Positions 1 through 52,976 of a stretch of DNA of 52,976 bases are shown here, in pieces. The stretch is taken from the NCBI GenBank assembly GCA_029781595.1, contig JAKOWJ010000198.1, positions 1-52,976 of the forward strand. The letters are read 5' to 3'. Each line of letters begins with the position of its first letter. Position 1 is the stretch's first letter. Position numbers and translations under genes: made by a program. The notes below the pieces were generated by a model, which worked only from the letters and a program-made list of their open reading frames with translations, was not told where the DNA came from and did not search any database. This DNA comes from Pseudomonadota bacterium. Its GTDB lineage: Bacteria > Pseudomonadota > Gammaproteobacteria > Burkholderiales > Usitatibacteraceae.

Positions 1-624
1 TCCGGGATCCACTACGCCTCGCGCGACCGGAAATCGGGGAGCGTCCCCGGTTTTCGCGGCGAGGAAGGGCGGGAGCTCGCGCGCGTCGTGGAAGACGGTG
101 CGGTCCAGGAAGTGGCGCAGGTGGCGCCGGCCGGCGAGGGTGGCGAGCGCCGCGGCGCCGAAGCCGAGCGTGCGCGCGAGGCCCGCGTCGCGCCGCAGGG
201 GCGCGCGGCCGCGCACGGCCAGGACGTGCAGCCGGTAGTGCGGGTTCGAGAGGATGTCGTCCTCGTGGCCGTCGAAGAGCTCGGCCAGCATCTCGCGCAC
301 CGAGCGCGTGACGAGGGCGGCGCCCGGCCGCGGCGGGTAGCGCTGCGCCGTGTACAGGCGCGCCAGCTCGCGAAGGCCCGCGACGGGATCGCGGCGGCAC
401 GCGGCCGCGAAGCGCCACGCGCCGATGGACGCGCCCACCAGGTGGCGCACGCGCGGGGCCGCCGGCAGCCACTCGCCGAAGAGCGCCGCGTCCAGCCCGT
501 GCAGGCCCAGCGCCTTGGGCCCGCCCGCCGCGCCGGGAATGACCGAGACGTCGCCGGCGTCGAGGCCCCGCTCGCGCAGGACGGCGAGCGCGCGGGGGCC
601 GGCGCGGAAGCTGAGCGCCTGCAT
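1..624 (-). CDS. Patatin-like phospholipase family protein (partial, C-terminus beyond window)
   Basis: Reading the minus strand from an ATG at 624, the frame stays open for 208 codons to the window edge, so the C-terminus, including the expected catalytic Asp, is not visible. The N-terminal half carries a glycine-rich oxyanion-type loop (PGAAGGPKALG, residues 30-40) followed by the nucleophile elbow GASIG with Ser at about residue 66. These are the patatin-family Ser-Asp dyad features, suggesting a lipid acyl hydrolase. No signal peptide is seen, so it is probably cytoplasmic. The start lies 6 bases after the stop of the isoaspartyl peptidase gene, so the two are probably co-transcribed. The substrate cannot be inferred. 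Confidence 0.75.
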   Translation of the reverse strand, partial: MQALSFRAGPRALAVLRERGLDAGDVSVIPGAAGGPKALGLHGLDAALFGEWLPAAPRVRHLVGASIGAWRFAAACRRDPVAGLRELARLYTAQRYPPRPGAALVTRSVREMLAELFDGHEDDILSNPHYRLHVLAVRGRAPLRRDAGLARTLGFGAAALATLAGRRHLRHFLDRTVFHDARELPPFLAAKTGDAPRFPVARGVVDPG

Positions 625-630
625 GCCGGC

Positions 631-1662
631 CTAGCGGAAGATGAGGATCTCGGGCTCGCCCGAGCCCCGAACGCTGCCGCGGTACATGCCCTCGGTGGTG
701 AACGCGAAGGTGACCTCGCCGCGGCCGTCGAGCACGATCACGCCGCCGCGCCCGCCGATGGCGCCCACCTGCGCGAGCGCGGCCTCGGCCGCCGCCTTCG
801 GCGTGAGCCCCGCGTACTTCACCCGCGCGGCGATGTCGTGCGCGGTGGCGCCGCGGATGAACATCTCCCCCGTGCCGGTGGCCGACACGGCGACGACCCC
901 GTTCTCGGCCCAGGTGCCCGCGCCCACCAGGGGCGAGTCGCCGACGCGGCCCGGCCGCTTGTTGGTGAGCCCGCCGGTGGAAGTGGCGGCCGCGAGGTTG
1001 CCGGCCTGGTCGAGCGCCACGGCGCCCACGGTGCCGAGCTTGTCCTCGCCCGCCGCCGCGCCCGTCTTGCCGGATCCGCCCGCCGGCGCGTCGTGGTCCG
1101 GCGGCGTGCGCTCCCGGGCCCGGGCGCGCTCGAGCTGGCGCACGCGCTCGGGCGTGCGGAACCAGGACGCGTCGGCCGTGGCGAGGCCCTGCTCGCGCGC
1201 GAAGCGGTCGGCGCCGGGGCCGGCCAGCAGCACGTGGCCGGAGCGGTCCATCACCGCGCGCGCGGCCTCCACGGGATTGCGCACGGCGGTCACGCCCGCG
1301 ACGGCGCCCGCGCGCCGCTGCGCGCCTTCCATCACCGAGGCGTCCATCTCCACGGTGCCGTCCGCCGTGAGCACCGCCCCGCGGCCGGCGTTGAAGAGGG
1401 GCGAATCCTCCAGCACCTTCACGGCCGCCACCACGGCGTCCACGCTCGAGCCGCCGCGGGCGAGGATGCGCCGGCCGGCCTCCAGCGCCTCGGCCAGGGC
1501 GGCGCGCAGGGCGCTCTCGCGCTCCGGCGCGAGGGAGGTTCGCGTGATCGTGCCGGAGCCGCCGTGCACGGCGATGGCGAAGTCCAGCTCCGCGGCCGCG
1601 GCCCCCAGGGCGAGGGCGGCCAGCCACGCGGCGGCCAGGCGCTTCAGGGTCGGTCTTCCCAT
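631..1662 (-). CDS. Isoaspartyl peptidase / L-asparaginase, Ntn-hydrolase family
   Basis: 343 residues. Residues 1-24 look like a Sec signal peptide (basic start, Ala/Leu core, AAAA cleavage region), so the enzyme is probably periplasmic. The mature part starts with the family signature FAIAVHGGSGT. The autocleavage/nucleophile motif LGTVGAVALD places the catalytic Thr at about residue 211, and the substrate loop STGGLTNKRPGRVGDSP follows. These enzymes self-cleave before the Thr and remove beta-aspartyl (isoAsp) residues from dipeptides, with weak asparaginase activity. The linker just before the Thr is long, Gly/Ala-rich and probably disordered, as is usual. It is divergent from the OYE gene across an 86-base gap. 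Confidence 0.9.
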   Translation of the reverse strand: MGRPTLKRLAAAWLAALALGAAAAELDFAIAVHGGSGTITRTSLAPERESALRAALAEALEAGRRILARGGSSVDAVVAAVKVLEDSPLFNAGRGAVLTADGTVEMDASVMEGAQRRAGAVAGVTAVRNPVEAARAVMDRSGHVLLAGPGADRFAREQGLATADASWFRTPERVRQLERARARERTPPDHDAPAGGSGKTGAAAGEDKLGTVGAVALDQAGNLAAATSTGGLTNKRPGRVGDSPLVGAGTWAENGVVAVSATGTGEMFIRGATAHDIAARVKYAGLTPKAAAEAALAQVGAIGGRGGVIVLDGRGEVTFAFTTEGMYRGSVRGSGEPEILIFR

Positions 1663-1705
1663 GACGGACGATTCTAGCCGAGCGCCCGCGCCCGCCGGTC
1701 GGCCG

Positions 1706-1714
1706 TGCTAGATT
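1706..1714 (+). promoter_or_regulatory. Putative extended -10 promoter element for the OYE-GST pair
   Basis: TGCTAGATT fits the extended -10 form (TGn followed by a TATAAT-like hexamer, 4 of 6 matches) about 35 bases before the ATG at 1749. No good -35 is seen. Pattern match only. Confidence 0.3.
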
Positions 1715-1748
1715 GGGCGCCTTCGCTTTCCCCTCCCCGCCGCCCTCC

Positions 1749-2825
1749 ATGTCCCTTCTCTTCAGCCCGTTGACGCTGCGCGGCGTCACGATCCCCAACC
1801 GCGTCCTCGTCTCGCCGATGTGCCAGTACTCCGCCGAGGACGGCCTGCCGGACGCCTGGCACCTGGTTCACCTGGGCAGCCGCGCCGTGGGCGGCGCCGG
1901 GCTCGTGCTCACGGAGGCCACGAGCGTCACGCCCGAGGGGCGCATCACGCCCTGGGACACGGGGCTGTGGTCGCCCGCCCACGTCGAGGCGTGGAAGCCC
2001 GTGACGGCCTTCATCCGCGGCCAGGGGTCGGTGCCGGGCATCCAGCTCGCCCACGCCGGCCGCAAGGCCGCCTGCGACAAGCCCTGGCGCGGCGGCGCGC
2101 CCCTCGCGCGCGACGCCGGCGGGTGGAAGACGCTGGGCCCGAGCGAGGTGGCCTTCGGCGACTACCCGGTGCCGCGGGCGATGGGCTTGCAGGACCTCGA
2201 GGCCTGCGTGGCGGATTTCCGCCTGGCCGCCGACCGCGCGCGGCAGGCCGGGTTCGAGGTCGTGGAGGTGCACGCCGCCCACGGCTACCTGCTGCACGAG
2301 TTCCTCTCGCCGCTGTCGAACCGGCGCGAGGACGACTTCGGCGGCTCGCTCTCGAACCGCATGCGCTTTCCGCTGGCGGTGGTGCGCGCCGTGCGCGAGG
2401 CCTGGCCGCAGGACAAGCCCGTGCTCGTGCGGATCTCCGCGTCGGACTGGAAGGAGGGCGGCTGGGATCTCGAGCAGTCCATCGCGTTCTCGCGCGAGCT
2501 GCGCGAGGCCGGCGTGGACCTCGTCGACGTCTCGAGTGGCGGCAACGCGGCCGACCAGAAGATCGTGCTGGGCCCGGGCTACCAGGTGCCGTTCGCGGCC
2601 GCCATCCGCCGCGACGCGGGGCTTCCCGTCGCGGCCGTGGGCCTCATCACCGAGCCCGTGCAGGCCGAGCACGTGCTCGCAACGGGGCAGGCCGACGCGG
2701 TCTGCCTCGCGCGCGCGCTGCTGCGCGACCCCTACTGGCCCCGGCACGCCGCCAAGGCGCTCGGCGTGCCCCTGGCCTGGCCCGACCCATACAAGCGCTG
2801 CGAAACCGGCCCCCTCGGCCGCTAG
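1749..2825 (+). CDS. NADH:flavin oxidoreductase, Old Yellow Enzyme family (XenA/YqjM-type)
   Basis: 358 residues from the ATG at 1749; an in-frame ATG at 1713 would add 12 residues without family resemblance. An FMN-binding TIM barrel of the YqjM/XenA class is indicated by SPMCQYSAEDG near the N-terminus, with the class-specific Cys at residue 25, the substrate-binding pair in HAAHGY (His175, His178), and the LSPLSNRREDDFGGS motif. Such enzymes use NAD(P)H to reduce activated C=C bonds and nitro compounds. The gene is followed after 14 bases by the YfcG-type transferase, giving a small redox/detoxification pair. The physiological substrate is unknown, as for most of the family. Confidence 0.9.
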   Translation: MSLLFSPLTLRGVTIPNRVLVSPMCQYSAEDGLPDAWHLVHLGSRAVGGAGLVLTEATSVTPEGRITPWDTGLWSPAHVEAWKPVTAFIRGQGSVPGIQLAHAGRKAACDKPWRGGAPLARDAGGWKTLGPSEVAFGDYPVPRAMGLQDLEACVADFRLAADRARQAGFEVVEVHAAHGYLLHEFLSPLSNRREDDFGGSLSNRMRFPLAVVRAVREAWPQDKPVLVRISASDWKEGGWDLEQSIAFSRELREAGVDLVDVSSGGNAADQKIVLGPGYQVPFAAAIRRDAGLPVAAVGLITEPVQAEHVLATGQADAVCLARALLRDPYWPRHAAKALGVPLAWPDPYKRCETGPLGR

Positions 2826-2839
2826 CCAAGGAGAGCTCC

Positions 2840-3541
2840 ATGATCGACCTCTACTACTGGACCACCCCCAACGGCCACAAGGTGACGCTCTTCCTGGAGG
2901 AGGCGAAGCTGCCCTACCGCCTGCACGGCGTGAACATCGGCAAGGGCGAGCAGTTCGCGCCGGAGTTCCTGGCGATCTCCCCCAACAACAAGATCCCGGC
3001 CATCGTCGACCACGCGCCCGCCGACGGCGGCAAGTCCATCCCGGTGTTCGAGTCCGGCGCGATCCTGCTCTACCTCGCGGGCAAGACGGGCCTGTTCCTG
3101 CCGAAGACGCTGCGCGGGCAGGTGACGGTGCTCGAGTGGCTCATGTGGCAGATGGGGGGGCTGGGGCCCATGCTGGGGCAGAACCACCACTTCCAGCACT
3201 ACGCGCCGGAGAAGATCCCCTACGCCATCGACCGCTACGTGCGCGAGACCAACCGCCTCTACGGCGTGCTCGACAAGCGGCTGAAGGGCCGCGACTTCAT
3301 CCTCGGCAAGGACTACACCATCGCCGACATGGCCTGCTACCCGTGGATCCTGCCGGAGCGCCAGGGACAGGACTTCGCCGAGTTCCCGAACCTCGCGCGC
3401 TGGCACGCGGCCATCCGCGAGCGCCCGGGCACGGTGCGCGCCTACGCGCGGGCGAAGGAGGTGAACCCCACGCCGCGCGGTCCCGTCTCGGAGCAGGAGC
3501 GCAAGGTGCTCTTCGGGCAGGACCGCAGCGTCGTGAAGTAG
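2840..3541 (+). CDS. yfcG: Nu-class glutathione S-transferase / GSH-dependent disulfide-bond oxidoreductase
   Basis: 233 residues with a clear ribosome-binding site AAGGAG at 2828-2833. The N-terminal thioredoxin fold has the Nu-class TTPNGHKVTLFLEE segment, where Thr and Asn replace the catalytic Ser/Cys of other classes. It is followed by SPNNKIPAIVDH and FESGAILLYLA, the glutathione-binding strand and helix. The C-terminal helical domain contains GLGPMLGQNHHF, which I recall as nearly identical in E. coli YfcG. The family reduces disulfides using glutathione without a catalytic cysteine. It is probably co-transcribed with the upstream OYE gene. Its stop lies 3 bases from the stop of the convergent ATPase gene. 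Confidence 0.9.
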   Translation: MIDLYYWTTPNGHKVTLFLEEAKLPYRLHGVNIGKGEQFAPEFLAISPNNKIPAIVDHAPADGGKSIPVFESGAILLYLAGKTGLFLPKTLRGQVTVLEWLMWQMGGLGPMLGQNHHFQHYAPEKIPYAIDRYVRETNRLYGVLDKRLKGRDFILGKDYTIADMACYPWILPERQGQDFAEFPNLARWHAAIRERPGTVRAYARAKEVNPTPRGPVSEQERKVLFGQDRSVVK

Positions 3542-3544
3542 CGG

Positions 3545-6088
3545 CTAGGCGCGCGGGCCCGCCAGGCGCTTGACGGCCTCGGTGGCCGCCACGTAGGCGA
3601 GCACGATCGCGAGCGAGGCGGCCGCGAGTCCCGCGGGCAGCGGCACGAAGCCGAAGGCCTGCGCGGGCCCGCCCAGCCACGGCACCGCGCAGGCGAGCAG
3701 CGCCACGGCCGCCGAAAGGGCCGCGAGAAGCGCCCCGGGCCGGCTCGCAAGCGCCGGCCCGCGCGTGCGCAGCACGAACACCACCGCGAGCTCCGTGGTG
3801 AGGGAGATCGCGAACCACGCGGTCTGGAACACCGCCTCGCCGGCGTCGAACACGCGCAGCAGCACCACGAAGGCCGCGAGGTCGAAGACGGTGCTCAGCA
3901 GGCCGAACACCACCATGAAGCGGCGCACGCCGGCCACGTCCCAGGCCTGCGCGCGGGCGAGCTCGGCCTCGTCCACGCGGTCGGTGGCGATCGCCATGGC
4001 GGGCAGGTCGGACAGGAAGTTGTTGAGCAGGATCTGCTTGGCCGCCAGGGGCAGGAACGGCAGCAGGGGCGTGGCGAGGGCCATGCTCACCATGTTCCCG
4101 AAGTTCGCGCTCGTGGTGATCTTGATGTACTTGAGCGTGTTGGCGAAGGTGCGCCGGCCCTCCTCGACGCCGCTGCGCAGCACCTCCAGGTCGCGCGCGG
4201 TGAGGATCACGTCGGCGCTCTCCCGGGCCACGTCCACCGCGCCGTCCACGGAGATGCCCACGTCGGCCGCGTGCAGCGCCGGCGCGTCGTTGATGCCGTC
4301 GCCCAGGTAGCCCACCGCGAGGCCGCCGTGCCGGAGCGCGCGCACGATGCGCTCCTTCTGCTGCGGGTCCACCTCGACGAAGAGCCGCGTGGCGGGGGCC
4401 AGGCGCCAGAGCGCCTCGTCGCGCATGGCGGCGATCTGCGCACCCGTGAGCATGGCGCCGGGGTCCAGGCCGAGCGCGCGCGCGAGGTGGCCGGCGACGT
4501 GGCGGTTGTCGCCCGTGATCACCTTCACGGCCACGCCCAGGCCCGCGAGCGCGTCGAGGGTGCGCGGGGCGTCCGGCCGCGGCGGGTCGGCGAAGCACAG
4601 CAGGCCGGCCAGGGCCATGCCCCGCTCGTCCTCGCGGACGTAGCGCTCGCGCGGTTCCACGACGCGCCGGGCGATCGCCAGGACGCGAAGGCCGGACTCG
4701 CCCAGGGCGCGGTAGCGGGCGCCCAGCGCCTCGCGCGCGGCCGCGTCCAGCGGCACGGGCCCCTGCGCCGACTCGACCGAGTCGCAGGCCGCGAGGACGG
4801 TGTCGAAGGCGCCCTTGGTGACGAGCAGGCACTCGTGCGGCGCGTCCACCCGCGCCACGACGATCGTCAGGCGCTTCCTCAGGAAGTCGTACGGGATCTC
4901 GTCGACCTTGCGCCACGGCGCCGTGTCGAATCCCGCCTCGCGCCCGGCGGCGACCAGGGCCGCGTCCAGCGGGTTCTCGATGCCCGTCTCCAGCGCCGCG
5001 TTGAGGAAGGCGAGGCGCGCGACCTCGGCGCTCTCGCCGCCCTGCGGGTCGAGCGCGGCCTCGAGCCTCGCCTCGCCCTCGGTGAGGGTGCCGGTCTTGT
5101 CCGTGCACAGCACCTGCATGGCGCCCAGGTCCTCGATGGCCTCCAGGCGCCGCACCAGCACGCCGTGGCGGGCCATGAGGCGCGCGCCGTGCGAGAGCGT
5201 CACGCTCAGGATCGCGGGCAGCAGCTCCGGGGACATGCCCACCGCGAGCGCCAGCGCGAAGAGGAGCGAATCGAGCGGCGGGCGGCCCAGCCACTGGTTC
5301 ACGGCCATCACGAAGACCACCATCGCCAGCATGACGCGCAGCAGCAGGTAGCCGAAGCGGCGCACGCCCTGCGCGAACGCCGTCTCGGGCGCACTCGCCG
5401 CCACGCGCGCGGCCGCATCCCCGAAGACCGTGCCGGCGCCGGTGCGCACCACCAGCAGGCTCGCGGTGCCGCTGCGCACCGAGGTGCCCAGGAAGGCGCA
5501 GTTGGTGCGGGCCGCGACCGGCGCGTCGGGCGCCACCGCGCCGGGGCGCTTCTCGACGGGGAAGGACTCGCCCGTGAGCGCGGCCTCGCTCACGAGGAAG
5601 TCGCGCGCTTCGAGGATTCGGCCGTCGGCCGGCACGAGGTTTCCCGCGGCGAGCACCACCACGTCGCCGGGCACGAGCGCGCCGGCGGGCTCCGTGCGCA
5701 GCTCGCCGTCGCGCCGCACGCGCACGGTGAGCGCGATGCGACGCTGCAGCGCCGCCACCGCCCGCGAGGCGCGGTACTCCTGCGCGAAGCCCAGCAGCGC
5801 GCTCATGGCGACGATGGCGAGGATGATCGACGCCTCCACCCAGTCGCGAAGCGCGAGCGAGACCAGGGCCGCGAAGACCAGGATGAGCACCAGGGGAGAG
5901 GCGAACTGGCGCGCGAGAAGCCTCGCCCAGGGCGCCGCGCGGCCGGCGGCCGGGAGGGCTTCACCGGCGGCGATCGCGCGCCGGCGCTGCGCCTCGGCCT
6001 GCGACAGGCCGGGCGGGCCCGAGCCCAGCCTCGCGGCGAGCGCCGCCTCGGGCTCGCTCCACCAGGGCTCGTTCGCGACCGGCGCCAT
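3545..6088 (-). CDS. Magnesium-type P-type ATPase (P3B, MgtA-like)
   Basis: 847 residues from the ATG at 6088. P-type ATPase landmarks in order: N-terminal cation-ATPase helix, A-domain LTGES (171-175), M4 motif MSPELLP (285-291), phosphorylation motif DKTGT (Asp330), nucleotide-binding KGAF, and hinge GDGINDAP (596-603). About ten membrane segments are visible. The C-terminal part (NNFLSDLPAMAIATDRVD, then RRFMVVFGLLSTVFD) aligns by eye with MgtA/MgtB, inner-membrane Mg2+ importers, although the M6 region differs (Asn-Asn in place of the MgtA residues), so ion specificity is not certain. The gene sits 8 bases after the CHAT gene on the same strand, suggesting one transcript. MgtA is about 50 residues longer. 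Confidence 0.85.
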   Translation of the reverse strand: MAPVANEPWWSEPEAALAARLGSGPPGLSQAEAQRRRAIAAGEALPAAGRAAPWARLLARQFASPLVLILVFAALVSLALRDWVEASIILAIVAMSALLGFAQEYRASRAVAALQRRIALTVRVRRDGELRTEPAGALVPGDVVVLAAGNLVPADGRILEARDFLVSEAALTGESFPVEKRPGAVAPDAPVAARTNCAFLGTSVRSGTASLLVVRTGAGTVFGDAAARVAASAPETAFAQGVRRFGYLLLRVMLAMVVFVMAVNQWLGRPPLDSLLFALALAVGMSPELLPAILSVTLSHGARLMARHGVLVRRLEAIEDLGAMQVLCTDKTGTLTEGEARLEAALDPQGGESAEVARLAFLNAALETGIENPLDAALVAAGREAGFDTAPWRKVDEIPYDFLRKRLTIVVARVDAPHECLLVTKGAFDTVLAACDSVESAQGPVPLDAAAREALGARYRALGESGLRVLAIARRVVEPRERYVREDERGMALAGLLCFADPPRPDAPRTLDALAGLGVAVKVITGDNRHVAGHLARALGLDPGAMLTGAQIAAMRDEALWRLAPATRLFVEVDPQQKERIVRALRHGGLAVGYLGDGINDAPALHAADVGISVDGAVDVARESADVILTARDLEVLRSGVEEGRRTFANTLKYIKITTSANFGNMVSMALATPLLPFLPLAAKQILLNNFLSDLPAMAIATDRVDEAELARAQAWDVAGVRRFMVVFGLLSTVFDLAAFVVLLRVFDAGEAVFQTAWFAISLTTELAVVFVLRTRGPALASRPGALLAALSAAVALLACAVPWLGGPAQAFGFVPLPAGLAAASLAIVLAYVAATEAVKRLAGPRA

Positions 6089-6096
6089 GGCGAGCC

Positions 6097-8493
6097 TCAG
6101 CGTTCCCTGCCGACGAGGACGAACGCGGCCCAGTGGAAGGGGTGCGGCCGCGTACGCCGCGCCTCGAGCTGCGCGTGGCGCAGGGCCTCGCGGGCGTCTG
6201 CCGTGGCGAGGCGTGCGTAGAACGCCTGCATGAGCTCGGCGGTGGCCGCATCGTCCACGCCCCACAGGCTCGCCACCACGGCCGACGCGCCCGCGTACAG
6301 GAAGCCGCGCGTGAGCCCCACCACGTCGTCTCCGCCGGAGATGGCCCCCAGCGCCGTCTCGCATGCCGAGAGCGTCACCAGGTCGGCATCCAGGCGCAGC
6401 GAGTAGAGCTCGCCCACGGTGAGCAGGCCGTCGTTTTGCGCGTCGCGGGCGAGGTAGAGGCCCGACTGCAGCGCGGCCTCGGCCCGGAACCGCCCGTGCG
6501 TGGCGAGGTGGATCCGCCGGAACCGCGCGGCCTCGTCCTTGAAGGCCGTCTCGGTGGCGCTGGCGCGAAGGTGAAGGCGGGAGCCGGGAATGGCGCCGGC
6601 CACCGCCGCGGCCTCCCGCCCGGCGAAGGCCAGCGCGAGAGCGGGGTCGCCGAGATCGGGGTCGCCGAAGGCGAGCAGGGGCGCCGCGCCCGCGCCCGGG
6701 CGCGCGGGGCGCAGGAACCGCAGCACCGAGGCGCTCGGCAGGTAGCGCACGGCGAAGCGGTCGACGAGCAGCGAGCCGTCCTGCGCGCGCAGGGCTGCGA
6801 ACGGAAGGTAGTGCAGCGGCCCGTGCGCGACGATCGTCACCCGCGGCGTGGCCACGAGAGCGGCGAGCGGGCGCCACAGGCGCGCGTGCAGCTTCGCGGC
6901 GAGCGCCTCCCACTGCGGCGCGTGCGGCGAGGCCAGCGCCCGGCGGAAGGCGCGCACGTCCTCCTCCAGGCCCGAGCCGTCCAGGGGCACGGCGCGCACC
7001 TGGCCGCGATCGGCGACGAAGGCGAAGAGCGAGTCCGCGTGGCCGAAGTACTCGACGAGCGTGTCGTCGCCGGCCAGGCGCGCGCGCACCTCCTGCGCCG
7101 TCGAGGCCGTCACGGTGCCCAGGCTCGCGAGCTCCGGGGCGAGCTGCCGAACCTCGTCGCGCAGCGGCGCGAGCTGGCGCAGCGGCTGCGAGGCGGCGGT
7201 GGCGGGCGCGTCGTCCTGGATCGCCGCGCGCGCCTCCGCCGCGTCGATCGCCTCGACGAGGGCGCGCGCGCGGCCGGCCTGCGGGCCCGCGACCGCGAAG
7301 TCGCGGCGGGCGGCCAGCAGGTCCACGAGGGCGCGCGACTTGGCGCGCTCGGCGTAGTCCAGCGCCTCGCCGGGCTCGCCGCGGGCCACCAGCGCCTCGA
7401 CGATCCGCGCGTAGACCGCCTGCTTGTCCGCCACGAAGCCGATCTTGTTGGCCTCGGTGTTCACCGAGGAGCGCTGGCGCTCGACGAGATCGGCCGCGCG
7501 GCGGAAGTCCTCCAGCGCGGCGTCGGGATCGCCCAGGCGCCCGCTCGCGCGCCCGCGCTCGAAGTGGGCCATCCAGTGCAGCTCGGCGAAGTCGGCGATG
7601 CGCGGGTCGGCGAGCACGGCGTCGAGCAGTCCGCGCGCGCCGCGCGCCTCGCCCGTCTCGAGCAGGCACCGCGCGCGCATCAGCCGGCGCGGCAGCAGGT
7701 ACTGGGCGCCCGCCGTGTCGGGCCCCGTGAAGCCCCAGGCCGCGTCGTTCACGGCGACCATCGACCGCACGAGGGCGCCCTCGTCCGCGAGCCGCGGCAG
7801 CGCCTCGGCGCACTCGCCGAGGGCCATGTGGATGCGCGCGAGCGCCGAGTCGCGCATGAGGGGGAAGACCGCCCAGCCGAGGATCCCGCCCGGCATCGCG
7901 GCGATCTCGCGCGCCTGCTCCCGGGCGCCGTCGCGGTCGCCCGCCAGCGCGAAGGCGAGACCGCGCACGGCGAGGATGCGCAGGCGGTATGTCCTCGGGG
8001 ACCACACGCCGAAGGCCAGCCGGTCCTGCACGAGGTCGGCCGCCCGCGTCGCCTCGGTCACGGCGCGCCGGTAGTCGCCCAGCTCCACCAGGGCCTCGGC
8101 GCGCAGCAGGTTCGCGAGCGGCGAGGCGTCCGAATCGGTGACGTCCGCGCGGTCGGTGACGATGCGCGTGTCGCCGGCGCGCACGGCCGCCTCCAGGCGG
8201 TCGAGGCAGGGCAGGAGGCGCCCGTAGTCCTTCAGCCGGGCGTAGGCCGTGCACAGCGGCGCGAGCACGGCGGTGCCCGGCGAGGCGCTCGCCTCGGCCC
8301 GCTGCCGCGCGGCGCGCGCGAGGTCGCCGTAGCGGCCCGTCATCTCGAGAGAGGTGAGGCCCTGGCCCTGGGGGCCCGTTCCCGGAAGAGGCGGCGGCGC
8401 GGCGCACGCCGCGGCCAGAAGCGCGAGAACCAGCGCGCCGCCCGCGCGGCGCGCGGCGGCGGGGAAGGCGACGAGGCGACCGGCGAAGCGCAT
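6097..8493 (-). CDS. TPR-CHAT domain protein, putative lipoprotein caspase-like protease
   Basis: 798 residues, with ribosome-binding site GGAGG 7 bases before the ATG. Residues 1-30 form a signal peptide ending in LLAAAC, a plausible lipobox, so a membrane-anchored lipoprotein is likely. Residues about 50-400 are Ala/Leu-rich TPR-like helical repeats. The C-terminal third is a CHAT domain: GPLHYLPFAAL, then LATHG (His about 666), SACET (Cys about 711), RGFLYAGASAVVASLW and HPFHWAAF at the end. The caspase-type His-Cys dyad is intact. CHAT proteins are peptidases in several stress and immunity systems. The partner and substrate are unknown. The gene is probably co-transcribed with the downstream P-type ATPase. 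Confidence 0.85.
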   Translation of the reverse strand: MRFAGRLVAFPAAARRAGGALVLALLAAACAAPPPLPGTGPQGQGLTSLEMTGRYGDLARAARQRAEASASPGTAVLAPLCTAYARLKDYGRLLPCLDRLEAAVRAGDTRIVTDRADVTDSDASPLANLLRAEALVELGDYRRAVTEATRAADLVQDRLAFGVWSPRTYRLRILAVRGLAFALAGDRDGAREQAREIAAMPGGILGWAVFPLMRDSALARIHMALGECAEALPRLADEGALVRSMVAVNDAAWGFTGPDTAGAQYLLPRRLMRARCLLETGEARGARGLLDAVLADPRIADFAELHWMAHFERGRASGRLGDPDAALEDFRRAADLVERQRSSVNTEANKIGFVADKQAVYARIVEALVARGEPGEALDYAERAKSRALVDLLAARRDFAVAGPQAGRARALVEAIDAAEARAAIQDDAPATAASQPLRQLAPLRDEVRQLAPELASLGTVTASTAQEVRARLAGDDTLVEYFGHADSLFAFVADRGQVRAVPLDGSGLEEDVRAFRRALASPHAPQWEALAAKLHARLWRPLAALVATPRVTIVAHGPLHYLPFAALRAQDGSLLVDRFAVRYLPSASVLRFLRPARPGAGAAPLLAFGDPDLGDPALALAFAGREAAAVAGAIPGSRLHLRASATETAFKDEAARFRRIHLATHGRFRAEAALQSGLYLARDAQNDGLLTVGELYSLRLDADLVTLSACETALGAISGGDDVVGLTRGFLYAGASAVVASLWGVDDAATAELMQAFYARLATADAREALRHAQLEARRTRPHPFHWAAFVLVGRER

Positions 8494-8564
8494 GGCCCGA
8501 CCTCCGCTTCGAGGCTAGCCGGGCCGGGGACGGCCCCCGTTGACGGGGCGCAACGCGCCCGCGG

Positions 8565-8604
8565 AAAACGACGGGGCCGGGGCGCCCTGCGGCGGCCCGG
8601 CCCC
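8565..8604 (-). terminator. Rho-independent terminator after the small secreted coiled-coil gene
   Basis: A 9-base-pair inverted repeat (GGGGCCGGG at 8573-8581 with CCCGGCCCC at 8596-8604) can extend inward into the loop. On the minus strand it is followed four bases later by TTTT (8565-8568 as AAAA on plus). It lies 20 bases downstream of the stop at 8625 and before the CHAT gene. Confidence 0.5.
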
Positions 8605-8624
8605 GGAGGCGGCGGGAGGCGGCG

Positions 8625-9011
8625 CTACTTGTTCTGCTCGCGCTCCTTCTCGATCTCCTTCTTCGCGGCCTCCTGGTCGGCGCGGATCTTGGCCATCGTG
8701 GCGTTGTGCTCCTCGACCGCCGTGCGGATGGCGGCGTTGCTCGCCTCCACGGTGGCCTTGCGATCGGCCACGTAGGCCTTGATGCAGTCCTGGTACGCCT
8801 TGAGCGATTTCTGGAACTCCTCGCGCTTGGACTCGTCCTGGATGACCTTCATGCCGGGGTAGACGGGCTTGGGCTCGCACTTGAGCGGCGGGACGCCGGC
8901 GACGGGCGCCGGGGCCGCGGGAGCCGCGGGAGCCGCGGGAGCCGCGGGCGCCTGGGCCAGCGCGGCCGTGGCGGCGAAGGCGAGGGCGAGGGTGAGGGCG
9001 GTGCGTTTCAT
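8625..9011 (-). CDS. Small secreted coiled-coil protein of unknown function
   Basis: 128 residues. A Sec signal peptide (about residues 1-19, ending ALAQ) is followed by an Ala-Pro repeat linker (residues 20-41), which probably spans the periplasm or stays flexible. The remainder is a highly charged helix with Cys at about 45 and 76 and a Lys/Glu-rich C-terminus (EKEREQNK), predicted to be a coiled coil. The two cysteines could form a disulfide. Ribosome-binding site AAAGGA is clear, and a -10 element lies 31 bases upstream of the start. With its own promoter-like element and terminator it looks monocistronic. I do not recognise a family. Confidence 0.8.
   Translation of the reverse strand: MKRTALTLALAFAATAALAQAPAAPAAPAAPAAPAPVAGVPPLKCEPKPVYPGMKVIQDESKREEFQKSLKAYQDCIKAYVADRKATVEASNAAIRTAVEEHNATMAKIRADQEAAKKEIEKEREQNK
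8912..8947. repeat. Four tandem 9-base units encoding the Ala-Ala-Pro linker
   Basis: Three exact copies of GAGCCGCGG (8921-8947) and one variant GGGCCGCGG (8912-8920) in frame in the 128-residue secreted protein. The copies are identical at nucleotide level, so the linker length is likely to vary by slippage. Confidence 0.9.
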
Positions 9012-9041
9012 CGGCGAATCCTTTCTGTCGCGAGGCTGCGG

Positions 9042-9047
9042 ATTTTA
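9042..9047 (-). promoter_or_regulatory. Putative -10 element TAAAAT for the small secreted protein gene
   Basis: TAAAAT on the minus strand (5 of 6 to the consensus) in GC-rich surroundings, 30 bases before the ATG at 9011. No convincing -35 hexamer. Confidence 0.35.
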
Positions 9048-9061
9048 CCGCGCCGGGCCCC

Positions 9062-9841
9062 CTACCGGGGCGGGGGCACGGTGTAGTTGAGGGCGAGGCG
9101 CCCGCCGTCGGGGTAGAGCGTCTGGCCCGTCATGTAGGAGCTGTCGTCGCCCGCGAGGAAGAGCGCGACCTTCGCGACCTCCTCGGGCTCGCCCATTCGG
9201 CCCAGGGGCGTGCGCGAGAGGATGCGGCGCTCGGCCTCGGCGTTGCCCAGCACCGCGCCGCGCGCGAGCTCGGTGAGGATGGTGCCCGGACCGACGGCGT
9301 TGACGCGGATCGCGTGCGGCGCGAGCGAGAGGGCCATCACCCGGGTGAGCTGGTTGATGCCGCCCTTGGAGACCACGTAGGGCACCTGGTCGGGGATGGC
9401 CATCACGGCGTTCACGCTCGACAGGTTGACGATGGCCCCGCCGCGGCCCTGCCTGACCATCTGCCGCGCGGCCGCCTGCCCGGCGAGGAAGACGCCCTTG
9501 AGGTTCACGGCCAGCACGCGGTCGAAGTCGCGTTCCTCCAGCTCCAGGAAGGGCGCGGCGTGCACGATGCCGGCGTTGGCCACCAGCAGGTCCAGGCCGC
9601 CGTACTCGGTGACGGCCTCGACGACGGCGGCGTCGACGTGGTCCTTGCGCGAGACGTCGCAGCGCGTGAACACCGCGTGCAGCCCCTCGTCGCGGAGCCG
9701 CTGCGCCTCGGCGCGGCCGCGCTCGTCGGCCACGTCGGCCAGGACCACCTTCGCCCCCTCCTGCGCGAACAGGCGCGCGCAGGCCAGCCCGATGCCCTGC
9801 GCGGCGCCCGTGACGAGCGCGACGCGCCCGGCGAGCCTCAT
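9062..9841 (-). CDS. SDR-family NAD(P)-dependent oxidoreductase
   Basis: 259 residues, a classical short-chain dehydrogenase. It shows the cofactor motif TGAAQGIG near residue 12, an acidic ADVAD after strand 2 (favouring NAD over NADP), NAGIV, catalytic Ser in NLSSVN, and YVVSK with the Tyr and Lys. The C-terminal YMTGQTLYPDGG is typical of the glucose/3-oxoacyl reductase-like group. Substrate not assignable. Its ATG overlaps the TGA of the upstream secreted-protein gene (ATGA at 9838-9841), so translational coupling is likely. Confidence 0.85.
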   Translation of the reverse strand: MRLAGRVALVTGAAQGIGLACARLFAQEGAKVVLADVADERGRAEAQRLRDEGLHAVFTRCDVSRKDHVDAAVVEAVTEYGGLDLLVANAGIVHAAPFLELEERDFDRVLAVNLKGVFLAGQAAARQMVRQGRGGAIVNLSSVNAVMAIPDQVPYVVSKGGINQLTRVMALSLAPHAIRVNAVGPGTILTELARGAVLGNAEAERRILSRTPLGRMGEPEEVAKVALFLAGDDSSYMTGQTLYPDGGRLALNYTVPPPR

Positions 9842-10338
9842 GGCTTCTTCGGCGGCGCGGCGGGCGGGGTGGCGGGCGCCGGGGCGAGCTTGAGGTCCGG
9901 GGCGCTCAGCGCCCGGCTCATCTCGACGGCCGAGAGGATCTCGCCGCAGACCTTGTCCTGGCCCGCGGGGCAGCTGCCCTTGGCGAGGTTGAAGATCTCG
10001 CCGGAATCCTGCGGCGAGAGGTCCGGGTCGCTCAGGCGCCGGTTGAGCCAGGTCTTGAACCCGGCATCCTGCGCCAGGAGGGGGCCGGCCTCGCCCACCT
10101 TGGGCCAGCCGCCGATCACCACGCGCAGCAGCGCCTCGGTGAAGATGTCGCGGGTGGGGCCCTTGTCGCAGTGGCCGAAGTCGGCCACGGCCTTCTGGAG
10201 CGCGGCCCAGCTGGTCACCATGTCCGCGGCCTTGTCGGCCCCGCTGCAGGGTTTGTCTTGCGCGGCCGCCGGCTGCATCGCGGCCGCGAGGAGGACTGCC
10301 GCGGCGCTAAGCCGCCATGCCCGGTCTCTGGGTTGCAT
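9838..10338 (-). CDS. Secreted protein of unknown function, Rap1a/Tai-like in layout
   Basis: 166 residues from the ATG at 10338, chosen because it starts the signal peptide ([10 protein letters not shown], then an Ala-rich core ending in AAAQ); a longer start at 10386 is possible. The mature part has four cysteines (in CSGAD, GHCDK, GSCPAG and KVCGE) that could make two disulfides, and ends in an Ala/Pro tail with PPKKP. Small four-cysteine secreted proteins of this sort include Rap1a/Tai-type immunity proteins, but the resemblance is only in layout. The start overlaps the 3' end of dxs by 32 bases and the stop overlaps the SDR start, so it belongs to the dxs transcript. Confidence 0.75.
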
Positions 10339-12205
10339 CGCCTTGCGAAAGCCTTTCACGGATGGCACGCGCGATGCCGGGGGCATCGAGGCCGCAATCG
10401 GCCAGGAGCTGCGCCGGATCGCCGTGTTCGACGAAGTGGTCTGGCAGGCCCAGGTTCAGCACCGGCACCTCGACGCCCTGGACCGCCAGCGACTCGAGGA
10501 CCGCGGACCCCGCGCCGCCGGCGAGGACGTTCTCCTCGACGGTCACCACGAGGTCGTGGGTGGTGGCGAGCCGCAGGACGAGCGCGTCATCCAGCGGCTT
10601 CACGAAACGCATGTTGGCCACGGTGGCGCCCAGCTCGGCGCCGGCCGCGAGCGCGGGCCCGAGCATCGCGCCGAAGGCGAGGATGGCCACGCGCCGTCCC
10701 TCGCGGCGCACCTCGCCCTCGCCCAGGGGCAGGGCCTTCATCTGCGCGAGCACCTCGGCGCCCGGGCCGGTGCCGCGCGGGTAGCGCACGGCCGACGGGC
10801 CGTCGAGGAGGAAGCCCGTGTAGAGCATCTGCCGGCACTCGTTCTCGTCGGCGGGCGCCATCACCGTGAGGTTCGGGATGCAGCGCAGGTAGGACAGGTC
10901 GAACGCGCCGTGGTGCGTGGGGCCGTCGGCGCCCACCAGGCCGCCGCGGTCGATCGCGAGCACCACCGGCAGGCCCTGGAGGGCCACGTCGTGGATGAGC
11001 TGGTCGTAGGCGCGCTGCAGGAAGGTCGAGTAGATGGCCACCACCGGCTTCATGCCCTCGCAGGCGAGCCCCGCGGCGAAGGTGACCGCGTGCTGCTCGG
11101 CGATGCCCACGTCGAAGTAGCGCTCCGGGAACTCCTTCGAGAAGCGCACGAGCCCGGAGCCCTCGCGCATCGCCGGGGTGATGCCCACCAGGCGCTTGTC
11201 GAGCCTGGCCATGTCGCACAGCCAGTCGCCGAAGACCTGCGTGTAGCTGGGCCGCGGCCGCGCGTCGGGCGCGGGCGCCGGCTTCACCAGTCCCACGCCG
11301 GGGTCGAAGCGGCCCGGGCCGTGGTAGGCGATGGGATCTTCCTCGGCGAAGGCGTAGCCCTGGCCTTTCCGGGTCACCACGTGCAGGAACTGCGGGCCAT
11401 CGAGGCGCTTCACGTTGGTGAGCGTGTCCACCAGCACGTCGAGGTTGTGGCCGTCGATGGGGCCCGTGTAGTTCAGGCCGAACTCCTCGAAGAGCGTGGA
11501 GGGCGTGAGCATGCCCTTGGCGTGGCCCTCGAAGCGCTTGGCGAGCTCCTTCATGGGCGGCGAGACCGACAGGATGCGGTCGGCCGTCTTCTTGGTCGCG
11601 GCGTAGAAGCGGCCCGACATCAGGCGGGCGAGGTAGTTGTTGAGCGCGCCCACGTTCTCCGAGATCGACATGTCGTTGTCGTTCAGGATCACGATGACGT
11701 TGGCGCCCGACTGCTTGACGTTGTTCAGGGCCTCGAAGGCCATGCCGCCGGTCAGGGCCCCGTCGCCGATCACGGCGATGGCGCGGTGCGGCTGGCCCAG
11801 CGCGCGCGCGGCCACCGCCATGCCCAGGGCCGCGGAGATCGAGGTGGAGGAGTGGGCCGTGCCGAAGGCGTCGTAGGCGCTCTCCTCGCGGCGCGGGAAG
11901 CCCGCGATGCCGCCCTTCTGGCGCAGGCGCGCCATGCCGGCCCGGCGCCCGGTGAGGATCTTGTGGCCGTAGGTCTGGTGGCCCACGTCCCAGATGATGC
12001 GGTCGGCGGGGGTGTCGAACACGAAGTGCAGGGCGAGCGTGAGCTCCACCGTGCCCAGGTTCGACGACAGGTGCCCGCCCGTGCGCGAGACCGACTCCAC
12101 GATGAAGCGGCGCAGCTCGTCGGCCAGGGCCGGCAGCTGCTTGCGGTCGAGACGGCGCAGGTCCGCGGGGTCGTCGATTCTCTCGAGGAGGGGGTAGTCG
12201 CTCAT
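10307..12205 (-). CDS. dxs: 1-deoxy-D-xylulose-5-phosphate synthase
   Basis: 632 residues from the ATG at 12205 ([10 protein letters not shown]); longer in-frame starts upstream are not family-like. This thiamine-diphosphate enzyme condenses pyruvate and glyceraldehyde 3-phosphate, the first step of the MEP isoprenoid pathway. Motifs seen: [26 protein letters not shown], the ThDP-binding [24 protein letters not shown], the pyrimidine-domain [21 protein letters not shown], and [18 protein letters not shown]. It lies in the order xseB-ispA-dxs on one strand. The 100-base ispA-dxs gap contains a small hairpin. No strong ribosome-binding site precedes the start. Confidence 0.97.
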
Positions 12206-12233
12206 CGTGGGGGCGTCGGCCGGGGGGCGGACA

Positions 12234-12248
12234 GGGGCATTGTGCCCC
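12234..12248 (-). repeat. Short hairpin in the ispA-dxs gap
   Basis: GGGGCA (12234-12239), loop TTG, TGCCCC (12243-12248): a perfect 6-base-pair stem about 30 bases before the dxs start. It might tune dxs translation or mRNA stability; no further evidence. Confidence 0.4.
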
Positions 12249-12305
12249 ATCCCGGGGCGGGGCGTCTGCGCCACCTCAAGGCGGCGGCAGGGGCCGGGGC
12301 CGGGC

Positions 12306-13202
12306 CTAGCGGTCCCGGGAGACGATGAAGTCCGCCAGCTCGCGCAGCCTCGCGGCCGGCGCGCCGAAGCCCGCCAGGGCCTCGTGGGCCTCGCCGAGCA
12401 GCTCGCCCGCGAAGCGCCGCGCCTGCGGCACGCCCAGGAGGCTCGTGTACGTGGGCTTGCCGGCGTCGCGGTCCTTGCCCGCAGTCTTGCCGAGGGTGGC
12501 GGCGTCGCCCTCCTCGTCGAGGATGTCGTCGACGACCTGGAAGGCGAGGCCCACGCACTTGGCGTAGCGGTCCAGGCTCGCGAGCCCGGCCTCGCCCAGG
12601 GGCCGGCCGCAGTGCGCGCCCAGCAGCACCGAGGCCCGGATGAGCGCCCCGGTCTTGTGGATGTGCATGTTCTCGAGCTCCGGGAGCGTGAGCGTGCGGC
12701 CCACGGCGGCGAGGTCGATCGCCTGGCCGCCGGCCATGCCGCGCGAGCCGCTCGCGGCCGCGAAGAGCTGCACCATGCGCAGCTGCACCTGCGGATCGTC
12801 GGCCAGGCGGTGCTCGGCGAGGAGCTGGAAGGCGAGGCTCTGCAGCGCGTCGCCCGCGAGGAGCGCCGTGGCCTCGTCGAACTCCACGTGGCAGGTGGGC
12901 TTGCCCCGGCGCAGCACGTCGTCGTCCATGCAGGGCAGGTCGTCGTGCACGAGCGAGTAGGCGTGCACCAGCTCGACGGCCGCGGCGGCCACCTCCAGGC
13001 GCGCGGGGTCGGCGCCCGAGACGAGGCCGGCGCCGAAGACCAGCATGGGACGCACGCGCTTGCCGCCGCCCAGTGCGGCGTAGCGCATCGCGTCGTGCAG
13101 CCGCGCGGGGGCGATGCGGGAGGCGGGCAGGAGGCGGTCCAGCACCGCCTCCATGCGGCCGGCCACCTCGCGCGACCAGGCCGGGAACTCGTCGTTGCTC
13201 AC
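12306..13202 (-). CDS. ispA: Farnesyl diphosphate synthase (short-chain polyprenyl synthase)
   Basis: 298 residues from a GTG start at 13202 that overlaps the xseB stop (GTGA). Both Asp-rich Mg2+-binding motifs are present: DDLPCMDDD with the following RRGKPT, and DDILDEEGD near the C-terminal third, with GGKRVRP upstream for isopentenyl diphosphate binding. The enzyme chains dimethylallyl and isopentenyl diphosphate to farnesyl diphosphate, feeding ubiquinone, undecaprenyl phosphate and heme O. Size and neighbours (xseB before, dxs after) match the common proteobacterial operon. Confidence 0.95.
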
Positions 13203-13435
13203 GAGTCGGCGGGGGGGAGGTCCTTCAGGACGTCGCCCTCGAGCTGGCTGATGCGCGCCTGGGCGGCGGAGAGCTTGCCCTCGCAGTGGCGCAGCAGCTC
13301 GGCGCCGCGCTGGTAGGCGGCCAGGGACTCCTCGAGCGGGAGCTTGCCGTCCTCCATGCGCGCGACGATGGCCTCGAGCTCCTCGAGCGCCTTCTCGAAC
13401 GCGAGGTCCTCGGCGGGGGTCACGGTCTTGGGCAT
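13199..13435 (-). CDS. xseB: Exodeoxyribonuclease VII small subunit
   Basis: 78 residues from the ATG at 13435, where family similarity begins (MPKTVTPAEDLAFEKALEEL). Typical XseB helical hairpin: FEKALEELEAIVARMEDG, LPLEESLAAYQRGAELLRHC, then LSAAQARI. With the large subunit XseA (not in this window) it degrades single-stranded DNA. The gene is first in the xseB-ispA-dxs unit and overlaps ispA by four bases. Confidence 0.95.
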   Translation of the reverse strand: MPKTVTPAEDLAFEKALEELEAIVARMEDGKLPLEESLAAYQRGAELLRHCEGKLSAAQARISQLEGDVLKDLPPADS

Positions 13436-13536
13436 GATGGGTCGGAACCTTATCGCAAATTGCCGCGGCGCGTCATTTTCGCCCCCGGGTGGCGGTGGCC
13501 GGGCGAGACGGGCGCGACCCTTGATTTGCCCCAACT

Positions 13537-13581
13537 ATCAAGCCCTTAGAGCTTGATCGGGGCGGGAACTTTGGGCAGAAT
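13537..13581 (+). promoter_or_regulatory. Putative promoter with overlapping inverted repeat before the Rieske oxygenase gene
   Basis: The 255-base gap 13436-13690 between xseB and the oxygenase gene is less GC-rich than its surroundings. It holds an inverted repeat ATCAAGC (13537-13543) / GCTTGAT (13551-13557) with a 7-base spacer. The right arm overlaps a possible -35 (TTGATC, 13553-13558). A possible -10 (CAGAAT, 13576-13581) lies 17 bases further on. The arrangement suits an operator. The gene itself has a good ribosome-binding site (CGGAGG, about 13678-13683). Confidence 0.3.
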
Positions 13582-13690
13582 CCTGCCTCGAATCTCGTGA
13601 GTTCTCGGGACGGAGCTGCAGAGTTAAAAGCTAGCTGACTCGATTAGCCCGATTCGCTTTCGTCGTCTTCGGAATATCGGAGGTACGGAA

Positions 13691-14806
13691 ATGTCGGACC
13701 TGGCGAGCCAGCGGGCACTCACCCGCACGCCCACGCATCTTCCCCTTTCGTGGTACTTCGACCCGGCGGTGGCCGAGCTCGAGCGCAGGCTCCTGTTCGA
13801 CCGCGGCCCCGGGTACGTCGGCCACGTGGCCATGGCGCCCGAGCCCGGGAGCTACCGCGTGCTGGACTGGCGCGAGCACGGCGCCGGCTGGGTGCTCGTG
13901 AACAACGACGGGCGCCACGACCTCGTCTCCAACGTCTGCCGCCACCGCCAGGCCGTGATGCTGCGCGGCAGCGGCCAGCTGCCCGGCGGCACGATCACGT
14001 GCCCCATCCACCGCTGGGCCTACGACGGCGAGGGCCGGCACCTGGGCGCGCCGCACTTCCCGGACCACCCCTGCCTGGACCTGCCCAGGAAGCCCCTGCA
14101 GCAGTGGCACGGCATGCTCTTCGACGGCCCGCGCGACATCGCCCGCGACCTCGCGGGCATGGCCGCGGCCGCGGACCTGGACTTCGACGGCTTCGTGCTC
14201 GACAAGGTGGACGTGGTCGACTACGACTTCAACTGGAAGACCTTCATCGAGGTCTACCTCGAGGACTACCACGTGGCCCCGTACCACCCCGGCCTGGGCC
14301 ACTTCGTCACCTGCGACGACCTGCGCTGGGAGTACGGGCCGTGGTGGAGCGTGCAGACGGTCGGCATCAACGGCCGGCTCGCGAAGCCCGGCAGCCCCGC
14401 CTACGCGAAGTGGCACGAGCAGGTGCTGCGCTTCGGCGGCGGGCAGATGCCGCCGCACGGGGCCATCTGGCTCACCTACTACCCCAACGTGATGGTGGAG
14501 TGGTACCCGCACGTGCTGGTGATCTCCACGCTCTACCCGCGAGGGCCGGAGAAGTGCCGCAACGTGGTGGAGTTCTACTACCCCGAGGAGATCTTCCACT
14601 TCGAGCGCGAGTTCGTGGAGGCCGAGCAGAAGGCCTACCAGGAGACCGCCGTCGAGGACGAGGACATCTGCAACCGCATGACGGAAGGCCGGCGCATCCT
14701 GTGGCAGGAGGGGCGCGAGGAGCACGGGCCCTACCAGTCCCCCTACGAGGACGGCATGGTCCACTTCCACGAGTTCATGCGCCGGGAGCTCGCCGCGGCG
14801 CTCTAG
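13691..14806 (+). CDS. Aromatic ring-hydroxylating oxygenase alpha subunit (Rieske non-heme iron)
   Basis: 371 residues. The Rieske [2Fe-2S] cluster ligands are Cys83/His85 (CRHR) and Cys104/His107 (CPIHRW). The C-terminal catalytic domain has NWKTFIEVYL followed by EDYHVAPYH, giving the mononuclear iron ligands His194 and His199 and the bridging acidic residue. No beta subunit or reductase gene is adjacent, so electron partners lie elsewhere. Homologues at this position beside xseB-ispA-dxs appear conserved in betaproteobacteria as far as I recall; the substrate is unknown. It could be a monooxygenase or demethylase rather than a dioxygenase. Confidence 0.88.
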   Translation: MSDLASQRALTRTPTHLPLSWYFDPAVAELERRLLFDRGPGYVGHVAMAPEPGSYRVLDWREHGAGWVLVNNDGRHDLVSNVCRHRQAVMLRGSGQLPGGTITCPIHRWAYDGEGRHLGAPHFPDHPCLDLPRKPLQQWHGMLFDGPRDIARDLAGMAAAADLDFDGFVLDKVDVVDYDFNWKTFIEVYLEDYHVAPYHPGLGHFVTCDDLRWEYGPWWSVQTVGINGRLAKPGSPAYAKWHEQVLRFGGGQMPPHGAIWLTYYPNVMVEWYPHVLVISTLYPRGPEKCRNVVEFYYPEEIFHFEREFVEAEQKAYQETAVEDEDICNRMTEGRRILWQEGREEHGPYQSPYEDGMVHFHEFMRRELAAAL

Positions 14807-14813
14807 CGCGCCC

Positions 14814-15164
14814 TCAGCTCTCCAGGTTGCCGCGGAGGCGGTGCGTGAGCATGCGCAGCATCGCCAGCGCGAACGCCGGGTGCTGCTGCACGAGGAAGAG
14901 GAAGCGCCGCTCGCTCACCAGCGCCGTGCGGCAGGCGGCGAGCGCGCGCACCGTCGCCGAGCGCGGCACGTGGTCGATGAGCGCCATCTCCCCCACGATC
15001 TCACCGGCCGACGCCCGCCCCACCACGCGCCCGCCCCGCAGGATCTCCACCTCGCCCTCCAGGATCGCGTGCATGTGGCTGGGGGCGGGATCGCCCTCGG
15101 AGAAGAGGGTCTCGCCCGGCGCGAAGGCGCGCGTCTCGGGCTCGTTGCGGAAGATGTCGAGCAT
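14814..15164 (-). CDS. Stand-alone cyclic nucleotide-binding domain protein
   Basis: 116 residues consisting almost entirely of one CRP-like cNMP-binding fold: FAPGETLFSEGDPA, then ILEGEVEIL, and the phosphate-binding-cassette-like GEIVGEMALIDHVPRSATVRA. The Arg after GEMAL.. is retained, which is compatible with cNMP binding. There is no DNA-binding helix-turn-helix, channel or catalytic domain, so it must act through a partner. It follows the cytochrome c gene by 70 bases on the same strand, and a hairpin lies directly before its start codon. Confidence 0.85.
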   Translation of the reverse strand: MLDIFRNEPETRAFAPGETLFSEGDPAPSHMHAILEGEVEILRGGRVVGRASAGEIVGEMALIDHVPRSATVRALAACRTALVSERRFLFLVQQHPAFALAMLRMLTHRLRGNLES

Positions 15165-15165
15165 G

Positions 15166-15191
15166 GCGGGGTCCCGGGTGACAAACCCCGC
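15166..15191 (-). promoter_or_regulatory. Hairpin immediately upstream of the cNMP-binding gene start codon
   Basis: Seven-base-pair inverted repeat (GCGGGGT 15166-15172, ACCCCGC 15185-15191) ending one base before the ATG at 15164-15162, where the ribosome-binding site should lie. It may restrict translation or end the upstream message. Confidence 0.35.
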
Positions 15192-15207
15192 TTGATACGA
15201 CGTTTCC

Positions 15208-15225
15208 GTGACGGCCTCGTGACAG
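15208..15225 (-). promoter_or_regulatory. Direct repeat resembling a Pho box
   Basis: On the minus strand CTGTCAC, 4 bases, CCGTCAC: two heptamers at an 11-base period, the layout bound by PhoB. The spacer is GC-rich, unlike a classical box. It lies 43-61 bases before the cNMP-binding protein start. Weak evidence. Confidence 0.2.
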
Positions 15226-15234
15226 GCCGCGGGC

Positions 15235-15684
15235 CTACTTCGCCAGGTGCCGCAGGTAGTGCACCGTGCTCCAGATCTGGTCGTCCTTGAGCTTGCGGTG
15301 CTTGGGCATCGAGGTGCCCGGCGAGCCGAAGCGGATGATCCAGAAGAGGTGGCCGTCGGGCATGCCGCGGATGGTGTCCGCGCAGGTGAAGTCGCGCGGC
15401 GGCGGGTCGAACTGGTCCGAGAGCGGGCCCTTGCCGTCGCCTTCCTTGCCGTGGCAGGACGCGCAGGAGATCTTGCGCCCGTCCCCCTGGAACACCGCCT
15501 CGCCGACGGCCTGGGCCTCGGGCGAGTCGGGGACGGGGTTGGGCATCTTGAGGTATTCCTCGGGGGCCTTGCCCGTGAAGCGCGGCTGCGGGCACTGCGG
15601 CTCGGCGGCGGCCGGACCGGCGAGGCCGGCGGCGACGGCGAAGGCCGCGAGTGCGGCCACGCGGCGGATGGGCGGGTGTTTCAT
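15235..15684 (-). CDS. Periplasmic monoheme cytochrome c
   Basis: 149 residues. A Sec signal peptide (about 1-27, ending PAAA) is followed by a single c-type domain with heme motif CASCH (Cys74, Cys77, His78). The likely axial Met is in GTSMPKH near the C-terminus, and QIWSTVHYLRHL forms the usual final helix. It is probably a small soluble electron carrier or the heme domain of a larger oxidase partner. It sits between an unknown 185-residue protein gene and the cNMP-binding gene, all on the minus strand. Confidence 0.92.
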   Translation of the reverse strand: MKHPPIRRVAALAAFAVAAGLAGPAAAEPQCPQPRFTGKAPEEYLKMPNPVPDSPEAQAVGEAVFQGDGRKISCASCHGKEGDGKGPLSDQFDPPPRDFTCADTIRGMPDGHLFWIIRFGSPGTSMPKHRKLKDDQIWSTVHYLRHLAK

Positions 15685-15737
15685 GGCGCGTCCTCCGTGG
15701 GAATGGGCGTGAGTGTGCCGCATCGCCCGATTCGCCG

Positions 15738-16295
15738 CTACCGGTCGAACTCGTGCACCACCGCCCAGAGCGTGGCGTAGGTGTGCGCCGGGAAGTCCGC
15801 GTGCAGCGCCTCGTAGTCCTCGGGCCGCAGCGGCTCGCGCTCCTTGCCGCGGCGGATCTCCCACCAGCGCTTCTGGATCGCCTCGCGCACGGCGGCCGGC
15901 GGCATCGCCGGGCGGCGCAGCTTCTCGTGGGTGCCGGCGAACAGCCGGCGCTTGAGCGTGACGTCCGTCGAGGAGATGCGGAAGAGCTTGGTGAGCATGG
16001 CGGAGGTGGCGCCGTGGCGCACGAAGTGCTCGATCTGCCGCGAGCGCTTGCCGATGTAGTCCACCTGGCGCAGGCCGTGCTCGAAGGAGCCGGCGTCGAT
16101 CTGCACGGCCACCCGGGGCTCCTGCATCTCCGACAGGCGCACGAGGTCGTCGGTGGTGAGGGTGCGCAACTCCGCGAACTGCGCCTCCGTGAAGCCCGCC
16201 GGCGGCGGGCGGCTCTCGTCGCTGCTCCTCTGCAGCTCGCGCACGAGGTGCGCGAGCACGAGCAGGCGCAGTTGCTGGTCCCGGATCTCGATCAT
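15738..16295 (-). CDS. Uncharacterised protein, DUF2857-like (tentative)
   Basis: 185 residues from the ATG at 16295 (MIEIRDQQLRLL); a longer frame upstream lacks family-like sequence. Mostly helical and soluble, no signal peptide or membrane segment. The central part (VRHGATSAMLTKLFRIS, then KRRL) looks like a degenerate helix-turn-helix. The ending (WAVVHEF) recalls DUF2857 proteins, small regulators often found near integrative elements, but I am not certain of this family and see no such element here. It is first in a minus-strand run with cytochrome c and the cNMP-binding protein, and may regulate it. Confidence 0.7.
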   Translation of the reverse strand: MIEIRDQQLRLLVLAHLVRELQRSSDESRPPPAGFTEAQFAELRTLTTDDLVRLSEMQEPRVAVQIDAGSFEHGLRQVDYIGKRSRQIEHFVRHGATSAMLTKLFRISSTDVTLKRRLFAGTHEKLRRPAMPPAAVREAIQKRWWEIRRGKEREPLRPEDYEALHADFPAHTYATLWAVVHEFDR

Positions 16296-16365
16296 CGCGC
16301 GTCCCTCCCCTGGGCTGCGTCCGCGGTGCCGCGGCGGTGGTGCCGCCGGCGTGCCCGAGCGACCG

Positions 16366-16394
16366 AAATTGCCAATGCGGCCCCGGGGTGTCAA
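16366..16394 (-). promoter_or_regulatory. Putative promoter for the 185-residue unknown gene
   Basis: Perfect -35 hexamer TTGACA on the minus strand (plus 16389-16394), then a weak -10 CAATTT (16366-16371) after 17 bases. The predicted leader is about 65 bases. The -10 is poor. Confidence 0.3.
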
Positions 16395-16419
16395 CCGAGA
16401 ATCGTGATATTTTTGGGAT

Positions 16420-16438
16420 GCGCCGCAGCATGCGGCGC
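16420..16438. repeat. Inverted repeat in the divergent gap 16296-16561
   Basis: GCGCCGCA, 3-base loop, TGCGGCGC: a perfect 8-base-pair hairpin just after a five-T run (plus strand). The T-run precedes rather than follows the stem, so it is not a terminator in either direction. The rest of this 266-base gap holds only the candidate promoter at 16366-16394. Confidence 0.5.
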
Positions 16439-16561
16439 GCAGCAGCGGGCCGGGTCCCCGCCGTCGGGGGCCGAGGGAAGTTCAGAGCCTGCGTGAAGTT
16501 CGGCGCGGATGTGATTGATGGCCGGAGGGTTCGGCCGCGGAACACGATCGGATATCCCGTC

Positions 16562-17332
16562 ATGACCACTCGCCGACGAATCCTCCAGGTGCTGGCGCTC
16601 ACCGCCTTCGCGGCCACCGCGGCCGCGGCGGCGCCGCGCGTGGCCGTCCTCTCGCCGCTGGGCGACCGCGTGCTCGTGGTGGGCAGCGAGATCTCCACCG
16701 GCAGCCACCTCGACCGCAACCGCCGCGACCGAGTGGCGCTGCCCTCCGACTACCTCGACATCGCCGCGGCCACGGCCTTCGGCCGCGAGGCGGGCGGCGC
16801 GCGCGCCGGGCTCGAGATCGTGCCCGTGCGCACCCGCGACGCCGTCGCGCGGCAGATGCAGGACGACGTGGTGGCCGGCCGCCGGCCCGCGACCGACATC
16901 GCCGCGCGGCTCTCGCCGGGCCTCGCGGCGCAGGGGTTCACGCACCTGGTGCTGCTCACCCGCCACCGGGGGGACGCGCGCATCCGCGTGCCCAACGGCA
17001 CCATCGGCACGGGGCGGCTCGAAGGGCTGGGCTTCTACGTGGACCGCTACTCGAGCCTTCGCGACATCCAGGACGGCGACGCGGGGCTGGGCTTCCTCGC
17101 GCCCTTCGCCTACGTGCGTGCGAGCCTCGTCGACCTGCGCACCGGCGCGCTTCTCGCCGAGGAGGCCTCGCAGGAAGCCGAGGCCATCCCCACGCTCGCC
17201 GCGAAGGACGGCGCGCACCCGTGGGACGTGCTCGGCCCCGACGAGAAGGCCGGGGCGCTCGCGGAGTTCACGGCCCGGGGACTCGCGATCGTCGCTCCCC
17301 GCCTGCTCGCCCGGCTGCCGGACGGCCGCTAG
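16562..17332 (+). CDS. Secreted protein of unknown function
   Basis: 256 residues from the ATG at 16562, chosen because it begins a good signal peptide (MTTRRRILQV, hydrophobic Ala-rich core to about residue 26). A twin-arginine signal is possible from TTRRRI but lacks the full motif. The mature protein starts PRVAVLSPLGDRV, then shows alternating strands and helices, GLGFYVDR and a C-terminal Leu-rich helix. No catalytic signature recognised. It precedes the response-regulator/EAL gene by 10 bases, so the two are very likely co-transcribed and may act in one envelope-sensing pathway; this is inference. Confidence 0.75.
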   Translation: MTTRRRILQVLALTAFAATAAAAAPRVAVLSPLGDRVLVVGSEISTGSHLDRNRRDRVALPSDYLDIAAATAFGREAGGARAGLEIVPVRTRDAVARQMQDDVVAGRRPATDIAARLSPGLAAQGFTHLVLLTRHRGDARIRVPNGTIGTGRLEGLGFYVDRYSSLRDIQDGDAGLGFLAPFAYVRASLVDLRTGALLAEEASQEAEAIPTLAAKDGAHPWDVLGPDEKAGALAEFTARGLAIVAPRLLARLPDGR

Positions 17333-17342
17333 GCGCAAGGCC

Positions 17343-18569
17343 GTGACCTCGGGCGCCGGCAAGCCGGTCCTGCTCGCCGTCGACGACGACGAGGGCATGC
17401 GCGACATCATCGCGTGGGCGGGTCGCCGAGCGGGGTTCGACGTGCGCACCACGGGCGACCCGTACGCGGCGGTGGAGATGGACACCTCGGCCATCGACGC
17501 GATCGTGCTCGACCTCGCCATGCCGCGCATGGACGGCATCGCGGCGCTGCGCCAGTTCGCCTCGCGCGGCTGCCGCTCGCACATCGTGCTGCTGAGCGGC
17601 GCCGACGAGGCGATCCTGCGCACGGCCGCGCAGGTCGGGCGCGAGCTGGGCCTCGCGGTCGCGGGCCACTGGCGAAAGCCCATGCGCGTGGTCGAGCTCG
17701 TGGAGCTGCTGCGCGAGGCGATCGCCGCGCCCAGCGCGCCGGCCGCGGCGGCCGGCCCCGTGCTCACGGCCGCGGACCTCGGGCGGGGCCTCGCCGCGGG
17801 CGAGATCGTGCCGCACTACCAGCCCGTCGTGCGCCTCGCCACGGGCGAGATCGAGGGCGCGGAGGCGCTGGCGCGCTGGCGCCACCCCGAGCACGGCCTC
17901 ATCGAGCCGTCGGCCTTCGTGCCCCTCGCCGAGGGCGCGGGGCTGGGCCTGAAGCTCACCGAGGTCATCCTCTACGCGGCTCTCGCCGATCGCGCGGCGT
18001 GGCGCCGGGAGGGGGGCGGCCCCGAGGCGCTGGCGGTGAACCTGCCGCCGGACGCGCTCACGGACCTGGGGTTCCCCGACCGCGTCTCGCGCACGCTGGA
18101 GAACCTGGGCGTGCGCCCCGAGAAGCTCACGTTCGAGGTGACGGAGACCAGCGTGGTGCGGGAGATGGCCAAGGCGCTGGACATCCTGGCGCGCCTGCGC
18201 CTGAAGGGCGTGCGCCTGGCGATCGACGACTTCGGCACGGGCTACTCGTCGATGGAGCAGCTGCGCCGCATGCCCTTCACCACGCTCAAGATCGACATGG
18301 GCTTCGTGCGGCGCATCCCGGAGGACCCCGTCTCGCGCGCCATCGTCCGCCGCACCATCGCGCTGGGCCACGACCTGGGCATGAGCGTGCTCGCCGAGGG
18401 CGTGGAGGACGCGCGCGCGCTGGACATGCTGCGCGAGGCCGGCTGCGACCTGATACAGGGCTACCTGGTCTCGCGCCCGCTGCCGCCCGCGGAGTTCGCG
18501 GCCTTCGCGCGCTCCTGGGCGGCGAGCCTGGGGGGCGGGCCCTTCGGGGCGCCGCCCGCGGCGCGCTAG
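17343..18569 (+). CDS. Response regulator with EAL phosphodiesterase domain (RocR-like)
   Basis: 408 residues from a GTG at 17343, the only start that gives an intact receiver. Receiver (1-125): acidic DDD (14-16), phospho-accepting Asp57 in VLDLAM, Lys112 in RKP. EAL domain (about 140-400): HYQPVV, EAL at 174-176, NLPP, FEVTET, IDDFGTGYSSM, LKIDMGFV, LAEGVE and IQGYLVSRP. All the metal and catalytic residues I know of are present, so it should hydrolyse cyclic di-GMP, controlled by phosphorylation. The layout equals Pseudomonas RocR. No histidine kinase is adjacent. Its TAG overlaps the stop of the convergent EF-G-like gene. Confidence 0.92.
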   Translation: MTSGAGKPVLLAVDDDEGMRDIIAWAGRRAGFDVRTTGDPYAAVEMDTSAIDAIVLDLAMPRMDGIAALRQFASRGCRSHIVLLSGADEAILRTAAQVGRELGLAVAGHWRKPMRVVELVELLREAIAAPSAPAAAAGPVLTAADLGRGLAAGEIVPHYQPVVRLATGEIEGAEALARWRHPEHGLIEPSAFVPLAEGAGLGLKLTEVILYAALADRAAWRREGGGPEALAVNLPPDALTDLGFPDRVSRTLENLGVRPEKLTFEVTETSVVREMAKALDILARLRLKGVRLAIDDFGTGYSSMEQLRRMPFTTLKIDMGFVRRIPEDPVSRAIVRRTIALGHDLGMSVLAEGVEDARALDMLREAGCDLIQGYLVSRPLPPAEFAAFARSWAASLGGGPFGAPPAAR

Positions 18570-20614
18570 TCCTCCTCGCGCGCCAGCTTGAACTGCGAGG
18601 TGATCTGCGCCTGGGTCTGGGGCGGCACCATCGCGTAGTGGCTGTACTCGATCTGGTACGAGCCCTGCCCGCCCGTCACCGAGCGCAGGCGCGACTGGTA
18701 CTCGGCCACCTCGGAGAGCGGCACCTGGCCGGAGATCGACATGAGGTCGCCGCCGGAGGACTCCGTGCCGGTGATCTGGCCGCGGCGCGAGGAGATGTCG
18801 CTCGTCATGTCGCCCACGAAGCGGTCCGGCGCCGTGATCGTGATGTTGACGATGGGCTCCAGGACGATGGCCCCGGCCTTGAGGATGGCGTCGATGACCG
18901 CCTTCTTGCCGGCGGTGACGAACGCGATCTCCTTGGAGTCCACGGGGTGGCTCTTGCCGTCGTAGACGATCACGCGGATGTCCTCGACCGGGTAGCCGGC
19001 GATGACGCCCGCGTCGAGCGCCATCTTCACGCCCTTCTCCACCGCGGGGATGAACACCGTCGGGATGACGCCGCCCTTCACCTGGTCCACGAACTCGAAG
19101 CCGCTGCCGCGCGCGAGGGGCTCGACCTTGAGGAACACCTCGCCGAACTGGCCGGCGCCGCCCGTCTGCTTCTTGTGGCGGCAGTGGCCCTCGGCCTTCT
19201 TCGTGATCGTCTCGCGGTAGGGGATCTTGGGCGGCTTGGTGTCGACCTCGAGCTTGTACTGCGTGCTCATCTTCTCGAGCTTCACGCGCATGTGCAGCTC
19301 GCCCAGGCCGCGCACCACCGTCTCGTGGGTGGTGGGGTGGCGCTCGATCCACAGGCACGGGTCCTCGACCTCGAGCTTGTGCAGCACGTCGAAGAGGCGC
19401 TGCTCGTCGCCCTTCTTCTTCGGCTCCACGGCGATCGAGTGCATGGGCGTGGGGAAGTCCAGCGAGCGCAGGCGGATGTGGTCCTCGTCGTGCGAGTCGT
19501 GCAGCACGGCGTTGAACTCGATGTCGTCGACCTTGGCGATGGCGCCCAGGTCGCCGGGCACGAGGCTGTCGGTCTCCACGTAGTCCTTGCCCTGCACCGC
19601 GTACAGGTGCCCGACCTTGAAGGCCCTCTTGCCCTCGCCGATGTAGAGCTGCGAGTCCTTGGTGATGGTGCCCTGGTGCACGCGGAAGTAGGCGACCTTG
19701 CCGACGTACGGGTCCATCACGATCTTGAAGACGTGGGCGAGCACGTGCTTGGCCGGGTCCGGCTCGGCGTGGAATTCCTCGCCCTCGGTGGTGTCGCTCT
19801 TCACGAAGGGCGGCGGGTTGCCCTCGGTCGCGTTGGGCGCCAGGCGCGAGAGGATCTCGAGGAACTGCGGGATGCCCGCGCCCGTCTTCGCGGAGGCGAA
19901 GCAAACGGGCACCAGGTGGCCCTCGCGCAGCGCCTTCTCGAAGGGCGCGTGCAGCTGCTCGGGGCGCAGGTCCTCGCCCTGCTCCAGGTAGAGGTTCATG
20001 AGGTCCTCGTCCACCTCGACCACCTGGTCGATGATGGCCGCGTGGGCCTCCTTCACGCCGGTGAAGTCGGCGTCGCCGTCCGGGTTGAAGAAGCAGTCGA
20101 CGACGTCCTTGCGGTCGTGGGCCGGCAGGTTGATCGGCAGGCACTCCTTGCCGAAGTGGTCCTGGATCTTGCGCAGCAGCCCGGGCAGGTCCACGTTGTC
20201 CGCGTCGATCTTGTTCACCACCACCATGCGGCACAGGCCGCGGTTCTTCGCCCACTTCATCATGCGGGTGGTGTTGAGCTCGATGCCGTTCTGCGCGTTG
20301 ATCACCACCACCGCCGTCTCCACGGCCGCGAGCGCGGCGATCGACTGGCCGGCGAAGTCGGGCATGCCGGGCGTGTCCACGAGGTGGATGTGCATGTCCT
20401 CCCAGGCGAAGTTCACGAGCGAGGAGCCCAGCGAGTGACCGTACTCCTTCTCCATGGGGTCGAAGTCGCACACCGTGGTGCCCTTCTCGACGAGGCCGGG
20501 GCTCGCGATGGCGCCGGACTTCCAGAGCAGCGCCTCGGCGAGCGTGGTCTTGCCCGAGCCGCCGTGGCCGACGAGCGCGAGGGTGTGGATGTTCTCGGTG
20601 GTGTACTTCGGCAC
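18566..20614 (-). CDS. Elongation factor G-like GTPase (EF-G paralogue)
   Basis: 682 residues from a GTG at 20614. Translational GTPase motifs: P-loop GHGGSGKTT (16-24), DTPGMPDF (80-87), NKID (134-137). EF-G domains II-V follow, including the domain IV stretch HKKQTGGAGQFGEV and DISSRRGQITGTES in domain V. In place of the switch I motif RGITI it has EKEYGHSLGSS, which marks the divergent EF-G-like group rather than the main fusA product; the paralogue usually lies outside the rpsL-rpsG-tuf operon, as here. Its role may be recycling or stress-related translocation. The gene is alone on the minus strand, convergent with the EAL gene. Confidence 0.88.
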   Translation of the reverse strand: MPKYTTENIHTLALVGHGGSGKTTLAEALLWKSGAIASPGLVEKGTTVCDFDPMEKEYGHSLGSSLVNFAWEDMHIHLVDTPGMPDFAGQSIAALAAVETAVVVINAQNGIELNTTRMMKWAKNRGLCRMVVVNKIDADNVDLPGLLRKIQDHFGKECLPINLPAHDRKDVVDCFFNPDGDADFTGVKEAHAAIIDQVVEVDEDLMNLYLEQGEDLRPEQLHAPFEKALREGHLVPVCFASAKTGAGIPQFLEILSRLAPNATEGNPPPFVKSDTTEGEEFHAEPDPAKHVLAHVFKIVMDPYVGKVAYFRVHQGTITKDSQLYIGEGKRAFKVGHLYAVQGKDYVETDSLVPGDLGAIAKVDDIEFNAVLHDSHDEDHIRLRSLDFPTPMHSIAVEPKKKGDEQRLFDVLHKLEVEDPCLWIERHPTTHETVVRGLGELHMRVKLEKMSTQYKLEVDTKPPKIPYRETITKKAEGHCRHKKQTGGAGQFGEVFLKVEPLARGSGFEFVDQVKGGVIPTVFIPAVEKGVKMALDAGVIAGYPVEDIRVIVYDGKSHPVDSKEIAFVTAGKKAVIDAILKAGAIVLEPIVNITITAPDRFVGDMTSDISSRRGQITGTESSGGDLMSISGQVPLSEVAEYQSRLRSVTGGQGSYQIEYSHYAMVPPQTQAQITSQFKLAREED

Positions 20615-20696
20615 GATGTCTTTCCTCTCGTGTTGAGCGGGGATGTCGAGCGGGGGGCGGGTGAGCCGGGGTTCCCTGACCTTCTGAGCCCCGAAT

Positions 20697-21905
20697 TTAC
20701 CTCTTTCCGGGCGAAAGCGCCTCCGGAAGGAACAAGGCGAGCAGGTCGTTCAGGAACCGCCGGCCGCGCGCGGTGGGACGGATGGCGAGCGCGTCGCGCT
20801 CGAGGAGGCCCGCGGCCTCGGCGCGCGCGAGGGCGGGCTCGACGGCGGCCAGGGCGAGGCCCGTGCGCTCGGCGAAGAGCGCGGCCGGGAAGCCCTCGGC
20901 CAGGCGCAGCGCGTTCATCATGAACTCCAGGCCCAGCTCCTCGGCCGGCACCTCGGCCGAGGTCTCGACGGCCTCGCCCGCGACGGCGCGCAGCTGGTAC
21001 GCCCGCGGCTGGCGCCAGCGCGTCTCGCGCACGATGCGGTCCGGCTGCGAGAGCTTGGAGTGCGCGCCGGCGCCCACGCCCAGGTAGTCGCCGAAGCGCC
21101 AGTAGTTGAGGTTGTGCCGCGAGCGGTGCCCGGGGCGCGCGAAGGCGGAGGTCTCGTAGTGGTCGTAGCCGGCGCCGGCGAGCTGCGACTCGATGCCCTC
21201 CTGCATGGCCGCGGCCGCGTCGTCGTCGGGCAGCGCCGGCGGGTGGCGGTGGAAGAGCGTGTTGGGCTCGAGCGTGAGGTGGTAGGCCGACACGTGGGCG
21301 GGCGCGAAGGCGATCGCCTCGCGCACGTCGTCAAGCGCCTCGCCCACGCGCTGGCCCGGCAGCGCGTACATGAGGTCGAGGTTCACGTTGCCGAAGGTCT
21401 CGACCGCGAAGGCCGCGGCGCGCCGGGCCTCCTCGGCGCCGTGCACGCGGCCGATGGCCGCGAGGTGCGCGTCGGAGAAGCTCTGGATGCCCAGCGAGAG
21501 GCGGTTCACGCCGGCGTCGCGGAAGCCCAGGAAGCGCTCGCGCTCGAACGTGCCCGGGTTGGCCTCCATCGTGACCTCCGCCCCGGCCTCGACCGGCAGG
21601 AGCGTGCGCGCGGCGGTGAGCAGCCGGTCGACGGCCTGCGGCGTGAGAAGGCTCGGCGTGCCCCCGCCCACGAAGATGGCGTGCACGCGCCGGCCCCAGA
21701 CGCGCGGCACGCTGGCCTCCAGGTCGGCCACCACCGCGTCCACGTACTGCGCCTCGGGCACCTCGCCGCGCGCCTCGTGCGAGTTGAAGTCGCAGTACGG
21801 GCACTTGCGCAGGCACCAGGGCACGTGCACGTAGAGCGTGAGCGGCGGCAGGGCGGGAAGGCGCGGCGTCGCGGGGGCGCCGGGCGCGGGGATGACGGCG
21901 GGCAT
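20697..21905 (-). CDS. hemW: Radical SAM heme chaperone HemW
   Basis: 402 residues. Near the N-terminus, VHVPWCLRKCPYCDFNSH holds the radical SAM cluster motif C-x3-C-x2-C plus the extra Cys-binding context typical of HemN/HemW. GGGTPSLL binds SAM. HNLNYWRFGDYLGVGAGAHS includes the HNxxYW heme-binding motif that distinguishes HemW from coproporphyrinogen dehydrogenase HemN. HemW inserts heme into target respiratory proteins. It lies in the conserved hemW/rdgB/rph neighbourhood, here with a small PepSY gene between hemW and rdgB. Confidence 0.93.
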   Translation of the reverse strand: MPAVIPAPGAPATPRLPALPPLTLYVHVPWCLRKCPYCDFNSHEARGEVPEAQYVDAVVADLEASVPRVWGRRVHAIFVGGGTPSLLTPQAVDRLLTAARTLLPVEAGAEVTMEANPGTFERERFLGFRDAGVNRLSLGIQSFSDAHLAAIGRVHGAEEARRAAAFAVETFGNVNLDLMYALPGQRVGEALDDVREAIAFAPAHVSAYHLTLEPNTLFHRHPPALPDDDAAAAMQEGIESQLAGAGYDHYETSAFARPGHRSRHNLNYWRFGDYLGVGAGAHSKLSQPDRIVRETRWRQPRAYQLRAVAGEAVETSAEVPAEELGLEFMMNALRLAEGFPAALFAERTGLALAAVEPALARAEAAGLLERDALAIRPTARGRRFLNDLLALFLPEALSPGKR

Positions 21906-21952
21906 GGCGTGCGGCCATTATCGCCCGGCTTCGGCCGGGCGCGGCCGGCGGC

Positions 21953-22288
21953 CTAGCGGCGCGGCGCGCCGGGCTCGCCCACGCGGGTCTCCCTCACGAG
22001 CCTGCCGGTGACCGGGTGGTAGTAGGCCTCCACGATGCCGCCCTCCTTGCGGATGGCGTAGAACTCGTAGCAGTTGGTGCGCGAGACCTTGAACTTCACG
22101 ACCGCGTACTTCTCCTCGCCGAAGATGCGGCGGATCTCGGCCTCGGGCAGCCAGCGCGAGCGCGGCTCCTTCGTGCAGAACTTCTCCTCCCCGGGCGGGG
22201 AGGCGGCGGCGGGGCCGGCGAGGCCGCCCGCGAGCAGGGCGGCGGCGAGGGCGGCGAGGACGCCGCGGGCGGTCGGGGTGGCGTTCAT
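21953..22288 (-). CDS. Small PepSY-like secreted protein
   Basis: 111 residues from the ATG at 22288. A signal peptide (1-30, ending AAAS) leads to a single short domain: CTKEPRSRWLPEAEIRRI, then VVKFKVSRTNCYEFY, then GGIVEAYYHPVTGRLV. This matches the PepSY-type pattern (Trp, charged helix, Cys-containing strand, Pro-Val-Thr-Gly hairpin) of small periplasmic proteins. The two cysteines may pair. Function unknown. It is inserted between rdgB and hemW on the same strand, with gaps of about 45 bases on each side. Confidence 0.78.
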   Translation of the reverse strand: MNATPTARGVLAALAAALLAGGLAGPAAASPPGEEKFCTKEPRSRWLPEAEIRRIFGEEKYAVVKFKVSRTNCYEFYAIRKEGGIVEAYYHPVTGRLVRETRVGEPGAPRR

Positions 22289-22332
22289 GCCCGCAGCTTG
22301 CCGCGACGCGCGCGCGGCGCGCTTGCGCCAGA

Positions 22333-22935
22333 TCAGGACTCGCCGCGCAGCCGCGCCGCGAGCAGGCCCACGGCGATGGCGCGGTGGCTCAGGCGGTTCT
22401 TCTCCTCGGCGCCGAGCTCGGCGGCCGTGCGCCCGAGCGCGGGCAGGAGGAAGTGCGCGTCGTAGCCGAAGCCGCCCGCGCCCCGGGGCTCGTCGACGAT
22501 CTCGCCGTGCCAGCGCCCCTCGGTGATGACGGGCTCGGGGTCGTCCACGTGCCGCACCAGGACGATCACGCAGGTGTAGTGCGCGCCGCGGTCGGCCACC
22601 CCCGCCAGGCGCTCGACGAGCAGGCGGTTGTTGGCGCGGTCGCGCGCCTCGCGCGGGCCCCCGCGGCCGGCGAAGTAGGCCGAGTGCACGCCGGGGGCGC
22701 CGCCCAGCGCCGCCACGCACAGCCCGGAGTCGTCCGCCAGCGAGGCGAGCCCGGTGTGGCGCGCGCAGTTCCTCGCCTTGGCGAGCGCGTTCTCGACGAA
22801 GGTGTGGTGCGGCTCCTCGGCCTCCGGCACGCCCAGCGCGCCCTGCGCCACCGTCTCGAAGCCCAGGGGCGCCAGGATGGCGGAGAGCTCGCGCAGCTTC
22901 CCGGCGTTGTTGGAGGCGATGACGACGCGCTTCAC
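22333..22935 (-). CDS. rdgB: Non-canonical purine NTP pyrophosphatase (dITP/XTP)
   Basis: 200 residues from a GTG at 22935 that overlaps the rph stop (GTGA). Signature motifs: [13 protein letters not shown] at the N-terminus, [10 protein letters not shown] (catalytic Asp), [10 protein letters not shown] and the C-terminal LSHRAIA. The enzyme cleaves dITP, XTP and similar damaged nucleotides to monophosphates, keeping them out of DNA. The translational overlap with rph is a common arrangement. Confidence 0.96.
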
Positions 22936-23663
22936 GCGGGCAGGGGCGCGGCCAGGGCCGCCTTCTGCAGCGCCACGAGCTCGGCGATGCCGGCGGCGGC
23001 GAGGTCCAGCAGGGACTCGAGCTCGGCGCGCGAGAACGGCTCGCCCTCGGCGGTGCCCTGCACTTCCACGAGGCCCCCGCGGCCGGTCATCACCACGTTC
23101 ATGTCGGTGTCGCAGGCGGAGTCCTCGGCGTAGTCCAGGTCCAGGCAGGCGAGGCCCCCGACCAGGCCCACCGAGACGGCGGCCACGTGGTCGCGCAGCG
23201 GCTCGCCCGCGACGAGGCCCTGCGCCTTGAGCCGGGCCACGGCGTCGGCCAGGGCCACCATGGCGCCCGTGATGGCCGCGCAGCGCGTGCCGCCGTCGGC
23301 CTGCAGCACGTCGCAGTCCAGCGTCACCTGCCGCTCGCCGAGGGCGGCGAGGTCCGTCACGGCGCGCAGCGACCGGCCCACCAGGCGCTGGATCTCCTGC
23401 GTGCGCCCGGACTGCCGGCCCGAGGCGGCCTCGCGCGAGCCGCGCGTGTGCGTGGCGCGCGGCAGCATCCCGTACTCCGCGGTGACCCAGCCCGTGCCCC
23501 TGCCCTTCAGGAAGCCGGGCACCTTCTCCTCCACGCTCGCCGTGCACAGCACGCGGGTGAGCCCGAACTCGACCAGGACCGAGCCCTCGGCGTGGCGGGT
23601 GAAGCCGCGGGTGAGGCGGACGGGGCGCAGCGCCTGCGGGGCGCGGTCCTGGAAACGGGGCAT
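22932..23663 (-). CDS. rph: Ribonuclease PH
   Basis: 243 residues. Family motifs include [17 protein letters not shown] at the N-terminus, [15 protein letters not shown], the substrate loop [19 protein letters not shown] and [17 protein letters not shown]. It trims tRNA 3' ends by phosphorolysis and works as a hexameric ring. Full-length, with no sign of the frameshift known in E. coli K-12. It lies 18 bases downstream of the PP2C phosphatase gene on the same strand. Confidence 0.96.
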
Positions 23664-23681
23664 GGCGGGCTTTCGGGAGGG

Positions 23682-24587
23682 CTAGCGGGGGACCTTCTTG
23701 ATCGCGCTCTGGATCTCGGCGATCGCCTTCTCGATCTCCTCGTCGGTCACGTCGTCGGCGGCCACCGGCCGGTCGAGTTCCATGGTGTTCGAGGAGGTGG
23801 TGAACTGGTCGCTCTCGAGGAGCTCGGTGTCGGCGTGCCGCGGGTCGTCCTGCGACTCCCACGTCATGGCCACCACCGACAGGTTGTCGCTCTCGCCGCG
23901 CGCGCGCTTGTAGGCCTCCGTGAGCAGCCCCGGCAGCAGGCCCACGATGTCCTGCTTGCGCAGCAGGTTCGCGATGAGCGCGGGCGGGATGTGCGCCCAG
24001 AAGCCGTCGGTGGACAGCAGGATGGTGTCGCCCGTCTGCAGGGCGAAGTCGCCGCCGACCGCGATCACGGGCGGCACCACGCCCCCCAGGCAGCTGAAGA
24101 TCTTGTTGCGCTCGGGGTGCGTGGCGGCCATCTCGGGCGTGATGACGCCGGAGTCCACGAGCTGCTGCACGCGCGAGTGGTCCTGCGTGGCCGCCGCCAG
24201 GCGCCCGCCGCGCAGCACGTACAGGCGCGAGTCGCCGGCGTGCGCCCACCAGGCCGTGCCGTCCTGCACGATGCACACCACGCAGGTGGTGCGCGGCGAC
24301 TCGAGCAGGTTGTGGGCCACGGCGTGCGAGACGATGGCGCGGTGCGCGGCGTTGATGACGGTCACCAGGAAGTCCTGCGGCCGGCGCAGGCGGTTCCGCG
24401 CCTCCAGCTGGAACAGGCGCGTCACCTCCGTCACCGCGATCTCGGCGGCCACCTCGCCCTGCATGTGCCCGCCCATGCCGTCGGCGGCCACCATGAGCAG
24501 CACGTCGCGGCTGTAGGAGTAGCCGATGCGGTCCTCGTTGCCCGATCGGTCGCCCTGGCGGCTGTCCTGGAAGATCGTGAAGCGCAT
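23682..24587 (-). CDS. PP2C-family protein serine/threonine phosphatase
   Basis: 301 residues from the ATG at 24587. Metal-binding motifs are complete: GNEDR near residue 17, ADGMGGHMQGE, HAGDSRLYVLRGG, LSTDGFW and GESDNLSVVAM. A C-terminal tail of about 60 residues, rich in acidic and Ser/Thr residues, follows the catalytic core and may be a docking or phosphorylation segment. It follows the kinase gene by 17 bases, so kinase and phosphatase are made together and presumably act on the same targets. The pair next to rph is a recurring betaproteobacterial neighbourhood as far as I recall. Confidence 0.92.
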   Translation of the reverse strand: MRFTIFQDSRQGDRSGNEDRIGYSYSRDVLLMVAADGMGGHMQGEVAAEIAVTEVTRLFQLEARNRLRRPQDFLVTVINAAHRAIVSHAVAHNLLESPRTTCVVCIVQDGTAWWAHAGDSRLYVLRGGRLAAATQDHSRVQQLVDSGVITPEMAATHPERNKIFSCLGGVVPPVIAVGGDFALQTGDTILLSTDGFWAHIPPALIANLLRKQDIVGLLPGLLTEAYKRARGESDNLSVVAMTWESQDDPRHADTELLESDQFTTSSNTMELDRPVAADDVTDEEIEKAIAEIQSAIKKVPR

Positions 24588-24604
24588 CGCCGTCCCCGGG
24601 CGGG

Positions 24605-25549
24605 CTACTTCGTGAAGAACTTCGAGAGGGGCTTGTTGAGCGTGTCGAAGAAGCCCTTGCGGCCGGGATCCTGCGGCTCGACCATGAGGAGCTTCTGCAG
24701 CTCGAAGGCCGTCTGCGGGCGCTGGATGTGGTCCAGGCTCAGGCACGCGTCGACGATCGAGTAGAGCTCGTCGGAGTAGGCCTGGCGCGCCAGCGTGCGC
24801 AGCGGGATGAGCTTGTCCTTCTCCAGGCGCGCGTCCGCGGCCTGCGGCGGCGTGCCGGCGATGCAGGTGTAGAGCGTGGCGCCCACGGAGTAGATGTCGG
24901 TCCACGGCCCGAGGGTGGCGGGCTCGAAGGCGTACTGCTCGGGCGCCGCGAAGCCCGCGGTGTACATGGGCTTGAGCTTCATCGGCTCGTCCGAGAGGGT
25001 GATGCGCGCCGCGCCGAAGTCGAGCAGCACGGGCCGGCCGTCCATGGCGATGTAGACGTTGGCCGGCTTGATGTCCAGGTGCAGCAGCTTGTTGGCGTGC
25101 ACCTCGCGCAGCCCGTTCATCAGGTGGATGAAGATGCGGCGCATGAAGGTCTCGGTGAACTCCGCGCGGTTGCGCTGGATGTGGAACTGCAGCGTGCGGC
25201 CGCGCACGTACTGCATGACCATGTAGCAGGTCTCGTTGGCGCGGAAGAAGTTCTCCACGCGCACGACGTTGGGGTGCGAGATGAGCGCGAGCGCGCGCCC
25301 CTCCTCGAAGAAGCACTTCAGGCCGTGGCGGAACACCGAGAGGTTCGCCGGGTCCTCGATGCGCACCTCGGTGCCCTCCTCGCGCAGCGCGAGCGAGGCC
25401 GGCAGGTACTCCTTGATCGCGAAGGGCGTCCGGTTCTCGTCGTGCGCCAGATAGACGATGGAGAATCCGCCGGAGGAGAGGGGCTTGTCGATTCGGTAAC
25501 CGTTGAGGACGTAGCCGCCCGGCAGCGGCTGGTTGACCTGCGAAGGCAT
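24605..25549 (-). CDS. Serine/threonine protein kinase, non-RD type
   Basis: 314 residues from the ATG at 25549; an upstream in-frame ATG at 25624 would read through the structured leader and is less likely. Kinase motifs: GGYVLNGYRI then glycine loop SSGGFSIVY, catalytic Lys46 in AIKEYLP, catalytic loop HLDIKPANVYI, DFGAAR, and AAPEQY for the P+1 loop. The HRD arginine is replaced by Leu (HLD), so it is a non-RD kinase that probably does not need activation-loop phosphorylation. No transmembrane or sensor domain is visible, so it is cytoplasmic and probably complex-bound. Paired with the PP2C gene. Confidence 0.92.
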   Translation of the reverse strand: MPSQVNQPLPGGYVLNGYRIDKPLSSGGFSIVYLAHDENRTPFAIKEYLPASLALREEGTEVRIEDPANLSVFRHGLKCFFEEGRALALISHPNVVRVENFFRANETCYMVMQYVRGRTLQFHIQRNRAEFTETFMRRIFIHLMNGLREVHANKLLHLDIKPANVYIAMDGRPVLLDFGAARITLSDEPMKLKPMYTAGFAAPEQYAFEPATLGPWTDIYSVGATLYTCIAGTPPQAADARLEKDKLIPLRTLARQAYSDELYSIVDACLSLDHIQRPQTAFELQKLLMVEPQDPGRKGFFDTLNKPLSKFFTK

Positions 25550-25567
25550 GGGATGCGGGGCTTCCGC

Positions 25568-25573
25568 TATAAT
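25568..25573 (+). promoter_or_regulatory. Perfect -10 hexamer upstream of the yicC-gmk-rpoZ-spoT run
   Basis: TATAAT stands out in the 136-base divergent gap. On the plus strand it would give a leader of about 105 bases for yicC. No good -35 at 16-18 bases. On the minus strand an overlapping TATAGC with TTGCCG 16 bases upstream could serve the kinase gene, but the leader would be only about 10 bases. Confidence 0.4.
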
Positions 25574-25600
25574 TCGCCCTGCATTGTCGGCAATCGAAAA

Positions 25601-25637
25601 CGGCTTGTAAAGCCGCGAAGGCAAAAGGATTTTTTGC
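25601..25637 (+). repeat. Two tandem hairpins in the yicC leader
   Basis: CGGCTT-GTA-AAGCCG (25601-25615) and GCAAAA-5 bases-TTTTGC (25621-25637), both perfect 6-base-pair stems, separated by 5 bases. They are AT-richer than anything nearby and lie between the promoter-like TATAAT and yicC. Confidence 0.55.
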
Positions 25638-25685
25638 GATGCCGGCCGGCCCCGCCCCCTTGCCCCGAAAGGTCACCCCCGCCCC

Positions 25686-26552
25686 ATGATCGCCAGCATG
25701 ACCGGCTTCGCCGCCGCCTCCCGCGAGGTGGCCGGCGGGCAGATCGCGGTGGAGCTCAAGAGCGTGAACCACCGCTACCTCGAGTTCCAGAGCCGCCTGG
25801 CCGAGGACCTGCGCGCCCTCGAGCCCGTGCTGCGCGAGGCGGTGGCCGCGGGCCTGAAGCGCGGCAAGGTCGACTGCCGCCTCACCTTCACGCCCAAGGC
25901 CGCGGGCGAGCGCGGCCTCGCGCCCGACGAGCGCGCCATGGCCTCGCTCGCGCAGGCCGCCGCGGCCGTCTCGCGGGCCTTCCCCGACGCGCGGCCGCTC
26001 TCCGTCTCCGAGGTGCTGCACTGGCCCGGCGTGCTCGCCGGCGCCGAGGTGGGCGTGGAGGCGCTGCGCGAGGACGTGGCGGCCCTGGCCGCGCAGGCCG
26101 TGGCCGAGCTCTCGCAGACGCGCGAGCGCGAGGGCGCCAAGCTCGCGCAGGTGCTGGGCGAGCGCCTGAAATCCATGAGCGAGCTCGTGGCCCGGGCGCA
26201 GCCCCTGCTGCCCGAGGTGACGAAGGCCTTCCGCGACAAGCTCGCCGCGCGCCTCGCGGAGGCCGGCGCGAACCCCGCGGACGAGCGCATCCAGCAGGAG
26301 GTGGTGCTCTACTGCGCGCGCATCGACGTGGACGAGGAGCTCGAGCGCCTGGCGGCCCACGTCGCCGAGTTCGGGCGCGTGCTCGCCAAGGGCGGGGCCT
26401 GCGGCAAGCGCCTGGACTTCCTGTGCCAGGAGCTCAACCGCGAGGCCAACACCCTGGGCTCGAAGTCGGTGTCCGCGGACATGACGCGCATCTCGGTCGA
26501 GCTCAAGGTGCTCATCGAGCAGATGCGCGAGCAGGTCCAGAACATCGAGTAG
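25686..26552 (+). CDS. yicC: YicC-family endoribonuclease
   Basis: 288 residues beginning MIASMTGFA, the family's conserved start, then VELKSVNHRYLEF. The C-terminal part has the conserved ERIQQEVVLYCARIDVDEEL, CGKRLDFLCQELNREANTLGSKS and a final LKVLIEQMREQVQNIE. YicC of E. coli has been described as an RNase affecting small-RNA turnover. It heads a run with gmk, rpoZ and spoT with gaps of 10-14 bases, the standard betaproteobacterial order. Confidence 0.93.
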   Translation: MIASMTGFAAASREVAGGQIAVELKSVNHRYLEFQSRLAEDLRALEPVLREAVAAGLKRGKVDCRLTFTPKAAGERGLAPDERAMASLAQAAAAVSRAFPDARPLSVSEVLHWPGVLAGAEVGVEALREDVAALAAQAVAELSQTREREGAKLAQVLGERLKSMSELVARAQPLLPEVTKAFRDKLAARLAEAGANPADERIQQEVVLYCARIDVDEELERLAAHVAEFGRVLAKGGACGKRLDFLCQELNREANTLGSKSVSADMTRISVELKVLIEQMREQVQNIE

Positions 26553-26565
26553 GGCCGTCCCGCGC

Positions 26566-27174
26566 ATGGCCGGCGATCTCTTCGTGGTGGTGGCGCCCTC
26601 GGGCGCGGGCAAGACGAGCCTGGTGGCCGCGCTCCTCGCCGCCGAGAAGGGGCTTCGCCTGTCGGTGTCGTTCACGACGCGCGCCCCGCGCGAGGGCGAG
26701 GTGCAGGGCCGCGAGTACAACTTCGTCGCGCGCGAGGCCTTCGAGGCGATGGTCGCCGCCGGCGACTTCCTCGAGCACGCCAACGTCTACGGCAACTACT
26801 ACGGCACCTCGCGGCGCTGGATCGAGGACGAGCTCGCCGGCGAGCACGACGTGCTGCTCGAGATCGACTGGCAGGGCGCGGCGCAGGTGCGCCGGCTCTT
26901 TCCCGGCATGGTCGGCATCTTCATCCTGCCGCCCTCGCTCGCGGAGCTGCAGCGTCGCCTGGAGGCCCGCGGCAAGGACAGCGCCGAGGTCATCGCGCGG
27001 CGCATGGCCAGCGCCCGCGAGGAGATCTCGCATGTTCTTGAATTTGAATATATAATTGTGAACGAACACTTCGACGAGGCGGTGGCGGACCTGAAGGCGG
27101 TGGTTCGCGCGGCCCGGCTTTCGCGCGAGCGGCGGGCCTCACGCCTCTCGCGGCTGCTGGAAGAATTCAGGTAA
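26566..27174 (+). CDS. gmk: Guanylate kinase
   Basis: 202 residues. P-loop APSGAGKTSL near the N-terminus, GMP-binding SFTTRAPREGEVQGREYNFV, then VYGNYYGTS and LLEIDWQGAAQVR. It converts GMP to GDP. Near the 3' end, codons for HVLEFEYIIVN are strikingly AT-rich (CTT, TTT, TAT, ATA, ATT) against an otherwise GC3-dominated gene, creating TATAAT; see the internal promoter entry. Confidence 0.97.
   Translation: MAGDLFVVVAPSGAGKTSLVAALLAAEKGLRLSVSFTTRAPREGEVQGREYNFVAREAFEAMVAAGDFLEHANVYGNYYGTSRRWIEDELAGEHDVLLEIDWQGAAQVRRLFPGMVGIFILPPSLAELQRRLEARGKDSAEVIARRMASAREEISHVLEFEYIIVNEHFDEAVADLKAVVRAARLSRERRASRLSRLLEEFR
27051..27056 (+). promoter_or_regulatory. Possible internal promoter (-10) within gmk for rpoZ-spoT
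   Basis: A perfect TATAAT sits in the only strongly AT-rich stretch of gmk (about 27033-27070), 130 bases before rpoZ. There is no clear -35 at 16-18 bases, so it may rely on an extended or activator-dependent element. Confidence 0.3.
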
Positions 27175-27186
27175 CGGAGACGAACC

Positions 27187-27408
27187 ATGGCCCGCATCAC
27201 GGTGGACGACTGCATCAAGCACTTCCCCAACCGCTTCGAGCTCACGCTCGCCGCGACCAACCGCGCGCGCCAGATCGCGCTGGGGGCCTCGCCCCTGGTG
27301 GAGGCGAACAAGGACAAGCCCACGGTGATCGCGCTGCGCGAGATCGCCCTCGGCAAGGTCGGCGCGGAACTGCTCAACCCGCCCGCGCCCACGCCGCCGG
27401 TCTTGTGA
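27187..27408 (+). CDS. rpoZ: RNA polymerase omega subunit
   Basis: 73 residues. [20 protein letters not shown], then [11 protein letters not shown] and [11 protein letters not shown] cover the conserved omega core; the C-terminal tail ends in a Pro-rich stretch. Omega assists assembly of the beta-prime subunit and forms part of a ppGpp binding site on RNA polymerase, which suits its place directly before spoT. A ribosome-binding site (CGGAGA) lies 9 bases upstream. Confidence 0.97.
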
Positions 27409-27418
27409 CCTGATTCCG

Positions 27419-29602
27419 ATGCCCGTCCCCGGCGTCCAGGCGGTCGCGGGGGGCCTCGGGGGCCCGGGAACGGCGCCGCCCGGGCCGGACGCGGCCGAGC
27501 TCTCGGCCGTGCTGGGCTACCTCAAGCCGGAGGACGTGGCGCACATCGAGCGCGCCTACGAGACGGCCCGCGCCGCCCACGCCGGCCAGTACCGCAAGAG
27601 CGGCGAGCCCTACATCACCCACCCGCTCGCGGTGGCGAAGATCCTGGCGGAGTGGCACCTGGACCCCCAGGCGCTCATGGCCGCGCTCCTGCACGACGTG
27701 GTCGAGGACACGCAGACCACCAAGACCGAGATCGCGCGCCGCTACGGCAAGCCCGTGGCGGACCTCGTGGACGGCGTCTCCAAGATCGACCGCATCGAGT
27801 TCGCCACGCTCCAGCACGCGCAGGCCGAGAACTTCCGCAAGATGCTGCTCGCGATGGCGCGCGACGTGCGGGTCATCCTCATCAAGCTCGCCGACCGCCT
27901 GCACAACATGCGCACGCTGGACGCGGTGCACGCCGAGAAGCAGGAGCGCATCGCCCGCGAGACCCTCGAGATCTACGCGCCCATCGCCAACCGCCTGGGG
28001 CTGAACGCCATCTACTACGAGCTCGAGGACCTGGGCTTCCGCTACCTGCACCCCACGCGATTTCGCGTGCTGGAGAAGGCCCTGGCCCGCGCGCGCGGCA
28101 ACCGGCGCGACGCGGTGGGCAAGCTGCGCGAGGCGATCCAGGCGCGCCTGGCGGAGTTCCGCATCGACGCGCAGGTGCACGGCCGCGAGAAGCACATCTC
28201 GTCGATCTACAAGAAGATGCAGGAGAAGAACATCTCCTTCTCCGAGGTCTTCGACATCTACGGCTTCCGCATCCTCGTGCCGGACGTGGGCGCGTGCTAC
28301 CTCGCGCTCGGGGCGCTGCACACGATGTACAAGCCCATCCCCGGCAAGTTCAAGGACTACATCGCCATCCCCAAGGCGAACGGCTACCAGTCGCTGCACA
28401 CCACGCTCTTCGGCCCGTTCGGCATGCCCGTGGAGGTGCAGATCCGCACGCCGGACATGCACAAGGTGGCCGAGGCGGGCGTGGCCTCGCACTGGCTCTA
28501 CAAGAGCGCCGAGGAGCAGGGCAAGGACGTGCAGCTCAAGACCCACCAGTGGCTGCAGTCGCTGCTGGAGATCCAGAGCGAGTCGGGCGACGCGCTCGAG
28601 TTCCTCGAGCACATCAAGGTGGACCTCTTCCCCGAGGAGGTCTACGTCTTCTCGCCCAAGGGCAAGATCTTCTCGCTGCCGCGCGGGGCGACGCCCATCG
28701 ACTTCGCCTACTCGGTGCACACGGACGTGGGCAACCACTGCGTGGCCGCGCGGGTGAACGGCGAGACGGTGCCGCTGGGCACGCAGCTGCGAAACGGCGA
28801 CCGCGTCGAGATCGTGACCGACCCCGAGTCGCGCCCCAACCCCGTCTGGCTCTCCTACGTGGCCACGGGCAAGGCGCGCTCGCACATCCGCCACTATTTG
28901 AAGACGATGCAGTCGGCCGAGAGCGCGGAGGTGGGCGAGCTGCTGCTGGTGCAGGCGCTGCGCTCGCTCAAGGCGAACCCGCACGAGGTGGGCGAGGAGC
29001 ACTGGAAGCGCTTCTTCAAGGGCGACAGCGCCAACACGCGCGCGGAGGTGCTCGCCGACATCGGCCTGGGCAAGCGCCTGGCGGTGGTGGTGGCCAAGAA
29101 GCTGCTCGCCACCCCCGAGGCCGCCGCCGAGGGCGCGGGCAGGCTGGACTCCGTGACCATCCGCGGCACCGAGGGCCTGGCGGTGCAGTTCGCGCCCTGC
29201 TGCCGGCCCATCCCGGGCGACCCGATCATCGCGCAGATCAAGAAGGGCCAGGGCCTGGTGGTGCACACGCACGACTGCCCGGCCATCCACCCCTTCCACT
29301 TCGATCCCGAGAAGTGGGTGGACGTGCAGTGGGACCCGGCGCCCGGGCGCCTGTTCGACGTGAACGTGCGCCTGACGGCCGCCAACCAGCGCGGGGTGCT
29401 CGCGCGCCTGGCCGCCGAGATCTCCGAGGCCGATTCCAACATCGACCACATCGAGACCGAGGAGCGCGCGAGCAGCGCCTACACGACCATCGTCTTCACG
29501 ATCCAGGTGCGAAACCGCATGCACCTCGCGCAGGTCTTCCGGCGCATGCGGCGCATTCCCGAGGTCGTCCGCCTTTCCCGACTGAAGAAGAAGCCCTCAT
29601 GA
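27419..29602 (+). CDS. spoT: Bifunctional (p)ppGpp synthetase/hydrolase
   Basis: 727 residues. The hydrolase HD domain is intact: [11 protein letters not shown] and [10 protein letters not shown], then [12 protein letters not shown]. The synthetase domain follows with [40 protein letters not shown] and EVQIRT. TGS ([24 protein letters not shown]), zinc-finger/CC region (CCRPIPGD) and a C-terminal ACT domain ([17 protein letters not shown]) complete the long RSH form. It sets the stringent-response alarmone level. It shares a transcript with rpoZ and overlaps ridA by four bases (ATGA). Confidence 0.96.
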
Positions 29603-29997
29603 AACAGGCCATTGCCACGGCGCACGCGCCGGCCGCCATCGGCACCTACTCGCAGGCGGTCCGTGCCGGCGACGCCGTCTACCTCTCCGGGCAGATCCCC
29701 CTGGACCCGTCCACCATGCAGCTCGTGGAGGGGTTCGAGGCGCAGGTGCGCCGCGTCTTCGACAACCTCCTGGCCGTCTGCCACGCCGCGGGCGGGAGCT
29801 TCGACGACGTGGTGCGCCTGACCATCTACCTCACGGACCTCGCGAACTTCCCGAAGGTGAACGAGGTGATGGCCGGCTACTTCCACGAGCCCTACCCCGC
29901 CCGCGCCACCGTGGGCGTGGCGGCGCTGCCGCGCGGGGCGGCGGTGGAAATCGACGCGATCCTGCACCTGCCGGCGGCCGACAGCGGCGGGGACTGA
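29599..29997 (+). CDS. ridA: RidA-family reactive imine/enamine deaminase
   Basis: 132 residues starting at an ATG inside the spoT stop (ATGA). Motifs [51 protein letters not shown], and a final [24 protein letters not shown] with the catalytic Arg in PARAT. RidA hydrolyses 2-aminoacrylate and related imines released by pyridoxal phosphate enzymes. The spoT-ridA-recG order is widespread in betaproteobacteria. Confidence 0.94.
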
Positions 29998-30007
29998 GCC
30001 CGTCGCC

Positions 30008-32143
30008 ATGGCCGACCCGCGCCCTCCCCGCGAGGCGCGCCCCGCCGCGCCATTCGCGCCGTCCGGAGGCGACCTCGTCGCCGGCCCCGCCATGCGCGAC
30101 AAGCTCGCGAAGCTGGGGATCCACGCGCGCTTCGACCTGGTGCTGCACCTGCCCCTGCGCTACGAGGACGAGACGCGCCTCACGCCGCTCGCCGAGGCCG
30201 GGACGGGGGAGCCCGTGCTGGTGGAAGCCGAGGTCGTCGAGAGCGAGGTGAAGTACCGGCCGCGCCGCACGCTGGTCGTGAAGTGCTCCGACGGCCGGTC
30301 CGAGCTGTGGCTGCGCTTCCTCAATTTCTATCCCAGCCAGGTGAAGCAGATGGCGCCCGGCCGGCGCCTTCGCCTCTTCGGCGAGGTGCGCCCCGGCTTC
30401 TTCGGCGCGGAGATGGTGCACCCGAAGGTGCGCGTGGTGGACGAGGGCGCGCCGCTCGCCGCCTCCCTCACGCCCGTCTACCCCACGACGGCGGGGCTCT
30501 CGCAGGCGAACCTGCGCGGCTTCATCGAGCACGCGCTCGACACCCTCCTCATGGACGACACGCTCGAGCCCGAGCTGCTGGCGCGCCTGGCGCTGCGGGG
30601 CTTTCGCGAAAGCGTGCTGATGCTGCACCGCCCGCCGCCGGACGTGGACGGCGCGAGCCTCGCGGACCGCACGCACCCGGCGTGGCGGCGCCTGAAGTTC
30701 GACGAGCTCCTCGCGCAGCAGCTCGCCATGCGCATCGCCTACCGCGAGCGGCGGGGACGCTCGGCGCCGCGCATGCCCGACCGGCACGCGCTCACCAACG
30801 CCCTGGTGAAGTCGCTGCCCTTCCCGCTCACGCGCGCGCAGAAGAAGGCCTGGGCCACGATCGCCCACGACCTGGGCCAGGCCCACCCCATGCGCCGGCT
30901 GCTGCAGGGCGACGTGGGCAGCGGCAAGACGCTGGTGGCCGCGCTCGCCGCCCTCCAGGCCATCGAGAACGACTGGCAGGTGGCGCTCATGGCGCCCACC
31001 GAGATCCTGGCCGAGCAGCATTACCTCAAGCTCGAGCACTGGCTCGCGCCGCTGGGCGTGAAGGTGAGCTGGCTCGCCGGGAGCCTGAAGGCGCGCGCCA
31101 AGAAGGCGGCGGCCGAGGCCATCGCCCGGGGCGAGACGCAGCTCGCCATCGGCACGCACGCGCTCTTCCAGGGCGAGGTGGCGTTCGCGCGGCTGGGACT
31201 GGCGATCGTCGACGAGCAGCACCGCTTCGGCGTGGCGCAGCGCCTGGCCCTGGCGAGCAAGGGCGGGCCGGAGTCCGGTCCCGCGGGCGCCGAGCCGCAC
31301 CAGCTCATGATGAGCGCCACGCCCATCCCCCGCACCCTGTCCATGAGTTACTACGCCGACCTGGACGTCTCCGTGATCGACGAGCTGCCGCCCGGGCGCA
31401 CGCCCGTGGTGACCAAGCTCGTGGACGAGTCGCGGCGCGAGGAGGTGATCCGCCGCATCCGCGAGAGCTGCGCCGAGGGCACGCAGGCCTACTGGGTGTG
31501 CCCGCTCATCGAGGAGCGGGGGTCCCCATCTCGATGGGGCGATGCCGAGAATGCGCTGCAGCTCAAGACCGCGCTCGAGACCTTCGAGACGCTGAAGGCC
31601 ACCTTCCCCGACCTCGCTGTGGGCCTGGTGCACGGGCGCCTGAAGCCCGAGGAGAAGGCGAAGGTCATGGAGGACTTCAAGGCGCGCCGCGTGCAGCTGC
31701 TGGTGGCCACCACGGTGATCGAGGTGGGCGTGGACGTGCCCAACGCGACGCTCATGGTGATCGAGCACGCCGAGCGCATGGGCCTCGCGCAGCTGCACCA
31801 GCTGCGCGGCCGGGTGGGCCGCGGCTCGCAGAAGAGCCTCGCGATCCTCCTGTATCATCGGCCCCTGTCGGACCTGGCGCGCGAGAGGCTGCGCACGATC
31901 TACGAGTCGACGGACGGCTTCGAGATCGCGCGCCGCGACCTGCAGCTTCGCGGCCCGGGCGAGTACCTCGGGGCGCGGCAGAGCGGGGCGCCGCTGCTGC
32001 GCTTCGCCGACCTGGAGCGTGACACGGACCTCATCGAGCTCGCGCGCGACGTCGCCGACGCCATGATCTCTGAGCGCTCGCACGCGGTGGAAAGGCACCT
32101 GGATCGCTGGCTCGGCCACCGGCAGTTCTACCTCAAGGCATGA
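30008..32143 (+). CDS. recG: ATP-dependent DNA helicase RecG, with a small palindromic insertion
   Basis: 711 residues. The N-terminal wedge/OB domain is followed by superfamily 2 helicase motifs: FPLTRAQKKAW, Walker A GDVGSGKTLVAA, MAPTEILAEQH, DEQHRFGV, MSATPIPRTL, TTVIEVGVDVPNA and QLRGRVGRG. It reverses stalled forks and unwinds branched DNA. Compared with E. coli RecG, ten extra residues (504-513, RGSPSRWGDA) sit between LIEE and the following helix (ENALQLKTAL), encoded by a palindrome-bearing 30-base segment. The insertion is in the linker between helicase lobes' motifs and leaves all motifs intact. It overlaps ubiC by four bases. Confidence 0.95.
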   Translation: MADPRPPREARPAAPFAPSGGDLVAGPAMRDKLAKLGIHARFDLVLHLPLRYEDETRLTPLAEAGTGEPVLVEAEVVESEVKYRPRRTLVVKCSDGRSELWLRFLNFYPSQVKQMAPGRRLRLFGEVRPGFFGAEMVHPKVRVVDEGAPLAASLTPVYPTTAGLSQANLRGFIEHALDTLLMDDTLEPELLARLALRGFRESVLMLHRPPPDVDGASLADRTHPAWRRLKFDELLAQQLAMRIAYRERRGRSAPRMPDRHALTNALVKSLPFPLTRAQKKAWATIAHDLGQAHPMRRLLQGDVGSGKTLVAALAALQAIENDWQVALMAPTEILAEQHYLKLEHWLAPLGVKVSWLAGSLKARAKKAAAEAIARGETQLAIGTHALFQGEVAFARLGLAIVDEQHRFGVAQRLALASKGGPESGPAGAEPHQLMMSATPIPRTLSMSYYADLDVSVIDELPPGRTPVVTKLVDESRREEVIRRIRESCAEGTQAYWVCPLIEERGSPSRWGDAENALQLKTALETFETLKATFPDLAVGLVHGRLKPEEKAKVMEDFKARRVQLLVATTVIEVGVDVPNATLMVIEHAERMGLAQLHQLRGRVGRGSQKSLAILLYHRPLSDLARERLRTIYESTDGFEIARRDLQLRGPGEYLGARQSGAPLLRFADLERDTDLIELARDVADAMISERSHAVERHLDRWLGHRQFYLKA
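31517..31546 (+). repeat. 30-base in-frame insertion with palindrome inside recG
   Basis: Segment coding for ten residues absent from typical RecG. It contains CCCCAT (31524-31529), loop CTCG, ATGGGG (31534-31539). Its codons CCA, TCT, CGA and GAT are uncommon in this gene, unlike those on either side. Confidence 0.6.
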
Positions 32144-32664
32144 ATCGATGGAAACGGCTCGCGCCGCCGCACACCGACCCCTGGCGCCCCTGGCTCGCCT
32201 GGCGCGGCTCGCTCACCTGGCGCATCACGGCGCACGCGCGGGAGTTCCGCGTGCAGGTCGTGCGGCAGGCGCCGCGCATCCCCAACGAGGACGAGTTCCG
32301 CCAGCTCGGCCAGCCGACGCACCGCCGGGCGCTGGTGCGCGAGGTGGTGCTGCACGCCGACGGCCGGCCCGTGGTGCTGGCGCACTCCATCGCGGCCTGG
32401 CGCGACCTCTCGGGCCCCTGGCGCGGGCTTCGCGGGCTGGGCAGCCGGCCGCTCGCCGAGGCGCTCTTCACCGACCCGCTGGTCTCGCGCGGGCCGCTGG
32501 AGTTCGTGCGGCTCGACCCGCGCCACCCGCTGTGGCGCCGCGCGCGCGAGCTCTTCGGGCGCGAGTTCCCGGCGCTGCGGGCGCGGCGCTCGCGCTTCGT
32601 GAAGCACGGCCGTCCGCTGCTCGTGACGGAAGTGTTCCTGCCCGGGCTGCTCGACCTGCGCTGA
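32140..32664 (+). CDS. ubiC: Chorismate--pyruvate lyase
   Basis: 174 residues, ATG overlapping the recG stop (ATGA). UbiC features by eye: VREVVLHADGRPVVLAHS containing the substrate-binding Arg, LGSRPLAEALFTDP, RRSRF, and GRPLLVTEVFLPGLL with the conserved Glu. It converts chorismate to 4-hydroxybenzoate and pyruvate, the first committed step of ubiquinone synthesis, and lies directly before ubiA, which uses the product. Confidence 0.92.
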   Translation: MNRWKRLAPPHTDPWRPWLAWRGSLTWRITAHAREFRVQVVRQAPRIPNEDEFRQLGQPTHRRALVREVVLHADGRPVVLAHSIAAWRDLSGPWRGLRGLGSRPLAEALFTDPLVSRGPLEFVRLDPRHPLWRRARELFGREFPALRARRSRFVKHGRPLLVTEVFLPGLLDLR

Positions 32665-32671
32665 GGCGGCC

Positions 32672-33562
32672 GTGACCCTGGCCGGCGTGCTGCGGCGAAT
32701 CGACGCGTACGAGAAGCTCGTTCGCCTGGACAAGCCCGTGGGCACGCTCCTGCTCCTCTGGCCCACGCTCTGGGGCCTGTGGCTCGCCGCCGGCGGCGTG
32801 CCGGACTGGCGCGTGCTGTGGATCTTCGTGCTGGGCACGGTGCTCATGCGCTCCTCGGGCTGCGCCATCAACGACTGGGCCGACCGCAAGTTCGACCGCC
32901 ACGTGAAGCGCACGGCCGCCCGGCCCCTCGCCGCGGGCGACATCCACCCGGAGGAGGCGGTCCTCGTGTCCGCCACGCTGGCCCTGCTCGCGTTCATGAC
33001 GGTCGTGTGGACGATGAACCTCGCCACCACGGGCCTGGCGGTGGTGGCGGCCGTCATCGCCGCCATCTACCCCTTCACCAAGCGCTTCCTCGCGGTGCCG
33101 CAGGCGTGGCTGGGCATGTGCTTCGGTTTCGGCATCCCGATGGGGTACGCGGCGATCACCGGCGAGGTGCCGGCGGTGGCGTGGCTGCTGTGGGGCGCCA
33201 ACATCCTGTGGACCCTCGCCTACGACACGGAGTACGCGATGGTCGACCGCGACGACGACCTGAGGATCGGAATCAAGACCTCCGCCATCCTCTTCGGGCG
33301 CGCCGACGTGGCGGCCGTGATGGCGTGCTACGCGGGATTCGTCGTCGCCATGGGGGCGATCGGCGCCTGGCTCCACCGCGGGCCCTGGTACTACACGGGC
33401 CTGCTCGGCGCGGCCGTGCTCGCCGGCTACCACTGGCGCATGATCCGCGGCCGCACGCGCGAGGGCTGCTTCGCCGCCTTCCGCCAGAGCCACTGGATCG
33501 GGCTCGCCGTCTTCGCCGGCGTCGCGCTCGACTACCTGCCCGGGGGCGCGGCCGCCGGCTGA
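32672..33562 (+). CDS. ubiA: 4-hydroxybenzoate octaprenyltransferase
   Basis: 296 residues from a GTG at 32672. An inner-membrane prenyltransferase with about eight to nine transmembrane helices. Both Asp-rich motifs are present: NDWADRKFDRHVKRT and YDTEYAMVDRDDDLRIG. RLDKPVGTLLLLWPTLWGL near the N-terminus is characteristic. It attaches the polyprenyl tail to 4-hydroxybenzoate. It follows ubiC after 7 bases. Confidence 0.95.
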   Translation: MTLAGVLRRIDAYEKLVRLDKPVGTLLLLWPTLWGLWLAAGGVPDWRVLWIFVLGTVLMRSSGCAINDWADRKFDRHVKRTAARPLAAGDIHPEEAVLVSATLALLAFMTVVWTMNLATTGLAVVAAVIAAIYPFTKRFLAVPQAWLGMCFGFGIPMGYAAITGEVPAVAWLLWGANILWTLAYDTEYAMVDRDDDLRIGIKTSAILFGRADVAAVMACYAGFVVAMGAIGAWLHRGPWYYTGLLGAAVLAGYHWRMIRGRTREGCFAAFRQSHWIGLAVFAGVALDYLPGGAAAG

Positions 33563-33583
33563 GCGCCCGGCGACCAGTGGCGC

Positions 33584-34132
33584 GTGGACGGGCCCGCCTC
33601 GATCCTGGTCGTGCACGCGCACCCGTACCCGGGCGCCTCGCGGGCCGGGCGGGTCCTGCTCGCGGCCCTCGAAGGGCTCCCGGAAACGGAGCTTCGCGAG
33701 CTCTACTCGCGCTACCCGGACTTCGACGTGGACGCGCTCGCGGAGCGCGAGGCGCTCGGGCGCGCCGGGCTCGTCGTCTGGATGCACCCGCTGCACTGGT
33801 ACGGCGTGCCCTCCCTCCTCGCGCGCTGGTTCGAGACCGTGCTCGCCAAGGGCTGGGCGTACGGCGAGGGGGGCACGGCGCTCGCGGGCAAGGACTGCCT
33901 CTGGGCCGTCACCACGGGCGGCGACACCGTGGCCTACTCGCCGGCCGGGCGCCACCACCGTCCTTTCGCCGACTTCGCGCCGCCCGTCGAGGGCATCGCG
34001 CGATACTGCGGCATGAACTGGCTCGAGCCCTTCGTGGTGCACGGCGCGCACGCGATCCCCGACGTCGCGCTGGCCGCGCAGGCGCATGCGCTGCGCGCGC
34101 GGCTCGAGGCCTGGCAGGCGGGCCGGCGGTGA
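33584..34132 (+). CDS. kefF: KefF/KefG-type ancillary NAD(P)H oxidoreductase (flavodoxin fold)
   Basis: 182 residues from a GTG at 33584. The flavodoxin fold starts ILVVHAHPYPGASRA; further KefF-like blocks are SRYPDFDVD, VVWMHPLHWYGVPSLL, GWAYGEGGTALAGK, LWAVTTGGD, YCGMNWLEPF and the final LEAWQ. In E. coli, KefF is the quinone oxidoreductase required for full activity of the KefC K+/H+ antiporter. Here it overlaps the next antiporter gene by four bases (GTGA), the expected partnership. Confidence 0.88.
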   Translation: MDGPASILVVHAHPYPGASRAGRVLLAALEGLPETELRELYSRYPDFDVDALAEREALGRAGLVVWMHPLHWYGVPSLLARWFETVLAKGWAYGEGGTALAGKDCLWAVTTGGDTVAYSPAGRHHRPFADFAPPVEGIARYCGMNWLEPFVVHGAHAIPDVALAAQAHALRARLEAWQAGRR

Positions 34133-35916
34133 CCGAGGCGATCGTCTTCCTGGCGGCGGCGGTGATCGTGGTGCCGATCGCCGCGCGCCTGAAGCTGGGC
34201 TCGGTGCTCGGCTACCTCCTCGCGGGGGCCGCGATCGGCCCCTGGGGCCTCGCGCTCATCGGGGACGTCTCGCACACCCTGCACCTCGCCGAGCTGGGCG
34301 TGGTGCTCATGCTCTTCGTGATCGGCCTGGAGCTGGACCCCGCGCGCCTGGCGGGGATGCGCCGCGAGGTCTTCGGCGGCGGCTCGCTGCAGCTCGCGGC
34401 CTGCGGCGCGGTCCTGGTGGGCGCGCTCCTCGCGTTCGGGCTGCCGTGGCAGGCCGCGCTCGTGGCCGGCCTCGCGCTCGCGCTTTCGTCCACCGCCACC
34501 GCCGTGCAGACCATGGTCGAGCGAAACGAGCTCGCGACGCCCACGGGGCGCACGGCCTTCGCGATCCTGCTCTTCCAGGACATCGCGGCCATCCCGCTCA
34601 TCGCATTGGTCCCGCTGCTCGCGGCCGGCGGCGCCGCCCCGGGCGAGGCGGGCTGGGAGCGCTTCGCGCTCGCCTTCGCGGCGGTGGCCGGCGTGGTGGT
34701 GATCGGCCGCTACCTCACGCGACCGGCCATGCGCCTGGTGGCCAGGACGGGCGTGCGCGAGCTCTTCACGGCCTTCGCGCTGCTGCTGGTGGTGGGCATC
34801 GCGCAGCTCATGACGGCCGCCGGCCTTTCCATGGCGCTGGGCGCCTTCCTCGCGGGCGTGCTGCTCGCGGGATCGGAGTACCGCCACGCGCTGGAGTCCG
34901 ACATCGAGCCGTTCAAGGGCCTGCTGCTGGGCCTCTTCTTCATCGCCGTGGGCATGACGATCGACTTCGGCCTCGTCGCCTCGCGACCGGGCCTGGTGCT
35001 CGCGCTCGTGGCGGGCTTCCTCGCCGTGAAGGCGGCGGCGCTCTGGGCGGTGGCGCGGGCCCTGGGCGTCACGGCCCGCCAGCGCGTGCTCTTCGCGATC
35101 CTGCTCGCGCAGGGCGGCGAGTTCGCCTTCGTGGTCTTCGCCTCGGCGCGCGGGGCGGGCCTGCTCGCCCGCGAGTGGGAGGCGCTGCTCACGCTGGCCG
35201 TGGCCCTGTCCATGGCGCTCACGCCCCTCGTTCTTCTCGCGCACGACCGCTGGCTGTGCCGCAGGGCCGAGGGCGCGCGGGCCGCCGACGCCATCGACGA
35301 GGAGGCGCCGGTCATCATCGCCGGGTTCGGGCGCTTCGGGCAGATCGTCGGGCGCCTGCTCTTCGCCAACGGCGTGCGCGCGGTGGTGCTGGACCACGAC
35401 CCCGACCAGATCGAGATGCTGCGCCGCTTCGGCTACAAGGTCTTCTACGGAGACGCGACGCGCCTGGACCTGCTGCGCGCCGCGGGCGCCGACCGCGCGC
35501 GGCTGCTCGTCGACGCCATCGACGACGTGGACGCGAGCCTCGCGCTGGTGGACCGCGCCCGCGCGAGCTTCCCGGGCCTGCCCATCCTCGCCCGCGCGCG
35601 CAACGTCTCGCACTACTTCGAGCTGCGGCTGCGGGGCGTGACGGTCATCGAGCGCGAGACCTTCGAGTCGGCGCTGCGCGCGGGTCGCGCGGCGCTGGAG
35701 GCCCTGGGCGTGGACGCGTTCCGCGCGCGGGAGATGGCCGACGCCTTCCGGCGGCACAACCTCGCCACGCTGGAGGCGACGCTCCCGCACTACCAGGACG
35801 AGACGCGCATGCTCAACGCGGTGAAGGCCGGCCGCGAGGAGCTCGAGCGCCTCTTCGCGAAGGACCGGGAGCGCTTCGAGCGCGAGCGCGCGCGCGGCGG
35901 CGAGGAATGGCGGTGA
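34129..35916 (+). CDS. kefC: Glutathione-regulated potassium efflux antiporter (KefB/KefC type)
   Basis: 595 residues from a GTG overlapping the kefF stop. An N-terminal CPA2 membrane domain with about 12 helices (LKLGSVLGYLLAGAAIGP, FQDIAAIPL, LAQGGEFAFVVF) is followed by a cytosolic KTN/RCK domain starting IIAGFGRFGQIVGRLL with the nucleotide-binding glycines and acidic VLDHD. These systems export K+ and acidify the cytoplasm when glutathione adducts of electrophiles form. This connects functionally with the OYE and GST genes at 1.7-3.5 kb, though they are far apart. Confidence 0.9.
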   Translation: MTEAIVFLAAAVIVVPIAARLKLGSVLGYLLAGAAIGPWGLALIGDVSHTLHLAELGVVLMLFVIGLELDPARLAGMRREVFGGGSLQLAACGAVLVGALLAFGLPWQAALVAGLALALSSTATAVQTMVERNELATPTGRTAFAILLFQDIAAIPLIALVPLLAAGGAAPGEAGWERFALAFAAVAGVVVIGRYLTRPAMRLVARTGVRELFTAFALLLVVGIAQLMTAAGLSMALGAFLAGVLLAGSEYRHALESDIEPFKGLLLGLFFIAVGMTIDFGLVASRPGLVLALVAGFLAVKAAALWAVARALGVTARQRVLFAILLAQGGEFAFVVFASARGAGLLAREWEALLTLAVALSMALTPLVLLAHDRWLCRRAEGARAADAIDEEAPVIIAGFGRFGQIVGRLLFANGVRAVVLDHDPDQIEMLRRFGYKVFYGDATRLDLLRAAGADRARLLVDAIDDVDASLALVDRARASFPGLPILARARNVSHYFELRLRGVTVIERETFESALRAGRAALEALGVDAFRAREMADAFRRHNLATLEATLPHYQDETRMLNAVKAGREELERLFAKDRERFERERARGGEEWR

Positions 35917-35935
35917 GGCGCGGGGAGGGACGGCG

Positions 35936-37219
35936 ATGGCGATGAACGTGGATCCGGGAAGGCGCGTGTGGCTGGCGGCGGGCGTGCGCACGCCCTTCGA
36001 CCGCGTGGACGGCGGGCTGCGGGCCCTGGACGCGGTGGCGCTTTCCGTGCCGGTGGCGAAGGCCATGGCCGCGCGCCTGGGGGAAGGGGCGCGGCCCGAC
36101 CTCGTGGTGTGGGGCACGGTCGCCTCCAACCTCGGCTGGAGCAACCTCGCGCGCGAGGTGCTCGTGGAGGCGGGCCTCGACGGGACGATTCCCGCCTTCT
36201 CCACGGTGCTCGCGTGCGCGACGAGCATGGTGGCCGCGTTCGAGGCCGCGGGGATGCTCGGCGGCCCGATGCAGCTCGCGATGGCGGGCGGCGTGGAGAG
36301 CATGAGCCGCGTGCAGATCGGCCTCTCGCAGGGGCTGTCGGACTGGCTGCGGCGCCTCACGCAGGCCAGGAGCTTCGGCGAGAAGGTGGACCGTGCCTTC
36401 GAGCTCAGGGGCGCGGACGTGCGGCTGCACGTGCCGGGCGTGAAGAACCGGGCCACGGGCCGCAGCATGGGCGAGCACTGCGAGGAGATGGCCAGGGCCT
36501 GGAGGATCCCGCGCGAGGCGCAGGACGCGCTCGCCCTCGCCTCGCACGAGCGCGCGGTGAAGGCGCTGGCCGGCGGCTTCTTCGACGACCTGGTGATTCC
36601 CGCGGGCGAGACGGCGCGCGACGCGATCCCGCGCGCCGACACCTCGCTGGAGCGCCTGGCGCGCCTGAAGCCCGCGTTCGACCGCGAGGCGGGCACGATC
36701 ACCGCGGGCAACGCCTCGCCCCTCACCGACGGGGCGGCGGCGCTGTGGGTCGCGACGGACGCCGGGCTCGCCCGCGTGCCGGCCGCGGCGCCGCGCGCGC
36801 GCCTCGTGGACTGGGAGATCGCCGCCGTGGACATCTTCCACGAGGGCCTGCTCATGGCGCCGGCCTACGCCATCCCGCGCCTGCTCGCGCGCCACGGCCT
36901 CGCGCTGGCGGACGTCGACCTGTGGGAGATCCACGAGGCCTTCGCGGCGCAGGTGCTGTGCAACGTGGCGGCGCTCGAGGACGAGGCCTTCGTGCGCGGC
37001 AAGGCGGGCGTGGACGCCGCGCTCGGCCGATTCCCGTGGGACCGGTTCAATCCCCACGGCGGGAGCGTGGCGATCGGGCACCCCTTCGGCGCCACGGGCG
37101 CGCGCCTGCTCTCGCAGGCGGTCAAGGAGCTCGCGGCGCTCGGGCCCGGCAAGCGCGCCGTCGTGTCGATCTGCGCGGACGGCGGGCTGGGGACGGTGGC
37201 GCTGCTCGAGTCGGCTTGA
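35936..37219 (+). CDS. Thiolase family acyl-CoA acetyltransferase (FadI-like)
   Basis: 427 residues. Thiolase signature with nucleophilic Cys in TVLACATSM (about residue 94), EIHEAFAAQ, GGSVAIGHPFGATG with the catalytic His, and a second Cys in SICADGGLG near the end. Length and the KNRATGRSMGEHCEEMA loop fit trifunctional-type FadI thiolases rather than PhaA. No FadJ-like hydratase/dehydrogenase is beside it, so its pathway is open. It follows kefC by 19 bases on the same strand but is functionally unrelated. Confidence 0.88.
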   Translation: MAMNVDPGRRVWLAAGVRTPFDRVDGGLRALDAVALSVPVAKAMAARLGEGARPDLVVWGTVASNLGWSNLAREVLVEAGLDGTIPAFSTVLACATSMVAAFEAAGMLGGPMQLAMAGGVESMSRVQIGLSQGLSDWLRRLTQARSFGEKVDRAFELRGADVRLHVPGVKNRATGRSMGEHCEEMARAWRIPREAQDALALASHERAVKALAGGFFDDLVIPAGETARDAIPRADTSLERLARLKPAFDREAGTITAGNASPLTDGAAALWVATDAGLARVPAAAPRARLVDWEIAAVDIFHEGLLMAPAYAIPRLLARHGLALADVDLWEIHEAFAAQVLCNVAALEDEAFVRGKAGVDAALGRFPWDRFNPHGGSVAIGHPFGATGARLLSQAVKELAALGPGKRAVVSICADGGLGTVALLESA

Positions 37220-37224
37220 GGGCC

Positions 37225-37236
37225 GCGGCCGGCCGC
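37225..37236. repeat. Perfect 12-base palindrome between convergent genes
   Basis: GCGGCCGGCCGC lies in the 21-base gap between the thiolase and aapP stops. It might act as a weak bidirectional terminator, or be chance in such GC-rich DNA. Confidence 0.35.
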
Positions 37237-37240
37237 GCGC

Positions 37241-38026
37241 TCAGTGCCCGAGGATCTGGCTGAGGAAGAGCTTGGTGCGCTCCTGCCGCGGGTGGGTGAA
37301 GAACGCCTCCGGCTCGTTCTCCTCGACGATCTCCCCGCGGTCCATGAAGATCACGCGGTTGGCGACCGTCTTGGCGAACCCCATCTCGTGGGTGACGCAG
37401 AGCATCGTCATGCCGGACTCGGCCAGGCCCACCATCACGTCGAGCACCTCCTTGATCATTTCCGGGTCCAGCGCCGAGGTGGGCTCGTCGAAGAGCATGA
37501 CCTTGGGCCGCATGCACAGGCTGCGCGCGATGGCCACGCGCTGCTGCTGGCCACCCGAGAGCTGCCCCGGGTACTTCCTCGCCTGCTCGGGGATGCGCAC
37601 GCGCTCGAGGTACTCCATCGCCGTCTCCTCGGCCTGCCGGCGCGGGGTCTTCCTCACCCACATGGGCGCGAGCACGCAGTTCTCCAGGACGGTGAGGTGC
37701 GGGAAGAGGTTGAAGTGCTGGAACACCATCCCCACCTCGCTGCGGATCCGCTCGATGTTCTTCACGTCGCTGGTGAGCTCGACGCCGTCGACCACGATGC
37801 GGCCGCGCTGGTGCTCCTCGAGCCGGTTGATGCAGCGGATCATGGTCGACTTGCCCGAGCCCGAGGGCCCGCACACGACGATGCGCTCGCCGCGCGCCAC
37901 GCGCAGGTTGATGTTGCGCAGGACGTGGAACTGGTCGTACCACTTGTGCACTTCCTGGAGCTCCACCATCGCCTCGGCGGGGGCGGCGGGTGTCGCGGTC
38001 GGCCCGGCGGCCAGGGGGGTGCTCAT
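37241..38026 (-). CDS. aapP: Amino-acid ABC transporter ATP-binding protein
   Basis: 261 residues from the ATG at 38026, with an Ala/Pro-rich N-terminal extension of about 18 residues before the domain. ABC motifs: Walker [12 protein letters not shown]-loop [13 protein letters not shown], signature [13 protein letters not shown], Walker [13 protein letters not shown], switch His in CVTHEM. Polar amino acid (GlnQ/AapP) type. It is last in an aapJQMP operon, 23 bases after aapM. Confidence 0.94.
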
Positions 38027-38049
38027 GGCTATGCCTCCATCGCGCCGTC

Positions 38050-39150
38050 TCAGCGCCTGTGTCCGGTGTGCAGCTTGCGCTCCAGCCACTGGCTGTAGCG
38101 CGACATGCCGAAGCAGAAGACCCAGTACACGCAGGCCGCGAACACGTAGCCCTCGGTCGAGAAGCCCAGCCAGTTGGTGTCCGAGTTGGCCGCCTGGATG
38201 CTGCCCAGGAGGTCGAAGAGCCCGATGATGAGCACCAGGCTCGTGTCCTTGAACAGGGCGATGAAGGTGTTGACGATGCCCGGGATCACGAGCTTGAGCG
38301 CCTGCGGCAGGATCACGAGGATCGTCGAGCGCCAGAAGCCCAGGCCCAGCGCGGCGGCGGCCTCGAACTGGCCCTTGGGGATGCCCTGCAGCCCGCCGCG
38401 CACCACCTCCGCCATGTAGGCCGCCTCGAAGAGCGCCACGCCGATGAGCGCCCGCAGGAGCTTGTCGAAGTTCATGCCCTCGGGCAGGAAGAAGGGCAGC
38501 ATCACCGAGGACATGAAGAGCACCGTGATGAGCGGCACGCCGCGCCAGAGCTCGATGAAGGCCACGCACAGCGCCTTGAGCACCGGCATGTTCGTCGCGC
38601 GCCGGCCCAGGGCCAGCAGGATGCCCAGCGGCAGCGCCGCCACCATGCCGACGATCGCGATGACGAGGGTGAGCGAGAGGCCTCCCCACTTGCTCGTCTC
38701 CACGTGCGCGAGGCCGAAGTGCCCGCCCACGAGGAGGTGGAAGGCGACGACCGGGTAGACGACGAGGAGCACCGCGCCCAGCCACTGCTTCAGGGCGAAG
38801 CGCTTGATGAAGAGCGGCACGACGAAGGCGACGAGGAGCGCGAGGCACGTGTTCACCCGCCACTGCTCGGCCACCGGGTAGAAGCCGTAGAAGAACTGGT
38901 TCAGGCGCACGCCGATGAAGACCCAGCACGCGCCGGCGCGCGAGCAGTCCTTGGCGGTGGTGCCGCTCCAGTCGGCCTTGAGGATCGCCCACTCGACGAA
39001 GGGCGGCACGACCAGGTACAGGAGGTAGACCGCCAGGAGCGTGAGCGCGCCGTTCAGCGGCGAGTCGAAGAGGTTCCTGCGCACCCAGCCCAGCGCGCCC
39101 GTGGCGGCGGCGGGCGGGGGCAGGTCGGGCTGGCGCGGGACGGCGGCCAT
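38050..39150 (-). CDS. aapM: Amino-acid ABC transporter permease
   Basis: 366 residues, several transmembrane helices; longer than typical GlnP permeases because of an N-terminal extension with extra helices and a periplasmic loop, as in AapM. The coupling EAA-like motif is [23 protein letters not shown] and the conserved [13 protein letters not shown] precedes it. It forms a heterodimer with the next upstream permease. 4 bases from aapQ. Confidence 0.92.
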
Positions 39151-39154
39151 GGCG

Positions 39155-40345
39155 CTAGCGCTCCACCAGCGCCATGCGGGCGTTGAACCAGTTCATGAAC
39201 AGCGAGATCGCCAGGCTGATCGCGAGGTAGACCGCCATGGTCATGGCCATCACCTCGACCGCCTGGCCGGTCTGGTTGAGCGTCGTGCCCGCGAAGAGCG
39301 AGACGAGGTCGGGGTAGCCGATGGCGGTGGCGAGCGAGGAGTTCTTGGTGAGGTTGAGGTACTGGCTGGTGAGCGGCGGGATCGTGACGCGCATGGCCTG
39401 CGGGATGATCACCAGCCGCAGCGTCCAGCCCGGCCGCAGGCCCAGGGCGCTCGCCGCCTCGGTCTGCCCGTGGGAGACGGAGAGGATGCCCGCGCGCACC
39501 GTCTCGGCGATGAACGCCGCCGTGTAGATCGACAGCGCCATGAGCAGCGCGGCGAGCTCCGGGATCACCGACACGCCGCCCGAGAAGTTGAAGCCCTCGA
39601 GCTCCGGGGAGTGCAAGGTGACTGGCCGGCCCGCGAGCAGGTAGGCCGCGAGCGGCAGGACGACGACGAGCCCGGCCGACGCGGCGAACACGGGGAAGCG
39701 CTCCCCCGTGCGCTCCTGGCGGGCGCGCGCCCACCGCGCCAGCGCCGCCGACGCGGCCAGCGCCGCCACGATGGCCAGGGCCACCCAGCCGAACCCATCC
39801 CCGAATTCCGGGCGCGGCAGGTAGAGCCCGCGCAGCGTGAGGAAGACGGAGTCGCCCACGCGCAGCGCCTCGCTGGGCGGCGGCAGGTTGAGGAACACCG
39901 CGAAATACCAGAAGAGGATCTGCAGCAGGAGCGGAATGTTGCGGAAGGTCTCGATGTAGGCCGCCGCCAGGCGCGAGACCAGCCAGTTGCGCGACAGCCG
40001 GGCCACGCCGATCACGAAGCCGAGGATCGTCGCGAAGACGATCCCCAGCCCGGACACGAGCAGGGTGTTGAGCAGGCCGACGACGAAGGTGCGTCCGTAC
40101 GACGAGGACTCGTCGTAGTGCACCAGCGACTGGTTGATGGCGAAGCCCGCGCGGTTGTCGAGGAAGCCGAACCCCGTCGAGATGCCGCGCACCGCCAGGT
40201 TGTGCAGGAGGTTGTGGACGAGGTAGACCCCGACCGCGATCACGCCCGCGCTCACCAGCACCTGGAAGGTGATCGCCCGGACGCGGGGATCGTTCCAGGG
40301 CGGTGGCCGCTTCGGCGGCCCGCCGGGCTGCGTCATCTGCGACAT
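39155..40345 (-). CDS. aapQ: Amino-acid ABC transporter permease
   Basis: 396 residues with a large periplasmic loop between the first helices, as in AapQ. Motifs IETFRNIPLLLQILFWYF and the EAA-type TEAASALGLRPGWTLRLVIIPQAM are intact. Ribosome-binding site GAAGAGGG precedes the ATG. Separated from aapJ by 93 bases containing a strong hairpin, which probably limits how much of the message continues into the permease genes. Confidence 0.93.
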   Translation of the reverse strand: MSQMTQPGGPPKRPPPWNDPRVRAITFQVLVSAGVIAVGVYLVHNLLHNLAVRGISTGFGFLDNRAGFAINQSLVHYDESSSYGRTFVVGLLNTLLVSGLGIVFATILGFVIGVARLSRNWLVSRLAAAYIETFRNIPLLLQILFWYFAVFLNLPPPSEALRVGDSVFLTLRGLYLPRPEFGDGFGWVALAIVAALAASAALARWARARQERTGERFPVFAASAGLVVVLPLAAYLLAGRPVTLHSPELEGFNFSGGVSVIPELAALLMALSIYTAAFIAETVRAGILSVSHGQTEAASALGLRPGWTLRLVIIPQAMRVTIPPLTSQYLNLTKNSSLATAIGYPDLVSLFAGTTLNQTGQAVEVMAMTMAVYLAISLAISLFMNWFNARMALVER

Positions 40346-40385
40346 GGGCCGGCCCTCTTCAGGCTGCGGATCGGCCGGCGCGGGA

Positions 40386-40411
40386 CGCGCCGCCCGTCAA
40401 GGGGCGGCGCG
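40386..40411 (-). terminator. Intercistronic hairpin between aapJ and aapQ
   Basis: Perfect 10-base-pair stem CGCGCCGCCC (40386-40395) / GGGCGGCGCG (40402-40411) with a 6-base loop, no T-run. Such hairpins after binding-protein genes usually stabilise the upstream message or partly end transcription, raising binding protein over membrane components. Confidence 0.6.
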
Positions 40412-40438
40412 CGCCGGCGGCGACGACCGTTGCGGGGC

Positions 40439-41461
40439 CTAGCGGAACGGCGGCGCGTACTGCAGGCCGCCCTTGGTCCACAGCGCGTTCTGCCCGCGGG
40501 CGATCTTGAGCGCGCTGCCCGCGCCCACGTTGCGCTCGAAGACCTCCGAGTAGTTGCCCACCAGCCGGATGATCTTGTAGGCGAAGTCGTCGGGGACGCC
40601 CAGGCCGTGCTTGATCACGTCCACGCCGAGCAGGCGCTTCACGTCCGGGTTCTTGCTCGAGGACTTCATCTGGTCGACGTTCGTGGAGGTGACGCCCAGG
40701 TCCTCGGCGTCGATCATGGCGAACAGGCTCCAGCGCACGATGTTGAACCACTCCACGTCGCCCTGGCGCACGGCCGGGCCGAGCGGCTCCTTGGAGATGA
40801 TCTCCGGGAGCACGACGGCCGAGTCGGGCTTGGCGAGCTTGCTGCGCAGCGCGTAGAGCTGCGACTGGTCGCTGGTGAGCACGTCGCAGCGCCCGGCCTC
40901 GAAGGACTTCACGGTCTCGTCCGCGGTGTCGTAGACGACCGGCTTGAACTTCATCTTGTGCAGGCCGAAGTAGTCGGCGAGGTTCAGCTCCGTCGTGGTG
41001 CCCGACTGCACGCACACCGTGGCGCCGCTGAGCTTGAGCGCACTCTTCACGCCGAGCTTCTTCTTCACGAGGAAGCCCTGGCCGTCGTAGTAGGTGATGC
41101 CGGTGAAGCTGATGCCCAGGCCCCCGTCGCGGGTGACCGTCCAGGTGGTGTTGCGAGACAGGATGTCGATCTCGCCGGACTGCAGGGCGGTGAAACGCTC
41201 CTTGGCGGTGAGCGGCGTGTACTTCACCTTGTTCGCGTCGCCGAAGACCGCCGCGGCCACCGCCCGGCACACGTCGACGTCGATGCCCTTCCAGACGCCC
41301 TTCTCGTCGGGCGCGGAGAAGCCGGGCAGGCCGCTGTTCACGCCGCATTGCACGAAGCCCTTCTTCTTCACCGCCTCGAATGTCGCGCCGGCGTGGGCGG
41401 GCACGGCCGCGAGGGCCAGGGCGGAAACGCAGATTGCCGACAACAAGGTGCGCACTTTCAT
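40439..41461 (-). CDS. aapJ: Periplasmic amino-acid-binding protein
   Basis: 340 residues from the ATG at 41461. A GTG one codon upstream is possible but too close to the ribosome-binding site GGAGG. Signal peptide 1-25 (ending AHA). The SBP family 3 core shows VQCGVNSGLPGFS, WKGIDVDVCRAVAAAVFGD, FTALQSGEIDILSRNTTWT and ENFSEV-like NYSEVFERNVG. General L-amino-acid (AapJ) type, with a pattern close to the Rhizobium protein as recalled. Start of the operon; the preceding 200-base gap (41465-41673) shows no clear promoter. Confidence 0.94.
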   Translation of the reverse strand: MKVRTLLSAICVSALALAAVPAHAGATFEAVKKKGFVQCGVNSGLPGFSAPDEKGVWKGIDVDVCRAVAAAVFGDANKVKYTPLTAKERFTALQSGEIDILSRNTTWTVTRDGGLGISFTGITYYDGQGFLVKKKLGVKSALKLSGATVCVQSGTTTELNLADYFGLHKMKFKPVVYDTADETVKSFEAGRCDVLTSDQSQLYALRSKLAKPDSAVVLPEIISKEPLGPAVRQGDVEWFNIVRWSLFAMIDAEDLGVTSTNVDQMKSSSKNPDVKRLLGVDVIKHGLGVPDDFAYKIIRLVGNYSEVFERNVGAGSALKIARGQNALWTKGGLQYAPPFR

Positions 41462-41673
41462 CACTTCCTCCTCGGTTCAGGTTCGCTCGACGAAATGGCG
41501 ACGCGCGGCCGCATCGACGGGTGTCCCGATGCGGGCGGCGACCAGGATCCCCCCGCGCGGCTGTGCCGTCGTCCGGGCCGTTGCCGGGGTGGAACGCGTT
41601 CGGCAAGACCCGCTTCTTTCCGGGGATGCTACACCCGTTGCCGCCGCGGCGGCAGGCGGCGCCGCGGTTCCGG

Positions 41674-42318
41674 CTAGCCGCCGGCGGCGATCTGGCGCAG
41701 CGCCCTCGCGTACGCCTCGGGCGTCTGCGCGCCCTCGACCACGTAGTGCTCGTCCACCACGAGCGTCGGCACGGCCGACACGCCCCGGGAGAGCCAGAGA
41801 CGCTCGCGCTCGCGCACCTCGGCGGTGAATTCGTCGCCCTCGGCGATGGCCCGCGCGCGCGCCGCGTCCAGCCCGGCGGCGCCGGCCAGCTCGGCCAGCA
41901 CCTGCGGCGCGCCGGGGTTGCGCCCCTCGCCATGGTAGGCGCGAAGCAGCGCGCGCTTGAGCTCGGTGGCGCGCCCCTCGAGCGCCGCCCAGTGCAGCAC
42001 GCGGTGCGCGGCGAACGTGTTCCACACGTGCAGGCGCGTCGTGAAGGCGAACCCCACCTCCTCGCCGCGCGCGCGGATGCGCGCCTGCACCTCGGCCACC
42101 TGCTCCGGCGTGCGGCCGTACTTGCGCCCGAGGTACGGCACCACCTCCTCGCCGGCCGGGCCCATGTCGGGATTGAGCTCGAAGGGCTCGAAGCGCAGGC
42201 GCGTGGCCACCTCGCCGTCGAGGCGCGAGAGGGCCAGGGTGAGGGAGGCGAGCCCGATGGCGCACCACGGGCAGGCGACGTCGGAGACGAAGGCGAGGTC
42301 GAGGGATTCGCGGGCCAT
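41674..42318 (-). CDS. DsbA-family (FrnE-like) 2-hydroxychromene/dithiol oxidoreductase
   Basis: 214 residues from the ATG at 42318, cytoplasmic (no signal peptide). Thioredoxin-like fold with active site CPWC (in VACPWCAIG), cis-Pro region [11 protein letters not shown] and a helical insertion ([13 protein letters not shown]). This is the DsbA/FrnE group, dithiol oxidoreductases whose members include polyketide and stress-related enzymes. Target unknown. Separated from aapJ by about 210 bases and divergent from thrH. Confidence 0.88.
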
Positions 42319-42343
42319 GGCCGGAAGGGTAGCGCGAATCCGG

Positions 42344-42349
42344 GATAAT
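42344..42349 (+). promoter_or_regulatory. Putative -10 element for thrH
   Basis: GATAAT (5 of 6) 40 bases before the thrH start, followed by GGGCGCC, the same sequence seen after the OYE promoter candidate. No -35 recognised. Confidence 0.3.
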
Positions 42350-42388
42350 GGGCGCCGACGCCGCGCCGCCTCCCGCGCGGCCACCGCC

Positions 42389-43009
42389 ATGGAGGGCGCC
42401 TTGCAAATCGTCTGCCTCGACCTCGAAGGGGTCCTCGTCCCGGAGATCTGGATCGAGTTCTCGAAACGCACCGGCATCCCGGAGCTCTCGCGCACCACGC
42501 GCGACGAGCCGGACTACGACAGGCTCATGCGCTACCGCCTGGACATCCTCGAGCGGCGCTCGCTGGGCCTCGCGGACATCCAGTCGGTCATCGCGGGCAT
42601 GGGGCCGATGCCCGGGGCGCGCGAGTTCCTCGACGAGCTGCGCGCGGGCTTCCAGGTCGTCATCCTCTCGGACACCTTCTACGAGTTCGCGCGGCCGCTC
42701 ATGGAGCAGCTCGGCCGGCCCACGCTCTTCTGCCACCGGCTGGAGGTGGACGCGGCCGGCGTGGTGCGCGGCTACCGGCTGCGCCTGCCCGACCAGAAGC
42801 GCGCCGCGGTGAACGCCTTCCGGGCGCTGAACTTCCAGGTGATCGCCGCGGGCGACTCCTACAACGACACGGCCATGCTGGGCGCGGCGCACGCGGGCAT
42901 CTTCTTCCGCCCGCCCGAGCGCATCGTGGGCGAGTTCCCGCAGTTTCCCGTCACGCGCGAGTACCCGGCTCTCCTGGCGGCCATCCGGCAGGCGGCCGCC
43001 TCGATCTGA
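42389..43009 (+). CDS. thrH: Bifunctional phosphoserine phosphatase/homoserine phosphotransferase
   Basis: 206 residues. HAD superfamily with [12 protein letters not shown] (nucleophile Asp replaced in order by the ThrH-specific DLEG pattern), [21 protein letters not shown] and EFPQFPVT. The pattern is very close to Pseudomonas ThrH, which dephosphorylates phosphoserine and can pass the phosphate to homoserine. Monocistronic by appearance; its stop is 15 bases from the convergent dctM stop. Confidence 0.94.
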
Positions 43010-43024
43010 GGCCTCGCCCCGGCC

Positions 43025-44293
43025 CTAGCGCAGCGTCCAGAGCGACAGGGCCGGCACGAACCCCACGAGGATGGAGATCGCGACCATCGCGATCACGAAC
43101 GGCACGGCCTTCCGGGCGATGGCCATGATGGGCGTGCCCGTGAGGCCCGACATCACGAAGAGGTTCAGCCCCATCGGCGGGGTGATGAAGCCCAGGCCGA
43201 GCGAGGTGATCATGAACACGCAGAAGTGGACCTGGTCCATCCCGATCTCCTTGGCCACGGGGTGCAGGAGCGGGGCGAGGATCACGATGTTGGGCGTGGT
43301 CTCCATGAACATGCCGGCGACGATGAAGATCGCCAGCATCACGAACTTGAGCGCCACCGGGTCCGCCGTGAGCGAGGTGAGGTGGCGCACGAAGTCCTGC
43401 GGCACGTCCAGGATGGTGAGCGTCTGCGCGAAGAGCATGGCCACGCCGATGATGGGCAGGATCACGCCGTTCACGCGCGCGGAGGTCTCGAGCATCGCCG
43501 GGAAGTCGCGCAGGCGGATCGTGCCCTGCACCATGCCCACGAGCAGGGCGACGGCCACCGCCACCGCGGCCGACTCCGTGGGCGTGAACACTCCCGAGTA
43601 GATGCCCCCGAGGATGATGCCGGGGATCGACAGCGCCCACTTCGCCTCGTTGAGCGCACGCAGCCACCGCCGGAACGAGAAGCGCCCCGTGGAGCTCTCG
43701 TAGCCGTTCAGCCGGTTCATCACGACGTTGGTGACCACCACGCCCAGCAGCACCAGCACGCCGGGGATGGCCGCGGCCACGAACAGGCTCGCCGAGGAGA
43801 TGCCCAGCACCAGGCCCAGGATGATGTAGGCGATGGACGGCGGGATGAGCACGCCGGTGCACGCGCCGCTCGCCACCAGCGCGCAGGCGTAGGGCTTGGG
43901 GTAGCCCAGCTCGACCAGGCGCTTCATGGTGATGCGGCCGATGGCGGCGGCGTCGGCCGCGTCCGAGCCCGAGATGCACGCGAAGAACCCGCAGCCCAGC
44001 ACCGTGGAGGTGCCGAATCCGGAGCGCAGGCTCCCCGTCGTGGCCTCGGCGAAGTCGAGCAGCTTGTAGGCGAGCCCCGAGCGCACCATGACGTCGCCCG
44101 TGAGCACGAAGAGGGGGATGGCGATGAGCGCGAAGGAATCCACGCCCTGGAAGAGCGCCTCGCCCAGCAGGGAGAGCGGCAGCGCCCCGGTGCCGAGCAG
44201 CAGGGCGACGGTGCCCAGCCCCAGCGCCACCCAGAAGGGGACGGCGAGGGCCAGCAGCAGGAGGACGAGGCCGATGCCCAGCGTGACTGCCAT
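43025..44293 (-). CDS. TRAP transporter large permease (DctM)
   Basis: 422 residues with about 12 membrane helices. DctM-type stretches: IAIPLFVLTGDVM, LGCGFFACISGSDAADAAAIG, PSIAYIILGLVLGISSA, GIYSGVFTPTESAAVAV and FITPPMGLNLFVMSGL. It is the sodium-coupled transport subunit of a tripartite ATP-independent periplasmic transporter. Last gene of the dehydrogenase-TRAP operon, 15 bases after the small permease. Confidence 0.93.
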   Translation of the reverse strand: MAVTLGIGLVLLLLALAVPFWVALGLGTVALLLGTGALPLSLLGEALFQGVDSFALIAIPLFVLTGDVMVRSGLAYKLLDFAEATTGSLRSGFGTSTVLGCGFFACISGSDAADAAAIGRITMKRLVELGYPKPYACALVASGACTGVLIPPSIAYIILGLVLGISSASLFVAAAIPGVLVLLGVVVTNVVMNRLNGYESSTGRFSFRRWLRALNEAKWALSIPGIILGGIYSGVFTPTESAAVAVAVALLVGMVQGTIRLRDFPAMLETSARVNGVILPIIGVAMLFAQTLTILDVPQDFVRHLTSLTADPVALKFVMLAIFIVAGMFMETTPNIVILAPLLHPVAKEIGMDQVHFCVFMITSLGLGFITPPMGLNLFVMSGLTGTPIMAIARKAVPFVIAMVAISILVGFVPALSLWTLR

Positions 44294-44308
44294 GGCGGGA
44301 CGCGGCGC

Positions 44309-44824
44309 CTAGTCGAAGAGGAGCGAGCCGGCGTAGGCCTCGCGCCCGGCCCGCAGGTCCCGGATGTCGCGCCACGCCGACTGAAGCACGCGCACCGTCA
44401 TCATCGCGAAGCCCAGCGGCACGGCCGCCGAGAACCACACCTGGCTCACGCGCAGCGCCGGCGCCAGCGCGTCGAACTGGATCTGCGTGGCGATGGTCTG
44501 GAAGGACCAGTAGAGCGCGAAGCCGGCGAAGACCAGCGTGCAGGCCTCGCCGAAGAGGTACACCCAGCCCTTCCAGCGCGGCGGCAGCATGTGCAGCAGG
44601 AAGTCGAAGCGGATGTGGGCGCGCTGCTTCACGCCGTGCGAGGCGCCCACCCAGCCCAGGTAGATGAAGCCGTAGCGCGCCGCCTCCTCTCCCCAGAGCG
44701 AGGAGAAGTCGAGCACGAAGCGGCGCAGGACCTCCACCACGATCACGAACACGATGAAGCAGTAGAAGACGAGCATGAGGTAGCGCTCGCCGTTCTCGTC
44801 CACCTGCCGCAGCAGCTTGTGCAT
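44309..44824 (-). CDS. TRAP transporter small permease (DctQ)
   Basis: 171 residues with four predicted membrane helices; the typical DctQ block GEEAARYGFIYLGWVGASHGVKQ is present with the RYxxxWxxxxG-like pattern. It pairs with the large permease encoded downstream and receives substrate from the binding protein. It sits 55 bases after the dctP-type gene. Confidence 0.92.
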   Translation of the reverse strand: MHKLLRQVDENGERYLMLVFYCFIVFVIVVEVLRRFVLDFSSLWGEEAARYGFIYLGWVGASHGVKQRAHIRFDFLLHMLPPRWKGWVYLFGEACTLVFAGFALYWSFQTIATQIQFDALAPALRVSQVWFSAAVPLGFAMMTVRVLQSAWRDIRDLRAGREAYAGSLLFD

Positions 44825-44879
44825 CTGAAACTCCCGGCGGGAGGCGGCCGCGCCGCCCCCCGCGCGCTGGCGCCGCGGA

Positions 44880-46031
44880 TCAGGAAGCGACGGTGATGGA
44901 ACCCTTGGTGTTGGCCGCGGCCTTGAGCTTGTCGAACGTCGCCACGGAGCCGGCGAGCTCCTTCTTGAACGGCTCCCACTCGGGGCGCGGCTCGCCGCAG
45001 GCGTCCAGCCACTGCTTGTGCTCGGCCGCGGTCGGCTTGTAGAACTTGATGCCGGCCTTGGACAGGGCGTCGATCGAGTTCTTCCGCGCCACGGCGATCT
45101 GCGCGAAGCTCTCGGCCTGGGTCTTGGCGCTCGCCTCGTCGAAGGTCTTCTGCAGGGCGGCCGGCAGGCTCGCGAACCAGCGCTGGTTGGCCGCGAACAT
45201 CTGCGCGTCGGGCACGGACTCCACCATCGTGATGGCCTCGATGATGTCGATGAAGCCGAAGGCGTAGAGCGCGCCGATGGACGGGTCCAGCCCGTCGGCC
45301 ACGCCCTGCTTCAGGGCCGTGGGCGTCTCGCCCCAGGCCACCACCGTCGGGTTGGCGCCGGCCATGCGGTAGAACTGCTGCAGCAGCTTGGAGCTGGGCA
45401 CGCGCATCTTCATGCCCTTCATGTCGGCCGGGGTCTTCACGATCTTGCCGAAGCCCTTGCGCACCGCGACCGTGCGCGGGTCGATGTTGAAGTAGAACAT
45501 CGGCTTGTAGCCCTTGGCCGTCACCTTCGGGGTGATCTCGTCGTTCCACGCCGACGAGGTGACGAGGTTGGCGAACTGCTGGTTCTGCCCGCACCAGAAG
45601 GGGATGTTGATGAGGTCGACCACCGGCGCGAAGGGCGAGAAGTTCGACAGCGAGAGCGAGCCGCCCTGGATGGTGCCGCCCTGGATCTTCTGCGCCAGCG
45701 CGCCGCCGACGCCGAGCTGGCCGGCCGGGTGCAGCTTCACGTACACCGCGCCCTTGCTCATCGACTCGAGGTTCGCCTTGAACTGCGTCTGCATGATCGG
45801 GTAGAAGTGGTAGGCGTCCTCCTTGTACTCCGTGGCGAAGATCATCGTGAACTTCGCGGCCTTCATCTTCGCCGACTCGTCGGCGGCCGCGTACGCCACC
45901 TCGGGCTCCGACCAGAGGAAGCCCCCGGTGAGGGCCACCACGGCGGTGGTGAAGCCGTAGCGGGAGGCCACCTCGAAGAATCGGCGGCGTTCGGGGGACC
46001 GGGGCTGCGGCGCGGCTTGTCGTGCTTTCAT
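44880..46031 (-). CDS. TRAP transporter substrate-binding protein (DctP family)
   Basis: 383 residues. The N-terminus has a twin-arginine-like signal (ERRRFFEVASRYG, then a hydrophobic core ending VAYAA), suggesting Tat export. DctP-type motifs: KLHPAGQLGVGGALAQKIQGG, PFWCGQNQQFANLV, and KGMKMRVPSSKLLQQFY carrying the ligand-binding Arg (carboxylate/anion clamp). This is consistent with an acidic substrate such as a sulfonate or carboxylate. Strong ribosome-binding site AGGAGGAG. Overlaps the preceding small membrane gene by four bases. Confidence 0.93.
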   Translation of the reverse strand: MKARQAAPQPRSPERRRFFEVASRYGFTTAVVALTGGFLWSEPEVAYAAADESAKMKAAKFTMIFATEYKEDAYHFYPIMQTQFKANLESMSKGAVYVKLHPAGQLGVGGALAQKIQGGTIQGGSLSLSNFSPFAPVVDLINIPFWCGQNQQFANLVTSSAWNDEITPKVTAKGYKPMFYFNIDPRTVAVRKGFGKIVKTPADMKGMKMRVPSSKLLQQFYRMAGANPTVVAWGETPTALKQGVADGLDPSIGALYAFGFIDIIEAITMVESVPDAQMFAANQRWFASLPAALQKTFDEASAKTQAESFAQIAVARKNSIDALSKAGIKFYKPTAAEHKQWLDACGEPRPEWEPFKKELAGSVATFDKLKAAANTKGSITVAS

Positions 46032-46270
46032 GTCTCCTCCTGGTTCGGGAATCGGTGACGGGGTGGTTCGGCGGCTGCGGCGGCCTCGTCGAGCGTGAGG
46101 ACACCGGATACGAAGGACGCGGCGGCGCCCAGGACGAGGAGGAACTCGCCCACGTCGCCCAGGCGCCAGAAGGTGATGCCCAGCTTGATGTGCAGGATGC
46201 GCAGCGCCACGTTGGCGGCGAAGAGCCCCGCGAGCAGTGCGGCGAGCGCGAACCAGCGGCGGGCGGTCAC
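46028..46270 (-). CDS. Small two-helix membrane protein of unknown function in the TRAP operon
   Basis: 80 residues from a GTG at 46270. Two predicted transmembrane helices (about 5-24 and 40-60) separated by a short loop, RILHIKLGITFWRLGDVGE, then a charged tail. It starts 16 bases after the zinc dehydrogenase stop and its stop overlaps the binding-protein start (ATGA), so it is translated with the operon. It does not resemble DctQ and I recognise no family. A TRAP accessory role is only a guess. Confidence 0.7.
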   Translation of the reverse strand: MTARRWFALAALLAGLFAANVALRILHIKLGITFWRLGDVGEFLLVLGAAASFVSGVLTLDEAAAAAEPPRHRFPNQEET

Positions 46271-46286
46271 GGGCGGCGTCCCGGGC

Positions 46287-47294
46287 TCATGCGGCGGGCT
46301 TGAGGAGCACCTTGGCCGACGCGGTGCGGCCGTTGTGCAGGTCGTCGAAGGCGGCCGGCCCGTCGGCCAGGCCCCGCCGCTCGATCCAGGCGAGGTCGCC
46401 GAACGCGCCGCGGGCGAGCAGGCCCACGGTGGCGCGCATGTCGGCCAGGGTGTAGGTGAAGGCGCCCGCGAGCGTCACCTCGGCGAGCGTGAGCTTGCGC
46501 ATGTCGATCTCGCTCGCCCAGTCCTGCAGGCCCACGTGCACGACGACGCCCCCGGGCCGCACGGCGGCGAAGGCGGTGCGGCGCGTGGCGGCCGCGCCCA
46601 CGCAGTCGAGCACCAGGTCGTGGTCGGGGGAGGCGGCGGCCTCGTCGGCGGACTCGAGCACCGTGCAGCCCGCGTGCCGGCGCACGGAGGCCGCGCGCCC
46701 CGCGTTGGGCTCGACCACCGTCACGCGGTCGACGCCGTGGTGGCGCAGCAGCAGCGCGCAGAGCAGGCCGATGGCCCCGCCGCCCAGGACGAGCACGCGC
46801 CCCTCCTGCATCGGGCGGTGAAGGGCGCGCTGCGCGAGGTTGACCGCGTGCAGGGCCGTGGCCGCGGGCTCCGTGAGGGCGGCGGTGTCCGCGGCCATGT
46901 CCGCGGGCAGGCGGATGAGCGCGCGCGCGGGGATGCTCATGAACTCGGCGAAGGCGCCCGGGCGCGTCATGCCCACCATGGTGCGGGTGCTGCAGAGGTT
47001 CTCGCGCCCCTGCAGGCAGGGGTCGCAGGCGCCGCAGGTGATCGAGGGGTTGCCGCTCACGCGCTCGCCCGGCGCGAGCGAGGCGTCGCGGCTCTCGACG
47101 ACCACGCCGGCGAACTCGTGGCCCAGCACCAGCCCCGGCTTCCGGCGCGGGTCGTGGCCGTGGTAGGCGTGCATGTCGCTGCCGCAGATGCCGGCGGCCT
47201 CGATGCGCAGGATCACCTCGCCGTCGGCCATCTCGGGATACGGGCGCTCCTCGAGGCGGACCTCGTTGGGGCGGGTGTAGACGAGCGCGTGCAT
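46287..47294 (-). CDS. Zinc-dependent alcohol dehydrogenase (sugar alcohol/sulfonate type)
   Basis: 335 residues, medium-chain dehydrogenase. Catalytic zinc ligands Cys38 (GICGSDMHAYHG) and His/Glu in GHEFAGVV. The structural zinc cluster is CGACDPCLQGRENLC. NAD-binding VLVLGGGAIGLLCALL follows. The gene is third in an operon with an HpsN-like dehydrogenase and an SDR, so it could be one of the two dihydroxypropanesulfonate 2-dehydrogenases (HpsO/HpsP type). On sequence alone it could equally act on L-idonate or another polyol. Confidence 0.85.
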   Translation of the reverse strand: MHALVYTRPNEVRLEERPYPEMADGEVILRIEAAGICGSDMHAYHGHDPRRKPGLVLGHEFAGVVVESRDASLAPGERVSGNPSITCGACDPCLQGRENLCSTRTMVGMTRPGAFAEFMSIPARALIRLPADMAADTAALTEPAATALHAVNLAQRALHRPMQEGRVLVLGGGAIGLLCALLLRHHGVDRVTVVEPNAGRAASVRRHAGCTVLESADEAAASPDHDLVLDCVGAAATRRTAFAAVRPGGVVVHVGLQDWASEIDMRKLTLAEVTLAGAFTYTLADMRATVGLLARGAFGDLAWIERRGLADGPAAFDDLHNGRTASAKVLLKPAA

Positions 47295-47305
47295 GTTCGC
47301 CTCCC

Positions 47306-48091
47306 TCACTTGGCGGTGTAGCCGCCGTCGAGCATGATCGTCTGGCCGGTCACGTAGGCCGAGGCCCCGCTCGCCAGGAACACGGCCACGCCGTGCAGGT
47401 CCGCCATCGTGCCGTTGCGGCCGACGGCCGTCTGCGCCGCGTGCCGGCCCGCGAGCGCCTCGTCGCCGAAGACGGCCGCGGTGAGCTCGGTCGGGAAGAA
47501 GCCCGGGCCGATGGCGTTGCAGGTGATGCCGTGCGGCGACCAGGCCTGGGCGATGGCGCGGGTGAGCTGCAGGATGCCGCCCTTGGCCGCGCCGTAGGGC
47601 GCGCTGTCCGCGAAGGCGCGCGTGCTCTGCAGCGAGGCGATGTTGATGATGCGCCCCCAGCCGCGCGCCTTCATGCCGGGCGCGAGCGCCTGGGTGAGGA
47701 AGAACGGCGCGGCCAGGTGCATGACGAGCTGGCGGTCCCACGACTCGGGCGTCACCTCGGCGAAGGGCTGGCGCAGGTTCACGCCCGCGCAGTTCACCAG
47801 GATGTCGACGGGCTCGCCGCCGCGCAGAACCTCGTCCGCCAGGGCCCGGATGCCCGCGTGGGTGGACAGGTCCGCGGCGATCGTGCGGCCCGCGTCGATG
47901 CCGCGCGCGCGCAGGCCCGCCGCGGCCTCCTCGAGCCCGCGGCCGGTGGACGAGAGCATCACGCGCGCCCCGGCGCGGCCCAGGGCGTGCGCGAGCGCCG
48001 CGCCGACGCCGCGGCTGCCGCCCGTGACGAGCGCCACGCGCCCGCGCAGGTCGAACAGCGAGGTGACCTCGTTGGCCGGGAGGCTCTCCAT
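47306..48091 (-). CDS. SDR-family oxidoreductase of the dehydrogenase-TRAP operon
   Basis: 261 residues. TGGSRGVG cofactor motif, NCAGVN, catalytic Ser in NIASLQS and Tyr/Lys in YGAAKGG; C-terminal [13 protein letters not shown]. It resembles gluconate 5-dehydrogenase-type SDRs. The lack of an acidic residue after strand 2 (LSSTGRG) suggests NADP or dual use. It is 10 bases after the HpsN-like gene. Together with the zinc dehydrogenase it may interconvert substrate stereoisomers through a ketone. Confidence 0.85.
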
Positions 48092-48101
48092 CCGTGCCCC
48101 G

Positions 48102-49507
<1,406 letters not shown>

Positions 49508-49509
<2 letters not shown>

Positions 49510-49537
49510 GCTAACGGCCCGGAAGCGCCGCAGTCAA
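49508..49537 (-). promoter_or_regulatory. Putative hpsN operon promoter
   Basis: On the minus strand -35 TTGACT (49532-49537, 5 of 6) and -10 TAGCAT (49508-49513, 4 of 6) with an 18-base spacer. The operator O1 sits over and just downstream of the -10, as expected for repression. Confidence 0.5.
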
Positions 49538-49564
49538 CAATTTTCCATGTTGCAGTGCAATGTG

Positions 49565-49573
49565 TGCTAGCGT
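49565..49573 (+). promoter_or_regulatory. Putative extended -10 for the lacI-family gene
   Basis: TGCTAGCGT (extended -10 form) on the plus strand directly before operator O2, about 45 bases before the ATG at 49619. No clear -35. Confidence 0.3.
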
Positions 49574-49586
49574 GGAAGCGTTTACA
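49573..49586. promoter_or_regulatory. LacI-type operator O2 before the regulator gene
   Basis: TGGAAGCGTTTACA shares the TG-AAGCGTTT-CA pattern of O1 (12 of 14 bases the same). Centre-to-centre spacing to O1 is 78 bases, which would allow looping or independent autoregulation. Confidence 0.6.
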
Positions 49587-49618
49587 TCTCCAGCCCGCCG
49601 CCGCGGGGGTGCCCGAGC

Positions 49619-50674
49619 ATGGCGCGCGATACGGAAAAGGCGACACTCGTCGACGTGGCCCGCGTGGCGGGCGTGTCGCTCGCGACGGCCTCGCGGGCGA
49701 TGTCCACGCCGCAGCTCGTGCGACCGGCCACGCTCGCGAAGGTTCTCAAGGCCGTGCAGTGGCTGGGTTACCTCCCCGACGGCGCCGCGCGCGCGCTCGC
49801 CTCGCGCCGCTCGCGCACCGTGGGCGCCGTGGTGCCCACGCTCGACAACCCGATCTTCGCCTCCTCGACGCAGGCGCTGCAGCGCGAGCTGGGCGAGAGC
49901 GGCTACCAGCTGCTCATCGCCTCCCACGAGTACGACGCCGGGCGCGAGCTGGCCGTCACGCAGGCGCTCCTCGAGCGCGGGGTCGACGCGCTCGCGCTGG
50001 TGGGCACGGACCACGTGCCGGCGGTGTGGACGCTGCTGGCCGGGTGCCGCCGCCCCTACGTGCTCACCTGGTCGCTGGACGAGGGGGGCCACCACCCCGG
50101 CATCGGCATCGACAACCGCGAGGCGATGGCGCGGGTGGCGCGCCACCTGCACGACATCGGGCACCGCGAGTTCGCGGTGATCTCCGGCCACACGGCGCAC
50201 AACGACCGGGCCCGCGCGCGCCTGGCGGGCGTGCGCGCCGCGCTGCTTGGCCGCGGCATCGAGCTCGCGGCCTCTCGCGTGGTGGAGACGGACTACTCGG
50301 TGGAAGCGGCGCGGACGGCCCTGCGCGCGCTCGCGCGCCTGCGCCCGCGCCCGACGGCGATCGTCTGCGGCAACGACGTGCTCGCGCAGGGGGCCATGGC
50401 CGAGGCGCACGCGCTGGGCCTCGCGGTGCCGGCCGATCTCTCGGTCACCGGCTTCGACGACCTCGCGCTGGTGGCCTCGGCCCCCCCGGGCCTCACCTCG
50501 GTGCGCATCCCGGCCGCGGAGATCGGCCAGCGCACGGCGCGCTACCTGCTCGCGCGCCTCGCGGGCGTGGCCGCGCCGGACCGCACGGAGCTGCCGGTGG
50601 AGCTGGTGGTGCGCGGCTCGACCGGGCCGCCGCCGGCCGCCGCTAGCCGGGCGCGCGCGCGGCCACCGCGGTGA
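49619..50674 (+). CDS. LacI-family transcriptional regulator of the dehydrogenase-TRAP operon
   Basis: 351 residues. N-terminal helix-turn-helix TLVDVARVAGVSLATASRAM and hinge helix PDGAARALASRRSRTVGAVVP, then a periplasmic-binding-protein-like sensor domain (VVPTLDNPIFASS, GIDNREAMARVARHL, VCGNDVLAQGAMAEA, VTGFDDLALVASAPPGLTSVRI). It is transcribed away from hpsN over a 203-base gap with two matching operators, so it very likely represses both. The inducer is presumably the pathway substrate or a metabolite. Its 3' end overlaps the convergent Hyf-like gene by 32 bases. Confidence 0.93.
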   Translation: MARDTEKATLVDVARVAGVSLATASRAMSTPQLVRPATLAKVLKAVQWLGYLPDGAARALASRRSRTVGAVVPTLDNPIFASSTQALQRELGESGYQLLIASHEYDAGRELAVTQALLERGVDALALVGTDHVPAVWTLLAGCRRPYVLTWSLDEGGHHPGIGIDNREAMARVARHLHDIGHREFAVISGHTAHNDRARARLAGVRAALLGRGIELAASRVVETDYSVEAARTALRALARLRPRPTAIVCGNDVLAQGAMAEAHALGLAVPADLSVTGFDDLALVASAPPGLTSVRIPAAEIGQRTARYLLARLAGVAAPDRTELPVELVVRGSTGPPPAAASRARARPPR

Positions 50675-51161
50675 GGATGCCCTTCAGGATCTCCAGGGGC
50701 GGCGGCGGGCAGCCGGGCACGGCGACGTCCACGGGGATCACGTTGGCCACGCGCCCGCAGCTCGCGTAGCTCTCGCCGAAGATCCCGCCGGTGCAGCCGC
50801 AGTCGCCGACGGCGACCACGAGCTTGGGATCGGGCGTGGCCTCGTACGCGATGCGCAGCGCCTGCTCCATGTTCTTCGCGACCGGCCCCGTGACGAGCAG
50901 CAGGTCGGCGTGGCGCGGGCTCGCCACGAAGCGGATGCCCAGGCCCTCGAGGTTGTAGTACGGGTTGTTGAGGGCGTGGATCTCGAGCTCGCAGCCGTTG
51001 CACGAGCCGGCGTCCACCTGGCGGATGGCGAGCGCGCGGCCCAGCAGGCGCAGGATCTCGTCCTGGATGGCGGGGGCCTGCGCGCGCAGCGCCTCGTCGG
51101 GAGCCGGCGCGGGCTCGCTCACCAGGCCCGTGCGCACGATCTGCCGCAGGATGCGCAGCAT
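50643..51161 (-). CDS. HyfI/NuoB-like iron-sulfur subunit of an Ehr-type membrane complex
   Basis: 172 residues. The [4Fe-4S] ligands of the hydrogenase small-subunit type are all present: Cys54 and Cys57 (GSCNGCELE), Cys121 (VGDCGC) and Cys151 (PGCPPPP). It therefore should still carry an electron-transfer cluster. The N-terminal helix resembles HycG/HyfI. Its ATG shares one base with the stop of the large-subunit gene (TGATG at 51159-51163), showing tight coupling. Last gene of the Hyf-like operon, since the LacI gene faces it. Confidence 0.85.
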   Translation of the reverse strand: MLRILRQIVRTGLVSEPAPAPDEALRAQAPAIQDEILRLLGRALAIRQVDAGSCNGCELEIHALNNPYYNLEGLGIRFVASPRHADLLLVTGPVAKNMEQALRIAYEATPDPKLVVAVGDCGCTGGIFGESYASCGRVANVIPVDVAVPGCPPPPLEILKGILTAVAARAPG

Positions 51162-52717
51162 CAGCAGTCCCCCCCCGAGTAGCTGAGGTTGAAGCTCTTG
51201 TTGATGAGCGGGAAGTCCGGGACGATGTTGCCGATCACCGCGTGCTCGAGCACCGGCCAGTTCTGCCACGAGGGATCGTGCGCGTGGGCACGCCGGATGC
51301 GCCCGCCCTCGCCCGCCTCCACCGCCACGAGGCACTCGCCGCGCCAGCCCTCCACCCAGCCCACTCCGAAGGCGCCGGCGCGGGCGGGCGGCAGCTCCAC
51401 GCGCAGCTCGCCGGGCGGCGTGCCGGCCGCGAGCGAGCGCAGCAGGCGCAGCGACTCGAGGAGCTCGTCGAAGCGCAGGTTGGCGCGGGCGGCCACGTCG
51501 CCGGCGGCGTAGCCCGACTTGCGCACGGCGAGCGCGTCGTAGGGCGTGCACGGGAAGTCGGCGCGCAGGTCGAACGCCTGGCCGCTCGCGCGCCCCGCGA
51601 GTCCCGCGAGCCCCAGGCGCCGCGCGAGGTCGGGCGTGACGCGGCCGGTGGTGAGGAAGCGGTCCTGCAGGCCCGCGTGCTCGTCGAAGATCGTGCGCAA
51701 CTCGCGCACCTCGGCCTCGACGGCGTCGCACTGCGCCGCCAGGCGCGCGGCCTGGACCGCGTCGAATCCCCGCGCGACGCCGCCGGGCACGATCACGTCC
51801 ATGAGCAGGCGGTGCCCGAAGACCTCGCCGGACAGGCGCAGCCAGTCCTCCTTCAGGCGCATGAACTGCGCGAGGGCGAAGGCCACGGCCGCGTCGTTGC
51901 CGAGCGCGCCCAGGTCGCCCAGGTGGTTGGCCACGCGCTCGCGCTCCAGGAGCAGCGCCCGCGTCCAGCGCGCGCGCGGCGGCGGCACCACGCCCAGCAG
52001 CGACTCGGCGGCCTGCGCGTAGGCCCAGGCGAAGGCCACGGTGGAGTCGCCGCTCACGCGCCCGGCCACGCGGTGGCCCGAGGCGACGTCGTGCGACTCG
52101 AAGAGCTTGTCGATGCCCTTGTGCACGTAGCCCAGCCGCTCCTCCAGGCGCAGCACCTTCTCGCCGACGATGGAGAAGCGGAAGTGGCCCGGCTCGATGA
52201 TGCCGGCGTGGATGGGCCCCACGGGGATCTCGTGCACGCCCTCGCCCTCCACGCGCACGAACGGGTAGTCGGCGAAGGCGTTGGGCGGCAGGCGCGAGGC
52301 GTCGAAGTCGCGGCGCAGCGGGAAGGCGTCCGCGGGCCACGCGCCGTGGCGCAGCCAGGGCCGCGCGTCGGCCGCGCCCGCGGCCGCCAGGCCCAGCAGG
52401 TCGAAGACGGCGCGCTGCAGGCGGCCGGCGGCCGGGAAGAGGCCGGAGAGGTCCGGGAAGGCGGGCGCGGCGGCCGGCACCAGCAGGTCGACCAGCGCGA
52501 GGCCCTCCTTCACCGCGTAGGCCGCGTGCACGGCGAACTCGTCGGCGTCGTCGGCGAGGTCGCGCCGGTCCTCGCCCCACAGCGCCACGAGCCGCCCGCC
52601 GCCCTCGCGCACGAGGCGCGCGGCCTGCGTCCACTGCCACTCGCCGACGTCGGCGCGCGCGGCGGGCGCCTCGCCGGCGAGCGGCTTCCACGCGAGGTTC
52701 AGGCCCGGGATGCGCAT
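51161..52717 (-). CDS. HyfG/HycE-like large subunit lacking Ni ligands (Ehr type)
   Basis: 518 residues from the ATG at 52717. The N-terminal 150 residues are a NuoC/30-kDa-like domain; the rest is NuoD/hydrogenase large-subunit-like (VGPIHAGIIEPGHFRF, LEERLGYVHKGIDKLFE). At the position of the first Ni-binding CxxC of HycE (VCGIC) it has VSGDS (Ser222, Ser225), and the C-terminal CxxC is replaced by DPSWQNWP. No [NiFe] centre can form. It therefore belongs to the Ehr group, which resembles complex I and may couple an unknown electron reaction to ion pumping. Confidence 0.87.
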   Translation of the reverse strand: MRIPGLNLAWKPLAGEAPAARADVGEWQWTQAARLVREGGGRLVALWGEDRRDLADDADEFAVHAAYAVKEGLALVDLLVPAAAPAFPDLSGLFPAAGRLQRAVFDLLGLAAAGAADARPWLRHGAWPADAFPLRRDFDASRLPPNAFADYPFVRVEGEGVHEIPVGPIHAGIIEPGHFRFSIVGEKVLRLEERLGYVHKGIDKLFESHDVASGHRVAGRVSGDSTVAFAWAYAQAAESLLGVVPPPRARWTRALLLERERVANHLGDLGALGNDAAVAFALAQFMRLKEDWLRLSGEVFGHRLLMDVIVPGGVARGFDAVQAARLAAQCDAVEAEVRELRTIFDEHAGLQDRFLTTGRVTPDLARRLGLAGLAGRASGQAFDLRADFPCTPYDALAVRKSGYAAGDVAARANLRFDELLESLRLLRSLAAGTPPGELRVELPPARAGAFGVGWVEGWRGECLVAVEAGEGGRIRRAHAHDPSWQNWPVLEHAVIGNIVPDFPLINKSFNLSYSGGDC

Positions 52718-52719
52718 GG

Positions 52720-52976
52720 TCAGCCCAGCAGGCGCGCCGCCTGGGCGTACCACGCGGCGAGGTAGGGCGGGATGTACAGGCCCAGCATGAGGCCGAGCCC
52801 GAGGTGGACGAAGACCGGCACGAGCGCCGGCGGGTGCGCGAGCGGCTTGATGTGGGTGTCGCCGAATACCATCGGCTGCACGCGCGAGAGCACGGCCGCG
52901 AAGGCCACGCCCAGGGCCAGCAGCAGGAAGGGCGTGGCCCACGGGTGCTCGCGCATCGCCGTGGTGAGGATGAGGA
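52720..52976 (-). CDS. HyfF/NuoN-like antiporter-type membrane subunit (partial, N-terminus beyond window)
   Basis: The frame is open to the right window edge, so only the last 85 codons are visible (stop 52720-52722). Two transmembrane helices (FLLLALGVAFAAVLSRV and VPVFVHLGLGLMLGLYIP) and a terminal PPYLAAWYAQAARLLG match the C-terminus of hydrogenase-4 F-type proton-pumping subunits. It precedes the large-subunit gene by 2 bases; order F-G-I without the ferredoxin HyfH matches Ehr clusters in related bacteria as recalled. Confidence 0.7.
   Translation of the reverse strand, partial: LILTTAMREHPWATPFLLLALGVAFAAVLSRVQPMVFGDTHIKPLAHPPALVPVFVHLGLGLMLGLYIPPYLAAWYAQAARLLG

Follow-up and report, generated by a model that had tools for sequence, protein, structure and literature searches.

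A short palindromic repeat with in-frame copies in recG and other genes of uncultured Burkholderiales

A segment of 30 nucleotides lying in frame within recG very probably belongs to a family of short, non-autonomous palindromic repeats dispersed among a small number of related uncultured Burkholderiales. The gene was studied in the window, i.e. the whole analysed stretch of 52,976 nucleotides, which is contig C244 of genome G000 (3.79 Mb in 374 contigs, 88% complete). Copies of the repeat are dispersed, its sites in recG and leuS are empty in relatives, the reading frames stay open and the stem pairing is maintained by compensatory changes. In the window, the features are the following.

30008 to 32143, plus strand: the host gene recG, in which the reading frame stays open over 711 amino acids
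31517 to 31546, plus strand: the in-frame insert of 30 nt encoding residues 504-513 (RGSPSRWGDA), a gap in relatives and in solved chains
31517 to 31540, plus strand: the repeat core CGGGGGTCCCCATCTCGATGGGGC, one of four exact pattern matches in G000
31524 to 31530, plus strand: the left arm of the hairpin, CCCCATC, pairing with 31533-31539, with compensatory changes across copies
31533 to 31539, plus strand: the right arm of the hairpin, GATGGGG, with pairing maintained across copies by compensatory changes

In the protein, the ten residues are flanked by LIEE and ENALQLK and fall between the Pfam matches DEAD (275-444) and Helicase_C (520-605), presumably at the surface, where the added loop is probably neutral. 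The original prediction described a 6-bp stem with a 4-base loop, and these are present as stated (CCCCAT/ATGGGG around CTCG), with an alternative reading of 7 bp and a 2-base loop. Its remark on unusual codons was likewise borne out, as 6 of the 10 codons in the insert end in G or C against 683 of 711 across recG, an equally low value being reached in 6 of the gene's 702 ten-codon windows (those overlapping the insert included). The window holds 66 perfect hairpins of at least 6 bp with a 4-base loop, three of them in recG, and since hairpins of this size are so common in a GC-rich window, the palindrome alone proves nothing; it is the dispersed copies, and not the hairpin itself, that exceed chance.

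RecG sequences covering the insert site were obtained from all but one of the 27 other family genomes, and 25 of these 26 are without the ten residues, which agrees with the earlier claim that typical RecG does not have them. Among the genus relatives the site is empty in the six closest, while the seventh, which is also the one exception in the family (G003, L011), has a different and longer loop, EREARPGEPEN (reported sequence EREARPGEPENALQ). The solved RecG chains 9wm0 and 1gm5, which we take to be those of E. coli and Thermotoga, also do not have the residues. A different longer loop is similarly found in the LeuS of G026 (L144), at the site where leuS of G000 carries its own insert, and these longer loops may be remnants of earlier insertions that have decayed, or just places where extra length is tolerated. 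They can also be turned into an argument for ordinary variation in RecG loop length, with a palindrome of local origin (e.g. from template switching) and chance matches elsewhere: the unrelated, 8-residue longer loop of G003 lies at the same place within a common ER...EN-ALQ frame, the LeuS loop of G026 repeats the situation, and suitable hairpins abound in the window. We nevertheless regard this explanation as very improbable, because the core has four exact matches in G000, about ten unrelated genes of G000 and related genomes carry in-frame copies, and near the site the recG of the window is not closer than usual to that of G003. Recombination of recG from a G003-like donor was rejected, as sliding identity does not rise near the site.

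The genome search proposed together with the prediction returned further copies in G000, including a second in-frame one in leuS. The leuS insert, AGCGGGGGTCCCCGTCCCGACGGGGCG or a near shift of it, is absent from all five genus relatives that have this stretch, with exactly nine residues (27 nt) missing. Of the net 30 nt in recG, we assign 27 nt to the element and the remaining codon to its 3' side; the ends of the element are ambiguous by 2-3 nt in this gene. The recG comparison had also been proposed as a way to find a target-site duplication, and none was seen at the recG copy. In a third locus of G000 (C172), the element lies within a 90-nt stretch whose flanks are adjacent in G005, and the linker of HemF has 29 amino acids against 14-16 in the eight relatives that were caught by the motif among 22 other loci. 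Relative to solved structures, the residues added at the element number 10 in RecG, 10 in Bcp, 6 in PpsA, 9 in PheT and 18 in HemF; for LeuS the difference extends over the entire loop, which makes the comparison less clear, and for asnB no PDB entry was returned at the threshold applied. A recurrence of the same ten residues in distant RecG proteins together with a lack of other copies, the outcome that would have spoken against a mobile element, is not what was found.

The core of the repeat follows the pattern CGGGGGTCCCC-NNC-NN-GNN-GGGGC. For counting, CGGGGGTCCCC, eight free bases and GGGGC were searched with at most one mismatch in 28 family genomes, which gave 29 sites in eight genomes against nine sites for the reversed control pattern, so that an individual site, particularly one with a mismatch, may have arisen by chance. 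Several dispersed copies of the palindrome per genome were found in G000 (five sites), G001 (six), G007 (six) and G027 (eight), and genus relatives are among the carriers. The exact copies in G000 are those of C244 (recG), C37 (leuS), C172 and C55, and C2 has one mismatch. In a DNA search of the same genome the second site matched at 23 of 24 bases, and a relaxed pattern revealed a third in which both changes are compensatory. The match of the repeat model to the recG copy in the window has a value of 2e-9, the recG copy itself being part of the model.

Pairing is conserved across the family of copies. Three standard pairs of the inner stem are formed at 25 of the 29 sites, where about 0.06 would be expected per site at an assumed GC content of 69%. 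Over 22 of the 29 sites, the covariation score was 0.323 compared with 0.125 in shuffles, none of 500 shuffles scoring as high, and the helix had 13 cells changed on both sides against a shuffle mean of 4.8, slid registers coming nowhere near; related copies can, however, beat shuffles without selection, and correction of the palindrome may also match the arms. Two sites, in C51 of G001 and C420 of G007, have the same imperfectly paired centre and were set aside as looking like chance.

Taken alone, the element measures about 25-37 nt, and about 65 nt where it forms an arm of a second repeat, CTCCCTCTCCC...GAGGG. This second repeat, CTCCC(C)TCTCCC...GAGGG, hosts many of the copies in G001, G007 and G027 (with AAC..GTT or similar in the stem), and a version of it without the element adjoins one copy. 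As a repeat in its own right, it reads CTCCC(C)TCTCCC...GAGGGG(C/T)CGGGGGTGAGGGT (L102, L110, L113 and others), and in G001 and G007 one of its arms is the element, a shorter form being found in G027. All six reading frames are free of stops in the recG copy and in both consensus forms. Weak model hits with an AGC...GCT motif in G001, G005 and G006 (L105, L094 and L085) have one conserved context in common and were therefore discarded as probably not mobile copies. Their common hairpin context (GGGTTATCCAAGACCGTAGGCGCCC...GAAGCCTACGCAG) in three genomes is perhaps an undescribed structured RNA or leader, and a search of Rfam returned no family for these hairpins.

The 29 sites were sorted into ten in frame within protein genes, one probably so, two in structured RNA genes, three at gene ends, eleven others and two that look like chance. 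The in-frame hosts, the names of which rest on Pfam or PDB support, are recG and leuS in G000, bcp and pheT in G001, ppsA in G007, and hemF, asnB, an eutA-like gene, an exosortase gene and a gene with the Pfam domains HHH_6 and OB, which we take to be dnaE2-like, in G027. The asnB and exosortase copies are each located between two Pfam domains, the dnaE2-like copy inside one. A methyltransferase gene of G027 (C505) is only a probable eleventh case, because the side before the element is not covered by a Pfam domain. In-frame copies were sought through open frames, so that a frameshifted copy inside a gene may be missed. The protein search with hemF also met the element at two other sites of G027, one in C99 with the orientation of its host gene and one in C500 on the opposite strand. 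The copies in structured RNAs are at tRNA-Phe of G000 and in the RNase P RNA of G025 (C331, L084:1504-1540), where an unpaired stretch is 34 nt longer than in the Rfam consensus. At gene ends, copies accompanied by duplications occur at dxr (G007), a ferredoxin gene (G000) and a crp-like gene (G005), the three names being supported by Pfam. The remaining eleven sites are intergenic or without assignment, such as that in C172 of G000 between EAL and MFS open reading frames.

A narrower pattern of the repeat was found in one of 300 genomes of the order, namely G000 alone, in a sample from which other members of the genus, some of them carriers, were excluded. An exact scan of genome contigs, from which G000 itself and close genomes may be missing, returned 25 stretches. 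Twelve of these, with 13 sites, are from four Burkholderiales metagenome-assembled genomes (GZL_ISSM_2_bin.18 with five sites, TGS_PRO46 with four, FeB_7, titled Betaproteobacteria bacterium in its record, with three, and ACE_PRO65 with one). The other 13 stretches are from other phyla with one site per record; the inner stem pairs at 3 of these 13 sites compared with 12 of the 13 Burkholderiales sites, and they were rejected as true copies since they look like chance. The scan gave no Rickettsia record among its matches, and a search of viral contigs gave no match to the repeat. That G000 is fragmented and incomplete, and that all four named carriers in the scan are metagenome-assembled, might invite the explanation that the repeat is an artefact of assembly or binning. 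This is hardly credible given that eight genomes have copies, which at several loci are in frame between homologous flanks, and that one copy is in G022, a single-contig genome. With one representative per species and many of these fragmented, assembly errors at single sites are possible, and polymorphism within species was not seen.

Duplicated sequence beside some of the copies offers a view of how they may have arisen. In a flank-duplication test of 31 copies, weak model hits included, a long direct target duplication clearly abuts the 5' side at tRNA-Phe (59), ferredoxin (49) and dxr (47), and weakly at the crp-like copy (23); in mismatched-pair controls the 95% value was 23, the 99% value 27 and the maximum 69. 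Matches at C124 (28) and C15 (18) are due to a second repeat adjoining them, and those at C172 (24), C29 (24) and C232a (27) are at or over the 95% control value without clear meaning. At four loci, i.e. C2:22343 (L107) and C55 (L089) in G000, dxr (L118) in G007 and C17 (L080) in G005, the element separates a displaced gene end, which abuts its 5' side within 1 nt, from the intact gene, whose own end is on its 3' side. The tRNA-Phe copies are alike over some 29 nt. For dxr, ferredoxin and the crp-like gene, displaced and functional copies differ in 20 codons, 18 of them synonymously, although only about one in four random changes is expected to be synonymous. It therefore seems that selection acted on the two copies as they diverged. 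Duplication at insertion does not account for this; import of the gene end from a relative, or a chimeric assembly, would.

It is accordingly possible, albeit doubtful, that the repeat spreads at hairpins by templated repair or by import of DNA from related species, without a transposase. The abutting duplications, clear at three copies and weak at the crp-like fourth, the largely synonymous differences, which look as though one gene end were derived from a different lineage, and the variable lengths of the inserts are all consistent with such a route. On the other hand, the insertions in recG and leuS are clean, without duplication, and the duplications elsewhere may be later events or products of chimeric assembly. 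A more specific and rather unlikely proposal is that the element moves by joining to the orthologous gene segment of another lineage: hairpin-guided insertion would spare the target by supplying a replacement gene end, and the in-frame insertions in recG and leuS would be another outcome. Of the findings as a whole, it is the gene-end duplications that could be new.

Movement by a RAYT (Y1) transposase, as for the GTAG- or CGTC-tagged REPs, was considered as well. The size and hairpin of the element are REP-like, Y1 transposases are found in five of eight genus genomes (one of them in G000), and REPs within genes are known (PMC3733652, section 15). Yet the six Y1 loci in the eight genus genomes, which are incomplete assemblies, are flanked by other hairpins and none by the element, and the sole element-like match with at most three mismatches within about 1.5 kb of a Y1 gene (L192) has an unpaired centre. 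Moreover, no Y1 match was obtained in G001 despite its six pattern sites (of which one or more look like chance), and by eye the element ends, certain to within a few bases, have no GTAG or CGTC tag. We consequently judge this origin to be unlikely, and to the extent that its ends are readable, the repeat is not a tagged REP. The only Y1 gene found in G000 (C227) is preceded by a different hairpin, AAATCGGGGACGCTCCCCGATTT, in two copies (L193:1309-1367), which is perhaps the REP of that gene.

Among known systems, the likeness to small mobile palindromic elements that insert in frame, as first suggested from the recG segment, is supported by the dispersed copies and the empty sites. Rickettsia palindromic elements (RPEs; Ogata et al. 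2000, 2002, as cited in PMC2229807 and PMC10969869) are described as in-frame insertions in Rickettsia genes that also occur in tmRNA and RNase P RNA (PMC2229807), and their frequency in Rickettsia is termed unusually high in a review (PMC10969869). According to these descriptions, they resemble the present repeat in being short palindromes found in frame in conserved genes, between genes and in structured RNAs including RNase P RNA, with reading frames that stay open through the repeat. They differ in length, 105-146 bp against a core of 25-37 nt, and the present repeat is GC-rich and in uncultured Burkholderiales. Intragenic REPs, reported in PMC3733652 (section 15) from several bacteria, many of them in DNA synthesis and repair genes, dnaE2 included, are similar as palindromes of 20-40 bp, some tagged ones lying in DNA-repair, dnaE2 and tRNA-synthetase reading frames, whereas the present repeat shows no such tag and was not found beside Y1 genes. 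Small MITEs with open frames fused to genes, such as the 107-bp Correia element, are alike in this respect, but have terminal inverted repeats and a terminal TA in the account given in PMC2229807, neither of which was seen here; duplications are absent at recG and leuS, long and variable at three copies and weak at a fourth. Palindromes of Wolbachia and Methanocaldococcus (Ogata 2005, Suyama 2005) are, judging by title alone, also coding palindromic repeats, from other lineages. By description, the repeat thus appears to work in the manner of RPEs or intragenic REPs, and no paper naming or describing it was found in the open-licence literature searched.

Most likely, the repeat is a non-autonomous selfish element whose in-frame copies persist in tolerant loops. 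It occupies protein genes, structured RNA genes and intergenic space alike; as its six frames are without stops, insertions of a multiple of three bases in tolerant loops would survive, and those of other lengths would be lost by selection. Its mobility, whether driven by a trans-acting enzyme or by templated repair, is our inference, and the analysis tied no mobilising enzyme to it.

Palindromes written into working proteins are best known from Rickettsia. The present repeat, with empty sites in close relatives, is found in GC-rich genomes of about 3-5 Mb, in contrast to a reduced intracellular genome. It thereby provides another system for asking how such elements move and whether the loops that they add matter, and the gene-end duplications represent a concrete and testable trace of the mechanism.
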